A DNA stretch of 64,000 bases, taken from positions 1 to 64,000 of the forward strand of contig NZ_LAZS01000014.1 in assembly GCF_002007205.1 (NCBI RefSeq), in the 5' to 3' direction. The notes beneath the pieces were generated by a model. That model worked only from the letters and a program-made list of their open reading frames with translations. It searched no databases and was not told the DNA's origin. The stretch's first letter is position 1; each line of letters opens with the position of its first letter. The stretch is from Ensifer adhaerens. GTDB taxonomy: Bacteria; Pseudomonadota; Alphaproteobacteria; Rhizobiales; Rhizobiaceae. Position numbers and translations under genes: made by a program. Positions 1-64,000 of the stretch are shown one piece after another.

Positions 1-86
1 TTTTGGGGGTCTCATCAGCGGGCTTTCCGTGCGCAAATCACCCCCTTGGCCCTGCCAGATCAGATCTCTCCGCCATCAGGCAGAAA

Positions 87-1031
87 TTACGTCCGCGACA
101 CGCGCCGCGGGCTCGCCACCTGCGGCGTCGATTCACGGGTGAAATACGACCGGTTCTCTCGCACGATTTGCATCAGGAACTCGCGCACCGCCCTCACCCG
201 CGGCACCGCCACCAGATCCCGGTGGCAGACCATCCAGTAGGTACGCTTGAGTTCGATCTCTTCGGGAAGGACGATTTCGAGATCCGGCTCTTCCTGCGCC
301 ATGAAGTGCGGCAGCACGCAGAGACCGAGCCCCTGACGCACCGCCTTCAGCTGGGTGAGAATGCTCGAGCTCTGGAAATGCGCCCGCAGGCCCGGCTGCA
401 ACTCGCCGAGATAATCGAGACCGGGCGCAAAGATCATGTCTTCGATATACCCGACGAAACGATGGGCCGCGAGGTCGTTGCGACCGGTGATCGGCGAGTG
501 CTTGGCCAGATAGCTGCGTGCACCGTAGACATGCAGCGTATAGGGGGTCAGCACCTCGGAGTGATAGGGCCCGGCCTTCGGCGCCGTCAGCGCCACCTGG
601 ATGTCCGCCTCCTTGCGCGACAGCGACATGATCTGCTGGATCGCCACCAGTTCCAGGGAAATGTTCGGATAGCTCGCCGCAAAGCTTGCCAGCCGGTCGG
701 CCAGGAAGAAATTGCCGAAGCCTTCGAGCGTGCTCAGCCGCACCACGCCGCGCTGTGCTGTCAGCCCGTCATTGATGTCGAGCTGCAACTGTTCGGTCTC
801 GCGCTCGATGCGCTCGGCCGTCTCGATAAAGCGCTGCCCCATGCTGGTCAGCACGTAGCCGCGCGGATTGCGCTCGAACAGCTTGACCTTGAGCGCGAAC
901 TCCAGCCGGTCGATCCGCCGCGAAACCGTGGCATGGCTGGTTCTCAGTCGCCGCGCCGCCGTCGACAATTGCCCGGTGCGGGCAACCGCCAGAAAGAACT
1001 GCAGATCGTCCCATGTGAAATTCGGATTCAT
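87..1031 (-). CDS. LysR-family transcriptional regulator
   Basis: DNA-binding regulator of 314 aa, the usual LysR length. A winged HTH fills about residues 6-65 (ARRLRTSHATVSRRIDRLE is the recognition region) and a periplasmic-binding-like effector domain follows from about residue 90. It is divergent from the ABC importer that starts at 1266, so it probably controls that operon. I chose the ATG at 1031 because GGGGAG lies five bases upstream; an in-frame GTG two codons earlier (1037) is possible. The C-terminal tail after about residue 290 is basic and probably disordered. The effector is unknown. Family assignment is secure; the target is inferred from divergence only. Confidence 0.9.
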   Translation of the reverse strand: MNPNFTWDDLQFFLAVARTGQLSTAARRLRTSHATVSRRIDRLEFALKVKLFERNPRGYVLTSMGQRFIETAERIERETEQLQLDINDGLTAQRGVVRLSTLEGFGNFFLADRLASFAASYPNISLELVAIQQIMSLSRKEADIQVALTAPKAGPYHSEVLTPYTLHVYGARSYLAKHSPITGRNDLAAHRFVGYIEDMIFAPGLDYLGELQPGLRAHFQSSSILTQLKAVRQGLGLCVLPHFMAQEEPDLEIVLPEEIELKRTYWMVCHRDLVAVPRVRAVREFLMQIVRENRSYFTRESTPQVASPRRVSRT

Positions 1032-1043
1032 TGCCACTCCCCA

Positions 1044-1063
1044 TCTGTTCGAAAATGAACAGA
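1044..1063. promoter_or_regulatory. candidate operator between LysR and ABC operon
   Basis: TCTGTTC-N6-GAACAGA is a perfect 7-bp inverted repeat just upstream of the LysR start. The half-site ATGAACAG occurs again at 1163-1170, nearer the ABC operon. The dyad is even-centred, so it is not a strict T-N11-A LysR box. It is a plausible autoregulatory site, but that role is inferred. Confidence 0.4.
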
Positions 1064-1265
1064 CCCTGTTTGCAATTTACGGTCGGGAGCGCTTGCATCC
1101 AAGCGGTTTTTTCCGGATTGTAATGGATAGAGCCGACATCTGAGGAGCATGTCTGGCCAAATATGAACAGAACGGAATGAACGACCCGGCATCGCCTCTG
1201 GCACGCCGGAACCCGCGCCTGTTTTCATGCGACATTTCGCTAGGTTCGCGTCTCTGGAGGAGAAC

Positions 1266-2474
1266 ATGATGACGAAGAAACTGATCGTAACATTGGCAGC
1301 GATGCTTGCCAGCAGCACCGCCGCTTTCGCCGATGCATCCGACGGCAAGGTCAAGATCGGCATCCTGAACGACCAGTCCGGCGTCTATGCCGACTTCGGC
1401 GGCAAGTCGTCCTACGAGGCGGCGCTGATGGCGGTCGAGGATTTCGGCGGCAAGGTGCTCGGCGTGCCGGTGGAAGTGATTACCGCCGACCACCAGAACA
1501 AGGCCGACATCGCCTCCAACATCGCTCGTCAATGGTACGATACCGAACAGGTCGACAGCATCATGGAACTTACCAGCTCTTCGGTCGGCCTTGCGGTGCA
1601 GGCGCTGTCGAAGGAAAAGAAGAAGATTACCATCAACACCGGCGCTGCCACCACCGAACTCACCGGCAAGCAGTGCTCGCCCTATGGGTTCCACTGGGCC
1701 TATGACACGCATGCGCTCGCCGTCGGCACTGGCGGCGCGCTGGTCAAGCAGGGCGGCGACAGCTGGTTCTTCCTGACCGCCGACTATGCCTTCGGCTATT
1801 CGCTCGAGGAAAACACCAGCAACTACGTCAAGGAGAACGGCGGTACGGTCGTCGGATCCGTCCGTCATCCGCTGGCAACCACGGACTTCTCCTCCTTCCT
1901 CCTGCAGGCGCAATCCTCCGGCGCCAAGGTGATCGGCCTTGCCAATGCCGGCCTCGACACCTCGAACGCCATCAAGCAGGCGGCCGAATTCGGCATCGTC
2001 CAGGGCGGCCAGCGCCTGGCGGCGCTGCTCTTCACGCTCGCCGAAGTCCACGGCCTCGGTCTTGAAGCAGCCCAAGGCCTGACGCTGACCGAAGGCTTCT
2101 ACTGGAACCGCAACGAAGAGAGCGCCAAATTCGGCAAACGCTTCATGGAGCGCACCGGCAAGATGCCGAACATGGTGCATGCCGGCACCTACTCGGCCGT
2201 GCTTTCCTATCTGAAGGCGATCGAAAAGGCCGGCACCGACGATGCCGATGCCGTTGCCAAGGAACTGCGTGCGCTGCCGGTCAACGACGTCTTCGCCGAA
2301 AACGGCAAGGTCGCCGAGAATGGCCGCATGATCCACGACATGTATCTTCTGGAAGTGAAGAAGCCGGACGAAAGCAAGGAACCCTGGGATTACTTCAAGG
2401 TGCTCACCACCATTCCCGGCTCCGAAGCCTTCATCGATCCGGCCAAGAGCGGCTGCGACCTCGTGAAGTCCTGA
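1266..2474 (+). CDS. ABC transporter substrate-binding protein, branched-chain amino acid type
   Basis: Periplasmic binding protein of 402 aa (Peripla_BP_6, LivJ-like fold). A Sec signal peptide ends near the AAFA motif at about residue 22, and the mature protein opens with the family-typical KVKIGILNDQSGVYADFGG. The start at 1266 is set by GGAGG at 1256-1260; the reading frame is open further upstream but has no better start. It is the first gene of a six-gene run (binding protein, two ATPases, two permeases, GMC oxidoreductase) with 0-4 base spacings through the permeases. Homologues of this subgroup often sit beside dehydrogenases and need not bind amino acids, so the substrate is left open. 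Confidence 0.92.
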   Translation: MMTKKLIVTLAAMLASSTAAFADASDGKVKIGILNDQSGVYADFGGKSSYEAALMAVEDFGGKVLGVPVEVITADHQNKADIASNIARQWYDTEQVDSIMELTSSSVGLAVQALSKEKKKITINTGAATTELTGKQCSPYGFHWAYDTHALAVGTGGALVKQGGDSWFFLTADYAFGYSLEENTSNYVKENGGTVVGSVRHPLATTDFSSFLLQAQSSGAKVIGLANAGLDTSNAIKQAAEFGIVQGGQRLAALLFTLAEVHGLGLEAAQGLTLTEGFYWNRNEESAKFGKRFMERTGKMPNMVHAGTYSAVLSYLKAIEKAGTDDADAVAKELRALPVNDVFAENGKVAENGRMIHDMYLLEVKKPDESKEPWDYFKVLTTIPGSEAFIDPAKSGCDLVKS

Positions 2475-2478
2475 CGCG

Positions 2479-3261
2479 ATGGGCGCACCGGTCAACGAAC
2501 CGAATGGTGTGCCGCGGGTGGTTCTCTCCGCCCGCGGCCTGCGCCGTGACTTTGGTGGCTTCACCGCCGTCAACAACGTCAATCTCGACGTCCATCATGC
2601 CCGCGTGCATGCGCTGATCGGTCCGAACGGCGCCGGCAAGACGACGGTCTTCAACCTGTTGACCAAGTTTTTGCAGCCGACCGACGGCACGATCACGCTG
2701 CTTGGCGAGGACATCACCCGCACGCCACCCGACAAGGTGGCGCGCATGGGACTGGTGCGCTCGTTCCAGATCTCCGCCGTCTTTCCGCATCTGACCGTGC
2801 TCGACAATGTGCGCGTGGCGCTGCAGCGGCCGAACGGGCTTGCGACCCAGTTCTGGAAACCGATCTCGGCGCTCGACGGGCTCAACGCCAAGGCCGACCA
2901 GTTGATCCGTTCGGTCGGTCTCGACCGGGAGCGCAACGCCGTCGCCGCCGACCTTTCCTATGGCCGCAAGCGCGTGCTCGAAATCGCCACAACGCTGGCG
3001 CTCGACCCCAAGGTTCTGCTGCTCGACGAGCCGATGGCCGGCATGGGCCACGAGGATGTCGGCATGGTTGCCGAGATCATCCGCGAAGTTGCGCGCGAAC
3101 GTGCCGTGCTGATGGTCGAACACAACCTCTCGGTCGTCTCGACGCTTTGCCACCATGTCACCGTGCTGCAGCGCGGCGAGATCCTGGCGGAGGGCGACTA
3201 CGCCCAGGTGTCGGCCGACCCGCGCGTGCGCACGGCCTATATGGGCACCGAGGAGGCCTGA
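2479..3261 (+). CDS. ABC transporter ATP-binding protein, LivG type
   Basis: Cytoplasmic ATPase of 260 aa that would power the importer. Walker A is GPNGAGKTT at residues 48-56 and Walker B is VLLLDEP, followed by the LivG-type PMAGMG segment. The signature region reads LSYGRKR, where LSYGEQR is more usual, a mild divergence that still leaves the helix intact. It starts four bases after the binding-protein stop and ends one base before the next ATPase, so it is co-transcribed and probably translationally coupled. It has an extra N-terminal stretch of about 15 residues before the first strand. Confidence 0.93.
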   Translation: MGAPVNEPNGVPRVVLSARGLRRDFGGFTAVNNVNLDVHHARVHALIGPNGAGKTTVFNLLTKFLQPTDGTITLLGEDITRTPPDKVARMGLVRSFQISAVFPHLTVLDNVRVALQRPNGLATQFWKPISALDGLNAKADQLIRSVGLDRERNAVAADLSYGRKRVLEIATTLALDPKVLLLDEPMAGMGHEDVGMVAEIIREVARERAVLMVEHNLSVVSTLCHHVTVLQRGEILAEGDYAQVSADPRVRTAYMGTEEA

Positions 3262-3262
3262 G

Positions 3263-3964
<702 letters not shown>

Positions 3965-3967
3965 GCG

Positions 3968-4855
3968 ATGAGTACGATTTTCGGAATTCCCATGGCGGCC
4001 TTTCTCGGGCAATTGCTGATCGGGCTGATCAACGGCTCGTTCTATGCGCTTCTGAGCCTCGGCCTTGCGATCATCTTCGGCCTGCTGCGGGTCATCAACT
4101 TCGCCCATGGCGCGCAATACATGCTCGGCGCCTTCTTCGCCTGGCTGCTCTTGTCCTATTTCGGCCTCGGCTACTGGCCGGCGCTGATCGTCGCACCCAT
4201 TGCCGTCGGCCTCGTTGGCGCGGTGATCGAGCGCACCATGCTGAGAAGGCTCTATACGCTCGACCCGCTCTATGGCCTGCTCTTCACCTTCGGCCTGGCA
4301 CTGACCATCGAGGGCACGTTCCGCTACCTCTACGGCGCCTCCGGCCAGCCCTATGCGACGCCGGCAGCGCTTGCCGGCGGTACCAATCTCGGCTTCATGT
4401 TCCTGCCCGTCTATCGCGGCTGGGTGATCGTCTTCTCGCTGATCGTCTGCATCGGCACCTGGCTGGTGATCGAAAAGACCAAGCTCGGCTCCTATCTGCG
4501 CGCGGCAACCGAAAACCCGGTGCTGGTGCAATCCTTCGGCATCAACGTGCCGTTCCTGTTGACGCTGACCTATGCGCTCGGAGCAGCATTGGCCGCGCTT
4601 GCGGGCGTGCTGGCGGCACCGATCTACCAGGTCTCGCCGCTGATGGGCTCCAACATCATCATCGTCGTCTTCGCCGTGGTGGTCGTCGGCGGCATGGGCT
4701 CGATCATGGGCGCGATCGTCACCGGCTACCTGCTCGGCGTCGCCGAGGGGCTGACCAAGGTCTTCTATCCGGAGGCCTCCAACATCGTGATCTTCGTGAT
4801 CATGGCCATCGTTCTCCTGATACGGCCGGCAGGCCTCTTCGGCCGGGATGCTTGA
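3968..4855 (+). CDS. ABC transporter permease, LivH type
   Basis: Inner-membrane permease of 295 aa made almost entirely of hydrophobic segments (about eight). It opens with the LivH-typical GQLLIGLINGSFYALLSLGLAIIFG-like region and carries the VINFAHGA motif of the family near residue 42. It starts three bases after the LivF stop and overlaps the next permease by eight bases (4848-4855). Forms the channel together with the LivM-type subunit. Confidence 0.93.
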   Translation: MSTIFGIPMAAFLGQLLIGLINGSFYALLSLGLAIIFGLLRVINFAHGAQYMLGAFFAWLLLSYFGLGYWPALIVAPIAVGLVGAVIERTMLRRLYTLDPLYGLLFTFGLALTIEGTFRYLYGASGQPYATPAALAGGTNLGFMFLPVYRGWVIVFSLIVCIGTWLVIEKTKLGSYLRAATENPVLVQSFGINVPFLLTLTYALGAALAALAGVLAAPIYQVSPLMGSNIIIVVFAVVVVGGMGSIMGAIVTGYLLGVAEGLTKVFYPEASNIVIFVIMAIVLLIRPAGLFGRDA

Positions 4856-5843
4856 TATGACGCTGACACTCGACATCGAAAAACCGAAGGAAAAGAGCCC
4901 GGTCGTCGCACAGACCGTGTTCCTCGGGATTGGGCTGGCGCTGCTGATACTGGCGCCGCTGTTCTTCTACCCCGTCTTCCTGATGAAGCTCCTCTGCTTC
5001 GCGCTCTTTGCCTGCGCCTTCAACCTGCTGCTCGGCTATACCGGCCTCTTGTCCTTCGGCCATGCCGCCTTCTTCGGCGGGGCTGCCTACTTCACCGCCC
5101 ATGCGGTCAAGGAATGGGGCCTGCCGCCGGAACTCGGCATCCTCGTCGGCGTCGCCGCTGCGGCGTTTCTCGGGCTGATCGTCGGCTATCTGGCGATCCG
5201 CCGGCAGGGCATCTATTTCGCGATGATCACGCTGGCGCTGGCGCAGATGTTCTATTTCTTCTGCCTGCAGGCGGAGTTCACCAAGGGCGAGGATGGTATC
5301 CAGTCCGTGCCGCGCGGCCACCTCTTCGGCTTCATCGATCTCAGCCAGTCGACGAACATGTATTACTTCGTGCTCGGCGTCTTCGTCATCGGTGTCGCCA
5401 TTATCTGGCGCATCATCCACTCACCCTTCGGCATGATCCTGAAATCGATCCGCGAGAACGAGACGCGCGCCGTGTCGCTCGGTTACTCCGTGCGCAACTA
5501 CAAGCTCGCGGCCTTCGTGATGTCGGCAGCGCTGACCGGGCTTGCCGGCGGCGTCAAGGCGCTGGTCTTCCAGTTTGCAACACTGACCGATGTCGGTTGG
5601 CAGATGTCGGGCGAGGTGATCCTGATGACACTGCTTGGCGGCATCGGCACTCTGATCGGCCCACTCTTCGGCGCCGGCCTGGTGGTGACCCTGCAAAACT
5701 ATCTCGCGACATCGGAATTCCCGGTGACGATCATCACCGGCCTCGTCTTCATGGCCTGCGTGCTGGTCTTCCGCCGCGGCATCGTCGGCGAGTTCTATCA
5801 TTCGCGGCTCGGCCGCAAGCTTGGATTTGAACACAGACAGTAG
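4848..5843 (+). CDS. ABC transporter permease, LivM type
   Basis: Second inner-membrane permease, 331 aa. The family motifs GYTGLLSFGHAAFFGG (about residues 63-78) and the loop SPFGMILKSIRENETRA (about residues 190-206), the ATPase-contact EAA-like loop, are clear. The ATG at 4848 overlaps the end of the LivH gene; an alternative in-frame ATG lies at 4857. The protein has a short hydrophilic N-terminal stretch before the first membrane segment. With the preceding four genes it completes a five-component importer. Confidence 0.93.
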   Translation: MLDMTLTLDIEKPKEKSPVVAQTVFLGIGLALLILAPLFFYPVFLMKLLCFALFACAFNLLLGYTGLLSFGHAAFFGGAAYFTAHAVKEWGLPPELGILVGVAAAAFLGLIVGYLAIRRQGIYFAMITLALAQMFYFFCLQAEFTKGEDGIQSVPRGHLFGFIDLSQSTNMYYFVLGVFVIGVAIIWRIIHSPFGMILKSIRENETRAVSLGYSVRNYKLAAFVMSAALTGLAGGVKALVFQFATLTDVGWQMSGEVILMTLLGGIGTLIGPLFGAGLVVTLQNYLATSEFPVTIITGLVFMACVLVFRRGIVGEFYHSRLGRKLGFEHRQ

Positions 5844-5936
5844 TGGCCCCTCCCCGCCCGCGGTCCGTGGGCGGGACGGAGCCATAGCCCGATCCGGACA
5901 AGCCAGGGATCGAGCCCCGAACATTGAGAGAGAACC

Positions 5937-7532
5937 ATGGACACGTTCGACTACATCGTCGTCGGGGCGGGTAGCGCCGGCTGCGTGCTTGCCAACCGCC
6001 TTTCGGAAAAATCCAGCCATCGCGTGCTGCTGCTGGAGGCTGGCGGCCGCGACAATTACCACTGGATCCACATCCCGGTCGGCTACCTCTACTGCATCAA
6101 CAATCCGCGCACCGACTGGTGTTTCACCACGGCTGCCGAAGAGGGTCTCAACGGCCGTTCGCTCGGTTACCCCCGCGGAAAGGTGCTCGGCGGCTGCTCA
6201 TCGATCAACGGCATGATCTACATGCGCGGACAGGCGCGGGACTATGACCATTGGCGCCAGCTCGGCTGCGCCGGCTGGGGCTGGGACGACGTGTTGCCGC
6301 TCTTCAAGAAATCCGAGGACCACTATCGTGGCGCCAACGAAATGCACGGCGCCGGCGGCGAATGGCGGGTGGAAAAGGCGCGCGTACGCTGGGACGTGCT
6401 CGATGCCTTCCAGAAGGCGGCGAGCGAAGCCGGCATCCCCGAGACGCCGGATTTCAACCGCGGCAGCAACGAGGGCTCCGGTTACTTCGACGTCAACCAG
6501 CGCTCGGGCATCCGCTGGAACACGGCCAAGGCATTTCTGCGCCCGGCGCAGAAGCGCGGCAACCTCACGGTCTTGACCAAGGCGCATGTGCGCAAGCTGA
6601 TCATCGAGGGCGACCGCATCGCGGGCGTCGAGTTCCAGCACGACGGCGTGGTCAAACGCGCCCGTGCTAACCGCGAGACCGTGCTTTCCGCCGGCGCGAT
6701 CGGCTCGCCGCATATCCTCGAACTGTCGGGCATCGGCCGCGGCGACGTGCTTCAGACCAACGGCATCGAAGTCCGGCATGAACGCGCCGGCGTCGGCGAA
6801 AACCTGCAGGATCACCTGCAATTGCGCATGGCCTACAAGGTGACGGGCGTTCCGACGCTCAATGAAAAGGCCAATTCGCTCTTCGGCAAGGCGTCGATCG
6901 GGCTCGAATACCTGCTGAAACGCTCCGGGCCGATGGCGATGGCGCCGAGCCAGCTCGGTATCTTCACCCGCTCCGGTCCGGAAAAAGAAACGCCTGACCT
7001 GCAGTATCATGTGCAGCCGGTCTCGCTCGACAAGTTCGGCGAACCCGTTCATTCCTTCCCGGCGATCACCGCCAGCGTCTGCAATCTTCGCCCGGAAAGC
7101 CGGGGCTCGGTGCATCTGAAGGGTCCGGATTTTGCCGTCGCACCCGACATACGGCCGCGCTACCTGACAGCGGAAGCGGACCGCAACGTCGCCGTCAGCG
7201 CCATCCGACTGACCCGGCAGATCGTCAAGCAACCGTCCTTCGCCCGTTTCAGCCCGGTCGAATTCAAGCCCGGCCCATCCTATGAGAGCGAGGACGACCT
7301 GAAGCGTGCGGCCGGCGATATCGGCACGACGATCTTCCACCCTGTCGGTACCTGCCGCATGGGGGCCGATCCAGACAGTGTCGTCGACCCGGAACTGCGG
7401 TTGCGGGGGCTCAAGGGTCTGCGCATCGCTGACGCGTCGATCATGCCGACGATCACCTCGGGCAACACCAATTCGCCGACGATCATGATCGCCGAAAAGG
7501 CGGCGACGATGATCCTCGCGGCTAATCGGTAG
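5937..7532 (+). CDS. GMC-family FAD oxidoreductase (choline/alcohol dehydrogenase-like)
   Basis: Flavoprotein of 531 aa. The N terminus has the FAD dinucleotide-binding motif [16 protein letters not shown] (residues about 7-22). GMC signature 1 is [20 protein letters not shown] (about 80-99) and signature 2 is the [12 protein letters not shown] region (about 257-268). The C-terminal HPVGTCRMG supplies the catalytic His and TSGNTNSPT the companion Asn. Family members oxidise alcohols such as choline or polyethylene glycol. It follows the ABC importer by 93 bases on the same strand, with GAGAGAG before the ATG, so it probably oxidises the imported compound. Its exact alcohol is unknown; similarity to choline dehydrogenase is at family level only. 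Confidence 0.9.
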
Positions 7533-7749
7533 GCTCCTCCGGCAACTGCGGGCAGCGTTCGGGCGCCAGGACTTGCACGACGCGGCTCCCCGCCGAAGGT
7601 GCTGATTCCATGTGGGATTCAGCCCGGATGCGGCCGCGGATAACGGTAAACTGGCCAAAAAGCGAGGCGAAAAGCTTAAATCTCAGGGCTTGAGCCCCTA
7701 TATCAGGCCCTGATGGCTCGGATTTCGAGCCCAAGCAAGATTAGGGGTT

Positions 7750-8802
7750 GTGATGGCAATGCAGCGATTTGGGCGTTTTGGACGAACTCTGGCAATGATG
7801 GCGATCGGCATGGTCGTCGCGCTGACCGTTGTGGACGTCGCCGAAGCGCGGCGCTCGGGCGGCGGCTTCGGCAGCCGCGGCACCCGGACCTTCTCGCAGC
7901 CGCCGGTCACCCGTACGGCGCCTTCCAACGCGGCACCGATCGACCGCTCGATGACGCCGCGCCAGGACGCAGGCCCGACCACGACGAGCCCAGCAGCTGG
8001 TCAGACGCGCCCGAACGCCACCCAGCCGAACGCCCGTCCGGGCTTTTTCAGCGGCTTCGGCGGTTCGCTGCTCGGCGGCCTGATGGTCGGCGGTCTCATC
8101 GGCATGCTGATGGGCGGCGGTTTCGGCGGCGCTGCCGGCTTCCTCGGCCTGATCGTGCAGATGCTCTTGATCGGTGGCGTGATCATGCTCGCCATGCGCT
8201 TCTTTAACCGCAACCGCCAGCAGACGGCCTATGCCGGCCCGTCCGAGCGGTCGTCGGGCCAGTCGCCGTCGAACGGCATGCCGTCGTTCAAGATCCCGAG
8301 CATCGGCGGCGGTCAGGCAGGCGGCCAGGCAAATGCACGCCCCGCGGCAGCACCCCAGCCGGCTCCTGTCACCGACGGCCCGGCCGATGAAATCGGCGTT
8401 CAGCAGTCCGACCTCGAGCAGTTCGAAAAGATGCTGAAGGACGTGCAGGCCGCCTACGCTGCGGAAGACTATGGCACGCTGCGCCGTCTGACGACGCCGG
8501 AAGCGATGTCCTATCTCGCCGAAGAGCTCAGCGACAACGCCACGAGCGGCGTCAAGAACGATGTCCGCGACGTGCATCTCGTCCAGGGCGACGTGGCCGA
8601 AGCCTGGACCGAAAACGGGACCGAGTTTGCGACCGTCGCCATGCGCTATGAAAGCATCGACGTCATGCGCGACCGCACCAGCGGCAAGGTGATCAGCGGC
8701 GATCCGGACAACCTGACGGAAGCCGTCGAACTGTGGACTTTCGTGCGCAAGCCGGATGCCGAGTGGCAGGTTTCGGCGATCCAGGGCGTCAGCCACGACT
8801 GA
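7750..8802 (+). CDS. Tim44-like domain membrane protein
   Basis: Protein of about 350 aa. An N-terminal hydrophobic segment (about 13-32) ending in a small-residue motif could be a signal peptide or anchor. It is followed by a low-complexity Gly/Ser/Arg/Pro/Asn-rich stretch, one or two glycine-rich membrane segments (about 100-155), then a soluble C-terminal alpha/beta domain (about 215-350) of the Tim44/MRP-L45 type. Start may be GTG 7750 or ATG 7753. In alphaproteobacteria such proteins are conserved but poorly characterised. It stands alone between a 217-base leader and a strong terminator. Confidence 0.8.
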   Translation: MMAMQRFGRFGRTLAMMAIGMVVALTVVDVAEARRSGGGFGSRGTRTFSQPPVTRTAPSNAAPIDRSMTPRQDAGPTTTSPAAGQTRPNATQPNARPGFFSGFGGSLLGGLMVGGLIGMLMGGGFGGAAGFLGLIVQMLLIGGVIMLAMRFFNRNRQQTAYAGPSERSSGQSPSNGMPSFKIPSIGGGQAGGQANARPAAAPQPAPVTDGPADEIGVQQSDLEQFEKMLKDVQAAYAAEDYGTLRRLTTPEAMSYLAEELSDNATSGVKNDVRDVHLVQGDVAEAWTENGTEFATVAMRYESIDVMRDRTSGKVISGDPDNLTEAVELWTFVRKPDAEWQVSAIQGVSHD

Positions 8803-8826
8803 CGTGAAGGCGGAATGAAATGAACG

Positions 8827-8866
8827 AAAGGCCCGGTCGGCTCCGCCGCACCGGGCCTTTCGCTTT
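8827..8866. terminator. bidirectional intrinsic terminator
   Basis: AAAGGCCCGGT and ACCGGGCCTTT form an 11-bp stem with a 12-base loop, followed by a T-rich stretch on the plus strand. It lies between the convergent Tim44-like and LysR genes and can serve both. Confidence 0.8.
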
Positions 8867-8889
8867 TCAGCGATCGCCAGCACCATGCC

Positions 8890-9792
8890 TTAGGGGACCA
8901 GAATCTGGCCGATCAGGTCTCTCAGCCAGCGATGGGCAGGATCGCCGTCGCGCCGACGGTGCCAGATCTGCCGGAACGCAAAGGGCGGAATGGCGAAGGG
9001 CGGCGGAAAGACCGTCAAAGGCCCGGCCCCGGCGTCCTGCGGCAGGATCCGGCGCGCAACCGTCAGGACCAGATCGGTTCCGAGCACGAGACCAGGCGCC
9101 GCGCTCCAATGGGGCAGCGCCAGCGCAATGCGGCGTTTGTGCCCCGCAGCGGCCAACGCCAGGTCGATCTCGTTGCCGGTATCGCCGCGCAGCGAAACGA
9201 GAATATGCGGCCGCTGCAGATAGGCTGGGAGATCCAACATCCTCTTGTCGCCAAGGCTCGCCGCATCCGCCAGGCAGGCAAAGTGCTCCTCGAAGAGCAA
9301 GGTCGTCCTCAGATCGTCGGCCAGCGTCGGGAAAACGCCGAGCGCCAGATCGATCTCGCCGTCGACCACCTGCGCCATCATCACTTCGCGGCTCGCCTGG
9401 CTGACGATGAGATTGACGTTCGGCGCCTGCCGGCGCAGCACGGTCATCAGTTGCGGCAGCAGCACAAGCGCAGCGTAATCGGACATCGCCAGCCGGAAGA
9501 CGTGGGGCTCGCGCGCCGGATCGAACGGCTGAGACCCCATGAGCAGACGCATATGCGCGAGCGCTTCGGCAAGCTGCGGCGCGATCTCCAGCGCCCGCAC
9601 CGTCGGCTCGAGCTGGCCGCCATGGCGAACCAGTAAGGGATCGTCGAACAGAGCGCGCAACCGCGCCAGCGCATGGCTGACGGCAGGCTGGCTCTTGTTC
9701 AGCCGGATGGCCGCGCGCGAGACGTGGCGTTCCGCCAGAAGCGCGTCGAGAACCACCAGCAAATTCAGATCGACAGCGCCGAGATTATTCAT
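8890..9792 (-). CDS. LysR-family transcriptional regulator
   Basis: Regulator of 300 aa. The HTH lies at about residues 7-66 (AAIRLNKSQPAVSHALARLR) and the effector-binding domain from about 92. The VDLNLLVVLDALLAERHVSRAA opening is typical of the NodD/SyrM-like branch of LysR proteins, though that branch also includes many non-symbiotic regulators. It is divergent from a small DMT transporter (9877) with a good LysR box between them, so it probably controls that gene and itself. Confidence 0.9.
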   Translation of the reverse strand: MNNLGAVDLNLLVVLDALLAERHVSRAAIRLNKSQPAVSHALARLRALFDDPLLVRHGGQLEPTVRALEIAPQLAEALAHMRLLMGSQPFDPAREPHVFRLAMSDYAALVLLPQLMTVLRRQAPNVNLIVSQASREVMMAQVVDGEIDLALGVFPTLADDLRTTLLFEEHFACLADAASLGDKRMLDLPAYLQRPHILVSLRGDTGNEIDLALAAAGHKRRIALALPHWSAAPGLVLGTDLVLTVARRILPQDAGAGPLTVFPPPFAIPPFAFRQIWHRRRDGDPAHRWLRDLIGQILVP

Positions 9793-9810
9793 AGCGCGAA
9801 TATAACACGT

Positions 9811-9833
9811 AAGAATTCAGAATTTCCATTCTT
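9811..9833. promoter_or_regulatory. LysR box (AAGAAT-N11-ATTCTT)
   Basis: Perfect 6-bp dyad arms AAGAAT (9811-9816) and ATTCTT (9828-9833) with an 11-base spacer satisfy the T-N11-A rule of LysR operators. It sits in the 84-base gap between the divergent LysR and DMT transporter genes. Assignment to this LysR is inferred from position. Confidence 0.6.
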
Positions 9834-9876
9834 CATACTGATAGGAGACATTGGGACAATCAAGAAGGAAAAAACA

Positions 9877-10365
9877 ATGCCCACGCTCTCCTCCCTCCTC
9901 ATGCTTGCCGCGGCGATCTTCGCCGGCGCCGTCGTCCCCCTCCAGGCCGGCGCCAATGCCAACCTTGGCCGCCTCCTCGGCCATCCGCTCTGGGCGACGG
10001 TCGTCTCGCTCGGCGTCAGCCTCGTCCTCATCCTGCCGATGCTGATCGCCTTCCGGGCGCCGTTGCCTACCTTGGCTATGGCATTCAAGGGTCCGTGGTG
10101 GATCTGGATCGGCGGCGCCGCCGGCGTGATCTACATCACCGCGGCTCTCCTCCTTGCGCCGAAGCTCGGCGCGGCAAGCTTCATTGTCGCCGTCATTGCC
10201 GGCCAGATGGTCATTTCCATGTTGATCGATCACTACGGCCTGATGGGTTTCCCGCAAAAGCCGGTCAATGCGGCGCGGCTGACCGGCCTGTTCTTCATCG
10301 TCGGCGGCATGGTGATCACACAGATCGCCAATGTCACGCCGGCCCTGGCCAACGCAACGCGATAG
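9877..10365 (+). CDS. DMT-superfamily transporter, YdcZ/DUF606 type
   Basis: Small inner-membrane protein of 162 aa with about five hydrophobic helices; the first contains AAAIFAGAVVPLQAGANANLG, characteristic of the DUF606/YdcZ family. Family members are thought to export small metabolites and often act as homo- or hetero-dimers because they are half the size of full DMT transporters. The ATG at 9877 is preceded by AAGGAAAAAACA, an acceptable ribosome site. It lies divergent from a LysR regulator and next to a LysR box, so it is probably inducible. Confidence 0.85.
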   Translation: MPTLSSLLMLAAAIFAGAVVPLQAGANANLGRLLGHPLWATVVSLGVSLVLILPMLIAFRAPLPTLAMAFKGPWWIWIGGAAGVIYITAALLLAPKLGAASFIVAVIAGQMVISMLIDHYGLMGFPQKPVNAARLTGLFFIVGGMVITQIANVTPALANATR

Positions 10366-10622
10366 CACAGAGCCCTACCCTGGCCGGCGGCAGCCACGAC
10401 CAACGCGGCTGCCGCTTGTCACCTTGGAAGAGGCCATGGTAGATGGCTGACCATGTCGAACGAACCCCATTTGATGGCCTGATCTGCCCCGCAAGGCGGG
10501 GCTTGCACCTGTGAGCCCAGAACCGTCCGCCTGTTGAGCGGACCATTGCTGTTCGCGTCGATCCCATCTCACCTGCCCAAGCAGACTGACCCGGATCGAT
10601 TGCGTGTCATCGGGCTCTCCCT
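10366..10622. other. 257-base intergenic stretch, no gene seen
   Basis: Between the DMT transporter and the MFS gene. It holds a hairpin just after the transporter (GGCAGCC paired with GGCTGCC, about 10387-10411) that may act as a terminator, and a short GCCCCGC/GCGGGGC stem near 10488-10504. I see no convincing open frame or known RNA. Confidence 0.4.
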
Positions 10623-11822
10623 ATGAAAAATTCCCATCTCTGGGGTCATGCCGCCTTCCGGCGCATCAGCCTCGTTCTCGCCGTCGATTCCTTCTGCTCC
10701 TGGATGCTGGTCGCTGCGCTCCCGCTCGCCGTTGCAACCCGCTTCGGCGCCGGTGCGGAACTGGTCGGCAGTCTTGCGCTGCGACTCCTGCCGAGCCTCC
10801 TGCTCGCGCCATTCGTCGCCGCGCTGTTGCGGCGCAGTGGCCCCCGACTTCCCGTTCTGTGCGCCCTGTTGGCGACCGCCGTCGCCATTCCCGGCCTCGT
10901 GTTCGCACCGGACGCGATGACGTTGCAGATGATCGTTCTGGTCATCGGCATTGCGGACGCCGTGATCACGCCGGGTCTGTTGGCGTTGCGCGCCGGCGTC
11001 GTTCCAGACGGTCGCAACATGGAGGCCAACACCGCCTTCCAGGCCATCGACCGCCTCGCCAAGATTTTCGGCCCCCCGGCGGCGGGTCTCATGGCTGCCG
11101 CCACCTCGATCTCCGCAACGCTTCTCGCGCTTGCGCTCGCCCAGATCGGGGCAGTCCTCCTGCTGAGGCTTCAACCGGGCGACAAGCCGGCACAACAGCG
11201 GGCGGCGCCGCCCCACGCATCAGGATTCACAAAGGAGGCGATTGCGATCCTGCGCGAAAACCCGTTGCTTTGGGCTTTGCTGCTGCCTGCCTTCGGCTAC
11301 ATGGTCTCGCTCGGTGCGCTGCAACCGTTCCTGTTCTGGCTCAACCGCGATCAGTTCCATAGGGGTCCGGAGATGTGGACCTTGCTTCTGGCGGCGCAGG
11401 GTGCCGGCGCCCTGATTGGCGCGTTCGTCTCGCACCGGTTGGCCGGGGCCCTGACCAACACTGAGACCCTGCTTCGCGCCTATCTCGTCTCCAGCCTGCT
11501 CGAGGGCCTTTCGACCTTCGCGCTGATCTTTGCCCCCAACCAACTGGTCGCCAGCGGACTGCTGATCGTTGGTGGCATTCCGGAGATGGTCGCCTTCGCC
11601 ACCTACTTCACCCTTGTGCAACGCTGCCTGTCTCTGGAGCGCCAGACGGTCCTTTACGCCCTCAGCTTGCCGCTCATGGACGTCTGCCTGATCGCCGGCA
11701 TCGTGTCCGGAGCCTTGTATACGAGCAGCCTCATGACCCTCGGGCAGTTCTGGTTGTTTGCCAGCGCCTGCGCCGTGCTGCCGGTCCTGCCGTTCCTTAA
11801 GCGGCGAGCTGGCGACCGCTGA
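10623..11822 (+). CDS. MFS transporter
   Basis: Integral membrane protein of 399 aa with about twelve hydrophobic helices in two halves separated by a hydrophilic loop near residues 185-205. The pattern resembles the MFS_1/MFS_3 exporters related to macrolide or enterobactin efflux (compare the GRNMEANTAFQAIDRLAKIFGP loop with the family motif around the TM4-5 loop). It has no obvious operon partner and is closed by a strong terminator. Substrate unknown. Confidence 0.85.
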   Translation: MKNSHLWGHAAFRRISLVLAVDSFCSWMLVAALPLAVATRFGAGAELVGSLALRLLPSLLLAPFVAALLRRSGPRLPVLCALLATAVAIPGLVFAPDAMTLQMIVLVIGIADAVITPGLLALRAGVVPDGRNMEANTAFQAIDRLAKIFGPPAAGLMAAATSISATLLALALAQIGAVLLLRLQPGDKPAQQRAAPPHASGFTKEAIAILRENPLLWALLLPAFGYMVSLGALQPFLFWLNRDQFHRGPEMWTLLLAAQGAGALIGAFVSHRLAGALTNTETLLRAYLVSSLLEGLSTFALIFAPNQLVASGLLIVGGIPEMVAFATYFTLVQRCLSLERQTVLYALSLPLMDVCLIAGIVSGALYTSSLMTLGQFWLFASACAVLPVLPFLKRRAGDR

Positions 11823-11848
11823 AGGCCGGCCGGTCCGAAAAAGATCAA

Positions 11849-11884
11849 CGCCAGCCGTAACTTGCGGCTGGCGCGTTTCGTTTT
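11849..11884 (+). terminator. intrinsic terminator after MFS gene
   Basis: CGCCAGCCG and CGGCTGGCG pair over 9 bp with a 7-base loop, followed by CGTTTCGTTTT. It ends the MFS transcript just before the aldehyde dehydrogenase gene. Confidence 0.8.
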
Positions 11885-11923
11885 GACTGGCCATAATTGC
11901 GCCGGGCTAAATAGGGGCATGGC

Positions 11924-13402
11924 ATGCAGGATCGGCTGTTCATTGACGGCAAATGGGAAAAACCGCGGCGCGGCGGCACGCTCGACGTGATTGATCCGGC
12001 GACGGAGGAGATCATCCATCGCGCGCCGGCGGCAACCTACGAGGACGTGGACCGGGCCACAAAGGCCGCCCGCATCGCCTTTGATAGCGGTCCCTGGCCG
12101 AAACTGTCGGGCGCCGAGCGCGCTGCATATCTCCGGGCGATCGCCGCCAAGATCGAAGAGAAGCGCCACTCGCTGGCAAGGCTCGAAGTGGCCGATAACG
12201 GCAAGCCGTTGCCGGAGGCGCTCTGGGACATCGACGATGCCGCCGGCTGCTTCCGCTTTTATGCCGGCCTCGCCGAGGAACTGGACGAAAATCCGGAGGA
12301 GACGATTGCGGTCGGCGACAGCCGCTTCACTGCGCGCGCCGTGCGCGAGCCGCTCGGCGTCGTCGGCGCGATCACGCCCTGGAACTATCCGCTGCTGATG
12401 GTCTCCTGGAAGGTGGCGCCGGCGCTTGCCGCCGGCTGCACCATCGTGCTCAAGCCTTCGGAACTGACACCGCTGACGGCACTGGAGCTCGGCGTCATCG
12501 CCGAAGAGGTCGGGCTGCCGCCAGGCGTGCTCAACATCCTGACCGGCACCGGCCAGGATGCCGGCCAGCCGCTCACCGAACATCCGCTGGTCGACAAGCT
12601 CGCCTTCACCGGCTCGGTCGTCACCGGCCGCAAGGTGATGATGGCCGGCGCCCAGGACATCAAGAATGTCAGCCTCGAACTCGGCGGCAAGTCACCCTTC
12701 GTCGTCTTTGCCGACAGCGATATCGACAAGGCCGTCGAATGGATCATGTTCGGCATTTTCTGGAACCAGGGCCAGGTCTGCTCGGCGACCTCGCGCGTGC
12801 TGGTCGAGGAGAAGATCTACGAGACCGTCCTCAAACGCCTTTGCGAAGAGGCGGCGAAGATCACCATCGGCAATGGTCTGGAAGACGGCACCCTGCTCGG
12901 GCCGATCGTCTCGCGCGGCCAATACGACAAGATCATCAGCGCCATTGACCGTGCCCGTCAGGACGGCGCCACGGTCGCCGCCGGCGGCGGTCGCCCGGCC
13001 GGCCTCAACAGCGGTTACTTTCTCGAGCCGACGGTGCTGACCGACATGCGCGAAGACAGTTATGTCTGGCGCGAAGAGATCTTCGGCCCGGTCGTCTGCG
13101 TCAAGCCCTTCCGCGAGGAGGCCGACGCGATCCGCATGGCCAATGACAGCCGCTTCGGGCTGGCGGCAGCGGTTATGTCGGCCGACAGGGAACGCTGCGA
13201 ACGCGTCGCCCGCGCGTTTCGCGCCGGTATCGTCTGGATCAATTGCTCGCAGCCGACCTTCACCGAGGCGCCCTGGGGCGGCTACAAGCAATCGGGCATC
13301 GGCCGAGAACTCGGGCGCTGGGGCCTTTCGAACTATCTGGAGACCAAACAGATCACCAGTTTCGATGCGGACGAACCCTGGGGCTGGTACCTGAAGGGAT
13401 AG
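11924..13402 (+). CDS. NAD(P)-dependent aldehyde dehydrogenase (betaine-aldehyde type)
   Basis: Enzyme of 492 aa, the standard ALDH length. The general base is Glu252 in LELGGKSP and the nucleophile Cys286 in GQVCSATSR, both intact; the cofactor region TPWNYPLLMVSWKVAPALAAG is also conserved. The ending (GGYKQSGIGRELG...YLETKQ) is typical of betaine-aldehyde and related substrates. AGGGG precedes the ATG. It is monocistronic between a terminator and the PPK2 gene. I do not use betB because no choline dehydrogenase or betI lies beside it. Confidence 0.92.
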   Translation: MQDRLFIDGKWEKPRRGGTLDVIDPATEEIIHRAPAATYEDVDRATKAARIAFDSGPWPKLSGAERAAYLRAIAAKIEEKRHSLARLEVADNGKPLPEALWDIDDAAGCFRFYAGLAEELDENPEETIAVGDSRFTARAVREPLGVVGAITPWNYPLLMVSWKVAPALAAGCTIVLKPSELTPLTALELGVIAEEVGLPPGVLNILTGTGQDAGQPLTEHPLVDKLAFTGSVVTGRKVMMAGAQDIKNVSLELGGKSPFVVFADSDIDKAVEWIMFGIFWNQGQVCSATSRVLVEEKIYETVLKRLCEEAAKITIGNGLEDGTLLGPIVSRGQYDKIISAIDRARQDGATVAAGGGRPAGLNSGYFLEPTVLTDMREDSYVWREEIFGPVVCVKPFREEADAIRMANDSRFGLAAAVMSADRERCERVARAFRAGIVWINCSQPTFTEAPWGGYKQSGIGRELGRWGLSNYLETKQITSFDADEPWGWYLKG

Positions 13403-13506
13403 GCTGAAACTGCGAACGTCAAATTCCCTTCATGCGGCTGTGAAATAAGCCGACTAACGATAGCAGCACGCAAAGCTGCTGCGGGCAACTCAATCCGGAG
13501 GGTCAG

Positions 13507-14427
13507 ATGATCAGGTCCAACGACGACACCGAAACGCAGGACTGGCTCGAAGCGGAACTGGCCGACACGATCGATGAGGATTACGAGCTCGAGCTTTCCG
13601 AGCCGGCGCTGTCGGAAGAGATCCGCAAGATCTACCGCAAGAGCCACCCACCTTCGATCCCGCGCATCGAGTACTTCCGCACGCTCTTGCGGCTGCAATC
13701 CGAGCTGATCAAGCTGCAGGACTGGGTGGTCTACCACAAGGAAAAGGTGGTGGTGATCTTCGAGGGCCGCGATTCCGCCGGCAAGGGCGGTGTCATCAAG
13801 CGCATCACCCAAAGGCTCAACCCCCGCGTCGTGCGCGTCGCCGCGCTGCCGGCGCCGTCCGACCGTGAAAAGACGCAATGGTATTTCCAGCGCTACGTGC
13901 CGCACCTGCCGGCCGGCGGCGAGATCGTGCTGTTCGACCGTTCCTGGTACAACCGCTCCGGCGTCGAGCGCGTCATGGGCTTTGCCACCGAGGACCAGGT
14001 CGACCAGTTCTTCAACGACGTGCCGGAATTCGAGCGCATGCTGGTTCGCTCCGGCATCCGGCTGGTGAAGTACTGGTTCTCGATCACCGACGAGGAGCAG
14101 CAGATGCGCTTCCTCGTGCGCATCCATGACCCCCTGAAGCAATGGAAGCTGTCTCCGATGGACCTGCAGTCGCGGGTGCGCTGGGAGGGCTATACCAAGG
14201 CCAAGGAAGAAACCTTCGCCCGCACGAACATTCCCGAAGCGCCCTGGCACATCGTCGAAGGCAACGACAAGAAACGCGCCCGTCTGAACTGTATCGACCA
14301 CCTGTTGAGGCAGATCCCCTACGAGGACGTGCCGCACGAGGAAATCTCCCTGCCCGAGCGCGTCTTCAACCCGGACTATGAGCGCAAGGTGCTGCCGCCG
14401 GAGCTCTATGTGCCCTCGAAATACTGA
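13507..14427 (+). CDS. ppk2: Polyphosphate kinase 2 (PPK2 family)
   Basis: Transfers phosphate between polyphosphate and nucleoside di- or monophosphates. The protein is 306 aa with an acidic N-terminal tail of about 45 residues. Walker A is EGRDSAGKGG (86-95) and the Walker B/lid region is FDRSWYNRSGVERVMGF (143-159), both matching one-domain PPK2. The GGAGGGTC before the ATG fixes the start. PPK2 subclass (ADP or AMP as acceptor) cannot be read with certainty from sequence alone. Confidence 0.92.
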   Translation: MIRSNDDTETQDWLEAELADTIDEDYELELSEPALSEEIRKIYRKSHPPSIPRIEYFRTLLRLQSELIKLQDWVVYHKEKVVVIFEGRDSAGKGGVIKRITQRLNPRVVRVAALPAPSDREKTQWYFQRYVPHLPAGGEIVLFDRSWYNRSGVERVMGFATEDQVDQFFNDVPEFERMLVRSGIRLVKYWFSITDEEQQMRFLVRIHDPLKQWKLSPMDLQSRVRWEGYTKAKEETFARTNIPEAPWHIVEGNDKKRARLNCIDHLLRQIPYEDVPHEEISLPERVFNPDYERKVLPPELYVPSKY

Positions 14428-14461
14428 CGCGCAGGCAACTGCGCTCGTCGGCCGCAGTTGA

Positions 14462-14490
14462 AAGCGAGGCGGCATCCGCCCGCCTCGCTT
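14462..14490 (+). terminator. hairpin after ppk2
   Basis: AAGCGAGGCGG (14462-14472) pairs with CCGCCTCGCTT (14480-14490) over 11 bp. The stem is strong but no real T-run follows, so termination is likely rather than certain. Confidence 0.55.
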
Positions 14491-14521
14491 GCAATATCCC
14501 CCCGAAAATCAGAGATTGCCG

Positions 14522-14537
14522 TGAAACGACAGTTTCA
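14522..14537. promoter_or_regulatory. RpiR operator, copy 1 (own gene)
   Basis: TGAAAC-GACA-GTTTCA, a perfect 6-bp dyad with a 4-base spacer, ends 10 bases before the regulator's ATG. Four related copies lie upstream of the MFS gene at 15683. Being over the ribosome-site region, binding here would repress the regulator itself. Confidence 0.7.
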
Positions 14538-14547
14538 TGGAATCGAC

Positions 14548-15390
14548 ATGAGCCCCAAAGAACGCTCCTTCCTCACGCGGGTCCGCCAAGTGTTGCCGGA
14601 GTTGCATCCGGCCGAACGGCGGCTTGGCGATTTCCTCTGCGATTTTCCCGGAGAGGTCGCGAGCTACTCCGCCCAGGAACTGGCGGCGCTGGCGCATGTG
14701 TCGAAGGCGACTGTCTCCCGTTTCATCCAGCGGCTCGGCTACGACAATTACGAGGAGGCGCGCAGGCACGCCCGCGCCGACAAGCAGACGGGCTCGCGGC
14801 TGTTTCTCGCGACCGCCACCGACAGCGGCGGCGAACAGTCGCTCACCTCACATGTGGCGCAGGGCGTGGCCAATATCGAAGCGACCTTTCTCGCCATTTC
14901 CGAAACCCAGGTGACGGCAGCGGCAACCGCCATTCTTGGCGCCCGCAAGGTCTGGGTCATCGGCTTTCGTGCCAGCCATTCCTTCGCCACCTATCTGCAA
15001 TGGCAGATGACCCAGGTGGTCGAACACATCTCGGCCATTCCCGGCGGCGGCCAGACGCTCGGCGAACATCTGGTCAGCATCAACAGCGACGATGTCGTCA
15101 TCCTCTTCGGCCTGCGCCGGCGCGTCTCGCTGATGGAACCGATCCTAGCACAGCTCGAAAAATCGGGCGCACAACTGCTCTACATCACCGACGAAGGCGT
15201 GCCCTTCCTCAACCAGGCCGAATGGCATTTCCGCTGCCAGACCTTGGCACCCGGCCCTCTCTTCAACCACGTCTCGGTCATGGCGCTCTGCCATCTGCTC
15301 ACCACCCGTTGCATCGAAATCGCCGGTCCCGCCGGCCGAAATCGCCTGCGCGGCATCGAAGCGATCAACGACGCGCTCGAGGAATTGTGA
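14548..15390 (+). CDS. RpiR/MurR-family transcriptional regulator (HTH + SIS)
   Basis: Regulator of 280 aa. The N-terminal HTH_6 domain (residues about 5-80) has the YSAQELAALAHVSKATVSRF helix pair, and a SIS sugar-phosphate-isomerase fold (about 110-250) forms the effector pocket, with GARKVWVIGFRASHSFA at its first loop. Start at ATG 14548; a GTG at 14521 is in frame but would translate through the operator. It precedes an MFS permease and a racemase-family gene on the same strand and shares an operator sequence with them, so it is very likely their regulator. Many SIS regulators sense phosphosugars; this one may sense another acid or amide metabolite. Confidence 0.92.
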   Translation: MSPKERSFLTRVRQVLPELHPAERRLGDFLCDFPGEVASYSAQELAALAHVSKATVSRFIQRLGYDNYEEARRHARADKQTGSRLFLATATDSGGEQSLTSHVAQGVANIEATFLAISETQVTAAATAILGARKVWVIGFRASHSFATYLQWQMTQVVEHISAIPGGGQTLGEHLVSINSDDVVILFGLRRRVSLMEPILAQLEKSGAQLLYITDEGVPFLNQAEWHFRCQTLAPGPLFNHVSVMALCHLLTTRCIEIAGPAGRNRLRGIEAINDALEEL

Positions 15391-15438
15391 GCGCCGATTG
15401 GGCATTTGCCTGAAACGGCAGAACATTTTTCAAGCACA

Positions 15439-15645
15439 AGAAATCTGAGTTTCAACCGCCCGTTCGAGTGCAATCTGTCGCCAAGCTTCTGACGGAAAAC
15501 GAGAAACTATCGTTTCCCATCGAGTGGCATGAAATCTGCATTCCCTAGCCTGAGTTGCGAAGGGCCATTTCCTTTCGCAGCGCATCATAGAATCTTCTAT
15601 GAAACTGAGGTTTCATAATGTAGATTTCATGAAACTGAGTTTTCA
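15439..15645. promoter_or_regulatory. cluster of four RpiR operators before the MFS gene
   Basis: Four copies of the GAAAC-N4-GTTTC dyad: 15439-15454 (GAAAT-CTGA-GTTTC, one mismatch), 15503-15516 (GAAAC-TATC-GTTTC), 15600-15615 (TGAAAC-TGAG-GTTTCA, perfect) and 15630-15645 (TGAAAC-TGAG-TTTTCA, one mismatch). The last two are exactly 30 bp apart, close to three helical turns, which suits cooperative binding. The last copy ends 37 bases before the ATG. The rest of the 292-base gap (15391-15682) shows no gene. Confidence 0.7.
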
Positions 15646-15682
15646 CATTTTCACGTTGTTAAGCCATAAAGGGGAACGAACC

Positions 15683-17146
15683 ATGGCAGCGGAAAATATG
15701 GTACCGTCCGGCAGGTCATCGCCGGTCATCAGACAGTTGGAATCAGCCTTCACCAAGATCGGCGTCACCGGCGCCCACAAGCAGATCCTCGCCCTCGTTC
15801 TCATCGGCTGCCTGTTCGACAGCTTCGAGCAGAACACCATCGGCGTCGCCGGCCCGATCCTGAAGGAACATTGGGGCCTCACCGGCACCGACATCGGCTT
15901 CCTCAACACCATCACCTTCGGCAGCGCAGCGATCGGCCGCCTGCTTTCCGGCATCCTCGGCGACCGTTACGGCCGACGCGTGATGCTGACCATCAACCTC
16001 CTGCTCTTCACCATCGGCTCGGCCGCCTGCGCCATGGCGCCGAATTTCGCGACGCTCTGCTTTGCCCGCGCCATCGTCGGCTTCGGCGTCGGCGGCGAAA
16101 TCTCGACGGCCGTTACGATGCTGTCGGAATTCTGCTCGCCGAAATTCCGCGGCACGGCGGCCGGCCTCGTCAATGTCGGCGCCGGTGGCTTCGGCAACTT
16201 CCTGGCACCCGCCTTCGGCCTGATGATCTTCACCCTCTTCCCGGGTGAAAACAGCTGGCGCTGGCTCTTTGCCGCTCTCGCTTTGCCGGCCCTACTCGTC
16301 GTCTTCTACCGACGCTTCGTGCCGGAAACACCGCGTTTCCTCGCTTCGCAGGGCAAGATCGACGAAGCCAACAAGGTGCTCTCCATCCTTGCCTCCGGCT
16401 CGCTGCGCCCACGCAATCTCAAGGTCCAGGAATATCTGACCAAGGATCACCTGAAGGACGAGGAACCGGCCAAGAGCGACTGGAAGGAACTCTTCCGCGC
16501 GCCCTTCATCGGCCGCACCATCCCCGTCGCCATCGCCATCCTGATGAGCTACGGCGCCCAGCTTTCGGTGCTGACGCTGATGCCGATCATCTTCGTCTCC
16601 ATGGGCTACACGCTGCAGGGCAGCCTGCTCTACAGCATGATCATCCAGAGCGGCAGCGTGCTTGGCGCCATCGCCGCCTCGATGTTCGGCTACTACTTCC
16701 CGCGCAAGAAAGTGCTGACGCTCGGCGCCGTCTTCGCCTGCCTTGCGGCCGTCTCGATCGCCTATCTCGGCACCAACATCTATCTGGTGCTGATGTTCGG
16801 CGCGATCTTCCAGTTCTTCGTGCTGCTGCTCAACACCTCGATCTGGATCTATGCACCGGAACTCTTCCCGACCCGCATCCGCGCCTTCGGCGTGGCGCTG
16901 ATCCTCGCAACCGGCTCGGCCGCCGGCTCCTTCGTCCCCACCATTGCCGGCGCCCTCTTCGACGTCTACGGCATGGTCGGTGTCTTCGGGCTTGCCGCCG
17001 GCATGTATGCGGTCTTTGCCTTCTGCATCCAGCTCGGGCCCGAGACCTACGGCATGTCGATGGAAGACCTCACCCAGCCTGCCGATGCCGACCTCGCAAA
17101 GGCTGACACTTCTGAAATCAAAGTCGGCGCGGAACTGAGAACGTGA
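15683..17146 (+). CDS. MFS transporter (sugar/organic-acid permease type)
   Basis: Inner-membrane permease of 487 aa with about twelve helices. MFS signature GDRYGRR lies in the TM2-3 loop and the family motif RFVPETPRFLASQGK after TM6 marks the sugar/organic-acid/aromatic-acid branch. Start at ATG 15683 with GGGGAACG upstream; the frame is open to 15599 but that segment is operator DNA. Its stop overlaps the GTG start of the next gene, so the two are translationally coupled. Substrate probably the compound acted on by the racemase-family protein. Confidence 0.9.
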   Translation: MAAENMVPSGRSSPVIRQLESAFTKIGVTGAHKQILALVLIGCLFDSFEQNTIGVAGPILKEHWGLTGTDIGFLNTITFGSAAIGRLLSGILGDRYGRRVMLTINLLLFTIGSAACAMAPNFATLCFARAIVGFGVGGEISTAVTMLSEFCSPKFRGTAAGLVNVGAGGFGNFLAPAFGLMIFTLFPGENSWRWLFAALALPALLVVFYRRFVPETPRFLASQGKIDEANKVLSILASGSLRPRNLKVQEYLTKDHLKDEEPAKSDWKELFRAPFIGRTIPVAIAILMSYGAQLSVLTLMPIIFVSMGYTLQGSLLYSMIIQSGSVLGAIAASMFGYYFPRKKVLTLGAVFACLAAVSIAYLGTNIYLVLMFGAIFQFFVLLLNTSIWIYAPELFPTRIRAFGVALILATGSAAGSFVPTIAGALFDVYGMVGVFGLAAGMYAVFAFCIQLGPETYGMSMEDLTQPADADLAKADTSEIKVGAELRT

Positions 17147-17802
17147 GCGCACATATCCTCCTGATCAACCCGAACAGCTCGCATGCCACCAGCGACATGA
17201 TGGTCGCCATCGCACGCAAAGCTGCATCAGGACGCATGGCCGTGGCAGTCGCCACGGCCATGCGGAACCCGCCGATGATCGTCACGCCGGAACAGCTGGA
17301 TGCATCCGCTGCCGAGGTCGTCGAGATCGGCGAAAGGCATGAGGCCGGATGCCTCGGCATCGTCGTCAGCGCCTTCGGAGATCCCGGCCTTGCCGCCCTG
17401 AAGCAGCGGCTCGATATTCCCGTCATCGGTATCTGCGAGGCCTCGATGATCGAGGCCTCGCGAGGCGGCCGCAAGTTCGGCGTCGCGACCACGACGCCCG
17501 AACTGATCCAGGCGATCGACGATCGCGCCCGCGATCTCGGCGTCTGGGAGCAATATACCGGCATCCGCTGCACATCGGGCGATCCGCTGGCGCTCTCCGC
17601 CCATCCCGAGCACCTGCTTTCGGCCCTCGCAGAGGCCGTCCGCCAATGCGTCGAACAGGACGGCGCCGAAGCCGTCATCATCGGCGGCGGCCCGCTCGGC
17701 CAGGCGGCCGAACAGCTCCAGCCGCTGTTTTCGACGCCGATCATCGCGCCGATCCCGAGCGCCATCGACCGCATGCTCGACCTGATGCGGGTCGCCGCCT
17801 GA
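17143..17802 (+). CDS. Asp/Glu/hydantoin racemase-family protein lacking both catalytic Cys
   Basis: Cytoplasmic protein of 219 aa. The opening ILLINPNSS and the segments VVSAFGDPGL (74-83) and GICEAS (96-101) place it in the hydantoin/allantoin racemase family. In characterised members the first catalytic cysteine precedes the (F/W)GDPGL segment and the second lies in a GCAGM segment; here these positions read Ala77 and Gly182 (IIGGGPLG, 179-186). Other cysteines exist (70, 98, 143, 169), Cys98 being in a conserved loop. It starts at a GTG that overlaps the MFS stop. It may have a different chemistry from a two-base racemase; the alignment was made by eye. Confidence 0.85.
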   Translation: MSAHILLINPNSSHATSDMMVAIARKAASGRMAVAVATAMRNPPMIVTPEQLDASAAEVVEIGERHEAGCLGIVVSAFGDPGLAALKQRLDIPVIGICEASMIEASRGGRKFGVATTTPELIQAIDDRARDLGVWEQYTGIRCTSGDPLALSAHPEHLLSALAEAVRQCVEQDGAEAVIIGGGPLGQAAEQLQPLFSTPIIAPIPSAIDRMLDLMRVAA

Positions 17803-17937
17803 GCGGCGCCCGCAAGCCCCTCTTCGCCCAAAAGGAGTATGGATCAAGCAACCGTAGAGCCTGTTTCCACCGGCCGCCCTGTGGTATTTTCGCTCTTCCT
17901 AAAGAGGCGAGACCAAAGCTGGGGCGGAGGTTGCGCG

Positions 17938-18528
17938 ATGAAATCTCTCTCTGCTTCGCTGGCCGCGGTGGCGTTTCTTACCGGGCCGGCCATGGCCGGC
18001 CCCTTGCATGACGCGGCAAGGGACGGCGATACGGAACGCGTCAAGCAGCTGCTCGACCAGGGAACCGATGTTACCGAGCCCGATGCGGCCGGTGAGCCGG
18101 CGCTGCTGATTGCCGCGCTCAAGGGGCGCGCGGAGGTCGTCGCCCTCTTGATCGACCGCGGCAACGACATCGAGATCCGCAACAAGGGCGGCCTCACTGC
18201 GCTGCACGCCGCCGCCTATGGCGGCAATCTCGAGACCGTCAAATTGCTCGTCGCCAAGGGCGCCGACGTCAACGACGCCGCCAACTTCTACAAGATGTCG
18301 CCGCTGCACGCGGCAGCCGAAGAGGGCCATGCCGAGGTGGTCGCCTTCCTGCTTGCCAACAAGGCCGACATCGAAGCCAAGGAGCGCAACGGCTACACGC
18401 CGCTGACCCAAGCCGGCTGGCGATCCTATTGGCCAGCCGCCGAGCTTCTCCTGAAGGCTGGCGCCACCTGCCAGAAAGCCGAGCTTGTCGGCGAATGGCT
18501 CTATGGCGAATGCACGAAACGGCAATAG
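17938..18528 (+). CDS. Exported ankyrin-repeat protein
   Basis: Protein of 196 aa with a Sec signal peptide (MKSLSASLAAVAFLTGPAMA, cleavage after residue 20), followed by about four to five ankyrin repeats (residues about 21-170, for example GLTALHAAAYGGNLETVKLL and SPLHAAAEEGHAEVVAFLL). The C terminus has two cysteines that could form a disulphide. Start chosen at ATG 17938, with GGCGGAGG upstream; the open frame reaches 17839 but has no better site. Periplasmic ankyrin proteins bind partner proteins; the partner here is unknown. It is 27 bases ahead of an exported YHS protein. Confidence 0.85.
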   Translation: MKSLSASLAAVAFLTGPAMAGPLHDAARDGDTERVKQLLDQGTDVTEPDAAGEPALLIAALKGRAEVVALLIDRGNDIEIRNKGGLTALHAAAYGGNLETVKLLVAKGADVNDAANFYKMSPLHAAAEEGHAEVVAFLLANKADIEAKERNGYTPLTQAGWRSYWPAAELLLKAGATCQKAELVGEWLYGECTKRQ

Positions 18529-18555
18529 ATCAGATCCGGAAACGGAGGAAACGGC

Positions 18556-19059
18556 ATGTCTCGACACTCCATACGATTTGCAATCGCGACGACTGCGGCG
18601 CTCCTTGCGCCCGCCGTCCCGTCGCTGGCGGAAGAGCCCGTGAACACCGGCTATTTCGGCGACGTGGCGATCAAGGGTTACGACCCGGTCGCCTATTTCA
18701 CCGAGAACAAGGCCCTCGAAGGATCGCCCGAATTCAGCTATCGCTGGCTCGGCGCCACTTGGCAGTTCGCCAGCGCCGAACACCGCGACCAGTTCATCAA
18801 GGAACCGACCCGCTATGCACCGCAATATGGCGGCTATTGCGCCGACGGTGTCTCCTTCGGCACGGTGACGACCAATATCGATCCGAAGGCCTGGCGCATC
18901 ATCGAGGACAAGCTGTATCTCAGCTACGATCCGGGTGCCGCCGACGGTCTTGTGAAGAACCCGAACAAGGTGGTCGATTCGCGCAAGCACTGGTCCGAGG
19001 TCGAGCAGACGCTGCTGACCGAGAAGGCGAACATCAACTGGACGAAGCCTTCGCGCTGA
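18556..19059 (+). CDS. Exported YHS-domain protein
   Basis: Protein of 167 aa with a signal peptide (cleavage about residue 25, after PSLA). A YHS-like domain follows: AIKGYDPVAYF (about 39-49), then the WLGATWQFASAEHRDQF and YGGYCADGVSFG segments typical of the family. YHS domains are associated with metal-binding or metal-handling proteins and thiol chemistry. GGAGG stands before the ATG. The 27-base gap to the ankyrin gene suggests one transcript for two periplasmic proteins. Confidence 0.88.
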   Translation: MSRHSIRFAIATTAALLAPAVPSLAEEPVNTGYFGDVAIKGYDPVAYFTENKALEGSPEFSYRWLGATWQFASAEHRDQFIKEPTRYAPQYGGYCADGVSFGTVTTNIDPKAWRIIEDKLYLSYDPGAADGLVKNPNKVVDSRKHWSEVEQTLLTEKANINWTKPSR

Positions 19060-19085
19060 TTGGTCCGCCGGCTGGACGACCCCAC

Positions 19086-19187
19086 TGCATGTTTCCTTTG
19101 ATCGTCGCCGATTAAAGGACGAAAACATGCAGCAATTCAAAGTGCTACAGAGACCTTTGCGCGTCTGACAAGACGCGCGGCGCTGTA
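19086..19187. repeat. rhizobial intergenic palindromic element, copy 1
   Basis: Two-part palindrome. The first stem runs from TGCATGTTT (19086) to AAAACATGCA (19131). The second runs from TACAG (19146) to CTGTA (19187) with a core hairpin GCGCGTCT-GACA-AGACGCGC at 19159-19178. The spacer between them reads TCAAAGTGC. A second copy at 56116-56214 shares the second stem nearly base for base while its first stem differs in sequence. The layout resembles rhizobial intergenic mosaic elements. Confidence 0.8.
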
Positions 19188-19191
19188 TCGA

Positions 19192-21411
19192 TCACTTCTC
19201 GATCGAGAAGAACTTCAGAGCCTGCGGCGTGACGTTGATGTAGTCCGCCGTGCGCTCGCCCTTGGCGGTGTTGCGATAGACGTAGCCGCAGACCATGCGG
19301 CCGAGGAAATACCCGTCATATTTCTCGCAAAGCTGGTTGCCCTTCACTTCGATCCGGCCGGTGATGTTGGTGTTGCTGGTGCGATAGGCGGTGTTGCCGT
19401 CCTTGTCGAAGAACTGCGCGAAGCCCGTGCCGTTCTTGTGCATGCCGACCCAGGTCTTGTCGGTGGTCAGTTGCTTGAGTTCGGCGGGACCGAGCCGGTC
19501 GCTGGCGGCGCCGACGAAGCCGAACGGCCATTCGGGGATGCCGGCGACGCGCAGACCGAAGAGGTGGCGATAGAGATCCTCCTCCCGCCAGTAGTCATAG
19601 AGATAACCGTAGTAGCTGAGGTTCGTGTCCGGGAAGAGCTTCAGCAGTTCTGACGCTTGCGCCGCCGCACTCTGCTGGTCGCCGCGCTGGGCATAGGCCG
19701 ACGCCAGGTATTCGCGCACCGCTTCGGCCTTCGGCAAGGACGCGCCGGCCGCCTCGATCAGCGGGATCGCCTTCTCGAGGCGGCGCGCCGTGTAGTAGAC
19801 GATGCCGGCCAGAAGCTGCAGGCTCGACGAGGGCGAAGGATCGAGCCTCAGCGCCCGCTCGATATCGTCGATCGCCTGCTCGTGTTCGCCGGTCTGGGCG
19901 AGCACCAGCGCCAGATTGGCCAGCGCCTCCGCGTCGTTCGGCTGCGCCGAGACGGCCCGAAGCGCCGATTCCTTTGCCTCCAAAGCGCGACCGTCGACGA
20001 GTTGCAGCAGCGCCAGCACCGTATGGGCGCGCGCATTGTTGGCGTCGAGCTTCAGCGCCTGGCCCGCCGCGTCATAGGCGATCTTGCGGGCGACGGCCGC
20101 CGACCAGAGGTAGTTGTAGTCGTTGCGCCAAACGTCGACCGCGACACGGGCGATGCCCGCATGCGCATCGGCGAAATCCGGATCGAGATCGATCGCGCGC
20201 TGATAATAGGCGAGCGTCTGGCGATAGGTGTCGACATCGCGCCAGATGAGACCCTGCTGCTCGGCGCGCATGTAATTGTCATAGGCCTCGAGGTTGTCGG
20301 TCGGAATGCGCGCCAGCTGATCGCGCTCGCCCTCGCTGAGCTTAACCTCCAGCGCGGCGATGATCTTGCCGATGACGTCGTCCTGAACCGCGAAGAGATC
20401 CGCATATTGCCGGTCGTAGCGTTCCGCCCAGAGCGAGAGCCCGCTCATTGCGTCGATGAGCTTGACGTTGATGCGCAGCCGTTGGTCTGCGCGCTGCAGC
20501 GTGCCCTCCAGCACGTAGTGCACACCCAGTTCCGCCGCAACATCCTGGATCTTGGCAGCGTTACCCTTGAGCGCAAACACCGAATGGCGGGCAATGACGA
20601 AAAGGCCTGATACCTTCGACAGCTCGGTGATGAGATCGTCGGTCAAGCCCTCGGCCAGATGGTCATGATCGCTGTCGCCGCTGACATTGATGAAGGGCAG
20701 GACGGCAACCGAAGGCTGGTCCGGCAACGGATAGGCGAAACGCTGCGCCGGCCCGTCCTGCCCGATCCACGTCCACGGCTGCCACCAGGCGACCGCAGCC
20801 GACAGCGCGATCGCGACGAGACCAACGACCGATCCCTTCACCCAGGCCGCATTGCGTCGAGGCTTCTCGACAACCGTCCTGCCGGCAGCCCCCGGATCGA
20901 GGAGCACCCGGTAAACCCGGATCGGCTCGGCAAGCCCCTTGACCGCCTGTTGACCGAGGGACGCAAATCCGATTTTCAGCTTGGAGCTGACCTGGTCATA
21001 AGCGGTACCGGAGATCGCAATGCCACCCGGCTCGGCAAGTCCCTGGACCCGATCGGCGATATTGACGCCGTCGCCATGGATGTCGTCCCCCTCGACGATG
21101 ATGTCGCCGAGATTGATGCCGATGCGGAAGTCCAGCCTCTCGCCGTTTGGTGCCTTGTCGGCTTCCGCTTCCGCCTTGCGCCGCTGGATCTCGACCGCGC
21201 ATTGGGTCGCGTCGACGACGCTGCGGAACTCGACCAGCAGGCCATCGCCCATCGTCTTCACCAGACGCCCGTGATGCTCGCGGAAAAGCGGTTCGAGGAT
21301 GTTGCCGAGGTCCGACTGGAAACGAAGACGCGTCCCTTCCTCGTCCAGCCGGCTCAAGCGGCTGTAACCGACGACATCCGCGATCAGGACGGCAGCGAGG
21401 CGGCGCTCCAT
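19192..21411 (-). CDS. Class III adenylate/guanylate cyclase with TolB-like and TPR regions
   Basis: Predicted signalling enzyme of 739 aa. The N-terminal cyclase domain (about 1-165) has metal-binding aspartates in LIADVVGYS and MGDGLLVEF and the catalytic NIADRVQ. A single membrane segment (about 193-213) follows, then a TolB N-terminal-like domain (about 230-360; PSVAVLPFINVSGD...LAEGLTDDLITELS), several TPR repeats (about 380-600), and a C-terminal domain with no assignment. Rhizobia carry many such cyclases; the input to this one is unknown. It is convergent with the YHS gene and divergent from the DUF1254 genes. Confidence 0.9.
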   Translation of the reverse strand: MERRLAAVLIADVVGYSRLSRLDEEGTRLRFQSDLGNILEPLFREHHGRLVKTMGDGLLVEFRSVVDATQCAVEIQRRKAEAEADKAPNGERLDFRIGINLGDIIVEGDDIHGDGVNIADRVQGLAEPGGIAISGTAYDQVSSKLKIGFASLGQQAVKGLAEPIRVYRVLLDPGAAGRTVVEKPRRNAAWVKGSVVGLVAIALSAAVAWWQPWTWIGQDGPAQRFAYPLPDQPSVAVLPFINVSGDSDHDHLAEGLTDDLITELSKVSGLFVIARHSVFALKGNAAKIQDVAAELGVHYVLEGTLQRADQRLRINVKLIDAMSGLSLWAERYDRQYADLFAVQDDVIGKIIAALEVKLSEGERDQLARIPTDNLEAYDNYMRAEQQGLIWRDVDTYRQTLAYYQRAIDLDPDFADAHAGIARVAVDVWRNDYNYLWSAAVARKIAYDAAGQALKLDANNARAHTVLALLQLVDGRALEAKESALRAVSAQPNDAEALANLALVLAQTGEHEQAIDDIERALRLDPSPSSSLQLLAGIVYYTARRLEKAIPLIEAAGASLPKAEAVREYLASAYAQRGDQQSAAAQASELLKLFPDTNLSYYGYLYDYWREEDLYRHLFGLRVAGIPEWPFGFVGAASDRLGPAELKQLTTDKTWVGMHKNGTGFAQFFDKDGNTAYRTSNTNITGRIEVKGNQLCEKYDGYFLGRMVCGYVYRNTAKGERTADYINVTPQALKFFSIEK

Positions 21412-21580
21412 CGACGGGCTCTCAACGTGCGATGTACTCCAGCGGCAATGTTACCGCAGCTTGGCGGGCGGCGCCATCGGCGCGCATGGGCGAGACGCTT
21501 CGCCCGCACCGTAACCGTTACGTACTTGCAGGACCTCGCCGAAGTGCCACGATTGCCGGAGTCATCTGAAGGAGCCTGCC

Positions 21581-22987
21581 ATGCTCAAAAGACGGTCGCT
21601 GCTGATGCTCGGCGCCCTTGCGCTACCCGCGCTCAGGGTGGCGAGGGCTGCCGATGCGAGCCTCTCCGCAGACGAGGCGCGGGCCATCGCCAAGGACGCC
21701 TATATCTACGGCTTCCCGCTGGTCGACAGCTACCGGGTGCAGTATTCCTACTTCGTCGATCGCGGCAATCCCGAGTACAAGAGCGGCTGGAATACGCTCA
21801 ACAACACCGCCCGGGTCTATACCCCCGAGGACAAGGCGATCCAGACGCCGAATTCCGACACGCCCTATTCTTTCCTCGGCGCGGACCTGCGTGCCGAACC
21901 GCTGGTCCTGACCGTGCCGGCGGTCGAGAAGGAACGCTACTACTCGCTCCAGTTCATCGACATGTACACGTTCAATTTCGCCTATGTCGGCAGCCGCGCC
22001 ACCGGCGGCGAAGCCGGCAGCTACCTGCTGGCCGGACCGGGCTGGAAAGGCGAGACCCCGCCGGGGATAAAGGCGGTGATCCGCTCGGAAACCGAATTCG
22101 CCTTCGTGCTTTATCGCACCCAGATGTTCAACCCCGCCGACATCGAGAACGTCAAGAAGATCCAGGCGGGCTACAAGGTCGAACCATTGTCGACCTTCCT
22201 CGGCCAGGCCGCCCCGGCGCCGGCGCCCGCGGTCGATTTCATCGCTCCGTTGAGCGCGGCCGACGAAAAAACCTCACCCGATTTCTACAAGGTTCTCAAT
22301 TTCATCCTGCAATTTTGCCCGACGCACCCATCCGAAACGGCCTTGATGGAGCGTTTCGCCGATCTCAATATCGGCTCAGGCAAGACATTCGATATCAAGG
22401 CCTTCCCGTCAGACATCCAGAAGGCGGTCACCGATGGCATGGCAGATGCCTGGGCGGCGTTCAAGGAACACAAGGAAACCGAAATCGACACCGGCAAGGC
22501 TTCGAGCGCCGACGCGTTCGGCACGCGGGAGTTCCTGAAGAACGACTATATGCAGCGCATGTCCGGCGCGGTTCTCGGCATCTACGGCAACTCGAAGGAC
22601 GAGGCGCTCTATCCCGTCTATTTCGTCGATGACCAGAAGAAACCGCTGACCGGGTCCGGCCACTACACCTTGCGCTTCGAACCCGGGCAACTGCCGCCGG
22701 TCAACGCCTTCTGGTCGCTGACCCTCTACGAGCTGCCGTCGAGCCTGCTCTACGCCAATCCGCTCAACCGCTATCTCATCAACTCGCCGATGCTGCCGAA
22801 CCTGAAAAAGGACACCGATGGCGGCTTGACGCTCTACATCCAGAACGAAAACCCCGGCCCCGACAAGGAGGCCAACTGGTTGCCGGCACCAACCGGCCCG
22901 TTCTTCACGGCCATGCGGCTCTACTGGCCGAAGCCGGACGCATTGGACGGCAAATGGAAAGCGCCACCGATGCAGCGCGTCAACTGA
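21581..22987 (+). CDS. Exported DUF1254/DUF1214 protein
   Basis: Protein of 468 aa with a signal peptide starting MLKRRSLLMLGALALPAL (the K-R-R run hints at a Tat-like signal, but the full motif is absent). DUF1254 occupies about residues 50-190 (YGFPLVDSYR, TPNSDTPYSFLGADLRAEPLVLTVP) and DUF1214 the C-terminal third (VNAFWSLTLYELPSSLLYANPLNRYLI). GAAGGAG precedes the ATG. The function of these domains is not established. A second, shorter protein with the same architecture follows 17 bases later, suggesting duplication and a shared pathway. Confidence 0.88.
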   Translation: MLKRRSLLMLGALALPALRVARAADASLSADEARAIAKDAYIYGFPLVDSYRVQYSYFVDRGNPEYKSGWNTLNNTARVYTPEDKAIQTPNSDTPYSFLGADLRAEPLVLTVPAVEKERYYSLQFIDMYTFNFAYVGSRATGGEAGSYLLAGPGWKGETPPGIKAVIRSETEFAFVLYRTQMFNPADIENVKKIQAGYKVEPLSTFLGQAAPAPAPAVDFIAPLSAADEKTSPDFYKVLNFILQFCPTHPSETALMERFADLNIGSGKTFDIKAFPSDIQKAVTDGMADAWAAFKEHKETEIDTGKASSADAFGTREFLKNDYMQRMSGAVLGIYGNSKDEALYPVYFVDDQKKPLTGSGHYTLRFEPGQLPPVNAFWSLTLYELPSSLLYANPLNRYLINSPMLPNLKKDTDGGLTLYIQNENPGPDKEANWLPAPTGPFFTAMRLYWPKPDALDGKWKAPPMQRVN

Positions 22988-23004
22988 TCAACGAGGATTT
23001 GAAT

Positions 23005-24027
23005 ATGAAACACTATCGTTCGTTCCTCATTGCCAGTGCACTGGCGATGGCTGCCGCAACCCAGGCAAGCGCCGCCGACCCCGTGGCCGTCGGCGTCGAC
23101 AACTTTGTCCGCGCCGAAAGCGACATGTATGCGGCGAGCATGGTCAAGGACGGCGCCTTCGGCAAGTTCCTGCATCGGCGCGAGCCCGCTTCGATCGACA
23201 ACCAGACCGTCATTCGCCTCAACCGCGATACGCTCTACTCCTCGGCCGTCTTCGATCTCGATGCCGGCCCGGTCACGATTACCCTGCCCGACGCCGGGAA
23301 GCGCTTCATGTCGATGCAGGTGATCAACGAGGACCATTATGTGCCCGAAGTCGTCTACGGCGCCGGCGAAACGACGCTGACCAGGGAGAAGGTCGGCACG
23401 CGCTATGTCGTCGTCGGTATTCGCACGCTCGTCGACCCGTCCAGCCCGAAGGATATCGCTGAGGTTCATGCCCTGCAGGACGCGATCAAGGCCAGTCAGG
23501 AGAAGGAAGGCAAGTTTGAGATCCCGGCCTGGGATCCAGCTGGCCAGAAGAAGGTGCGCGAGGCACTGCTCGTACTCGGCTCCACGATGCCGGACTTTAA
23601 GGGGGCTTTCGGCACGAAAGAAGAGGTTGACCCGATCCGTCATCTGATCGGCACGGCGACCGGTTGGGGCGGCAACCCGGACAAGGACGCGACCTATCTC
23701 AACGTCACGCCCGCCAAGAACGACGGCAAGACGATCTACAAGCTCGACGTCAAGGACGTACCGGTCGATGCGTTCTGGTCGGTCAGCGTCTACGACGCGC
23801 AAGGGTTCTACGAAAAGAACGCCTACGACGCCTATGCGATCAACAACATCACCGCCAAGAAGGGCGACGATGGCAGCGTCTCGATCCAGTTCGGCGGCTG
23901 TGACGGCAAGATCGCCAATTGCCTGCCGGTGGTCGATGGCTGGAACTACACCGTGCGGCTCTACCGGCCACGCAAGGAGGTCCTCGACGGCACCTGGCAC
24001 TTTCCCGAGCCGCAACCGGTGAACTAG
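23005..24027 (+). CDS. Exported DUF1254/DUF1214 protein, second copy
   Basis: Protein of 340 aa with a Sec signal peptide cleaved near AQASA (about residue 22). DUF1254-like region: RREPASIDNQTVIRLNRDTLYSSAVFDLDAGPVTITLP. DUF1214-like C terminus: VPVDAFWSVSVYDAQGFYEKNAYDAYAINN, ending in WNYTVRLYRPRKEVLDGTW. It starts 17 bases after the first copy with GAGG upstream of the ATG. It is shorter than its neighbour but has the same domain order. Role unknown. Confidence 0.86.
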   Translation: MKHYRSFLIASALAMAAATQASAADPVAVGVDNFVRAESDMYAASMVKDGAFGKFLHRREPASIDNQTVIRLNRDTLYSSAVFDLDAGPVTITLPDAGKRFMSMQVINEDHYVPEVVYGAGETTLTREKVGTRYVVVGIRTLVDPSSPKDIAEVHALQDAIKASQEKEGKFEIPAWDPAGQKKVREALLVLGSTMPDFKGAFGTKEEVDPIRHLIGTATGWGGNPDKDATYLNVTPAKNDGKTIYKLDVKDVPVDAFWSVSVYDAQGFYEKNAYDAYAINNITAKKGDDGSVSIQFGGCDGKIANCLPVVDGWNYTVRLYRPRKEVLDGTWHFPEPQPVN

Positions 24028-24065
24028 GCTTGCCGCGTCGCGATCAAGCAGTGGAGGCCGCGTGC

Positions 24066-24902
24066 ATGGAGTTCCGGGATGACGACCTTGCGGACTTCGC
24101 CGAGCATGGCGCGACGCCCCTGCCCGGGGCGACCGTGGAAGGCCATGTCGAGCACAATGGTGCGCGCATCTGGTACGCGACCTATGGATCCGGCAAGCCG
24201 GTGATCCTGCTGCATGGCGGCCTTGGCCACAGCGGCAACTGGGGTTTTCAGGTCCCGGCGCTGCTTGAAGCCGGCCACCGTGTCATCCTGATCGACAGCC
24301 GCGGTCACGGCCGCAGCACCCGCGATCAGAAGCCCTACACCTATGAGCTGATGGCCTCGGATGTGCTCGCCGTCATGGACAGGATGGATATTCAGAAGGC
24401 AGCCTTTGCCGGCTGGAGCGACGGCGCCTGCATTGCGCTCGTTCTTGCCTCACAGACGCCGGAACGGGTCAGCGGCGTCTTCTTCTTTGCCTGCAACATG
24501 GACCCAAGCGGAACCAAGGACATCGAGCCGAGCCCGGTGCTCGACCGTTGCTTCAGTCGTCATGCCGAAGACTACCGCGCGCTGTCGGCAACGCCTGACG
24601 ATTTCAGCGCCTTCGTCGATGCCGTCAGCGCCATGCAGGGGACTGAGCCGAACTACACGGCCGAAGATCTCGGCAAGATCCGCGTGCCGGTTGTGATTGT
24701 TCAAAGCGAAAACGACGAGTTCATCAGGCACGAGCATGCCGACTATCTCGCCCACAGCATTCCCGGCGCCGCATTCATCCTTCTCGATGGCGTCAGCCAC
24801 TTCGCCCCGCTGCAGCGGCCCGACCGCTTCAATGCCGCGCTCACGGCTTTCCTTGTCGCGCTCGACGACGAGCCCGAAGGAGACGCCCGACGACGGCAAT
24901 GA
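24066..24902 (+). CDS. Alpha/beta hydrolase
   Basis: Cytoplasmic hydrolase of 278 aa. The oxyanion-hole segment is LLHGGLGHSGNW (about residues 50-61), the nucleophile elbow is GWSDG with Ser118, the acid probably lies in VQSENDEF and the His in GVSHFAPLQ. The fold resembles epoxide hydrolases and carboxyl-esterases; substrate unknown. The start at 24066 is supported by GGAGG about 9 bases upstream. It lies 38 bases after the second DUF1254 gene on the same strand and could be in that operon. No signal peptide. Confidence 0.87.
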   Translation: MEFRDDDLADFAEHGATPLPGATVEGHVEHNGARIWYATYGSGKPVILLHGGLGHSGNWGFQVPALLEAGHRVILIDSRGHGRSTRDQKPYTYELMASDVLAVMDRMDIQKAAFAGWSDGACIALVLASQTPERVSGVFFFACNMDPSGTKDIEPSPVLDRCFSRHAEDYRALSATPDDFSAFVDAVSAMQGTEPNYTAEDLGKIRVPVVIVQSENDEFIRHEHADYLAHSIPGAAFILLDGVSHFAPLQRPDRFNAALTAFLVALDDEPEGDARRRQ

Positions 24903-24923
24903 CGAGCCCTTGTCGGCTCGTCA
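24900..24923. terminator. hairpin between hydrolase and metH
   Basis: TGACGAGCC (24900-24908) pairs with GGCTCGTCA (24915-24923) over 9 bp in the 39-base gap between convergent genes. No T-run follows on either strand. Confidence 0.45.
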
Positions 24924-24941
24924 TCACGCCCTCCAGCGACG

Positions 24942-27900
24942 TTACTCCGCCGCTTCGGTCTCCGGCATCGGCACATAGTTGAGAATCGGCGACAGCCAAC
25001 GCTCGACCTCGCGCACCGGCATGCGTTTGCGTGTCGCATAGTCCTCGACCTGATCGCGCTCGACCTTGGCGACGCCGAAGTAATAGGCTTCGGGATGGCC
25101 GATATAGAGGCCGGACACCGACGACCCCGGCCACATCGCGTAGCTCTCGGTCAGGCTGACGCCGATCGTTGCTTCTGCGTCGAGCAGCCGGAACAGCGTT
25201 GCCTTTTCCGTGTGATCGGGCTGGGCCGGATAGCCCGGCGCCGGGCGGATACCGGCATAGGGCTCGCCAATCAGCTCCACCGGCGTAAACGTCTCGTCTG
25301 CCGCATAACCCCAGAGTTCGGCGCGCACATATTCATGCATGCGCTCGGCAAAGGCCTCGGCGAAACGATCGGCAAGCGCCTTGACCAGGATCGACGAATA
25401 ATCGTCATTGGCGCGCTCGAAGCGTTCGGCGATCGCCACTTCCTCGATCCCGGCGGTGACCACGAAACCGCCGACATAATCATTGGAGCCGCTATCGACA
25501 GGCGCGACGAAATCGGAAAGTGCCACGTTCGCACGGCCATCGCGCTTCGACAGCTGCTGACGCAGCGTGAACAAGGTCGCAAGCTCGGAGGCACGATCCT
25601 CGCCGGTAAAGAGTCGGATATCGTCGCCTACGGTGCCCGCCGGCCAGAAGCCGACGACGGCCTTCGGCGCGAACCACTTCTCCTCGATGATCTTTTTCAG
25701 CATCGCCTGCGCGTCATCGAACAGCTGGCGGGCAGCCGCACCTTGCGCCTCGTCGTCGAGGATCTTCGGGTAGACGCCTTTCAACTCCCAGGTCTGGAAG
25801 AACGGCGTCCAGTCGATGTAGCGAGCAAGCTCCGCCAGATCCCAGCTTTCGAACACGCGCGTGCCGATGAACGAGGGCGTCTTGGCCTGATAGTTTGACC
25901 AGTCAATCCGATGCTGATTGGCGCGCGCCTGCGACAGCGGCAGACGGCGCTTTTCCGCCTCGTTGCGCGCATGCGCGTCGGCAACCTTGCGGTACTCCGC
26001 CCGCACCGTCTCCATATAGCTGTCGCGGGCTTCCGGCGACAGCAGGCTCGAGACGACGCCGACGGCGCGGCTGGCATCGGTGACATAGACCGTCTGGCCG
26101 CGATCGTAGCGGGGATTGATCTTGACGGCGGTGTGTACGCGGCTGGTGGTGGCGCCGCCGATCAGCAGCGGCACGTCGAAGCCTTCGCGCTCAAGTTCGG
26201 AGGCGACATGCACCATTTCATCCAGTGAGGGGGTGATGAGGCCCGAGAGGCCGATGATGTCGACCTTCTGCTCGCGGGCCACTTCGAGGATCTTTGCCGA
26301 CGGCACCATGACGCCGAGATCGATGATCTCGTAATTGTTGCAGGCAAGCACGACACCGACGATGTTCTTGCCGATGTCATGCACGTCGCCCTTGACCGTC
26401 GCCATCAGGATCTTGCCGGCGCTTTCGCGCGCCTCGCCGCCATTGGCAAGCTTCTCTGCCTCCATGTGCGGCAAAAGCACCGCGACCGCCTGCTTCATCA
26501 CGCGTGCGGATTTCACCACCTGCGGCAGGAACATCTTGCCGGACCCGAAGAGATCGCCGACGACGTTCATGCCGGCCATCAGCGGACCTTCGATGACGTG
26601 CAGCGGCCGCGCGGCCTCAAGCCGTGCCTCCTCCGTATCAGCCTCGATGTATTCGGTGATGCCGTTGACGAGCGCGTGCTCAAGACGCTTCGCCACCGAC
26701 CATTCGCGCCAGGAGAGATCCTTCTCACGGCCCTGCGCACCGCCCTGTCCACGATAGCGCTCAGCGATTTCGAGCATGCGTTCGGTCGAATCGGCGCGGC
26801 GGTTGAGCACCACGTCTTCGCAGGCCTCGCGCAGATCCGGATCGATCGCGTCATAGACGGCGAGCTGGCCGGCATTGACGATGCCCATGTCCATGCCCGC
26901 CTGGATGGCGTGGTAGAGGAACACCGCGTGCATCGCCTCGCGCACCGGCTCGTTGCCGCGGAACGAGAAGGAGAGGTTGGAGACGCCGCCCGACACATGC
27001 ACATGCGGCAGGGTCCTGATGATCTCGCGCGTCGCCTCGATGAAGTCGACGCCGTAATTGTTGTGCTCCTCGATGCCCGTCGCCACCGCGAAGATGTTCG
27101 GGTCGAAGATGATGTCCTCGGGCGGGAAGCCGGCTTGTTCGGTCAAGAGCTTGTAGGCGCGGGTGCAGATCTCCAACTTGCGCGCCTGGGTGTCGGCCTG
27201 GCCCACCTCGTCGAAGGCCATGATGACGACGGCGGCACCATAGGCGCGGCAGAGTTTCGCATGGTGCAGGAAGGCCTCTTCGCCTTCCTTCATCGAGATG
27301 GAGTTGACCAGCGGCTTGCCCTGCACGCATTTCAGGCCAGCCTCGATCACCTCCCATTTCGACGAATCGATCATGACGGGAACGCGGGCGATATCGGGCT
27401 CGGAGGCGACGAGGTTCAGGAACTCGACCATCGCCTGCTTCGAATCGATCAGGCCCTCGTCCATGTTGATATCGATGATCTGAGCGCCGTTGGCCACCTG
27501 GTCGCGCGCAACATCGAGTGCTGCCGAATAGTCGCCGGCGGTGATCAGCTTGCGGAACTTCGCCGAGCCGGTGACGTTGGTGCGCTCGCCGACATTGACG
27601 AAGGGAATGTCGGAGGTGAGCGTGAACGGCTCCAGGCCGGAGAGCCGCATCAGCGGCTCGACCTTGGGGATCTCGCGCGGCGGATGCTTGGCAACAGCCT
27701 TGGCGATGGCGCTGATATGGGCCGGCGTCGAGCCGCAGCAGCCGCCGACGATGTTGAGGAGGCCGTCGCGGGCAAAGGCTTCGACCTGAGCCGCCATCTG
27801 TTCCGGCGTTTCGTCGTACTGACCGAACTCGTTCGGCAGGCCGGCATTGGGATAGGCGCAGACAAAGGTATCGGCAACGCCCGAGAGTTCGTCGATATGC

Positions 27901-28712
27901 GCACGCATGGCATTGGCGCCGAGCGCGCAGTTGAGCCCGATGGTGAAGGGCTCGGCGTGGCGCACCGAATGCCAGAAGGCCGTCGGCGTCTGACCGGAGA
28001 GCGTGCGGCCCGAGAGATCGGTGATCGTTCCGGAGATCATGACGGGCAGATCGACGCCCTTCTCCGCAAAGACTTCCTTGGTCGCGAAGATCGCCGCCTT
28101 GGCGTTCAACGTGTCGAAGATCGTCTCGATCAGGATGATGTCGGCGCCACCGTCGATCAGGCCGCGGATCTGTTCGGCATAGGCGACCCTGAGATCGTCG
28201 AAGGTGACGGCGCGATAGCCCGGGTTGTTGACGTCGGGCGAGATCGACGCCGTGCGGTTGGTCGGCCCGAGCGCGCCGGCGACGAAGCGGCGGCGGCCAT
28301 CCGTGGCCTCGGCCCGCTTGGCGGCGCGGCGCGCCAGCCGGGCGCCGTCGCGGTTGAGCTCATAGACCATGTCCTCCATGCCGTAGTCGGCCTGGGCGAT
28401 ACGGGTCGAGGAGAAGGTGTTGGTTTCGAGGATATCGGCGCCGGCAATCGCATAGGCGTAGTGGATGTCCTCGATCGCCTTCGGCTGCGTCAGCGTCAGG
28501 AGATCGTTGTTGCCCTGCTGGTGACAGGCGCAGCCGCCGAATCGGTCGCCACGGAAATGCTGCTCGATGAAGCCGAGCTGCTGGATTTCCGTGCCCATCG
28601 CGCCATCCATGATCAGGATGCGCTCGCGCGCCGCTTGGGCGAGCGCCCGCTTGATCTCGGAGCCGTCCGGCTTGGAGGAAACGTCGCCGAAAAGGGCGTC
28701 GATGGCGGACAT
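24942..28712 (-). CDS. metH: Methionine synthase, cobalamin-dependent
   Basis: Transfers a methyl group from methyltetrahydrofolate to homocysteine through methylcobalamin. The 1256-aa protein has the full four-module architecture: homocysteine-binding TIM barrel (about 20-340, zinc cysteine pair in [10 protein letters not shown]), pterin-binding barrel (about 370-620, [10 protein letters not shown]), cobalamin cap and Rossmann domain (about 660-890; [10 protein letters not shown] carries the axial His), and the AdoMet activation domain at the C terminus. I start at ATG 28712 with GGGAGA upstream; the frame stays open to 28757, but that would run into the promoter. A perfect palindrome lies about 50 bases upstream. 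Confidence 0.97.
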
Positions 28713-28759
28713 GGGAAATCTCCCGTTCTGAAAACGACAAACAATAAGTTGAGTCAATC

Positions 28760-28779
28760 ACATAAAGATATCTTTATGT
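28760..28779. promoter_or_regulatory. 20-bp palindromic operator at metH promoter (SahR-like)
   Basis: ACATAAAGATATCTTTATGT is a perfect 20-bp palindrome about 48 bases upstream of the metH ATG. Reading on the minus strand, its edge overlaps a consensus -35 hexamer TTGACA (28782-28777), so a bound protein would block the promoter. The sequence resembles the operator described for SahR, an ArsR-family regulator of methionine-cycle genes in proteobacteria. That identification is from memory; no sahR gene is in the window. Confidence 0.6.
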
Positions 28780-28811
28780 CAACATATGCAGCAATCACAT
28801 TTGCCCTTCGG

Positions 28812-28848
28812 AGCAAAGAAAATGGCCCGCCGCGATTGCGACGGGCCA
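28812..28848 (-). terminator. intrinsic terminator of the sugar operon
   Basis: On the minus strand TGGCCCG pairs with CGGGCCA (28848-28842 and 28829-28823), with an internal CGC/GCG extension, followed by TTTTCTTTG. It closes the ROK-UPF0303-AGE transcript and separates it from metH. Confidence 0.75.
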
Positions 28849-28878
28849 CCAAGTGCATCCGGGTTCACAACGGCAAGC

Positions 28879-30039
28879 TTAGAGCCGCGCGAGGCAATCC
28901 TCGGTCTCAAAGATGGCGCAGAGAATATGGTAGAAGCTGCTCGCCGGCGCCGGCTCGTCGACGAAGCTGCCGTCGGCCTTCTGCTTGTCGCGCCAGAGAC
29001 CCGCGACCGGCGTCTCCAGGAACGCCTGGAGTGCCGCCGCCGCCCGTGCGGCCGAAGCGAGATAGCGCTCGCGCTCTTCGCCATTGGTGAGGGCCGCGAA
29101 ACGGACGGACGCTTTCAACCACTCGGTCTGCGGCCAGAGCCGGGCGATCGGGTCGGCCACCGAGAGATCGTCGAGCAGCGTCATGATCGCGACATCGCGG
29201 TTCGCGCAGATGCCGTGCGCCTCACCGATATCGAACAGCCGCCTTGCCTTCACGATCGCGTCGGCACAGCCGCGGCGCTCCGCCCAGCGCAGAAGCAGCC
29301 AGGCCCATTCGAAGAGGTGACCGGGCTCGACGATCCGGCCCTTGTCGCCGGCCATCGGCGCCCAGTCGTGATCGAAGAATTCACGCAGCACCCCGCTCTC
29401 GGCATCGATGAAATGATCCATCGCCAGATCCGCAATCTCGTCGGCGAGATTGGCCCATGCAACCTGATCGAAGCCCTCGACCGCTTCGCTCGCCAGGCAC
29501 GCCTCGAAGAGATGCATGTGCGGATTGGAGCAGAGCGGCAGGCGTGGGGGATTGTCTTCCTCGAAGCCGGCAACCGGATGCTTGACATGCGCCTCGATCC
29601 GAGACCGAAGGTCGTTGCTGCGTTCGATCATCTCGGCCTGGCGTGCCGGCACGACCTCGGCGAGGTAGGCGAAGGCGAGCAGCGCGAAAGCCTGGTTGTA
29701 GAGGTCGAAGGACGGATCGAGCAGATTGCCGTCGGCATCTGCGAGCGCGCCATAAAAGCCGCTCGGCTGCTTGAAGACGCGATCGAAATAGGCAAGCCCG
29801 CCCTCGGCCGCACCCCGCCAGTCACCGGTCCAGCCGCGCCGGCCTGCCTCGGCAAAACAATAGACCTGCCGTGGCTGCACCCGCGCACGCCGATTGGCGT
29901 TGGTTGGCTCACCGGCCATGTCGATCGTCTCGACGAAGCCGCCTGAATGGTCAACACCCTTATCGCGCCAGAGCGGCAGGGCCTTATCGGCCAGCCATTG
30001 GGACAGGACGTGGGACCGGGAGAAAATTTCGTCTGCCAA
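28879..30039 (-). CDS. AGE-family epimerase/isomerase
   Basis: Enzyme of 386 aa in the (alpha/alpha)6-barrel family of N-acylglucosamine 2-epimerases and aldose-ketose isomerases. Diagnostic segments are ARVQPRQVYCFAEAGRRGW (about 52-70), NPHMHLFEACLA (about 170-181) and GHLFEWAWLL (about 240-249), which hold the catalytic histidines of the barrel. The start codon appears to be TTG at 30039, three bases after the UPF0303 stop, with GAGGACTGAG upstream, so it depends on translational coupling. It is the last gene of a three-gene operon. Likely acts on a hexose such as mannose or a glucosamine derivative; which one cannot be read here. Confidence 0.87.
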   Translation of the reverse strand: MADEIFSRSHVLSQWLADKALPLWRDKGVDHSGGFVETIDMAGEPTNANRRARVQPRQVYCFAEAGRRGWTGDWRGAAEGGLAYFDRVFKQPSGFYGALADADGNLLDPSFDLYNQAFALLAFAYLAEVVPARQAEMIERSNDLRSRIEAHVKHPVAGFEEDNPPRLPLCSNPHMHLFEACLASEAVEGFDQVAWANLADEIADLAMDHFIDAESGVLREFFDHDWAPMAGDKGRIVEPGHLFEWAWLLLRWAERRGCADAIVKARRLFDIGEAHGICANRDVAIMTLLDDLSVADPIARLWPQTEWLKASVRFAALTNGEERERYLASAARAAAALQAFLETPVAGLWRDKQKADGSFVDEPAPASSFYHILCAIFETEDCLARL

Positions 30040-30042
30040 AAC

Positions 30043-30537
30043 TCAGTCCTCGAGCTTCAAAGCGTCGTGATCCTTGCCGAGCAAGGTCGAAAGCGCCTCG
30101 ACCACCATGTTGTGGTCCTCGCGTTGCGGCAGGCCAGAAACGGTGACCGCCCCGATGCAGCCAGTGCCCTTGACGACGATCGGGAAGCTGCCGCCATGCG
30201 CCGCATAGTCGGCATCCGCAAGGCCGAGTTTGGCCTGCAGATTGGTCTGCGCCTTGGCGAGTTCGCGGCCGGTGGCGTAGCTGCTCTTGAACAGACGGAA
30301 CACGGTGTTGCGCTTGCGGCGCACCCAGTTCGGATTGTCTGGCGTCGCTCCTTCGAGCGCCGCGTAGAACACCTGCATCGAAAAAAGGGTGATGTCGATG
30401 ACGACACCGAGCTTGCGCTCCCCTGCCGTCTTGCGCAGCAGCGAGCCCAGTTCCCAGGCGGTATCGAGATCGAAGCGCTCGAACTGCAATTCCTGTTCCT
30501 GCCGCGCGATGCGGGCGAGGTCCTTGTCGATATTCAT
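30043..30537 (-). CDS. UPF0303 / haem-degrading-domain family protein
   Basis: Protein of 164 aa in the GlcG/HbpS-like Haem_degrading superfamily, UPF0303 group. Conserved segments: WELGSLLRKTA (about 30-40), VRRKRNTVFRLFKSSYATG (about 74-92) and AHGGSFPIVVKGTGCIGAVTVSGLPQ (about 116-141). It lies between a ROK kinase (6 bases upstream) and an AGE epimerase (3 bases downstream) in one tight operon. The placement argues for a role in sugar metabolism, perhaps binding a small ligand, rather than haem handling; this is inference. No signal peptide. Confidence 0.85.
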   Translation of the reverse strand: MNIDKDLARIARQEQELQFERFDLDTAWELGSLLRKTAGERKLGVVIDITLFSMQVFYAALEGATPDNPNWVRRKRNTVFRLFKSSYATGRELAKAQTNLQAKLGLADADYAAHGGSFPIVVKGTGCIGAVTVSGLPQREDHNMVVEALSTLLGKDHDALKLED

Positions 30538-30543
30538 GGGGCT

Positions 30544-31440
30544 TTAGTCCTTCCAGAGCCAGGCCGCACCGCGCACGCCGGAGCTATCGCCGTGAAGGGC
30601 CTTGCGAATGGGCGTTTCGAACGTGTCGCCGAAGAGATAGTTGACCACCCGCGGCGGCACGTCCTCATAGATCTCGTCGACATTCGACATGCCGCCGCCG
30701 AGCACGTAGACGTCGGGGTCGACGATGTTGGTGAGCAGCGCGAGGCTGCGCGCCAGCCGGTCGACGAAGCGTTCGTAAACGCCTGTTGCCACCGGATCGC
30801 CTGCCCGCTTCGCCTCGATAATCTCGCGCCCGCGCCGCTCGACGCCCGTCGTGATGCGGTAATCGAGCTCGACGCCGGTGCCGCAGGCATACATGTCGAG
30901 GCAGCCGTGCTTGCCGCACCAGCACTTGTGGCCCGGATACTCGTCCTTCGTCATCCACGGCAGCGGATAGTGGCCGATCTCGGCGGCAACGCCCTGGTAG
31001 CCGGCATGCACCTTCTTGTCGATCGCAAGTCCGCCGCCATGTCCGGTGCCGACGATGACGCCGAACACCACATGCGCATTCTTGCCGGCACCGTCGACCG
31101 CCTCCGAAACCGCCAGGCAATTGGCGTCGTTGGCAAGCCGGACCGGGCGGCCAAGCGCCGCTTCGAGGTCACGCCCAAGGGGCTTGCCATTGATCAGCAC
31201 CGCATTGGAATTGCGCACGATTCCGGTGCGCGGATTGGGACTGCCGGGAATGCCGATGCCGATCGAGCCCTTCTCGCCCGCCGTCTGTTCGGCAGCAGCA
31301 ACGAGATCGAGAACCGCGCGGATGCAGTCGTCATAGCCGCTGGTCGGGGTCGAGACGCGATGCCGGGCGCGCGTTTCGCCATCGCGGCCGAGCGCGATGA
31401 CTTCCATTTTCGTGCCGCCCCAATCTATTCCGATGAACAT
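30544..31440 (-). CDS. ROK-family sugar kinase (fructokinase/glucokinase type)
   Basis: Predicted sugar kinase of 298 aa. The ATP-binding phosphate-1 motif is DWGGTKMEV (about 6-14), the substrate segment is LANDANCLAVSEA (about 104-116) with catalytic Asp in NDAN, and GVIVGTGHGGGLAI follows. The ROK zinc motif is present as a His in EIGHYPLP and CWCGKHGCLD. It lacks the N-terminal HTH of ROK repressors, so it is an enzyme. First gene of the ROK-UPF0303-AGE operon; together they would phosphorylate and epimerise or isomerise a hexose. Confidence 0.9.
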   Translation of the reverse strand: MFIGIDWGGTKMEVIALGRDGETRARHRVSTPTSGYDDCIRAVLDLVAAAEQTAGEKGSIGIGIPGSPNPRTGIVRNSNAVLINGKPLGRDLEAALGRPVRLANDANCLAVSEAVDGAGKNAHVVFGVIVGTGHGGGLAIDKKVHAGYQGVAAEIGHYPLPWMTKDEYPGHKCWCGKHGCLDMYACGTGVELDYRITTGVERRGREIIEAKRAGDPVATGVYERFVDRLARSLALLTNIVDPDVYVLGGGMSNVDEIYEDVPPRVVNYLFGDTFETPIRKALHGDSSGVRGAAWLWKD

Positions 31441-31692
31441 ATGTGGATCAGGTCTCTGATGAAGGTCTCAAAGGGGAGCCCCGGCTTCCTCCGGCCGACG
31501 CTCGCATTGCTTAGCATTCGAAAGACCTGAAAGACCAGCCCCGTTTCACAATCGATTTAAATGCACATGCGATGGCGCCAACGCGCCGCCCCTATCAAGA
31601 CAGCCGGGGTCGCCGCCGCCTGCATTTCCGCCGGCACACATGCAAAAACACTTGGCGAAGAGGCCTTGCTTTTGTATGGGTGCTATCCAAGT

Positions 31693-31769
31693 GGTCCCGT
31701 AGCTCAGCAGGATAGAGCACCAGATTCCTAATCTGGGGGTCCCGCGTTCGAATCGCGGCGGGATCACCA
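31693..31769 (+). tRNA. tRNA-Arg (anticodon CCU)
   Basis: A 77-base cloverleaf including encoded CCA. Acceptor GGTCCCG pairs with CGGGATC (one G-U), the D stem is GCTC/GAGC, and the anticodon stem CCAGA/TCTGG encloses TTCCTAA with CCT at 31727-31729. The T arm is CCGCG-TTCGAAT-CGCGG. It reads the rare AGG codon. tRNA genes often serve as integration sites, but I see no integrase or repeated 3' end nearby. Confidence 0.96.
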
Positions 31770-31899
31770 TGAAAATCAAGCAATTAGAAACGCCGCATTC
31801 TTAAACGTTCCTGCAAACGTTCCCCGCTCGTGTTTGTCCACGCCCTTTGCGTCGCCGCGAACACGGGATTTCCAAGCAAATCATCCTTCGGGTTCACCC

Positions 31900-32400
31900 A
31901 TGGTTCAGTCGCTCGTGACCTATATGGAAATGCTCAGACGTCCGGCGGGCGAAGCGTTTCCGCCGCCGGTCGCCCATGCGACGGTCGCATCCGAACGTCC
32001 GGATGTTGCCGCGTTTCTTTCGCTCTATCGCGCCGTCGGCGAACCGTTGCGCTGGGATCAGCGGTTGCGCATGCTACCAGCCGATCTCGGCAGCTTCCTA
32101 AACAGCTCCTCGACGAACCTCTACATCCTCCGGCTGGATGGCCGCGCAGTCGGGCTCTGCGAATTCGACCGTGCGGATACGCCCGATGTCGAACTCACCC
32201 ATTTCGGCCTGATCCCGGACGTCTACGGCAAAAGACTGGGACCGTTTCTTCTCGACAATGCGTTGCGCGCCGTCTGGGACCGCGGAGTCAATCGCGTCTG
32301 GCTGCATACCGACGAGTGGGACCACCCCAAGGCGCAAGACGTTTATCGCCGCACCGGCTTCAGCATTTTCACGCAGAAGCTCGAAGAGATCGGACCCTGA
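31900..32400 (+). CDS. GNAT-family N-acetyltransferase
   Basis: Protein of 166 aa. The acetyl-CoA site lies in LTHFGLIPDVYGKRLGPFLLDNALRAVW (positions about 91-118, with the variant pyrophosphate loop YGKRLG) and the last strands contain WLHTDEWDHPKAQDVYRRTGF, typical of GNAT C termini. Start placed at ATG 31900; a TTG at 31834 is in frame but lacks a ribosome site. It follows tRNA-Arg and converges with a LysR gene, with no operon partner. Substrate unknown. Confidence 0.85.
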   Translation: MVQSLVTYMEMLRRPAGEAFPPPVAHATVASERPDVAAFLSLYRAVGEPLRWDQRLRMLPADLGSFLNSSSTNLYILRLDGRAVGLCEFDRADTPDVELTHFGLIPDVYGKRLGPFLLDNALRAVWDRGVNRVWLHTDEWDHPKAQDVYRRTGFSIFTQKLEEIGP

Positions 32401-32409
32401 CGCCAGCCC

Positions 32410-33312
32410 TCACCGTAGCGCCTGCCACGCCGGCCCGCGCCACTCTTTAAGCGCCTGCAGGAAGACCTGGAGCCGCGATGGCAGGAACCGCCGGGTCGGA
32501 TAGACCGCATGCACGAAGACGTCGGGCGCCGACCAACCGGGAAGCACCCGCACGAGCTTGCCGCTTGCAAGCAGGCTGTCGCAGAAGATCGGCGGAAGCC
32601 GGCCGATGCCGTGGCCGCGCTCGGTGATTGCGCTCGCCGATTGGATGTCGTGGACCGATATGGCACCGGTCACCTGAAGGCTGACCGCTTCGCTGCCGTT
32701 GACCAGATGCCATTCGGCTTCGTTGTTGCGGGCATTGACCAGGACACAGCGGTGCCCGCTGAGGTTTTCCGGCCGCAATGGCACGCCGTGCTTCTCGATG
32801 TATTCAGGGGCAGCCACCAGAAAGTGGGTACTCCTGCCGAGGCGCTGCGCGATAAGCGACGAATCACGCAATTCGCCGAACCGGACCGCGACGTCGATGT
32901 TCTCGGCAACGAGATCCATGAACATGTTGGTGACCAGCAGATCGACCTCGATGTCGGGATACTTCTTCAGGAATGCCGACAGGAAGTCGAAGAACGGCGG
33001 TTGCCCGAGCGTCACCGGAACCGTGATGCGCAACAGCCCCTCGGGCTTTCGCTGCGCCTCGCTCAGAACCCTTTCTGCGTCGTGAAGCTGCTTCAGCGGT
33101 TCGCTGCACTCGGCGTAGTAGGCGCGCCCCTGCGCCGTGAGGCTGAGCTTGCGCGTCGTGCGCTGGATGAGCGTGACGCCCAGCTTCTCCTCCAGAACCG
33201 TGATTTTGCGGCTGACGGTGGAAACCGGCATGCCGAGCGAACGTGCCGCCCGGCTGAAGCTTTCGAATTGGGCGACGGCGGCAAAGACCGCGATATCGTT
33301 CAGATCGACCAT
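32410..33312 (-). CDS. LysR-family transcriptional regulator
   Basis: Regulator of 300 aa. HTH at about residues 4-62 (ARSLGMPVSTVSRKITVLEEKLG), effector domain from about 88. The AAVAQFESFSRAARSLGMPVSTVSR opening is typical of the CrgA/AaeR-like branch. Divergent from an SDR-RidA pair at 33422 with a dyad and a direct repeat in the 109-base gap, so it probably regulates them. It converges with the GNAT gene, whose stop is only 9 bases away. Confidence 0.92.
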   Translation of the reverse strand: MVDLNDIAVFAAVAQFESFSRAARSLGMPVSTVSRKITVLEEKLGVTLIQRTTRKLSLTAQGRAYYAECSEPLKQLHDAERVLSEAQRKPEGLLRITVPVTLGQPPFFDFLSAFLKKYPDIEVDLLVTNMFMDLVAENIDVAVRFGELRDSSLIAQRLGRSTHFLVAAPEYIEKHGVPLRPENLSGHRCVLVNARNNEAEWHLVNGSEAVSLQVTGAISVHDIQSASAITERGHGIGRLPPIFCDSLLASGKLVRVLPGWSAPDVFVHAVYPTRRFLPSRLQVFLQALKEWRGPAWQALR

Positions 33313-33316
33313 GCAG

Positions 33317-33354
33317 AGATATTTGCACTGCTGGAAAAGTAATTCCAGATATTT
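33317..33354. promoter_or_regulatory. candidate LysR operator at SDR promoter
   Basis: CTGGAA-N6-TTCCAG (33331-33348) is a perfect 6-bp dyad. AGATATTT occurs at 33317-33324 and again at 33347-33354, exactly 30 bp apart and flanking the dyad. It lies between the divergent LysR and SDR starts. Role inferred from position. Confidence 0.5.
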
Positions 33355-33421
33355 CCATCTAATCGCATAATACCACCGCGCTCATATTGATCTCAAACCA
33401 GTCCAGCCATGGAGAGATCAA

Positions 33422-34144
33422 ATGACCAACAAGGTCGCCGTCATCACCGGTGCGTCACAAGGCATCGGCGCGGGCCTCACAAACGCCTTCCTTGCCGAGG
33501 GCTATAGCGTCGTCGCAACCTCGCGAAACGTCAGCCAGTCCAGGGAAATCACCGAATCGGACCGTCTGGCCCGCGTCGACGGCGATATCGCCGATCCTCA
33601 TACGGCCAAACGCGTGGTCGAAGCCGCGATCGACCGGTTCGGCTCGATCGACGCGCTCGTCAACAATGCCGGGATCTTCTTCACCAAGCCCTTTGTCGAC
33701 TACACCGCCGAAGACTACCGGCAGCTCAGCGCCACCAACATCGAGGGTTTCCTTCATATTACCCAGCTGGTCACGCGCCAAATGCTGGCGCAAAAGCGGG
33801 GCGGCAGTATCGTCAGCATCACGACGCCGCTGGCCGATCGGCCGATCGCAGGCATGAACGCCTCGGTCGCCATGCTGACAAAGGGCGGCATCAACGCGAT
33901 CTCGAAGAACATCGCCATGGAGTACGCAAGGGACGGAATCCGCGTCAACGTCGTCGCCCCCGGTGTCGTCGACACGCCGCTCCATAAGGACAACCCGCGG
34001 GATTTCCTCAACACGCTCTCGCCGATGCACAGCATTTCCAGCGTCGACGAGATCGTGGACGCCGTCCTGTTCCTGACGAGAGCGCCGCGCATAACCGGGG
34101 AGGTGCTGAACGTCGACGGCGGCGCGCACCTGGGCAAATGGTAG
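33422..34144 (+). CDS. SDR-family oxidoreductase lacking the catalytic Tyr
   Basis: Short-chain dehydrogenase fold of 240 aa. The cofactor loop is TGASQGIG (about 9-16), NNAGIFFT stabilises the central sheet, and the catalytic-Ser strand is GGSIVSITTP. The usual Y-x-x-x-K reads A-M-L-T-K in SVAMLTKGGINA, so Lys is kept but Tyr is Ala. The C-terminal GEVLNVDGGAHLGKW is standard. GGAGA precedes the ATG. It overlaps the RidA gene by seven bases, so the two are coupled. A subgroup of SDRs shares this loss; whether it is active as a dehydrogenase is uncertain. Confidence 0.88.
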   Translation: MTNKVAVITGASQGIGAGLTNAFLAEGYSVVATSRNVSQSREITESDRLARVDGDIADPHTAKRVVEAAIDRFGSIDALVNNAGIFFTKPFVDYTAEDYRQLSATNIEGFLHITQLVTRQMLAQKRGGSIVSITTPLADRPIAGMNASVAMLTKGGINAISKNIAMEYARDGIRVNVVAPGVVDTPLHKDNPRDFLNTLSPMHSISSVDEIVDAVLFLTRAPRITGEVLNVDGGAHLGKW

Positions 34145-34626
34145 GTCGAAACCCCACGCCTGCCATCGGCGCAGAACAGCGGCTGAAGGAACTGGGCATC
34201 ACCCTGCCTCCGCCACCGACGCCCTTCGGCAACTATGTCGAAGGGGTCAGGATCGGCAGGCTGCTCTATCTGAGCGGCATGCTGCCGGTGATCGACGGCA
34301 AGCCGCAGGTCATCGGAAGGCTCGGCGCCGAGCTGGCAACCGACGAGGGACGCCGCGCCGCGGAGATCGCGACACTCAGCGCACTATCGGCGATCCGGGC
34401 GGCGCTCGGTTCGCTGGACAAGGTCACAGCGGTCGCCAAGCTCGGCGTCTATATCGCGACCGTTGGTGATTTCCGCGATCATCCGAAGGTCGCCGACGGG
34501 GCTTCAGATCTGCTCGCCAAGATCTTTGGACCCGAGCTTTTGTCCGGACGGATCGTCCTCGGCGTCGCCAGCATCTCGTTGGGACTGCCGGTCGAAATCG
34601 AGCTGCTGGTCGAAGTGACGGATTGA
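34138..34626 (+). CDS. RidA-family protein
   Basis: Protein of 162 aa in the YjgF/YER057c/UK114 (RidA) family, the longer type with TPFGNYVEGVRIGRLLYLSGMLP near residues 23-45. The C-terminal half has the LDKVTAVAKLGVYIATVGDFRDHPKVADGAS segment. RidA proteins hydrolyse reactive enamine/imine intermediates; the catalytic Arg of the RidA subfamily is not obvious here, so it may belong to the Rid4-7-like groups. Its ATG lies inside the end of the SDR gene. A terminator at 34770-34796 follows. Confidence 0.88.
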   Translation: MVGRNPTPAIGAEQRLKELGITLPPPPTPFGNYVEGVRIGRLLYLSGMLPVIDGKPQVIGRLGAELATDEGRRAAEIATLSALSAIRAALGSLDKVTAVAKLGVYIATVGDFRDHPKVADGASDLLAKIFGPELLSGRIVLGVASISLGLPVEIELLVEVTD

Positions 34627-34769
34627 GAATATCGGCCGGCGGCAATCGCTGCCGGCAACCGATCAGGAAAAGGAAGATTCGTCATTTGCCCGTCACGAAC
34701 GCAAGCTATTGAATAGTCACGCCTCCTCGATGACCACGGATGAACTGGCATCGGCGGAAGGTGATGAGG

Positions 34770-34796
34770 AAGGTCGGGTTTGCCCCGGCCTTTTTT
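34770..34796 (+). terminator. intrinsic terminator after ridA-like gene
   Basis: AAGGTCGGG pairs with CCCCGGCCTT (one G-U) around a 4-base loop and is followed by TTTTTT. It lies 140 bases downstream of the RidA-family stop. The intervening stretch 34627-34769 shows no gene. Confidence 0.7.
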
Positions 34797-34898
34797 GTTG
34801 GCTCCTTAGGATCGCCATCGCAGGGCTCCCACCAGCGGCAGCCATGCTTGACAGGACGTGCAGTCTGCCTGACGGTGCGCGCATGACGGGAGGACACC

Positions 34899-35168
34899 AT
34901 GGGTAAGCTTCTGCAAATCATCGGCATCGTCATCATCCTGGCCGCTCTGGCCGCAGCGGTCACACTGCTCGCTGTCGATCCGGCCACGGCACAGTTTCGG
35001 GCGCTCGTCGTGCTCCCTTGGGTCTTGAGCGCGATTCTGATCGGCATTCTTCTGGCGGCGTTCGGCGCGATGCTGCGTCAGCTAAGCGCAATCCGCGCCG
35101 CCACCGAACAGCAGGCGGCCCTGTTCCAGGCCATCCTTGACCGCAGGGCGCCGACGACGGCGCAGTGA
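34899..35168 (+). CDS. Small membrane protein, unknown function
   Basis: Protein of 89 aa. Two hydrophobic helices (about 7-26 and 38-62) with a short periplasmic loop, followed by a charged, helical C-terminal tail (about 63-85, LSAIRAATEQQAALFQAIL) that could be a coiled coil in the cytoplasm. GGGAGG before the ATG gives a good start, and codon usage matches its neighbours. I recognise no family. It stands alone between a terminator and a convergent VOC gene. Confidence 0.72.
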   Translation: MGKLLQIIGIVIILAALAAAVTLLAVDPATAQFRALVVLPWVLSAILIGILLAAFGAMLRQLSAIRAATEQQAALFQAILDRRAPTTAQ

Positions 35169-35207
35169 GCGCCGCAACGCCCGTCCGTCCACCGTGCCCC
35201 CGCGATC

Positions 35208-35576
35208 TCAATCATCCGGCCTGCACACACGCAGGCGATGGCCATCCGGGTCGAGCGCGACGAAGGTTCGGCCGAAGACGGCGGTCCGCAGCTCCTGCTC
35301 GATCATGATGCCATTGCCGCGCCATTCTTCGTAAAGGCGCTCGACCTCCGCATCGTCTTTGACCATGAAGGCGATTTCGGAGCGATGGCCGGTGCCGGAA
35401 GAGACAAAATCCCTGGCCTGCGTCGACCACAGACTGAAGGTCAGGCCGTTTTCGAGTTCGAAGGCGACGTAGCTCGGAAAGGATGCAACGGGCTCGCGCC
35501 CGAAGAGGTCGACGTAGAATTGTGCGCTTTTCGCCGGGTCATCGACATAAAGCAGAATGAGGTTGGGAAGCAGCAT
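35208..35576 (-). CDS. VOC-family (glyoxalase/bleomycin-resistance-like) protein
   Basis: Protein of 122 aa with the paired beta-alpha-beta-beta-beta modules of the vicinal oxygen chelate fold: LILLYVDDPAKSAQFYVDLFG at the start and TAVFGRTFVALDPDGHRLRV at the end. The ATG at 35576 has AGGAG eight bases upstream; the open frame starts at 35603. Close relatives are annotated as glyoxalase or drug-binding proteins; substrate unknown. Confidence 0.85.
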   Translation of the reverse strand: MLLPNLILLYVDDPAKSAQFYVDLFGREPVASFPSYVAFELENGLTFSLWSTQARDFVSSGTGHRSEIAFMVKDDAEVERLYEEWRGNGIMIEQELRTAVFGRTFVALDPDGHRLRVCRPDD

Positions 35577-35644
35577 CGCCGGGTCTCCTATTCGACCCGA
35601 CACTAGGCGAACCCGCTGTCAGCTTTTGTCAGCATCGAGCAGAT

Positions 35645-35686
35645 AGCCAAAGGCCGCCGGCGCAACTGAGCCGGCGGCCTTTGGCT
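35645..35686. terminator. 16-bp inverted repeat, probable terminator
   Basis: AGCCAAAGGCCGCCGG (35645-35660) and CCGGCGGCCTTTGGCT (35671-35686) form a perfect 16-bp stem with a 10-base loop. It lies just after the 53-aa gene (minus strand). There is no separate T-run, but the stem itself includes AAA/TTT. Confidence 0.6.
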
Positions 35687-35699
35687 GGAAGGCGGCGCG

Positions 35700-35861
35700 T
35701 CAGAAGACGGCCAGGTATTTCAACAGAGAGATGATGCCGATGATGATGACGATGATCTGGACGATCTGCTTGGCACGCGCGTCGAGCGGAAGCCGCTGGA
35801 CGAGATAGAGCACCAGCACGATGACGAGGAAGGTAATCAGAATTCCGATAAGCAGCCCCAT
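35700..35861 (-). CDS. 53-aa membrane protein (Thivi_2564-like)
   Basis: Very small protein of 53 aa: an N-terminal membrane helix (about 2-21), a short polar segment QRLPLDARAK, and a second helix (about 33-52, rich in Ile). This helix-polar-helix pattern resembles the Thivi_2564 family of small membrane proteins. GGGAG lies 5-6 bases before the ATG at 35861. It is followed by a 16-bp hairpin and preceded by a good EcfG-type promoter, so it is likely a general-stress gene. The polar link holds L-D-A-R-A, matching a common motif of the family. Confidence 0.78.
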   Translation of the reverse strand: MGLLIGILITFLVIVLVLYLVQRLPLDARAKQIVQIIVIIIGIISLLKYLAVF

Positions 35862-35910
35862 GGATCACTCCCATTTTCACACAACAGCGCCGCGATGGCG
35901 TCGGAAATGT

Positions 35911-35936
35911 AACTAGGGGGCGAGGGCAAAAGTTCC
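35911..35936 (-). promoter_or_regulatory. EcfG/RpoE2-type promoter
   Basis: On the minus strand GGAAC (35936-35932) is followed by 17 bases and AGTT (35914-35911). This fits the alphaproteobacterial general-stress sigma consensus GGAAC-N16/17-(c)GTT. It lies about 50 bases upstream of the 53-aa gene, leaving a leader of about 40 bases. Confidence 0.6.
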
Positions 35937-36014
35937 AATCGAGGCGACAACTTGTGTAGCCGGCTCGCCATGTCGGCTCCCGAAGGGTCGGACTGTCTTG
36001 GCCAAATGCCCGCC

Positions 36015-36737
36015 TCAGGAGGCGGGCTTGCAGGCAACCCCCTTGTCCTCGTCGCCCTTGGTCGCGTCGAACAGCGTCGCCTCCTCTCCCTTCGTCCACC
36101 AGACATATTGCCCGCCGGCATATTTGGCGCCGGACGCGGCTATCACGTTTGAGGCGACGACGAACGTACCGTCGATGGTAAAAGTCACAAGCGAAACCGG
36201 GCCGGCATTGATGTATTCCGCATCGATGCGTTTGCCGCCGCAGTCGTAGCGGACCGATTGCCGGTCCACCGCGTCGGCGCCCGGAATGCGGATCGTCACG
36301 TCGGCGCCTTCAGACGCTGCCGCCATCGACGCCAGCTTCAGGGCTGTGCCGCCGCCCGCCTTGCCAAGCACGAGCTTCGATCCTTCCACCGACCAGGAAA
36401 GTTCGCTGCCGAGCGCCTTGAGGAACTTCTGCTCCTGGGTCATCACGGCCGGCACGCACATCTTGCGCGTCGAAGCGGCGGGCCCGAAGGTGATCCTGGA
36501 GCCTGAGAGGCTGAAGGTGCCGGTGAAATGGTTGCAGCCAGCCATGCCGCCATAGGTGCCGTCCTCGCGGATCTCCAGCGTCGACTGGAGATTGTCGATC
36601 ACGCCACCCCCGCCGATGTCTTCGGCAAGCCAGGTGCCGACGAGTTGCTGCGGAACGTTCTCGGCCGCGACAGGCTGCATCGAGGCCATCTCGATCGCGA
36701 CGCAGGCGCAGGAAACGGCGGTAATGATTTTCAGCAT
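36015..36737 (-). CDS. META and MliC-like domain exported protein
   Basis: Protein of 240 aa with a signal peptide (MLKIITAVSCACVAIEMASM..., cleavage near PVAA at about residue 24). A META (HslJ-like) domain covers about residues 29-135 (LVGTWLAEDIGGGG, YGGMAGCNHFTGTFSL, ending FLKAL). An MliC-like domain (C-type lysozyme inhibitor) covers about 155-240, with VRYDCGGKRIDAEYINAG and a final Cys. AAGGAG precedes the ATG; the open frame upstream overlaps dxr and is not coding. Probably an envelope-stress protein, perhaps blocking host lysozyme. Confidence 0.88.
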   Translation of the reverse strand: MLKIITAVSCACVAIEMASMQPVAAENVPQQLVGTWLAEDIGGGGVIDNLQSTLEIREDGTYGGMAGCNHFTGTFSLSGSRITFGPAASTRKMCVPAVMTQEQKFLKALGSELSWSVEGSKLVLGKAGGGTALKLASMAAASEGADVTIRIPGADAVDRQSVRYDCGGKRIDAEYINAGPVSLVTFTIDGTFVVASNVIAASGAKYAGGQYVWWTKGEEATLFDATKGDEDKGVACKPAS

Positions 36738-36929
36738 CGCGAACTCCTTCGGCCCCGACTCAAGGCACCCGATTCTTAGCCCGCCGACGAGGCGGATTGA
36801 AGACCGTGCCCTTGTTGCCGGCGGAATTCGCCTGTAGAGCCTAGCAAACAACATAAAACTCGGATCGATCTCGTGCAGATCACCCGCCCGGCGAAGGCTC
36901 AGCCGGGCGTTTCGTCCGGGAAGAAGAAC

Positions 36930-38117
36930 ATGGGTATTGGCATGGCATCCCGCGACGGTGCGAAGCGCCGACTGACGATCCTCGGCTCGACCGGCTCGAT
37001 CGGTACCAACACGCTCGACGTCATCGAGCGCCTTGGTGGCCGCGAACGCTTCGACGTCGTCGCCGTCACCGGCAACGGCAACATTCCCCTGCTCGCCGAA
37101 CAGGCCGTGAAGGCTGGAGCCGAACTCGCCGTCACCGCCAACGACAGCCACTACGAAAACCTGAAGGCAGCGCTCGCCGGCACCGGTATCGCCGTCGCCG
37201 CGGGCAAGAGCGGACTGATCGAAGCAGCCGAACGCAACGCGGACTGGGTGATGGCGGCGATCGTCGGCAATGCCGGCCTTGCACCGACGCTGGCCGCCGC
37301 CCGCCGCGGCGCTGACATTGCCCTTGCCAACAAGGAGTGCCTCGTTTCCGCCGGCAGCCTGTTCATCGACGCGGTGAAGAAGGGTGGCGGACGGCTGCTG
37401 CCTGTCGATAGCGAACACAACGCCATCTTCCAGGTACTGGAAGAGCATCAGCGCCACGCGGTCGAGCGCATCATCCTGACCGCCTCCGGCGGGCCGTTCC
37501 GCACCAAGTCGCTCGAAGAGATGCGCCATGTGACCGCGGATGTCGCCCGCGCCCATCCCAATTGGTCGATGGGCCTGAAGATCTCGATCGACAGCGCCTC
37601 GATGTTCAACAAGGCGCTGGAGATGATCGAGGCGAAGCACCTCTTCGCGCTCGAACCCGCGCAGGTCGAGGTGATCGTGCACCCGCAGTCAGTCATCCAT
37701 TCGATGGTCGGTTACACCGACGGCTCGGTGCTGGCGCAGCTCGGTTGCCCGGACATGCGCACGGCGATTGGCTATGCGCTTTCCTATCCGAGCCGCTGCA
37801 GCCTGCCGATCGAACGGCTCGACTTCGCCAAGCTGTCCCGCCTCGATTTCGAAGCGCCGGACGAGGAGCGGTTCCCGGCGATCCGTCTGGCGCGCCGCGC
37901 CATGGTCGAAGGCGGCGTTCAGGGGGCCGTGCTCAACGGCGCCAAGGAAACGGCGCTCGACGCCTTCATCGCCGGCCGCACCGGCTTTCTCGCCATGGCC
38001 GAGATCGTCGAAAAGGTGATGGACAAGCTCGCCGACCTGCCGGCGGCTGAAGCGATGGACGACGTCTTTACCGCCGACGAAAAAGCCCGGCAACTGGCGG
38101 CCGGGCTGCTTCAGTAG
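36930..38117 (+). CDS. dxr: 1-deoxy-D-xylulose 5-phosphate reductoisomerase
   Basis: Second step of the MEP isoprenoid pathway, converting DXP to MEP with NADPH. About 395 aa. NADPH loop LGSTGSIGTNTLDV, the NKECLVSAG segment, the metal/substrate loop DSEHNAIFQ, and SASMFNKALEMIEAKHLF are all intact. The start may be ATG 36930 or ATG 36942; the frame is open further upstream without a better site. Divergent from the META/MliC gene and stands alone. Chromosomal housekeeping gene. Confidence 0.96.
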   Translation: MGIGMASRDGAKRRLTILGSTGSIGTNTLDVIERLGGRERFDVVAVTGNGNIPLLAEQAVKAGAELAVTANDSHYENLKAALAGTGIAVAAGKSGLIEAAERNADWVMAAIVGNAGLAPTLAAARRGADIALANKECLVSAGSLFIDAVKKGGGRLLPVDSEHNAIFQVLEEHQRHAVERIILTASGGPFRTKSLEEMRHVTADVARAHPNWSMGLKISIDSASMFNKALEMIEAKHLFALEPAQVEVIVHPQSVIHSMVGYTDGSVLAQLGCPDMRTAIGYALSYPSRCSLPIERLDFAKLSRLDFEAPDEERFPAIRLARRAMVEGGVQGAVLNGAKETALDAFIAGRTGFLAMAEIVEKVMDKLADLPAAEAMDDVFTADEKARQLAAGLLQ

Positions 38118-38155
38118 TCAGGTTCTCTGAGCGCTTCACCCCATGCAAGGGAAGC

Positions 38156-38358
38156 GCCCCTCATCCGCCTGCCGGCACCTTCTCCCCGCAGACGGGGCGA
38201 AGGGACTTTGCCGCACCCGCTTCAATCACCGCTAACGTCCTGGATATCGGCTACCCAACATTGGAGCTAGACGGTATCTCGCCGTCCGACAGACATGTTT
38301 CAGCCGTCGTCCGCGTCCCCTCTCCCCGCATGCGCGGAGAGTTTAGGGTGAGGGGGGC
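38156..38358. repeat. palindromic intergenic repeats between dxr and hemA
   Basis: Two GC-rich hairpin units fill much of the 267-base gap. Unit 1 (38156-38204) has CTTCTCCCCGC-AGA-CGGGGCGAAGG; unit 2 (38314-38358) has CTCTCCCCGCATGCGCGGAGAG. Both open with CCCCTC-type ends, typical of dispersed rhizobial palindromes. They may also act as terminators for the convergent genes. No gene is seen in the gap. Confidence 0.6.
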
Positions 38359-38384
38359 AGCACCGTCGAAGGATAAGCCGAAGC

Positions 38385-39599
38385 TTACGCGACGGCGCGG
38401 GCCAGCGCGCAGCGCGACCACAGCGAATGCAGGGCGCCGACCAGATGGTCGATGTCGGCGTCCGAATGCAGCGGCGTCGGGGTGATGCGCAGGCGCTCGG
38501 TCTTCTTCGGCACCGTCGGATAGTTGATCGGCTGCACGTAGACGCCGAAATTGTCGAGCAGGAGATCCGAGATCCACTTGCACTTGGCGGCGTCGCCAAC
38601 CATCACCGGCACGATATGACTCGGGTTCGGCATGTGCGGAATGCCGCGCTGGTCGAGCAGCGAACGCAGGCGACGCACACGCTCCTGATGGGCGAAGCGT
38701 TCGACCTGGCTTTCCTTCAGGTGACGGATCGAGGCGAGCGCGCCGGCGGCAAGCGTCGGCGGCAGCGCCGTCGTGAAGATGAAGCCGGAGGCAAACGAAC
38801 GGATGAAATCGCAAAGTGCGGCAGAGCCGGTGATATAGCCGCCCATGACGCCGAAGGCCTTGCCGAGCGTGCCTTCGATGACCGTCAGCCGGTGCATCAG
38901 GCCTTCGCGCTCGGCAATGCCGCCACCGCGCGGGCCGTACATGCCGACGGCATGCACTTCGTCGAGATAGGTCATGGCGCCGTACTTGTCGGCGAGGTCG
39001 CAGAATTCCTTGATCGGCGCGATGTCGCCGTCCATGGAGTAGACGGACTCGAAAGCAATGAGCTTCGGCGCACGCGGATCGGCAGCGGCGAGCTTGGCTT
39101 CGAGGTCAGCGACCGAATTGTGCTTGAAGATGACGCGTTCGCACTTGGAGTGACGGATCCCCTCGATCATCGAAGCGTGATTCCCGGCGTCCGAGAAGAC
39201 GATGACGCCAGGAATCTTCGAACAGAGCGTGCCGAGTGCGGCCCAGTTGGACACGTAGCCCGAGGTGAACAGCAGCGCCGATTCCTTGCCGTGCAAGTCC
39301 GCGAGCTCGCGCTCAAGCAGGACGTGGTAGTGGTTGGTACCGGAGATGTTGCGGGTGCCGCCGGCACCGGCGCCGCATTCGTCGATCGCGCGCTTCATCG
39401 CCTCGGTGACGATGGAATGCTGGCCCATGCCGAGATAGTCGTTCGAACACCAGACGGTGACTTCCTGAACGCCGTCAGCTGTATGGCGCGCCGCCTTCGG
39501 GAATTGGCCGCGATGGCGGGCGATGTCCGCGAAAACCCGGTAGCGGCCTTCCTGATGCAGCCCGTCCAGCTCGTTCTTAAAGAAATTCTCGAAATCCAT
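38385..39599 (-). CDS. hemA: 5-aminolevulinate synthase
   Basis: Condenses glycine and succinyl-CoA, the first step of haem synthesis by the C4 (Shemin) route used by alphaproteobacteria. The protein is 404 aa, the standard bacterial length. The PLP lysine is Lys247 in [30 protein letters not shown] and [15 protein letters not shown] are also conserved. The ATG at 39599 is 7 bases from GGAGA; an ATG just before it (39602) is an alternative. The 327-base region upstream has an FNR/FixK box, so oxygen control is likely. Monocistronic. Confidence 0.96.
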
Positions 39600-39847
39600 C
39601 ATCTTCTCCAGTGCCCGGCCGCTTTTTTCAATCAAAGCGACCTGGGGTCAACCTCGGAATGCCCGGCATGTGCCAACTGCGGCAAAAGGCCCTTCAACCC
39701 CTGCCCGCCCAGCGAATGCATCCGAGATGATCTAGCATTTTTGATCCTGAGCATCTTCGCTGCTTTCACTGAAACCATTTCAACCAGAACAGCCCTAGTT
39801 TTGAAACATTCCAAAGAAAGCCTTAGCGCATGTTCATCTCTTCAAGC

Positions 39848-39861
39848 TTGATCGAAGTCAA
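39848..39861 (-). promoter_or_regulatory. FNR/FixK-type box upstream of hemA
   Basis: TTGAT-CGAA-GTCAA fits the FNR/FixK consensus TTGAT-N4-ATCAA with one mismatch, and the dyad extends to GCTTGA-N6-TCAAGC. It is centred about 255 bases upstream of the hemA ATG, the same side as a -10-like GCTAAG at 39827-39822, giving the -40 spacing of a class II activated promoter. The rest of 39600-39870 shows no gene. Confidence 0.6.
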
Positions 39862-39870
39862 GCAAGGAAG

Positions 39871-39894
39871 AAAAAAGGACGGCCGAAGCCGCCC
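39871..39894 (-). terminator. intrinsic terminator of the coxMLS-like operon
   Basis: On the minus strand GGGCGGC-TTCG-GCCGTCC forms a 7-bp stem with a tetraloop, followed by TTTTTT. It is 33 bases after the stop of the medium-subunit gene. Confidence 0.85.
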
Positions 39895-39926
39895 TTTTTC
39901 GCTGTTTGTATGGCGGCACTGGGCGG

Positions 39927-40724
39927 TCATGCCGCAGCCACGGCGCGCTTGGCCATGACCTTCACCAGATTGGCGCGATAGGCCGCGTCGGCGTGAATGT
40001 CGGAGAGCAGCTCCGAGGCATCGACGCTGATATGGGCGAGCGCATCCGGCGACCAGTTGGCGGAAAGCGCCGCCTCCATCTCCGCCTGGCGAAAGACGCC
40101 GTTTGATCCCGCACCGGTGACTGCGACCCGGACCTCGCCATTGTCCCCTTTGGCGACGAAGACGCCGGTCATCGCATAGCGCGAGGCCGGATTGGGGAAT
40201 TTCTGGTAGGCGGCCTTGGCCGGCGCATCGAAGCGAACGGCAGTGATGATCTCGCTGTCCTCCAGCGCCGTTTCGAACAGGCCGGTGAAGAAATCGTCCG
40301 CGGCGATCTCGCGCCGGTTGGTCACGATCGTCGCGGCGAGCGCCAGCATCGCTGCCGGATAGTCGGCCGCCGGGTCGTTGTTGGCGATGGACCCGCCGAT
40401 CGTGCCCATGTGGCGTACATGCGGATCGCCGATATGGCTGGCGAGATGGCAGATCGCCGGACAGACGGCCTTGAGTGCCGCCGACGAGGCCACCTCATAA
40501 TGGGTCGTAGCCGCGCCGATCCGCACGGATCGACCATTGACCGTGATGCCCTGCATCTCGGAAATGTGCCTGAGGTCGATCAGGTCGCTCGGCGACGCCA
40601 GCCGCTGCTTCATGGTCGGGATGAGCGTCATGCCGCCGGAGACATATTTGCCTTCGCCGGCCGCTTCCATTCGGCTGACGGCGTCCTGAACCGAGGACGC
40701 CCGGTGATATTGTGTCTCGTACAT
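39927..40724 (-). CDS. Molybdenum hydroxylase, medium FAD-binding subunit (CoxM-like)
   Basis: Flavoprotein subunit of 265 aa of a xanthine-oxidase-family enzyme. The FAD pyrophosphate motifs are YVSGGMTLIPTMKQRL (about 28-43) and TIGGSIANNDPAADYPA (about 108-124). The C-terminal CO_deh_flav_C domain follows. It is the last gene of a three-gene operon (small, large, medium), 15 bases after the large subunit. Usually transfers electrons from the iron-sulphur subunit to the quinone or another acceptor. Confidence 0.9.
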   Translation of the reverse strand: MYETQYHRASSVQDAVSRMEAAGEGKYVSGGMTLIPTMKQRLASPSDLIDLRHISEMQGITVNGRSVRIGAATTHYEVASSAALKAVCPAICHLASHIGDPHVRHMGTIGGSIANNDPAADYPAAMLALAATIVTNRREIAADDFFTGLFETALEDSEIITAVRFDAPAKAAYQKFPNPASRYAMTGVFVAKGDNGEVRVAVTGAGSNGVFRQAEMEAALSANWSPDALAHISVDASELLSDIHADAAYRANLVKVMAKRAVAAA

Positions 40725-40739
40725 GAGGGTGTCCTCCGA

Positions 40740-43085
40740 TCAGTTGGCCGCGTTGATGGCCGCCCACACCTTGTGCGGTGTCGCCGGCATGGTCAGCGCA
40801 TTGTTGCCGATGGCGTCGGTAATGGCGTTGATCAACGCCGGTGGCGAGCCGATGGCGCCCGCCTCGCCGCAGCCTTTGACCCCGAGCGGATTGCCCGGGC
40901 AGGGCGTGTTCGAGGTCGAGACCTGGAACGACGGCAGATCGTCGGCGCGCGGCATGGCGTAGTCCATGTAGCTTGCCGTCAGAAGCTGGCCCGAGGGGTC
41001 GTAGTGCACGCCTTCGAGCAGTGCCTGGCCGATGCCCTGGGCAATGCCGCCATGCACCTGCCCCTCGACGATCATCGGGTTGATGATATTGCCGAAGTCG
41101 TCGGCGGCAACGAACTGGATGATCTTGGTCCGGCCCGTCTCCGGGTCGACCTCCACCTCGCAGATGTAGCAGCCGGCCGGGAAGGTGAAGTTGGACGGAT
41201 CGTAGAACGCCCCCTCCTTCAATCCTGGTTCCATGCCCGCGGGCAGGTTGTGCGCGGTGTAGGCCGCAAGCGCCATCTGGAACCAGGGCACCGCCTTGTC
41301 GGTGCCGGCGACCTTCAGTTCGCCGTTCTCGATGACGATGTCGCTCTCGTCCGCCTCCATCAGATGCGCAGCGATCTTCTTCGCCTTGGCCTCGACCTTG
41401 TCGAGCGCCTTGGCGACCGCCGACATGCCGACGGCGCCGGAGCGCGAGCCATAGGTGCCCATGCCCATCTGTACCTTGTCGGTATCGCCATGCACGATGT
41501 TGACGCTGTCGATCGGCACCCCGAAGCGGTCGGCGACGAGCTGGGCAAAGGTCGTCTCATGGCCCTGGCCGTGGCTGTGCGAGCCGGTCATCACCTCGAT
41601 CGTGCCGACGGCATTGACGCGGACCTCGGCCGATTCCCACAGCCCGACGCCGGCGCCGAGCGAGCCGACGGCCGCCGATGGTGCAAGCCCGCAGGCCTCG
41701 ATGTAGCAGCTCATGCCGATGCCGCGCTTCATGCCGCGGCGTTCGGCCTCCGCCTTGCGGACGGCAAAACCGTTCCAGTCGGACGCCTGCATCGCCGCGT
41801 TCAGCGACGCCTCGTAGTCGCCCGCGTCATAGTTCATGATGACAGGCGTCTGATGGGGGAAGGAACGGATGAAATTGGCCCGCCGAAGCTCGGCTGGCGA
41901 GACCCCGAGCTCGCGCGCTGCCGTTTCCATGGTCCGCTCGAGCAGATAGGTCGCCTCCGGCCGCCCGGCACCGCGATAGGCGTCGACCGGCGCGGTGTTG
42001 GTGTAGACGGTCCGCACATTGGCGTGAATCGCCGGAATATCGTACTGGCCGGAAAGCAGCGTCGCATAGAGATAGGTCGGCACGCAGGAAGAGAAGAGCG
42101 ACATGTAGGCGCCGAGGTTGGCGATCGTGTCGACCTTGAGCCCGATGATGCGGTTGTTGGCGTCGAAGCCCATCTTCACCTTCGACACGTGGTCGCGGCC
42201 ATGCGCATCGGTCAGGAACGCTTCGGTGCGATCCGACGTCCATTTGACCGGCACGCCGGTGCGCTTCGATGCCCAGAGACAGACGATTTCTTCCGGATAG
42301 ATATAGATCTTCGAGCCGAAGCCGCCGCCGACATCAGGCGCAATCACCCGGAGCTTGTTTTCCGGTGCGACATTGTAGAAGGCGCTCATCACCAGCCGCG
42401 CCACATGCGGGTTCTGGCTGGTGGTGTAGCAGGTATAGTGATCGTCGCCGGCATCATAGATGCCGAGTGCGGCGCGCGGCTCCATCGCGTTGGGCGACAG
42501 CCGGTTGTTGTGGATCTCGACCTCCGTGACGTGGGTGGCCGCGGCCATCGCCTTGTCGGTCGCGGCTTCGTCGCCGATCTGCCAGTCGAAGATCAGATTA
42601 CCGGGCGCTTCCGGATGAATTTGCGGCTGTCCCGCCTTGAGCGCCGTCGACGCGTCGATCACGACGGGAAGTTCCTGGTAATCGACGACGACGGCTTCCG
42701 CCGCATCGCGTGCTTCGGCAACGCTGTCGGCAACGACGATCGCCACGGCATCGCCGACATAGCGCACGGTCTCGTGCGCAAGCGGCCGCCAGGCGCCCAT
42801 CTTCATCGGCGTTCCGTCCTTGGAGTGGATCATCCAGCCGCAGATCAAATTGCCGATGCCGTCGGCGAGCAACTGCTTGCCGTCGAGCACGCCGATCACG
42901 CCCGGCATGCCCCTGGCGGCCGTCGCATCTACCTTCAGGATCTTCGCATGCGCATGCGGACTGCGCACGAACACCGCATATTTCATGCCCGGCACGGACA
43001 TGTCGTCCGTATAGCGGCCCTTGCCGGTCAGGAACCGCTTGTCCTCCTTGCGCGCCACGCGCGCGCCGATGCCTTCAACGCCCAT
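40740..43085 (-). CDS. Molybdenum hydroxylase, large molybdopterin subunit (CoxL-like, form II)
   Basis: Catalytic subunit of 781 aa. GVEGIGARVARKEDKRFLTGKGRYTDDM at the N terminus and the C-terminal VKGCGEAGAIGSPPA, which holds the catalytic Glu, mark the xanthine-oxidase/CO-dehydrogenase family. The active-site loop reads AYRGAGRPEA (about residue 368), as in form II enzymes, rather than the AYRCSFR of true CO dehydrogenases. It therefore probably hydroxylates another substrate, despite common annotation as carbon-monoxide dehydrogenase. GGGAGGAG precedes the ATG. Confidence 0.92.
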   Translation of the reverse strand: MGVEGIGARVARKEDKRFLTGKGRYTDDMSVPGMKYAVFVRSPHAHAKILKVDATAARGMPGVIGVLDGKQLLADGIGNLICGWMIHSKDGTPMKMGAWRPLAHETVRYVGDAVAIVVADSVAEARDAAEAVVVDYQELPVVIDASTALKAGQPQIHPEAPGNLIFDWQIGDEAATDKAMAAATHVTEVEIHNNRLSPNAMEPRAALGIYDAGDDHYTCYTTSQNPHVARLVMSAFYNVAPENKLRVIAPDVGGGFGSKIYIYPEEIVCLWASKRTGVPVKWTSDRTEAFLTDAHGRDHVSKVKMGFDANNRIIGLKVDTIANLGAYMSLFSSCVPTYLYATLLSGQYDIPAIHANVRTVYTNTAPVDAYRGAGRPEATYLLERTMETAARELGVSPAELRRANFIRSFPHQTPVIMNYDAGDYEASLNAAMQASDWNGFAVRKAEAERRGMKRGIGMSCYIEACGLAPSAAVGSLGAGVGLWESAEVRVNAVGTIEVMTGSHSHGQGHETTFAQLVADRFGVPIDSVNIVHGDTDKVQMGMGTYGSRSGAVGMSAVAKALDKVEAKAKKIAAHLMEADESDIVIENGELKVAGTDKAVPWFQMALAAYTAHNLPAGMEPGLKEGAFYDPSNFTFPAGCYICEVEVDPETGRTKIIQFVAADDFGNIINPMIVEGQVHGGIAQGIGQALLEGVHYDPSGQLLTASYMDYAMPRADDLPSFQVSTSNTPCPGNPLGVKGCGEAGAIGSPPALINAITDAIGNNALTMPATPHKVWAAINAAN

Positions 43086-43165
43086 TGCCTATCTCCTCCC
43101 GAGATATCCAGCGACAGTCTCTCGATGACATGCGTCAGGGGGCGAGATCCGCCCCCGATCTACCG

Positions 43166-43654
43166 CTATTCCGCAGCCACGCGGGCGCCGCCCATCTCGG
43201 CGGCGGCGGCAAGGATGGCTTTGACGACGTTGTGGTAACCGGTGCAGCGACAGATATTGCCTTCGAGCTCGGCGCGCACCGTCGCCTCGTCCAGTTGGCC
43301 CTGATGCCTTCGGATCATGTCGACGGCCGTCATCACCATGCCGGGCGTGCAGAAGCCGCATTGCAGGCCGTGATTGGCCTTGAAGGCCGCCTGCACCGGG
43401 TGCAGCTCGCCGTCGGCCGCCAGCCCCTCGATGGTGGTGATCGTGGAGCCTGCCGCCTGCGCGGCAAGGATGGAACAGCTCTTGACCGATTTACCGTCCA
43501 TATGGATGACGCAGGCGCCGCACTGCGTGGTGTCGCAGCCGACATGGGTGCCGGTCAGTCCGAGATTTTCGCGTATGAATTGCACCAGCAATGTGCGGTC
43601 GTCGCAATGACCGCTCACCTGACGGCCATTGACCGTCATCGTTACCTTCGCCAT
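43166..43654 (-). CDS. Molybdenum hydroxylase, small [2Fe-2S] subunit (CoxS-like)
   Basis: Iron-sulphur subunit of 162 aa, the usual length. The first cluster is held by Cys40, Cys45, Cys48 and Cys60 (plant-ferredoxin type), the second by Cys99, Cys102, Cys135 and Cys137 ([10 protein letters not shown] and EGNICRCTG). Start at ATG 43654 with GGAGGAG upstream; the longer open frame has no support. First gene of the operon, 80 bases ahead of the large subunit. The gap 43655-44084 before it holds its promoter. Confidence 0.93.
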
Positions 43655-44084
43655 TTCGCTCCTCCGGGGTCGGTCAATGCCAACACGAGCGCGGCCGGAA
43701 TGTCGGGTGAGATGGTTCACGCGACTAGGGTACGCGCCAACTGATATCGATGCCCGTCGCCCACGGATCCGCTCCTCCGGATTTTGCAGGCTTGTTTGTA
43801 TCATTTGTCTTTTTTTGGAATGCCGCAACCGTCCCCGCCCACCGGACGACAAAATTTTTCCATGCCGGTTGCATCTCGGGAACCGAGCCTTCATGTCCCG
43901 TTCAGGAACGATATCATTATCTTGCCGCCAGGAAGAAACCGCAGCGCTCCCGTAGACTTTCAATGGGGACCGCGTATTTTCCGAACTGCAAGTTCAGGTG
44001 GAGCGGGAAGTGCCCGGCTTCGCCATCATCCAAGGGACGGACTGAGCGATAGGCTTAAGATCCGTAGAGATCGGAGAGAACAAC
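43655..44084. other. 430-base intergenic region between divergent genes
   Basis: Holds the promoters of the divergent CoxS-like gene and the glycine-zipper lipoprotein gene. The plus-strand half is AT-richer around 43794-43860. Open frames within it (for example 43629-43955 plus) show no ribosome sites or plausible composition, so I call none. Confidence 0.5.
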
Positions 44085-44342
44085 ATGAAGAAAGCCATCG
44101 CACTCGTGCTGGTCGCCCTGTCGGTCGCAAGCTGCACCCAGACGGAAAAAGGCGCCGGCATCGGTGCCGTTTCCGGCGCGATCATCGGCGGCGCGGTTAC
44201 CGGCGACGTCCGTGGCGCAGCGGTCGGTGCAGCCATCGGCGGTGTTTCCGGCGCGGTTATCGGCAACGTCACCGAACAGCCGGGCCAGTGCTACTACCGC
44301 GACCGCTACGGCCGCCGCTACATCGACTCCTGCCCGCGCTAA
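44085..44342 (+). CDS. Glycine-zipper lipoprotein
   Basis: Small protein of 85 aa. A lipoprotein signal with lipobox VASC puts the acylated Cys at residue 17. Then a glycine-zipper region (about 24-61; GAGIGAVSGAIIGGAVTG and GAAVGAAIGGVSGAVIG) and a short polar, Tyr/Arg-rich tail with two cysteines. Such proteins (Rick_17kDa/SlyB type) sit in the outer membrane and are linked to envelope stress. GGAGAG precedes the ATG, and a strong terminator follows. Confidence 0.88.
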   Translation: MKKAIALVLVALSVASCTQTEKGAGIGAVSGAIIGGAVTGDVRGAAVGAAIGGVSGAVIGNVTEQPGQCYYRDRYGRRYIDSCPR

Positions 44343-44399
44343 GGCGCAGCAAGGACGATCGTCCTCGGCGGAGCGCAAGCTCACCGACGGAGACGTTTC

Positions 44400-44433
44400 C
44401 CCCCTCATGGCGGATCGCCCTGAGGGGGTTTTT
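44400..44433 (+). terminator. intrinsic terminator after the lipoprotein gene
   Basis: CCCCCTCA pairs with TGAGGGGG over 8 bp with a 13-base loop, followed by TTTTTC. About 60 bases after the lipoprotein stop. Confidence 0.85.
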
Positions 44434-44563
44434 CGTTCAGAAGACAGCCACCACAAAAAAACGACGCACGCCTCGACGAATTGGCCGGGCGCGCTGAAAC
44501 CGGGTGGCTCTTGCTCACGCAAATCCGTTTCGTGGCCTCGACCTAAATGATCGAGGCTCCCCC

Positions 44564-45793
44564 ATGTCGAAACCGGAAAATATCCCCCTACCCCCTGCCT
44601 TCAAGCGGATCGGCTGGTCCAACCTGTTTGCGCAGTTTTCGGAGCAGATGGCGCTGGCCGCCGCTCCGCTCGCCGCCGTACTTCTGCTCGCCGCAGGACC
44701 TGCAGAAACCGGTTGGCTGCAGATGGCCCAGACGCTTCCCTTCCTCCTGCTCTCCATTCCCGCCGGTCTCATTGCCGACCGCGCATCCAGACGCAGGCTA
44801 ATGGTCTCCTCGGAAATCCTGCGCGCATTGTCCCTGGTCGCCACCTTGCTCCTGATGGTCAGCGGCCTGCTGTCGCTGCCGCTCCTAGCCATCATGGGTT
44901 TCGTCGGCGCGATCGGCACGGTCTGCTACAATGTTGCCGCACCTGCCCTTATCCCGGCGATCGTTCCCCGTGCCCAGTTGGGCGACGCCAATCGCTGGAT
45001 GGAGCTCGCCCGCAGTCTGGCCTATTCCGGCGGACCCGCGATCGGCGGCGCGATCGTCGCATGGACCGGCGCGTCTCTTGCCTATGTCGCCGCCACATGC
45101 CTGTCCCTTCTCTCCGTCGTCCTGCTTGCTGGCCTTGGCGACCACCAGCCGCCGACCAGCCCCAGGCGCAAGCTCCTTCAGGATCTGGTCGAAGGCGCCC
45201 GCTTCCTGGCCGGCCACGCGCTGCTCAGGCCCATTCTGGTGACCGCGATCGTCTTCAATACCGCCTGGTTCGTGCTGCAGGCGGTCTATGTCGCCTATGC
45301 CATTCAAACCCTCGGGCTGACGGCGACCGGCGTCGGCGTCACGCTCGGCATCTATGGCGCCGGCATGATGATCGGCGCCTTCGCAGCACCTGCCATTGCG
45401 CGCCGCATCCCCTTCGGCCTGATGATCGTCCTCGGTCCGCTCGGCGGGCTGACGGCGGCCACCGTGATGCTCGCGACCGTCTGGATCCCCTCAGGCGCCC
45501 TTGCCGGTTTGAGCTTCTTCCTGTTCGGCGCCGGCCCGGTGCTCTGGTCGATCGCCACGCTCACCCTGCGGCAGGCCGTCACCCCCAATGCGATGCTGGG
45601 GCGCGTATCGGCCTTCATCACCACAGCCACCTTCGGCGCCCGGCCGATCGGTGCAGCGCTCGGCGCCGTCGTCGCCACGCGCTTCGGCGCCGAGGCGTGC
45701 CTTGCCGTCGCAGCAGTCGGCTTCCTGATCCAGTTCCTCGTCATCATCGCTTCCGGCGTACCGCAATTGCGGGCGCTGCCCGAGGCGGCATAG
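44564..45793 (+). CDS. MFS transporter
   Basis: Inner-membrane protein of 409 aa with about twelve helices. GLIADRASRRRLMVSSEILRALSLV (about 66-90) is the TM2-3 loop motif of the MFS_3 (enterobactin-exporter-like) group; RSLAYSGGPAIGGAIVAWTG comes in the next helix. Start at ATG 44564; an upstream in-frame codon at 44504 has no ribosome site. Stands alone; substrate unknown but an efflux role is likely. Confidence 0.87.
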   Translation: MSKPENIPLPPAFKRIGWSNLFAQFSEQMALAAAPLAAVLLLAAGPAETGWLQMAQTLPFLLLSIPAGLIADRASRRRLMVSSEILRALSLVATLLLMVSGLLSLPLLAIMGFVGAIGTVCYNVAAPALIPAIVPRAQLGDANRWMELARSLAYSGGPAIGGAIVAWTGASLAYVAATCLSLLSVVLLAGLGDHQPPTSPRRKLLQDLVEGARFLAGHALLRPILVTAIVFNTAWFVLQAVYVAYAIQTLGLTATGVGVTLGIYGAGMMIGAFAAPAIARRIPFGLMIVLGPLGGLTAATVMLATVWIPSGALAGLSFFLFGAGPVLWSIATLTLRQAVTPNAMLGRVSAFITTATFGARPIGAALGAVVATRFGAEACLAVAAVGFLIQFLVIIASGVPQLRALPEAA

Positions 45794-46041
45794 CGGCTCG
45801 ACGCCGGGCGAGGCCAGGCCTCCAACAAGGGCCCGGCGCCCGACTGTTGTCGGCACCGCAGAGCCGGTGGTTGTGCTGCGCTGACAACATTTCCGCGCTT
45901 TTTCGACGAAATCGGCACCGAATTTCGGCATCAGGGGTGGATGCAGCGGGTGGTCATCGTTAACAGATGGAAAACCTTAGGCATGCGATAGTGACCCAGC
46001 CGCATAAGCAGGCAGTTTGTATTGGGTCGCCTGAAGACGGG

Positions 46042-47967
46042 ATGCGGAAGCGAATGTCCCCACCACGGTCGAGTATTGCGTACTGGAAGGCAGCGACTGC
46101 GTTTGCTGTTGCCTTTTCGTGCGCGCTTGGCCCGCTTTCCGTCGAAAAGGCCTATGCGTTCAAGCTCTTCGGCATGAAGTTTTTCGAGAGCGACGAGGAG
46201 GAGGCGCAGGTCATCGACCCGGTCAACTACACCCTCACCTTCGATGCCGGCACCGACGACAAGGAACTGAAGGAAGCGCTGGAGAACAGCTCTCAGCTCG
46301 TCCAGGGTCAGGAAAAGCCGGTCTCCGGCGATCTCGGCCTTGCGATCCGGGCGCGTGACGACCGCGACCGGCTGCTTGCCGCGCTCTACGAAAAGGCCCG
46401 CTACGGCGGCACCGTGGCGATCCGCGTCAACGGTGAGGATATCGACAGCCTGCCCCCGGATCCAGCTTTTCCCGATGGCAAGCCGATCCCGGTCACCGTC
46501 ACCGTCTCACCGGGACCGGTGTTCAGCGTCGGCTCGGTACGGTTCGAGGGAGACGCGGCCGGCTTCAATCCTGCCGATTACGGGCTTCCCGCCGGCGCCC
46601 GCGCCGATTCGACCCTGATCATCAAGGCGGGCGAAAAGGTCGTGAACGATCTGCGCGAGCAGGGCCGGCCGCTGGCCAAGCTGACCGAACGCAGCGCCGT
46701 CGCCAACCACGCCAACTCGACCGTCGACATCGTCATCGGCGCCAACGGCGGGCCCGTGGCGCCCGTCGGTGAGGTCAGCGTCAATGGCACCAAGACTGTC
46801 GATCCCGGCTTCGTGCGCGACTATTCGCGGCTGAACGAAGGCCGACCCTATTCGCCCGAGGACATCCGCAAGGCATCCGAGCGCCTGCGCCAGCTCGGGG
46901 TCTTCTCGAGCGTCACGATCAAGGAAGCCAACACGCTTTCGCCGGATGGATCGCTGCCGATGAAGATCGAGGTGTCCGAAGGCAAGCACAAGTATTTCGG
47001 TTTCGGCGCCCAGGTTTCGACCACCGACGGCCTCGGCCTTTCGGGCTACTGGGGACACCGCAACCTCTTCGGGCGGGCCGAATCGCTGCGCATCGAAGGA
47101 TCGGTCGACCGCATCGGCGAGACCAAGGAACTGGACAGGCTCGACTATTCGGTCGGCATCCTCTTTGCGAAACCGGGCGCCTTCGGCCCCGCCTCGACTT
47201 TTACCGCGAGCGTCAGGGCCAACATCCAGGACCCGGACGCCTACCGCGCCAAGATCCTGACGGCGGCGGCCGGCGCGACCTTCGAGCTTTCGCCGACCGA
47301 CACTTTCTCCGGCGGCGGCGAGCTCAGCTGGGCCAATATCGACGACGCCTTCGGCTCGAATTCCTACCTGACGGCCGCCATTCCGCTCGAATATGTGCGC
47401 GACACCCGTGACGACAAGCTGAACGCAACGGACGGCTACCGTGCGATGATCAACGCCAAGCCGAGCTACGAGATCAAGGGACAGACCTTCTTCTCGTCCT
47501 TCGAAGCATCGGCATCAGGCTATCACGCGCTTGGCGACGAGAAGCGCTTCGTGCTTGCCGGCAAGATCGGCGCCGGCGTGCTCGTCGGCGGCAGCGGGCT
47601 TGAGGATATTCCGGCCAACCGTCGCTTCTATCTCGGCGGCGGCGGCTCGGTGCGCGGCTATTCCTACCAGGAAATCGGCCCGCGCAATTCCGACAACGAG
47701 GAGACCGGCGGGCGCTCCTATGTCAACGCCTCGCTCGAAGCCCGCATCGCGATCACCGACACGATCGGCGTCGTTCCCTTCATCGACGCGGGCACGGTTT
47801 CGGCGAAAACGACGCCCGATTTTTCCGACATCCGCGCCGGCGCCGGCATCGGCCTGCGCTACGCGACGCCTTTCGGCCCGATCCGTCTCGACTTCGCGGT
47901 TCCGCTCAACAAATATCCGGGCGGCACCAAGTACGGCATCTATGCCGGTATCGGGCAATCCTTCTGA
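46042..47967 (+). CDS. tamA: Autotransporter assembly complex protein TamA
   Basis: Outer-membrane Omp85-family protein of about 641 aa (start 46042; ATG 45967 is an in-frame alternative giving 666 aa). Signal peptide with cleavage near EKAYA. The N-terminal part contains POTRA domains (about 50-290), and the C-terminal half is a 16-stranded barrel with the lid-lock motif SVRGY in FYLGGGGSVRGYSYQ. It pairs with TamB, the next gene, 100 bases downstream. Together they help insert certain outer-membrane proteins and may move lipids. Confidence 0.92.
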   Translation: MRKRMSPPRSSIAYWKAATAFAVAFSCALGPLSVEKAYAFKLFGMKFFESDEEEAQVIDPVNYTLTFDAGTDDKELKEALENSSQLVQGQEKPVSGDLGLAIRARDDRDRLLAALYEKARYGGTVAIRVNGEDIDSLPPDPAFPDGKPIPVTVTVSPGPVFSVGSVRFEGDAAGFNPADYGLPAGARADSTLIIKAGEKVVNDLREQGRPLAKLTERSAVANHANSTVDIVIGANGGPVAPVGEVSVNGTKTVDPGFVRDYSRLNEGRPYSPEDIRKASERLRQLGVFSSVTIKEANTLSPDGSLPMKIEVSEGKHKYFGFGAQVSTTDGLGLSGYWGHRNLFGRAESLRIEGSVDRIGETKELDRLDYSVGILFAKPGAFGPASTFTASVRANIQDPDAYRAKILTAAAGATFELSPTDTFSGGGELSWANIDDAFGSNSYLTAAIPLEYVRDTRDDKLNATDGYRAMINAKPSYEIKGQTFFSSFEASASGYHALGDEKRFVLAGKIGAGVLVGGSGLEDIPANRRFYLGGGGSVRGYSYQEIGPRNSDNEETGGRSYVNASLEARIAITDTIGVVPFIDAGTVSAKTTPDFSDIRAGAGIGLRYATPFGPIRLDFAVPLNKYPGGTKYGIYAGIGQSF

Positions 47968-48067
47968 CGCGCGTCGTTTCTTCCGCAAGAACCGGCAAAT
48001 TGCCGTCTTCGGTTGATAGTTTCCAGCCGCGGAGATTCCGCTGCAGCGCAACTTGCGTTATGGGTGA

Positions 48068-51000
48068 ATGATGAATCAGGTCGTCCGCTTCCTTCGCGCG
48101 ACGCTGCGCTTGCTTAGCGTGATCGCGGTCGTTGCCCTCCTTCTCCTCGCGTTCGTGGGCTTCACGACACCTGGCGCCCGGCTCGTTGCCTGGGCGATCG
48201 AGAAATATGCGGCAACCCCCGACCAGATCGTGCGGATCGCCGATCCGAGCGCACTGCTGACGGGCGAGTTTACGGCCGGAAGCATCACGCTGCTCGACGG
48301 TGAAGGTATTTATGCTGAGGTGCGCGAGCTCAAGCTCAACTGGTCGCCGGCAGCTCTCCTCTCTTTCCGCTTCGAGGCCGCAGCGCTCTCGGCCGGGACG
48401 GTGCGCGTCGAACGCCTGCCGATCCCCTCCACCGAGACCAAGGAAGTCCGCTCGACCTTTGCGCTTCCCGTGGATGTCAAGATCGACGCGATCGACCTCA
48501 AGGAAATCATCATCGGCAAGGCGATAGCCGGTGAGGACCAGTTCCTGACCGCCAGCGGCAAGATCGACGCGACCAACGAAAGCATCGCCCTTGGCCTCGC
48601 CGCCGCCCAGCGCGACCGGCCGGAGGCACGCGCGGTCGCCGATATCGTCTTCAATCCGGCGGGTAACGAGCTGAAGCTGGAAGCGACCGTGGACGAGCCC
48701 TCAAACGGCGTGTTGGCCAAGCTTCTTCGCCTGCCCAACGAACCCTCGGTCAACATCAAGCTGACCGGAGAAGGCCCTCTTTCCGACTGGGCCGGCAGCG
48801 TTACGGCCGCACTCGACGGCAGCGAGATCCTCAAGCTCGGCGGTCGCCACGTCCAGACGCCCGACGGAATGCATCGGCTGACCGTCGAAGGCGGCGGCGG
48901 GTTCGGCTCGCTGACGCCGCCGGCGCTGCGCCCGATGTTCCAGGGTGATACCAGGATCGACATTGCCGCCGCGTTCAACGACCAGGGTCTGGTTCAGGTC
49001 GACAAGGCGCATGTGACGACGGGCGCACTCTCCTTTGCAGCCTTCGGCACCTACGACAGCCAGGGCGAGAACAACCTCAAGGCCAGGCTCGCCGGTACCA
49101 AAGGCGCGATCGATTTCCGCTGGCCGCTGCAGAAGGGCGAAGCGCAGGCCAAGATCAATGCCGTCGACCTGTCGCTGGTCGGCGACGCGCAGGCCGCCAT
49201 TCTCGACATCTCCGCAGACGTCGCCTCGGTGGCGCTGCCGGACGTGGCGCTCGGCGCGGTCAAGCTTTCGGCGCGCAGCGACAGCTTCAATCTCCAGGCG
49301 CAATCCGGCCCGGTGAAGACGGTGATCGAGGTGGGCGAGGCCGGCTTCACCGACGCCAACCTGGCCCGCCTGGTCCAGGCGCCGCTGAAGGTGGACGCGA
49401 CCCTGTCTGTGACGAAGGCAAACATCGCCTTCAATCCAGTGACGATCGAAAGCCCCGGCGTCGGCGGCTCGCTCATCGGCGCCTTCTATCGCGACGAGAA
49501 TACGATTTCCGCCGCCTTCAAGCTCTTTGCCGTTCCAGGTGCGCTGCCGCCGGCAGCCGCGGCGAAATTTGACGGCACGATCGCGCTCTCCGGTGAAGTG
49601 AAGAGGGCAATCGACGGCAGCGTTACCGTGGAGGGTCTCGACCTCAAGTCGAGCACGATCGAGGCAGCCGGCACCGTTGCGCTGGCCGAGAGCAACCTGA
49701 CGGCCGATCTCAAGGGCACCCTGCCCGATCTCGGCAAGCTGCTTGCCGACGCCAAGGGCAAGGCGGACTTTACCGCCGCCGTGACCGGTCCGCTCGCCGA
49801 ACTCGGCATCAAGGCCGAGCTGACCTCGAGCGGCGCGACACTGGCCGGCCGCACGCTCAGCGACCTCACGATCAAGGCCGACGCCAAGGCCAATCCGTCG
49901 AGCCCGCAGGCAAGCCTGACGGCAACCGGCGCGCTCGACGGCCAGGCAATCGACGTCAAGGCCGACGTCGTCTCCAAGGATGGCCGCACCGCAATTCCGG
50001 TGCTCGAGGCTCGGATCGGCGAGAACAAGCTGACCGGGGCGATCAATTTTACCCCGGACTTCAAGCCGGACGGCACGGTCACCTTCAACCTGCCCGATCT
50101 CGGCCTCTTGGCCGCCATGGCCGGGCAGAAGGCCTCCGGCGACCTTAACGGCTCGGCCGCCATCAAGACCCAAGACGGCATCACCTCCGTCGTGGTCAAG
50201 GCCGGCGGCAGCGGAATCAAGCGCGATGCGCTGACGATCTCCAAACCGACCGCCGACATCACCATCGCCGACCTTGCGGCCCTTGCCATCAAGGGCACCA
50301 TCCGCGCCGAAATGGTGGCGCAGGGCGAAAACCGCGTTTCCGGATTGGCCGTCGATTTTGTGCAGCAGGCCGGCCGCACCGGCTTTGCCGTCGACGGCAA
50401 ATATGACGGCGGTCCGCTGACGGTAAAGGGCGATCTTGCGAGCGCGAAAGGACGCACGGAAGTCCGCCTCGCATCCTTTGGCGCAACGCCGAAGGGCATC
50501 CCGCTCAAGCTGGCGCAGCCGACGGTGATCGCCATCGAGAACGGTATCGTCCGCCTGAACGGACTGACGATCCAGGCATCGAAGGGCACCGTCGCCGTCA
50601 ACGGCACCGCCGGCGAAAAACTCAATCTCACCGCGAAGCTCAACGCGCTGCCCGCAGCACTCGTCAACGCCTTTGCGCCTGATCTCGGCGCCGAAGGTAC
50701 GATCGCCGGTACCGTCAATGTCGGTGGTGCAGCATCCGCGCCTGTGGTCGCCTACGACCTCAAATGGTCGGGCGCCTCGCTCGCGGCAGCCCGCACGGCC
50801 GGCGTCGCCGCCTTCGACATCACGGCCAACGGCAGGTTCGCCAACAACAAGGTGACGCTCGACACGACGCTTTCGGGCGCCGGCGGCCTCTCCTTCAAGG
50901 GCGGCGGCACTGTCGATATCGGCGGCAACATGCCGATCGCGATGAAGTTCAACGGCAACGTTCCGTTTGCGCTCATCGCCAACCTGATGGCGGAAAAGGG

Positions 51001-52237
51001 TTTTACGCTCACCGGCCAGGCAAACGTCGATGTCGCGATTTCCGGCTCGGCCAAGGCGCCGCAGATCGCCGGCACGGTGACGACGTCGGGCGGCCGCCTC
51101 GTCGACGTGCGCCGCAATCTGGCGCTCAACAACCTGACCGCCAATGTCGCGCTCGACGGCAAGCAGGCGACGATCTCCAGGCTCTCGGCCGATCTCGCGA
51201 CCGGCGGCTCGGTCGAGGCAGCAGGCACGGTCGGCACCGTTCCGGGCTCCGGCTTCCCGGCCAACCTGACGATCAAGCTGAACAATGCAACCTACGTCGA
51301 CGGTACGCTGTTCAACGCCAACCTTGCCGGTGAATTGACGCTCACCGGTCCCTTGGTCTCAACGCCTACGCTCGGCGGCAAGGTGACGATCCGCAAGGCA
51401 TCGATCACCATTCCGGAGAAGCTGCCGACCTCGTTGTCGGCGATCGACATCAAGCACAAGAACGCACCACCCAAGGTGCAGAAGATGGTCAAGGACCTAC
51501 GCAAGGACGAGGTGCCGGCCGCCGGCGCCAGTGCCAGCGGCGTTATCGCCTTCGATCTTAGCGTCAACGCCCACCAGGTCTTCGTGCGTGGCCGCGGCAT
51601 CGACGCGGAACTTGGCGGCGACCTGACGATCCGCGGCACCGCCGTGCAGCCGATCGTGTCCGGCGGCTTCGAGATGCGCCGCGGGCGCCTCGAAATTCTC
51701 GGCAAGCGCCTGACCTTCACCGACGGCAATATCGGCTTTGGCGGCGACCTGATCCCGACGCTCGACCTCAAGGCGACGTCCAGCGTCGGCGCGACCACGA
51801 TCACCGTCTCGGTCGCGGGCCTCGCCAACAACCCGCAGATCGCCTTCTCCTCGTCGCCGGCGCTGCCGCAGGACGAGATCCTGGCACAGCTCATCTTCAA
51901 CCGGTCGCTGTCGAACCTGTCGGCCTTCCAGATCGCCCAGCTGGCCTCCGCCGTCAGCCAGCTGGCCGGCGGCGGATCGACGTCGCTGCTCGACGGCCTG
52001 CGCAACAAGCTTGGCGTCGACGATCTCGACGTCACCACCGACGAGAACGGCGGCGCTTCGGTGCGCGCCGGCAAGTACCTCAACGACCGGACCTATATCG
52101 AGCTGCAGCAGGGTTCCGATTCCGCCTCCAGCAAGGCGGTCATCAATCTCGATGTCGGCAAAGGCGTGAAGCTCAAGGGCTCAGCCGCCGGAGACGGTTC
52201 GGCCGCGGGCGGCGTCTTCTTCGAGAAGGAATATTGA
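48068..52237 (+). CDS. tamB: Translocation and assembly module protein TamB
   Basis: Inner-membrane-anchored periplasmic protein of 1389 aa, with an N-terminal anchor helix (about 14-33) and a very long beta-taco/DUF490 repeat region. The C-terminal DUF490 domain (about 1080-1389) ends with a short beta-strand tail. Repeated motifs like GxxxxxGxAxxP and GSVEAAGTVG fit the beta-helical groove of this family. It spans the periplasm and docks onto TamA. The ATG at 48068 (two ATGs in a row) follows the TamA gene; length and fold match the alphaproteobacterial TamB. Confidence 0.92.
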   Translation: MMNQVVRFLRATLRLLSVIAVVALLLLAFVGFTTPGARLVAWAIEKYAATPDQIVRIADPSALLTGEFTAGSITLLDGEGIYAEVRELKLNWSPAALLSFRFEAAALSAGTVRVERLPIPSTETKEVRSTFALPVDVKIDAIDLKEIIIGKAIAGEDQFLTASGKIDATNESIALGLAAAQRDRPEARAVADIVFNPAGNELKLEATVDEPSNGVLAKLLRLPNEPSVNIKLTGEGPLSDWAGSVTAALDGSEILKLGGRHVQTPDGMHRLTVEGGGGFGSLTPPALRPMFQGDTRIDIAAAFNDQGLVQVDKAHVTTGALSFAAFGTYDSQGENNLKARLAGTKGAIDFRWPLQKGEAQAKINAVDLSLVGDAQAAILDISADVASVALPDVALGAVKLSARSDSFNLQAQSGPVKTVIEVGEAGFTDANLARLVQAPLKVDATLSVTKANIAFNPVTIESPGVGGSLIGAFYRDENTISAAFKLFAVPGALPPAAAAKFDGTIALSGEVKRAIDGSVTVEGLDLKSSTIEAAGTVALAESNLTADLKGTLPDLGKLLADAKGKADFTAAVTGPLAELGIKAELTSSGATLAGRTLSDLTIKADAKANPSSPQASLTATGALDGQAIDVKADVVSKDGRTAIPVLEARIGENKLTGAINFTPDFKPDGTVTFNLPDLGLLAAMAGQKASGDLNGSAAIKTQDGITSVVVKAGGSGIKRDALTISKPTADITIADLAALAIKGTIRAEMVAQGENRVSGLAVDFVQQAGRTGFAVDGKYDGGPLTVKGDLASAKGRTEVRLASFGATPKGIPLKLAQPTVIAIENGIVRLNGLTIQASKGTVAVNGTAGEKLNLTAKLNALPAALVNAFAPDLGAEGTIAGTVNVGGAASAPVVAYDLKWSGASLAAARTAGVAAFDITANGRFANNKVTLDTTLSGAGGLSFKGGGTVDIGGNMPIAMKFNGNVPFALIANLMAEKGFTLTGQANVDVAISGSAKAPQIAGTVTTSGGRLVDVRRNLALNNLTANVALDGKQATISRLSADLATGGSVEAAGTVGTVPGSGFPANLTIKLNNATYVDGTLFNANLAGELTLTGPLVSTPTLGGKVTIRKASITIPEKLPTSLSAIDIKHKNAPPKVQKMVKDLRKDEVPAAGASASGVIAFDLSVNAHQVFVRGRGIDAELGGDLTIRGTAVQPIVSGGFEMRRGRLEILGKRLTFTDGNIGFGGDLIPTLDLKATSSVGATTITVSVAGLANNPQIAFSSSPALPQDEILAQLIFNRSLSNLSAFQIAQLASAVSQLAGGGSTSLLDGLRNKLGVDDLDVTTDENGGASVRAGKYLNDRTYIELQQGSDSASSKAVINLDVGKGVKLKGSAAGDGSAAGGVFFEKEY

Positions 52238-52412
52238 GGGTGCGGCGGGCGAGTATCGCCTGCCCGCTCAATGACCCGCGAACCGATCGCGATCCGCGGG
52301 TCCCGACGATGACCGTCCCGGCGGCCAGGTCCGCCGCGTTCCTTCGGATATGCACCTGGCGTTCTAAGCCCTGGATTTGGGCATGGCTCCAGCGCAAACC
52401 ACTGCGCATCTT

Positions 52413-52919
52413 TTAGCGGCCTGCTTCAAGCCCAGCACTCTCGGAAACGAAGGAAGCCTCACGGCGCGGGCGCGTCTGCTCGTAATGGCGCCATGCGACG
52501 GCGTCAGGCGACAGGCCGGTCATCCCGGTCTCCCTGGCAAGCACGACGAGCTCGTCGATTGAGAGGGCATCGCCCCCCTCGATCTTCCGGAGAGCGGCAT
52601 CGATCAACGACAGACCGTGGTCAACACGGTCGCGCAAGTCCGAGAACGCCGCTTGCTGGACGGCCAGCGTTTGCCCGAGCGCGGGCGCCGTTCCGGCAAG
52701 CATTTCGGTAATCCGCGTGAGGCTGAGGCCAAGGCGCCTCAGCGCCAGGATTTCCGTCAATCGCGCAATTTCGACGGCACCGTAGAGGCGCCACTTCTTC
52801 TCCGTCCGCCGCGGCGTTATCAGGCCGCGATCCTCATAGACCTTGAGGGCGCGGACGGTGAGGCCGAGACGGTTGGCGCATTCGGCCGCCGACAGCAGTT
52901 CATTGTGGTTCACGCCCAT
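52413..52919 (-). CDS. MerR-family transcriptional regulator
   Basis: Regulator of 168 aa. MerR HTH at about residues 7-75 (LSAAECANRLGLTVRALKVYEDRGLITPRR, then WRLYGAVEIARLTEILALRRLGLSLTRI), followed by a coiled-coil dimerisation helix and a C-terminal effector region of about 60 residues. There is no conserved metal-binding Cys pattern, so it is probably an organic-effector type. ATG at 52919 with AAGGTG upstream; a GTG two codons earlier is possible. Divergent from the APH(3')-like gene at 53141, so control of that gene is possible. Confidence 0.87.
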   Translation of the reverse strand: MGVNHNELLSAAECANRLGLTVRALKVYEDRGLITPRRTEKKWRLYGAVEIARLTEILALRRLGLSLTRITEMLAGTAPALGQTLAVQQAAFSDLRDRVDHGLSLIDAALRKIEGGDALSIDELVVLARETGMTGLSPDAVAWRHYEQTRPRREASFVSESAGLEAGR

Positions 52920-53140
52920 GAGCACCTTCTCGAAACACTTTCAAAAAGGTGACCTTGCGGTTGGGCGGAGCGGTCTTTGCTAAGTTTTGATGGAGATTTG
53001 GCGAAGACGTGCCGTGAAAGGCGATTTGTCGGCGCGCCCAGCCGCAACATGTGGGACCGGTCCGTGGAATTGCCACTTTGCCGAACCTACATCGGCATCG
53101 GCGCGCGGCCCCGCCCGTCATTGTTTCATTCTTTTTTCCG

Positions 53141-53941
53141 GTGGTTGCCTTGCCCTCTTCTTTTCCCCATCCCGAACTGCCCGACCAATTCCGCCCCCTC
53201 GTCGCCGGCTATCAATGGAACCGGGATCTGCTCGGGCAATCCGACTCGAGCATCTTTCTGTTGAAGGCGCCGGACCGTCCCATGCTGGTGCTCAAGCTCG
53301 AAGCGGCCGAACCGTTCAGCGAATTCGTCGACGAGGCCGCGCGGCTCGATTGGCTGGTGTCCGAGGGTGTGCCCTGTCCGCGAGTGGTCGCCCGGGCTTT
53401 CGGTGCGGAAGCGAACTGGCTGCTGCTGCAGGCCGTGGAGGGCACGGACCTCGCCTCCACGACACTGTCGCCCAAGGACCAGATCGTCATCCTTGCGGAC
53501 GCGCTGAAGCGGCTGCATGCGCTGGACATCGCCAACTGCCCCTTCGATCACCGGATCGAAAAACGCATCTCCATCGCGAAAGCGCGCACCAAGGCCGGCG
53601 TGATCGACGAAAGCGACTTCGACGAAACGCGGCTCGGCCGCACGGCAGCGGATCTCTTTGCCGAACTGCAGGCGCGCATGCCCCGAACCGGCAAGCTCGT
53701 CGTCACCCATGGCGACGCCTGCCTGCCGAACATCATCGAGAAGAACGGCCGGTTTTCCGGTTTCATCGATTGCAGCCGGCTGGGCGTCGCCGACCCCTAT
53801 CAGGACACAGCACTCGCCTGCCGCAGCATCGCCTACAATCTCGGTGAGGAATGGGTTCAGCCGTTTCTGACGCGCTACGGCATTGAGAAGGACGATGCGG
53901 AGAAACGCGACTTCTACTGCCTGCTCGACGAGTTCTTCTGA
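53141..53941 (+). CDS. Aminoglycoside 3'-phosphotransferase-like kinase (APH(3') type)
   Basis: Protein of 266 aa, close to the 264 aa of APH(3')-IIa. The Brenner motif is THGDACLPNI with catalytic Asp192, and the C-terminal segment GRFSGFIDCSRLGVADPYQD, ending YCLLDEFF, closely matches APH(3')-II. Start at GTG 53141 (or TTG 53150) because both are in frame and the family N terminus fits. It is chromosomal with base composition like its neighbours, divergent from MerR and with no mobile element beside it, so it looks intrinsic. Kinase activity on aminoglycosides is inferred from motif conservation. Confidence 0.9.
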   Translation: MVALPSSFPHPELPDQFRPLVAGYQWNRDLLGQSDSSIFLLKAPDRPMLVLKLEAAEPFSEFVDEAARLDWLVSEGVPCPRVVARAFGAEANWLLLQAVEGTDLASTTLSPKDQIVILADALKRLHALDIANCPFDHRIEKRISIAKARTKAGVIDESDFDETRLGRTAADLFAELQARMPRTGKLVVTHGDACLPNIIEKNGRFSGFIDCSRLGVADPYQDTALACRSIAYNLGEEWVQPFLTRYGIEKDDAEKRDFYCLLDEFF

Positions 53942-54001
53942 TCGCCGGCGGCAGGCAGCGACCAAAGTGCATGCTCAGGCAGGCGAAAGGCCCGCAACGC
54001 C

Positions 54002-54484
54002 TCAGGCGGCGTTGCGGGCCTCGATGCTCAGATCGACGATATCGGCATCTTCGATGGCGTTGAACAACGCCCAGATATGGCCGAAGGGATCGATGAAGGC
54101 GCCGACGCGATCGCCGGTCGACAACGTCTCCGCCGGATTGCGCAGGCTTGCCCCGGCGCCGATTGCACGGCCGATGACGCGATCGACGTCGCGCACATGC
54201 AGCTCCAGAATGACCGCCGTCGTGCCGAGCGCATGCGGCGAGCGTGGCCCGCCGAGCTTGGGCTCGGCATCGCGCCGCGGGCTGGCCCCGGCAATCCGGA
54301 AGACCGATTCCCCGATTCTCAGATCCGCACTCGTCAGAATCCCGCTCGGCCATTCATGCCGCTGCAACAGTTCGGCACCGAGCGCCTCGCGATAGAAGGC
54401 GATGGCGCGATCCTCGTCGCCATGCCTGACGAACAGCTTCACACAGATCTGCCGATCGGCAAGCCTGCCGCCATTGGCAACCAT
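54002..54484 (-). CDS. VOC-family (PhnB-like) protein
   Basis: Protein of 160 aa in the glyoxalase/PhnB branch of the VOC fold. FVRHGDEDRAIAFYREALGAELL near the N terminus and GDRVGAFIDPFGHIWALFN near the C terminus are the two module motifs. ATG at 54484 has GGAGG five bases upstream; the open frame to 54553 is ignored. Substrate unknown. Convergent with the APH-like gene and co-directional with the Lrp gene. Confidence 0.87.
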   Translation of the reverse strand: MVANGGRLADRQICVKLFVRHGDEDRAIAFYREALGAELLQRHEWPSGILTSADLRIGESVFRIAGASPRRDAEPKLGGPRSPHALGTTAVILELHVRDVDRVIGRAIGAGASLRNPAETLSTGDRVGAFIDPFGHIWALFNAIEDADIVDLSIEARNAA

Positions 54485-54595
54485 GACATCCTCCATCTTG
54501 GGTGAGGCGGCCATCATAGCGGAATATGAGAACAAATCAAGAACAATTCGCAATCGAGGAGCGATTTCCTCCTCGGTTCGGATGCCATGAAACGC

Positions 54596-55030
54596 TTAGA
54601 ATACGCCGGTCATCTTGCTGGTTTTCAACAGGATATTCGTTTCCGTGACGGTGATGCCGTCGATCAGGCGGATGCGCCGCAGCGTCTCGTCGAAGGAGAC
54701 GAGATCGCGGTCCTGAAGCTCGGCGATAAAGTCCCAGCGGCCGTTGGTGCTGTGCAACGCCTTGACCTGCGGCAGGCCGCGCAACTGCTCCGCGACACGG
54801 TCGGCCATCTTGCCGTGCACCTCGATCATGACGACGGCGCGCACGCCGGAGGCCGGGATTTCCGCACCGGTGCGGATGGTGAAGGCAGCGATTGTACCAT
54901 TGGCCACCAGCCTGTCGATGCGGGCGGCCACGGTCGCCCGTGACACACCGGTCATTTCCGATAGCGTCGAAACGGGAATGCGCGCATTCTGGCGCAGCGC
55001 GCTGATGAGCGCCTGGTCGAGATCATCCAT
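54596..55030 (-). CDS. Lrp/AsnC-family regulator of arginine catabolism (predicted)
   Basis: Regulator of 144 aa. N-terminal HTH (about 4-60; IPVSTLSEMTGVSRATVAARIDRLV) and C-terminal RAM/effector domain (about 68-144). It is divergent from the arginase gene at 55187, itself followed by ornithine aminotransferase. In rhizobia such divergent Lrp regulators usually activate arginine use with arginine or ornithine as effector. A 12-bp palindrome lies 9 bases upstream of its start. Confidence 0.92.
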   Translation of the reverse strand: MDDLDQALISALRQNARIPVSTLSEMTGVSRATVAARIDRLVANGTIAAFTIRTGAEIPASGVRAVVMIEVHGKMADRVAEQLRGLPQVKALHSTNGRWDFIAELQDRDLVSFDETLRRIRLIDGITVTETNILLKTSKMTGVF

Positions 55031-55038
55031 TGCTTGTC

Positions 55039-55050
55039 ACTTTGCAAAGT
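55039..55050. promoter_or_regulatory. candidate Lrp-type operator
   Basis: ACTTTGCAAAGT is a perfect 12-bp palindrome in the 156-base gap between lrp and rocF, and ends just before the lrp ribosome-site region. Position suggests autoregulation and shared control. The consensus of this regulator is unknown to me. Confidence 0.4.
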
Positions 55051-55186
55051 CAGACTTATCAATCTGTCGATTTTAGCTCGCTAATCGGCAGTTTTCCATC
55101 TTTTTGCTGACGCGCATTTTCGCCATAATCTGCGCGATCCCAAACCGGGAACCTATGGGAATATTTTAAGAAGGAATCGGGCGGAC

Positions 55187-56110
55187 ATGACGACCATCAC
55201 GCTGATCGGCGCACCCATCGAGGAAGGCTCTGGACGACGCGGCGCGGCCATGGGTCCGACGGCCCTGCGCATCGCCGGCATCGACACGGTGCTGCGCGAC
55301 CTCGGCCATACGGTTCACGACGAAGGCGACGTCAAGCCGCTTCCGGCACGCGATCTCGCCAACCACCCGGGCGCCAACAACCTGCAGATCGTCGCAGCCT
55401 TCGCGCGCGCACTGCATGATTCCGTGCACGACACCGTTCGCAAGGGCCACTTCCCGATCATCCTCGGCGGCGACCATGCGCTCTCCATGGGCAGCGTCTC
55501 CGGCATGGCGCGCTACGCCGCCGACGTCGGCCGGCCGCTCTTCGTGCTCTGGCTCGACGCACATGCCGATTTCAACTCGCCGTCGACCTCGCCCTCCGGC
55601 AACATGCACGGTATGCCGGTCGCCTATTTCTGCGGCCAGGCCGAGTTTGCCCCGATCCTGCCGTCCGACCGTCCGCTCGTCGATCCGAAGAAGGTCTTCC
55701 AGGTCGGCATCCGCTCGGTCGACGACCGCGAGCGCGAAGAGATCACCGAACATGGTGTGCGCGTCTACGACATGCGCGCCGTCGACGAACTCGGCATGGC
55801 CCATATCATGCGCCAGATCCTCGAAGAGGTTCGCACTGCCAACGGCCTGCTGCATGTCAGCCTCGACGTCGATTTCATGGATCCGGAACTGGCCCCCGGC
55901 GTTGGCACCACCGTTCCCGGCGGCGCCACCTTCCGCGAAGCGCACCTGATCATGGAAGTGCTGTGGGAAAGCGGGCTCGTTTCCTCGCTCGACGTCGTCG
56001 AACTCAACCCCTTCCTCGACGACCGCGGCAAGAGCGCGCGTATCCTGGTCGAACTGACGGCGAGCCTCTTCGGCCGCCGCGTGCTCGACCGGCCGACCCG
56101 CAGCGCCTGA
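55187..56110 (+). CDS. rocF: Arginase
   Basis: Hydrolyses arginine to ornithine and urea in the cytoplasm. The 307-aa protein has all manganese-ligand motifs: GGDHALSMG (about 95-103), DAHADFN (about 124-130) and DVDFMDP (about 225-231), with SLDVVELNP following. GAAGGAATCGG lies before the ATG. It precedes the ornithine aminotransferase gene, so arginine goes to ornithine and then to glutamate semialdehyde. Divergent from an Lrp regulator. Could be named argI in some rhizobia. Confidence 0.95.
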   Translation: MTTITLIGAPIEEGSGRRGAAMGPTALRIAGIDTVLRDLGHTVHDEGDVKPLPARDLANHPGANNLQIVAAFARALHDSVHDTVRKGHFPIILGGDHALSMGSVSGMARYAADVGRPLFVLWLDAHADFNSPSTSPSGNMHGMPVAYFCGQAEFAPILPSDRPLVDPKKVFQVGIRSVDDREREEITEHGVRVYDMRAVDELGMAHIMRQILEEVRTANGLLHVSLDVDFMDPELAPGVGTTVPGGATFREAHLIMEVLWESGLVSSLDVVELNPFLDDRGKSARILVELTASLFGRRVLDRPTRSA

Positions 56111-56115
56111 GACCC

Positions 56116-56214
56116 TGCATAATTCCTTCAAACGAAATCGTTTCGAGGAATTATGCAGAAAATCAAAGTGCTACAGCGACCTTTGCGCGTCTGTCTAGAC
56201 GCGCGGCGCCGTAG
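56116..56214. repeat. rhizobial intergenic palindromic element, copy 2
   Basis: Stem 1 runs from TGCATAATTCC (56116) to GGAATTATGCA (56157). Stem 2 runs from CTACAG (56171) to CGTAG (56214) with core hairpin GCGCGTCT-GTCT-AGACGCGC (56185-56204). It lies within the rocF-rocD transcript and resembles copy 1 at 19086-19187. Stem 2 is conserved between copies; stem 1 sequence is not. Confidence 0.8.
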
Positions 56215-56236
56215 AAGAAACACCGGAGGACGATAT

Positions 56237-57442
56237 ATGAACACGACGGCAGCCCTGATCGAAACCGAATACCGGCTCGGCGCCCATAACTACAAGCCGC
56301 TCGACGTGGTGCTTTCGCGCGGCGAAGGCGTCTATGTCTGGGACATGGAGGGCAACCGCTACCTCGATTGCCTCTCGGCCTACTCCGCAGTCAATCAGGG
56401 CCATTGCCACCCGAAGATCTTCAAGGCGATGATGGAACAGGCGCAGAAGCTGACGCTGACCTCCCGCGCCTTCCGCAACGACCAGCTGGCGCATTTCTAC
56501 GAGGAAATCGCCGCACTGACCGGCTCGCACAAAGTGCTGCCGATGAACTCGGGCGCGGAGGCTGTCGAGACTGCCGTCAAGGCGGTGCGCAAGTGGGGCT
56601 ACGAGGTCAAGGGCGTCGCCGAGAACAAGGCCGAGATCATCGTCTGCTCCAACAACTTCCATGGCCGCACCATGGGCATCGTCGGCTTCTCGACCGATCC
56701 GGACGCCCGCACCGGCTTCGGCCCGTTCGCGCCCGGGTTCCGGGTCGTACCCTTCGGTGACATCGACGCCTTCCGTGCGGCGATCAACGAAAACACCGTC
56801 GCCTTCCTGGTCGAGCCGATCCAGGGCGAAGCCGGCGTCATCGTCCCGCCGGTCGGCTACTTCACGACCGTTCGCGAGCTCTGCACCAAACATGGCATCA
56901 CGCTGATCCTCGACGAGATCCAGACCGGCCTTGGCCGCACCGGCAAGCTGCTTGCCGAAGAACACGAGGCGATCGAGGCCGACGTGACGCTGATCGGCAA
57001 GGCTCTATCAGGCGGCTTCTATCCGGTCTCGGCCGTGCTTTCGAATTCCGAAGTGCTCGGCGTGCTCAAGCCCGGCCAGCATGGCTCGACCTTCGGTGGC
57101 AACCCGCTCGCCTGCGCCATCGCCCGCGCGGCGCTGAAGGCGCTGACCGAGGAAGGCATGATCGAGAACTCGGCTAAGATGGGCGAGCGTTTCCAGAAGG
57201 GCCTCACCGACATCCGCTCCAACATCATCAAGGAAGTGCGCGGTCGCGGCCTGATGCTGGCGGTCGAACTGGTGCCGGAAGCCGGCGGCGCACGCAAGTA
57301 TTGCGAAGCGCTGAAGCAGCTCGGCATCCTTGCCAAGGACACCCACGGCGACACGATCCGCATCGCGCCGCCGCTCGTCATCACCGCCGAGCAGGTGGAT
57401 TGGGCGGTCGAACAGTTTGCTAAGGTTCTCGCCTCCGCCTGA
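56237..57442 (+). CDS. rocD: Ornithine aminotransferase
   Basis: PLP enzyme of 401 aa that converts ornithine plus 2-oxoglutarate to glutamate-5-semialdehyde and glutamate. The PLP lysine is Lys255 in [34 protein letters not shown] (about 105-123) and [15 protein letters not shown] (about 226-240) are typical of the OAT branch. Start at ATG 56237 with GGAGGA upstream; an upstream in-frame start at 56153 would run through the palindromic element. Placed right after arginase: a two-step arginine route under one regulator. Confidence 0.95.
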
Positions 57443-57452
57443 TTTATCGTTT

Positions 57453-57477
57453 CCGCCCCGGGTCACTCTCGGGGCGG
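57453..57477 (+). terminator. hairpin after rocD
   Basis: CCGCCCCG and CGGGGCGG form an 8-bp GC stem with a 9-base loop, 10 bases after the rocD stop. No T-run follows. Confidence 0.5.
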
Positions 57478-57605
57478 ATCCTTCGTAAGCATTTGCAAAA
57501 GCAAGTCTTAACGAATCCCGGCCTATAGTGCCTTCCCAAAGCGCAAAGCGGTTCCTCCGCGCATGATGCAGCTGCGCCCCGCCGGATGTGATCGGCGGAT
57601 TGTAA

Positions 57606-57667
57606 AGATCTCTCCCGAACGGATCTTCGGCCGCGCCTCACGCGCCGGCAACCATGTGGAGAGATCT
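57606..57667 (+). other. structured leader of cheW
   Basis: AGATCTCTCC (57606-57615) is the exact inverse of GGAGAGATCT (57658-57667), enclosing 42 bases that are themselves rich in GCGC pairing. It lies about 58 bases before the cheW ATG, in its 282-base upstream gap. The right arm is well ahead of the ribosome site, so its role is unclear. Confidence 0.45.
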
Positions 57668-57724
57668 CGAGTTTGGCGGTGTCGCGCCCATAGGGCGTCG
57701 ACCGGAAAGCTGGAAGGAACTTCG

Positions 57725-58204
57725 ATGACAAGCACACTCAGGACGGCCGGGTTCGACGGCGAGACGCTGGAAATCATTGCGTTCCGCCTCCACGATCAGG
57801 AATTCTGCGTCAAGACGACGACGATCCGCGAAATCCGCGGCTGGGCGCCCTCGACGCCCATCCCGCATTCGCCGCCGGAAGTGATCGGCGTCATGAACCT
57901 GCGCGGCACGGTGATCCCGATCATCGACCTCGCCCACAAGCTCGGCATGAAATCGACGACCGCCAACGAGCGCAGCGCCATCGTCGTCGCCGAGGTGCAC
58001 AACATGGTCATCGGCCTCGTCGTCGACCGCGTCTCCGACATTCTCACGGTCCAGGGCAGCCAGGTGCAGCCGGTGCCGGAAGTGACGGCCTCCTTCGACA
58101 AGAGCTTCGCCGAAGGCATCATCGCCAATGAGACCGGCATGATCTGCTTCCTCAATCTTGCGCGCATGTTCAAGGAGCGCGAAGTCGAAGAACTCGCGGC
58201 CTGA
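57725..58204 (+). CDS. cheW: Chemotaxis coupling protein CheW
   Basis: Scaffold protein of 159 aa that links chemoreceptors to the CheA kinase. The single CheW (SH3-like) domain covers about residues 14-152: IIAFRLHDQEFCVKTTTIREI, PPEVIGVMNLRGTVIPIIDL and VVDRVSDILTV are diagnostic. Start at ATG 57725 with GGAAGGAAC upstream; the frame extends upstream to 57563 without support. It is alone and followed by a strong terminator, then a receptor gene. Thus it is an accessory CheW outside the main che operon. Confidence 0.94.
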   Translation: MTSTLRTAGFDGETLEIIAFRLHDQEFCVKTTTIREIRGWAPSTPIPHSPPEVIGVMNLRGTVIPIIDLAHKLGMKSTTANERSAIVVAEVHNMVIGLVVDRVSDILTVQGSQVQPVPEVTASFDKSFAEGIIANETGMICFLNLARMFKEREVEELAA

Positions 58205-58228
58205 CGCCAAGTACAAACGACCATTAAG

Positions 58229-58258
58229 GCCGCCCCACATGCGTGGGGCGGCTTTTTT
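58229..58258 (+). terminator. intrinsic terminator after cheW
   Basis: GCCGCCCCAC pairs with GTGGGGCGGC over 10 bp (loop ATGC) followed by TTTTTT. A textbook terminator. Confidence 0.92.
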
Positions 58259-58626
58259 ATTGGTTAAAAGCCCACTTGCCGAGCAATAATTTGGAAAAAC
58301 AGGAGTGACTAATTCAACTAAAATTGGGATCTATGAGTTTTTACAACTGAAATTTGATAGTTGCTATTTTAACACCCGCTTAATAATCCTACCACTAACC
58401 TAGATTGCATCAACACGGCGCCTTGGGCATGAAGCCCGGTAGTTCGAACTCCTTCACGAAGCACGAAAGCGCTGACCGGATTGGGCCAGCGCAGGACGAC
58501 CAGACATTATTCGGGATGCCGGTATTTGTCCTAGTCCGGGAGTTGCGCCGCTCTGGCCCCGCAAGCCCTGTCAAATGAGGCACGAAGCCCCGGCTTGAGC
58601 CAATCAAACGAGATCAGAGGGTTATT
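58259..58626. other. 368-base leader/promoter region of the chemoreceptor gene
   Basis: The first half (58261-58395) is clearly AT-rich compared with the rest of the window; the second half is GC-rich with some weak stems. It presumably carries the receptor promoter. I see no gene or known RNA in it; the small reverse open frame at 58410-58607 has no ribosome site. Confidence 0.5.
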
Positions 58627-60411
58627 ATGTTCGCTCTCGGAAAAATTGCAGACGCGAACCAGATCATCGCCGCGCTTTCGAAGTCGCAGGCCATCATCCA
58701 GTTCGACCTGACCGGCAATATCCTCACCGCCAATGAGAACTTCTGCGCCGCAATCGGCTACAGCCTCCAGGAAATCGTCGGCCAGCATCACCGCATGTTC
58801 TGCTCCGCCGATTACGCCCAGACGCAGGAGTACCGCGACTTCTGGGCCCGGCTCGGCCGCGGCGAATTCGATGCCAATGCCTACAAGCGCGTTGCCAAGG
58901 GCGGCCGCGAAATCTGGATCCAGGCGAGCTACAACCCAGTCTTTCGCAACGGCAAGCCTTACAAGGTGGTCAAGTTCGCCAGTGACATTACCGCCGCCAA
59001 GGCAAGGGCGACGGAAGATGCCGGCAAGCTCGACGCGATCTCCCGCTCGCAGGCGATGATCGAGTTCACGCCATCGGGCGAGATCCTGACCGCGAACGAA
59101 AATTTCTGCGCGGCCCTCGGCTACAGCCTCCAGGAAATCCAGGGCAAGCATCACAGCATGTTCTGCGAACCGAACTACGCGCTCACTGCCGAATATGCCG
59201 ACTTCTGGAAACGTCTGGCGGCCGGCGAATTCTTCTCCAACGAGTTCGTGCGCTACGGCAAGGGCGGCAAGGAGATCTGGATCCAGGCGGCCTATAACCC
59301 GATCCGCGATTTCAGCGGCAGGGTCTACAAGGTCGTCAAGTTCGCGACCGACGTCAGCGAGCGCATGAGCGCCATCAACAGCCTCGGTGCCGGCCTGAGG
59401 GCGCTCGCCGAGGGCGACCTGACGCGAAATCTCGACACGCCCTTCGTGCCGAGCATGGAAGCGGTGCGCATCGACTTCAACGGCGCGAGCGCCAAGCTGC
59501 GCGACGCGATGCGGACCGTCGGCGACAATGCCAGCGCGATCGCCTCCGGCGCCCGTGAAATCCGAGCCGCCGCCGACGACCTGTCGAAGCGCACGGAACA
59601 GCAGGCGGCCTCCGTGGAAGAGACCGCCGCAGCGCTCGACGAGATCACCACGACCGTATCGGACTCCAGCCGCCGCGCCGAGGAGGCCGGCGGCCTGGTC
59701 GCCAAGACCAAGACCGGCGCCGAACGCTCGGGCAAGGTGGTCAAGAGCGCCATCGACGCCATGGACCAGATCGAACAGTCGTCCCGCGAAATCTCCAACA
59801 TCATCGGCGTCATCGACGACATCGCCTTCCAGACCAACCTCCTGGCGCTGAACGCCGGTGTCGAGGCGGCGCGGGCGGGCGAAGCGGGCAAGGGCTTCGC
59901 CGTCGTCGCCCAGGAAGTGCGCGAACTGGCGCAACGCTCCGCCAGTGCCGCCAAGGATATCAAGGCGCTGATCGGCACATCGACCGAACACGTCAAGAAC
60001 GGCGTGTCGCTAGTCGGCCAGACCGGGGCGGCGCTCGAGGAAATCCTCGTCCAGGTCCAGGAAATCAACGCCAACGTCTCGGCGATCGTCGAAGCCGCAC
60101 GGGAACAATCGACAGGCCTCAAGGAGATCAACCAGGCGGTCAACTCGATGGACCAGGCGACCCAGCAGAACGCCGCCATGGTCGAGGAAAGCACGGCCGC
60201 AAGCCACGCCATGGCCCGCGAGGCGGAAGCCCTGCACGAACTGCTCCGCCAGTTCCGCTACGGCGAACAGGCCCAGCTCATCGACGCGGGCCGCCACCTT
60301 GACGATCGCACGCCGCCGTCACGCCTGCACACGACCGCCCGCGCCATGCGCAGCGGCCAACGAACGAGCCTTGCCGCGGCACCGGCCACGGACGGCTGGC
60401 AGAATTTCTGA
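58627..60411 (+). CDS. Soluble methyl-accepting chemotaxis protein with two PAS domains
   Basis: Cytoplasmic chemoreceptor of 594 aa with no membrane segment. Two PAS domains (about 10-120 and 130-243) are near-duplicates, each with an LTANENFCAAxGYSLQEI block and a GKxxKVVKFAxD ending. A HAMP-like linker (about 245-300) follows, then the methyl-accepting signalling domain with the hairpin tip FQTNLLALNAGVEAARAGEAG at about 400-420. The last residues, DGWQNF, resemble the W-x-x-F tail that binds CheR/CheB. AGAGGG precedes the ATG. It fits soluble rhizobial receptors of the McpY type; a FAD or haem in the PAS domains is possible. Confidence 0.92.
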   Translation: MFALGKIADANQIIAALSKSQAIIQFDLTGNILTANENFCAAIGYSLQEIVGQHHRMFCSADYAQTQEYRDFWARLGRGEFDANAYKRVAKGGREIWIQASYNPVFRNGKPYKVVKFASDITAAKARATEDAGKLDAISRSQAMIEFTPSGEILTANENFCAALGYSLQEIQGKHHSMFCEPNYALTAEYADFWKRLAAGEFFSNEFVRYGKGGKEIWIQAAYNPIRDFSGRVYKVVKFATDVSERMSAINSLGAGLRALAEGDLTRNLDTPFVPSMEAVRIDFNGASAKLRDAMRTVGDNASAIASGAREIRAAADDLSKRTEQQAASVEETAAALDEITTTVSDSSRRAEEAGGLVAKTKTGAERSGKVVKSAIDAMDQIEQSSREISNIIGVIDDIAFQTNLLALNAGVEAARAGEAGKGFAVVAQEVRELAQRSASAAKDIKALIGTSTEHVKNGVSLVGQTGAALEEILVQVQEINANVSAIVEAAREQSTGLKEINQAVNSMDQATQQNAAMVEESTAASHAMAREAEALHELLRQFRYGEQAQLIDAGRHLDDRTPPSRLHTTARAMRSGQRTSLAAAPATDGWQNF

Positions 60412-60443
60412 GCGCACATCCCTGCACCCCGCGCTCGGGAATG

Positions 60444-60484
60444 GGGAAGGCGGCGACCGGTAGCCGCCTTCCCTTAAATCTTTT
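60444..60484 (+). terminator. intrinsic terminator after the receptor gene
   Basis: GGGAAGGCGGC pairs with GCCGCCTTCCC over 11 bp with an 8-base loop, followed by TTAAATCTTTT. Confidence 0.82.
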
Positions 60485-60556
60485 CAGGGGAGTGCCGGCG
60501 CAAGAAAACGCGCTGCCGATGAGCGCGCGGAAGCTCTGGCTGATGAGGAAAGCAGA

Positions 60557-60790
60557 CTAGGCCGCTTCCGGACGTTTGATTTTTGCGGCCGCCTCCAGCA
60601 CCAGCGGCGTCAGCCCTTCGCCGCCCTTGTCGATATGCTCGAACAGTTTGCGCCGCATACGCGGCTCCCAGTATTTGTTGATATGGGCGGCGACGCCCTG
60701 CGCCGCCTCGCTCTCGGGCTGGCTCTTGAAGAAGGTGGCGATCTGGTTCGCCATATAGATCAGCTTGGCGTTGGTGTTGTCATGCGACAT
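60557..60790 (-). CDS. fdsD: Formate dehydrogenase delta subunit
   Basis: Small subunit of 77 aa of the NAD-linked soluble molybdenum formate dehydrogenase (FdsGBACD). The conserved block is LIYMANQIATFFKSQP, then AHINKYWEPRMRRKLFEHI. Start at ATG 60790 with GGAG nine bases upstream; it overlaps the fdhD end by 11 bases, so the two are coupled. It is last in the operon. The delta subunit is needed for assembly of the catalytic core. Confidence 0.9.
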   Translation of the reverse strand: MSHDNTNAKLIYMANQIATFFKSQPESEAAQGVAAHINKYWEPRMRRKLFEHIDKGGEGLTPLVLEAAAKIKRPEAA

Positions 60791-61619
60791 CGACGGCAGC
60801 TCCGGACTTGATGCGTTCGGCATGGGTGAAAATCTCGAATTCGTCGCCGCGCACCAGCGCGATCAGCGTCATGCCCGCGGCTTGCGCCGTGCGGATGGCA
60901 AGCGCCGTCGGCGCCGAAATGGCAATGATCACGGGGCTGCCGACGACAGCCGTCTTCTGCACCATTTCGACGGACACGCGGCTGGTGACGACGACGGCGC
61001 CGGCGCTTCCCCTGAAGCCGGCGCGCGCAGCGGCCCCCACCAGCTTGTCGAGCGCATTGTGACGGCCGACATCCTCGCGCACCGCGATCAGGCCGCGACC
61101 CGGCACGTAGAAGGCGGCGCCGTGCACGGCGCGCGTTTCGAAATGCAGCGGCTGCTGGCCGTTGAGCAGCGCCACGGCCGAGACCACGTCCTCTTCAGAA
61201 AGAGTCAGCTTCGAGCCGGAAACGTCCGGCGTCGGCCGTACCGCCTGCTCGATCGATTCGATGCCGCAGAGCCCACAGCCGACAGGGCCCGCCATGTGCC
61301 GCCGGCGCTGGCGCAGCATGTCGTTTTCTTCGTCCTGAAGCACGATCTGCAGGTCGATGCCGAGATTGCCTGCGATTGTTTCCGAGACGATCTCGACCGA
61401 TTCGATCTGGTCGGGATCGGTGATGATGCCCTCGGTCAGGCTGAAGCCGACGGCAAAATCCTCGAGATCACCGGGCGTCGCCATCATCACCGCATGGGTC
61501 GAGCCGCCATAAGAAAACGCAACCGGCGTTTCCTCCGGCACCGCGCGCGAGCCGTCCCGAAGCGCGCCGTTGCGGCGAGCCGTCTCGGGGACGGTCTTTG
61601 ATATCTTGAAGGTGGTCAT
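60780..61619 (-). CDS. fdhD: Formate dehydrogenase accessory sulphurtransferase FdhD
   Basis: Chaperone of 279 aa that delivers sulphur to the molybdenum cofactor of formate dehydrogenase. The active CxxC is in GPVGCGLCGIES (about 112-123), and FETRAVHGAAFY and EDVGRHNALDKLVG are conserved. In fds operons this gene is also named fdsC. Co-directional with fdsA, 269 bases downstream of it; the gap is filled by a dispersed palindrome. Start at ATG 61619. Confidence 0.94.
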   Translation of the reverse strand: MTTFKISKTVPETARRNGALRDGSRAVPEETPVAFSYGGSTHAVMMATPGDLEDFAVGFSLTEGIITDPDQIESVEIVSETIAGNLGIDLQIVLQDEENDMLRQRRRHMAGPVGCGLCGIESIEQAVRPTPDVSGSKLTLSEEDVVSAVALLNGQQPLHFETRAVHGAAFYVPGRGLIAVREDVGRHNALDKLVGAAARAGFRGSAGAVVVTSRVSVEMVQKTAVVGSPVIIAISAPTALAIRTAQAAGMTLIALVRGDEFEIFTHAERIKSGAAVDVA

Positions 61620-61666
61620 CGCGCCGCTAGGCGTTGGGCGCCCCCTCGCTGTGTTGAGAGTGGCTC

Positions 61667-61861
61667 ACCCCCCTCTGCCCTGCCGGGCATCTCCCCCACA
61701 AGGGGGGAGATCACGAGCGGGAACCGTCTGCGCTTATCACGTGCTCCAACATCGCGGAGATGATCTGGCGTCGAACGCAGGGCCAAACGAGACGCAAGCG
61801 GGCGAGCCCAGCGAATCTCCCCCCTTGTGGGGGAGATGGCCGGCAGGCCAGAGGGGGGTAA
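61667..61861. repeat. inverted pair of dispersed palindromes between fdsA and fdhD
   Basis: Unit A (61667-61712) reads CCCCCCTCTGCCCTGCCGGG then ATCTCCCCCACAAGGGGGGAGAT; unit B (61815-61861) is its near-exact inverse, ending in GGCCAGAGGGGGG. Each unit contains its own hairpin, and the pair could fold into one long stem. This is a repeat type dispersed in Rhizobiales intergenic DNA. It lies inside the fds transcript. Confidence 0.75.
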
Positions 61862-61888
61862 GCTCAAGGCACAAAACGCCATGGGACG

Positions 61889-64000
61889 TTACTCCGCCGC
61901 CTCCAGCTTGCCGGAAATCCGGCGCGACTGGCGGGCCTGCTCGTCATAGTCCACCTGCCAGTCCGACGGACCGTTGGACGGCATCACCTGCACCGCGGTC
62001 ACCTTGTATTCCGGGCAGTTGGTCGCCCAGTCGGAAAAGTCTGTCGTGATGACGTTCGCCTGCGTCGTCGGGTGATGGAAGGTGGTGTAGACGACGCCCG
62101 GCGCGACGCGATCGGTGATCAGCGAGCGAAGCGTCGTTTCGCCGGCGCGGCTCGCAAGCCGGATCCAGTCGCCGTCGCGGATGCCGCGCTGCTCGGCGTC
62201 GTGCGGATGGATCTCCAGCCTGTCTTCCGCATGCCAGACGACGTTGTCAGTGCGCCGCGTCTGGGCGCCGACATTGTACTGGCTGAGGATGCGGCCGGTG
62301 GTCAGCAACAGCGGGAAGCGCGGGCCGGTCCGTTCGTCGGTCGCGACATATTCGGTGCGGATGAACTTGCCCTTGCCGCGCACGAAGCCGTCGACATGCA
62401 TGATCGGCGAACCCTCGGGATGCTTCTCGTTGCAGGGCCACTGCACCGAGCCCATCTTGTCGAGATAGTCGTAGGACACGAGTGCGAAGCTCGGCGTCGT
62501 CGCGGCGATCTCGTCCATGATCTCGGAGGGGTGGCGGTAGTTCCAGTTGAGGCCCATGGCCTGGGCGAGTTTCTGCGTGACCTCCCAGTCGGCATAGCCG
62601 TTTTTCGGCGTCATCACCTTGCGCACCCGGTTGATGCGGCGCTCGGCATTGGTGAAGGTGCCGTCCTTTTCGAGGAACGTCGAGCCCGGCAGGAAGACAT
62701 GGGCATAGTTCGCGGTCTCGTTGAGGAAGAGGTCGTGCACGACGACGCATTCCATCGCGGCGAGGCCGGCAGCCACGTGCTTGGTATCCGGGTCGGACTG
62801 CAGGATGTCCTCGCCCTGGATATAGAGGGCCTTGAAGGTGCCGTCGACAGCGGCATCGAGCATGTTGGGGATGCGCAGGCCCGGCTCGTTGGAGATTTCG
62901 ACGCCCCAGAGCTTCTCGAAGGTTTCGCGCGTCGCGTCGTCGGAGATGTGGCGGTAGCCCGGCAGCTCGTGCGGGAACGAGCCCATGTCGCAGGAGCCCT
63001 GCACGTTGTTCTGGCCGCGCAACGGGTTCACGCCGACGCCCGGCCGGCCGATATTGCCGGTGACCATGGCGAGGTTGGCGATCGCCATGACGGTCGTCGA
63101 TCCCTGGCTGTGCTCGGTAACTCCGAGGCCATAATAGATCGCGCCGTTGCCGCCGGTGGCATAGAGCCTTGCGGCACCACGCACCAGATCTGCCGGCACG
63201 CCGGTATAGGCTTCGGTCGCCTCCGGGCTGTGATAGGGCTCGGCGACGAAGCTCGCCCAGTCCTCGTATTCCGACCAGTCGCAGCGCTCGCGGATGAAGG
63301 CTTCGTTGGCGAGCCCTTCGGTAACGATCACATGCGCGATCGAAGTCAGGATCGCGACATTGGTGCCGGGCTGCAGCGGCAGGTGATAGGCGGCCTCCAC
63401 ATGCGGCGAGCGCACGATGTCGGTGCGGCGCGGATCGATGACGATGAGCTTGGCGCCCTCGCGCAGGCGCTTCTTCAACCGCGAACCGAAGACCGGATGG
63501 CCGTCGGTCGGGTTGGCGCCGATAATGACGGCGACATCGGTGAATTCGACGCTGTCGAAGTTCTGCGTGCCGGCAGACGTGCCGAAGGCCTGGCCGAGGC
63601 CGTAGCCGGTCGGCGAGTGGCAGACGCGGGCGCAGGTGTCGACATTGTTGTTGCCGAAGCCGGCGCGCACCAGCTTCTGCACCAGATAGGTCTCTTCGTT
63701 GGTGCAGCGCGACGAGGTGATGCCGCCGACGGAATCGCGGCCGTACTGATACTGGATCCGCCGGAATTCCGAGGCCACATGCGCATAGGCCTCCTCCCAG
63801 GTGACCTCGCGCCAGGGATCGGAGATCTTCTCGCGGACCATCGGGTTGAGGATGCGGTCCTTGTGGTTGGAATAGCCATAGGCAAAGCGGCCCTTGACGC
63901 AGGAATGGCCGCGGTTCGCCTGGCCGTCCTTCCACGGCACCATGCGCACCAGTTCCTCACCGCGCATCTCCGCCTTGAACGAGCAGCCGACGCCGCAATA
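61889..64000 (-). CDS. fdsA: Formate dehydrogenase alpha subunit (5' end beyond window)
   Basis: Catalytic molybdenum subunit, C-terminal 703 residues visible of an expected 950-990; the N terminus (2Fe-2S and 4Fe-4S domains) lies beyond base 64000. The visible part opens at YCGVGCSF (last cluster region of the molybdopterin_oxidoreductase domain) and carries the molybdenum ligand Cys in VCHSPTGYG (about residue 126 of the visible part). The C-terminal molydop-binding domain (about 580-690) ends GKLEAAE. It is upstream of fdhD and fdsD in the FdsA-C-D order; fdsG and fdsB should lie just past the edge. Confidence 0.95.
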   Translation of the reverse strand, partial: YCGVGCSFKAEMRGEELVRMVPWKDGQANRGHSCVKGRFAYGYSNHKDRILNPMVREKISDPWREVTWEEAYAHVASEFRRIQYQYGRDSVGGITSSRCTNEETYLVQKLVRAGFGNNNVDTCARVCHSPTGYGLGQAFGTSAGTQNFDSVEFTDVAVIIGANPTDGHPVFGSRLKKRLREGAKLIVIDPRRTDIVRSPHVEAAYHLPLQPGTNVAILTSIAHVIVTEGLANEAFIRERCDWSEYEDWASFVAEPYHSPEATEAYTGVPADLVRGAARLYATGGNGAIYYGLGVTEHSQGSTTVMAIANLAMVTGNIGRPGVGVNPLRGQNNVQGSCDMGSFPHELPGYRHISDDATRETFEKLWGVEISNEPGLRIPNMLDAAVDGTFKALYIQGEDILQSDPDTKHVAAGLAAMECVVVHDLFLNETANYAHVFLPGSTFLEKDGTFTNAERRINRVRKVMTPKNGYADWEVTQKLAQAMGLNWNYRHPSEIMDEIAATTPSFALVSYDYLDKMGSVQWPCNEKHPEGSPIMHVDGFVRGKGKFIRTEYVATDERTGPRFPLLLTTGRILSQYNVGAQTRRTDNVVWHAEDRLEIHPHDAEQRGIRDGDWIRLASRAGETTLRSLITDRVAPGVVYTTFHHPTTQANVITTDFSDWATNCPEYKVTAVQVMPSNGPSDWQVDYDEQARQSRRISGKLEAAE

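Follow-up and report, generated by a model that had tools for sequence, protein, structure and literature searches.

The stretch of DNA analysed here (the window), 64,000 nucleotides in length, carries on its reverse strand at 38385..39599 the gene hemA for 5-aminolevulinate synthase (404 aa; TIGR01821, 707 bits against a cut-off of 338.55), and the position of the ATG is identical in the hemA orthologues, i.e. the start is a common one. Upstream on the same strand, at 39848..39861, is an FNR/FixK-type box, TTGACTTCGATCAA as read on the hemA strand and TTGATCGAAGTCAA in forward-strand letters. It lies 248-262 bases from the ATG and one mismatch from TTGATNNNNATCAA, so that the sequence and place given for it in a preliminary description of this DNA are correct. 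On the far side of the box is a gene (39927-40724, also on the reverse strand) whose product is FAD-binding-subunit-like, its best family match being below the cut-off of that family. Its 3′ end faces the box, and since it ends toward the box on the hemA strand, hemA is the sole target seen for the latter. A GC-rich hairpin followed by a run of Ts (39871..39899, reverse strand) is, from a by-eye reading, the probable terminator of the upstream genes; it is absent from the list yielded by a terminator scan of the region.

The box has the TTGA-N6-TCAA dyad of FNR/FixK sites and is close to TTGAT-N4-ATCAA, the consensus being that given in the available parts of PMC4999443, PMC6710368 and PMC3050613. 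No other site in the window comes as close as one mismatch to TTGATNNNNATCAA; with up to two mismatches the window has 20 matches, compared with a shuffle mean of 12.83 and a largest shuffled count of 19. The genome, with 6,874,104 bases in all, has 30 matches to TTGAYNNNNRTCAA versus 4 to the reversed pattern, or 26 when a cluster of four identical palindromes on contig C21 is left aside. The extension of the box to a 6-bp dyad, GCTTGA-TCGAAG-TCAAGC, to which attention had been drawn earlier, is present, but its outer bases differ among relatives and it therefore carries little meaning as evidence.

Twenty-one bases after the box (31 centre to centre) is a -10-like hexamer, CTAAGG (39821..39826, reverse strand), from which a transcription start at 39814, within a base or two, is predicted. 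With direct activation by FNR/FixK the site is at about -40 to -42 from the start, and the fixed 21-base gap to the hexamer would put the present box at such an activating position. A TA step begins 22 bases past the box in 50 of the 71 hemA promoters with an intact box, with 9 more having it one base earlier (12 and 4, respectively, among 21 representatives). In the genome itself, CTA is 21 bases past the box in 6 of 48 oriented segments (from 24 of the 30 sites), those of hemA and hemN among the six; no other offset between 10 and 39 has CTA in more than 1 segment. Comparison thus supports a geometry that would be that of direct activation, as the preliminary description had it. A sigma-70 consensus scan of 39500-40000 found no promoter, an outcome to be expected for an activator-dependent promoter and one that does not confirm it.

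The preliminary description had called for a comparison among sinorhizobia; a wider one was made here with 80 named hemA loci, the best 80 of 585 relatives, which with the window give 81 regions. The 400 bases upstream of each hemA were scanned, with 40 rounds of dinucleotide shuffles and the reversed pattern as control. An intact box is present in 71 of the 81, i.e. in 70 of the 80 named loci, many of them close kin, and in the window; the same regions when shuffled gave a mean of 0.175 (maximum 1), and the reversed pattern 0/81. In the window's genus the box precedes hemA in 16/16 genomes, its own genome counted. Across Rhizobiaceae the four spacer bases change and the half-sites stay, as judged from 28 representatives of less than 75% identity drawn from 73 rows that differ from TTGACNNNNATCAA by no more than one base, a choice that biases the arm columns and leaves the others unbiased. 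Outside Rhizobiaceae the box is rare: 141 genomes of the order gave a hit, and among the 29 best-matching loci taken from them 3 have an intact box, the hemA start being uncertain in some. From such comparison, the FNR/FixK box before hemA can be taken as confirmed, both as real and as widely conserved. In 10 of the 80 it is damaged: L013, L021 (S. meliloti 4H41), L024 (S. medicae), L042, L044, L047, L048, L071, L076 and L083. The genus of L021, with 33 genomes of which 31 hemA regions were seen, has 4 with a damaged box.

A cognate regulator is encoded in the genome in the form of an FnrN-like protein (L132) with FNR-type cysteines at 21, 24, 32, 120 and 121, though its best family, FnrL, is matched at 232 bits and so below the cut-off of 300. 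Its gene is divergent from hemN, and the two have a perfect TTGATCAAAATCAA in common. Other boxes in the genome precede ccoN, ccmC and a pseudoazurin gene which, like hemN, have family matches above cut-off, and also petA-, napF- and alcohol dehydrogenase-like genes judged from protein reading only; several of the remaining sites are within genes or far from gene starts. FnrN was surveyed in 50 genomes picked non-randomly from the 80 to include all ten damaged loci, E values of 1e-45 or below being counted as hits. Of the 34 genomes with an FnrN hit 31 have an intact box, as do 9 of the 16 without (Fisher p 0.007, a value that ignores kinship), so in these genomes FnrN appears associated with presence of the box. 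In the genus of L021 the box is kept in 13/16 genomes without an FnrN hit and in 14 of the 15 seen with one, the single damaged box among the latter being in a genome whose FnrN hit has 63% identity. FnrN as the sole user of the box was rejected in view of the 9 of 16 tested genomes that have an intact box and no FnrN; since the box is retained there, FixK-type proteins stay candidates. A FixK-like protein of S. meliloti is about equally similar to the genome's own FnrN and to the FixK-like regulator L131, at 33% each. Elsewhere in the genome, at L202 (C21 407300-417608), TTGACAGCTGTCAA occurs four times over a span of about 10 kb, once directly before the gene for L131, and these copies are perhaps operators of a local regulator. 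At L201 (C19 181016) a perfect TTGATCAGGATCAA is about 19 bases before a cytochrome oxidase subunit II-like ORF, where the site of an activator would not be expected.

A second element overlaps the predicted start, 32 bases downstream of the box: TTTGGAATGTTTCAAAA (39799..39815, reverse strand), of the type associated with iron control by Irr. The canonical Irr element is TTTAGAA-N3-TTCTAAA, from which the hemA dyad, TTTGGAA-N3-TTCAAAA, differs at both fourth bases; it fits the relaxed form TTTNGAA-N3-TTCNAAA exactly. In the genome TTTNGAANNNTTCNAAA is found at 5 places and the reversed pattern at 1. The four places other than hemA adjoin a cysteine-desulfurase gene, rirA together with a solute-binding-protein gene, an nfu gene, and mbfA; genes of these four kinds are Irr targets elsewhere, so that the hemA element is in the company of known targets. 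Irr is encoded by the genome as well (NF045678, 232 bits against a cut-off of 150). Of the 81 hemA regions, 35 have an exact copy of the element, 52 a copy with no more than one mismatch and 67 one with no more than two, the corresponding means for shuffled regions being 0, 0.1 and 2.25; the reversed pattern gave 0 regions at the first of these limits and 5 at the second. The other 14 regions lack a match even when two mismatches are allowed. Both sites are present in 57 promoters (the element again having at most two mismatches), and in 56 of them the element starts 28-32 bases past the box. From its sequence and its setting, the element before hemA is likely an Irr-type site, and its overlap with the start suggests repression. 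As a separate observation, five genomes of the window's genus also carry a paralogue of hemA (L101-L105, about 70% identity), which has the FNR box in 0/5 cases and is without the iron element, L103 having a two-mismatch match.

The leader from the predicted start near 39814 to the ATG is about 215 bases. That length, proposed earlier, stands, but it is peculiar to this lineage: in close relatives the box is about 150-160 bases before the hemA ATG. A segment of about 100 bases (39695..39795, reverse strand, limits approximate), between the iron element and TTTTGCCGCAG, is missing from L009 and L010, both close relatives; in the S. meliloti line its place is taken by another segment. The possibility that it is a repeated element was rejected, its copy number in the genome being one. 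Nearer the gene, TTTTGCCGCAG (39677..39687, reverse strand) is a conserved leader motif, with TTTG[CT]CGCA in 35 of the 36 leaders scanned (missing in L069). It is followed by GGTTGAC (39647..39653, reverse strand), conserved in relatives and a candidate -35 of a second, gene-proximal hemA promoter, for which no convincing -10 partner was seen. Both are conserved in leaders without the FNR box too, and they are possibly a second promoter or a leader signal; hemA of S. meliloti has two promoters. A search of the leader against Rfam gave no family near its gathering score. A match to a Brucella sRNA family at 39797-39900 (reverse strand; E 0.00098, 23.2 bits versus a gathering score of 218) is probably meaningless. 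The main text of a paper on S. meliloti start sites (PMC3616915) does not mention hemA.

A model can build on the sites, on how well they are conserved and how they are spaced, on the presence of FnrN-like and Irr proteins, and on the genes that neighbour the sites; from these we infer the binding of the regulators, the place of the start, whether each input raises or lowers hemA, and how the inputs combine. In this model hemA would be regulated from a core promoter on the reverse strand at 39799-39861. An activator of the FNR family, most probably the genome's own FnrN or else a FixK-type relative, would bind TTGAC-N4-ATCAA, centred about 40 bases before the start. FnrN is active at low oxygen, when its iron-sulphur cluster remains intact, and the bound activator would bring RNA polymerase to the -10-like element that lies 21 bases further on. 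When iron is short, haem-free Irr would bind TTTGGAATGTTTCAAAA across the start and block it, with the consequence that hemA would be raised when oxygen is low and the supply of iron and haem permits. That FnrN or FixK activates hemA at low oxygen and Irr blocks it at low iron is a reading in which we have reasonable, though far from complete, confidence. Haem production is thus probably on when oxygen is scarce and iron available. The proposal in the preliminary description of low-oxygen control of hemA gains support from the comparison of relatives, but it overlooked the Irr-type element, and the oxygen input is probably no more than half of the regulation.

Should control be by oxygen only, the dyad TTTGGAA-N3-TTCAAAA would be an initial transcribed or leader element and no Irr site. 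Its deviation from the canonical element would then be accounted for, conservation at a start site can have other causes, and in what is available of PMC11442138 and PMC3836376 Irr control of Bradyrhizobium haem synthesis is placed at hemB. Such an explanation fares poorly with the other four genome matches of the pattern, all of which adjoin iron or iron-sulphur genes, and with the ten loci whose box is damaged, where the dyad is exact in seven and within two mismatches in the other three. On balance, it is unlikely.

A different view of the box makes it mainly the -35 (CTTGAC) of an ordinary sigma-70 promoter, with FNR binding, if any, being repressive. Of the 70 intact named loci, 68 have TTGAC as their upstream half, and where damaged boxes can be aligned (the six at L013, L021, L024, L042, L044 and L048) TTGAC is kept and every change falls in the downstream half; the TTGAC half may be under a constraint of its own. 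In intact loci, however, the downstream half is conserved equally with the upstream half. Moreover, no conserved -10-like element is present 17 bases past TTGAC, where one would be needed, and the conserved TA is 29-30 bases past it; a repressing geometry with TTGAC as -35 was rejected on that ground. The sigma-70 consensus scan is also without a promoter, and TTGAC...ATCAA is a common form among Rhodobacter FnrL sites too, as tabulated in an available part of PMC2908626, all of which makes a -35 role as the main one improbable. That the box is a chance site without function is harder still to credit: about 4 such palindromes are expected in a genome of this size from the reversed control, but chance does not account for conservation at fixed spacing in 71 of 81 regions and in 16/16 genomes of the window's genus.

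Promoter control by both oxygen and iron, the reading preferred here, has a broader form. Rhizobiaceae would have a two-input hemA promoter with near-fixed spacing of the FnrN/FixK and Irr sites, from which S. meliloti and S. medicae have lost the oxygen input and kept the iron input; the balance tips somewhat in favour of this wider proposal. If it is true, the S. meliloti/S. medicae line is a ready natural experiment, and hemA of the model S. meliloti, its oxygen site damaged in the loci seen, is unusual. Control of this kind would keep the supply of haem in step with the high-affinity haem oxidases that soil and symbiotic bacteria make at low oxygen, and would avoid a pile-up of porphyrin when iron is short. 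A search of titles and abstracts met no hemA promoter with oxygen-plus-Irr control; the alphaproteobacterial iron-regulon literature may well name hemA as an Irr target, and no priority is claimed.

One close parallel is the predicted Rhizobiales FnrN/FixK regulon, where hemA, hemC and hemN are in a list of genes with FnrN/FixK sites (PMC4999443, in part). The site at hemA is alike, though those parts of that paper neither name the genomes that carry it nor describe an adjoining iron element; the present box adds another case to the FnrN/FixK hemA sites already in print. In R. sphaeroides a table in the available portion of PMC2908626 gives an FnrL site, TTGATccttATCAA, for hemA. The R. sphaeroides case has in common with the present one an FNR-type site and low-oxygen control of the first haem step, but the pair of half-sites differs, and regulation is experimental there and inferred here. 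For Bradyrhizobium diazoefficiens, according to sections of PMC6515984, low oxygen raises the hemA transcript, as is proposed here, while the level of HemA protein is unchanged and iron control is by another route. Since HemA protein there does not track its transcript, a promoter site need not mean more enzyme. Irr binds its element only without haem, and represses or activates according to position (PMC7762939, in part). Deletion of irr in S. fredii gave no symbiotic defect in what is described in part of PMC8822346. In Bradyrhizobium japonicum Irr represses hemB at low iron (PMC11442138, from the section available). The idea that Irr restrains haem precursor synthesis when iron is short is thus common to both, but the target in B. 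japonicum is hemB, at the second step, whereas the element described here is at hemA, at the first.
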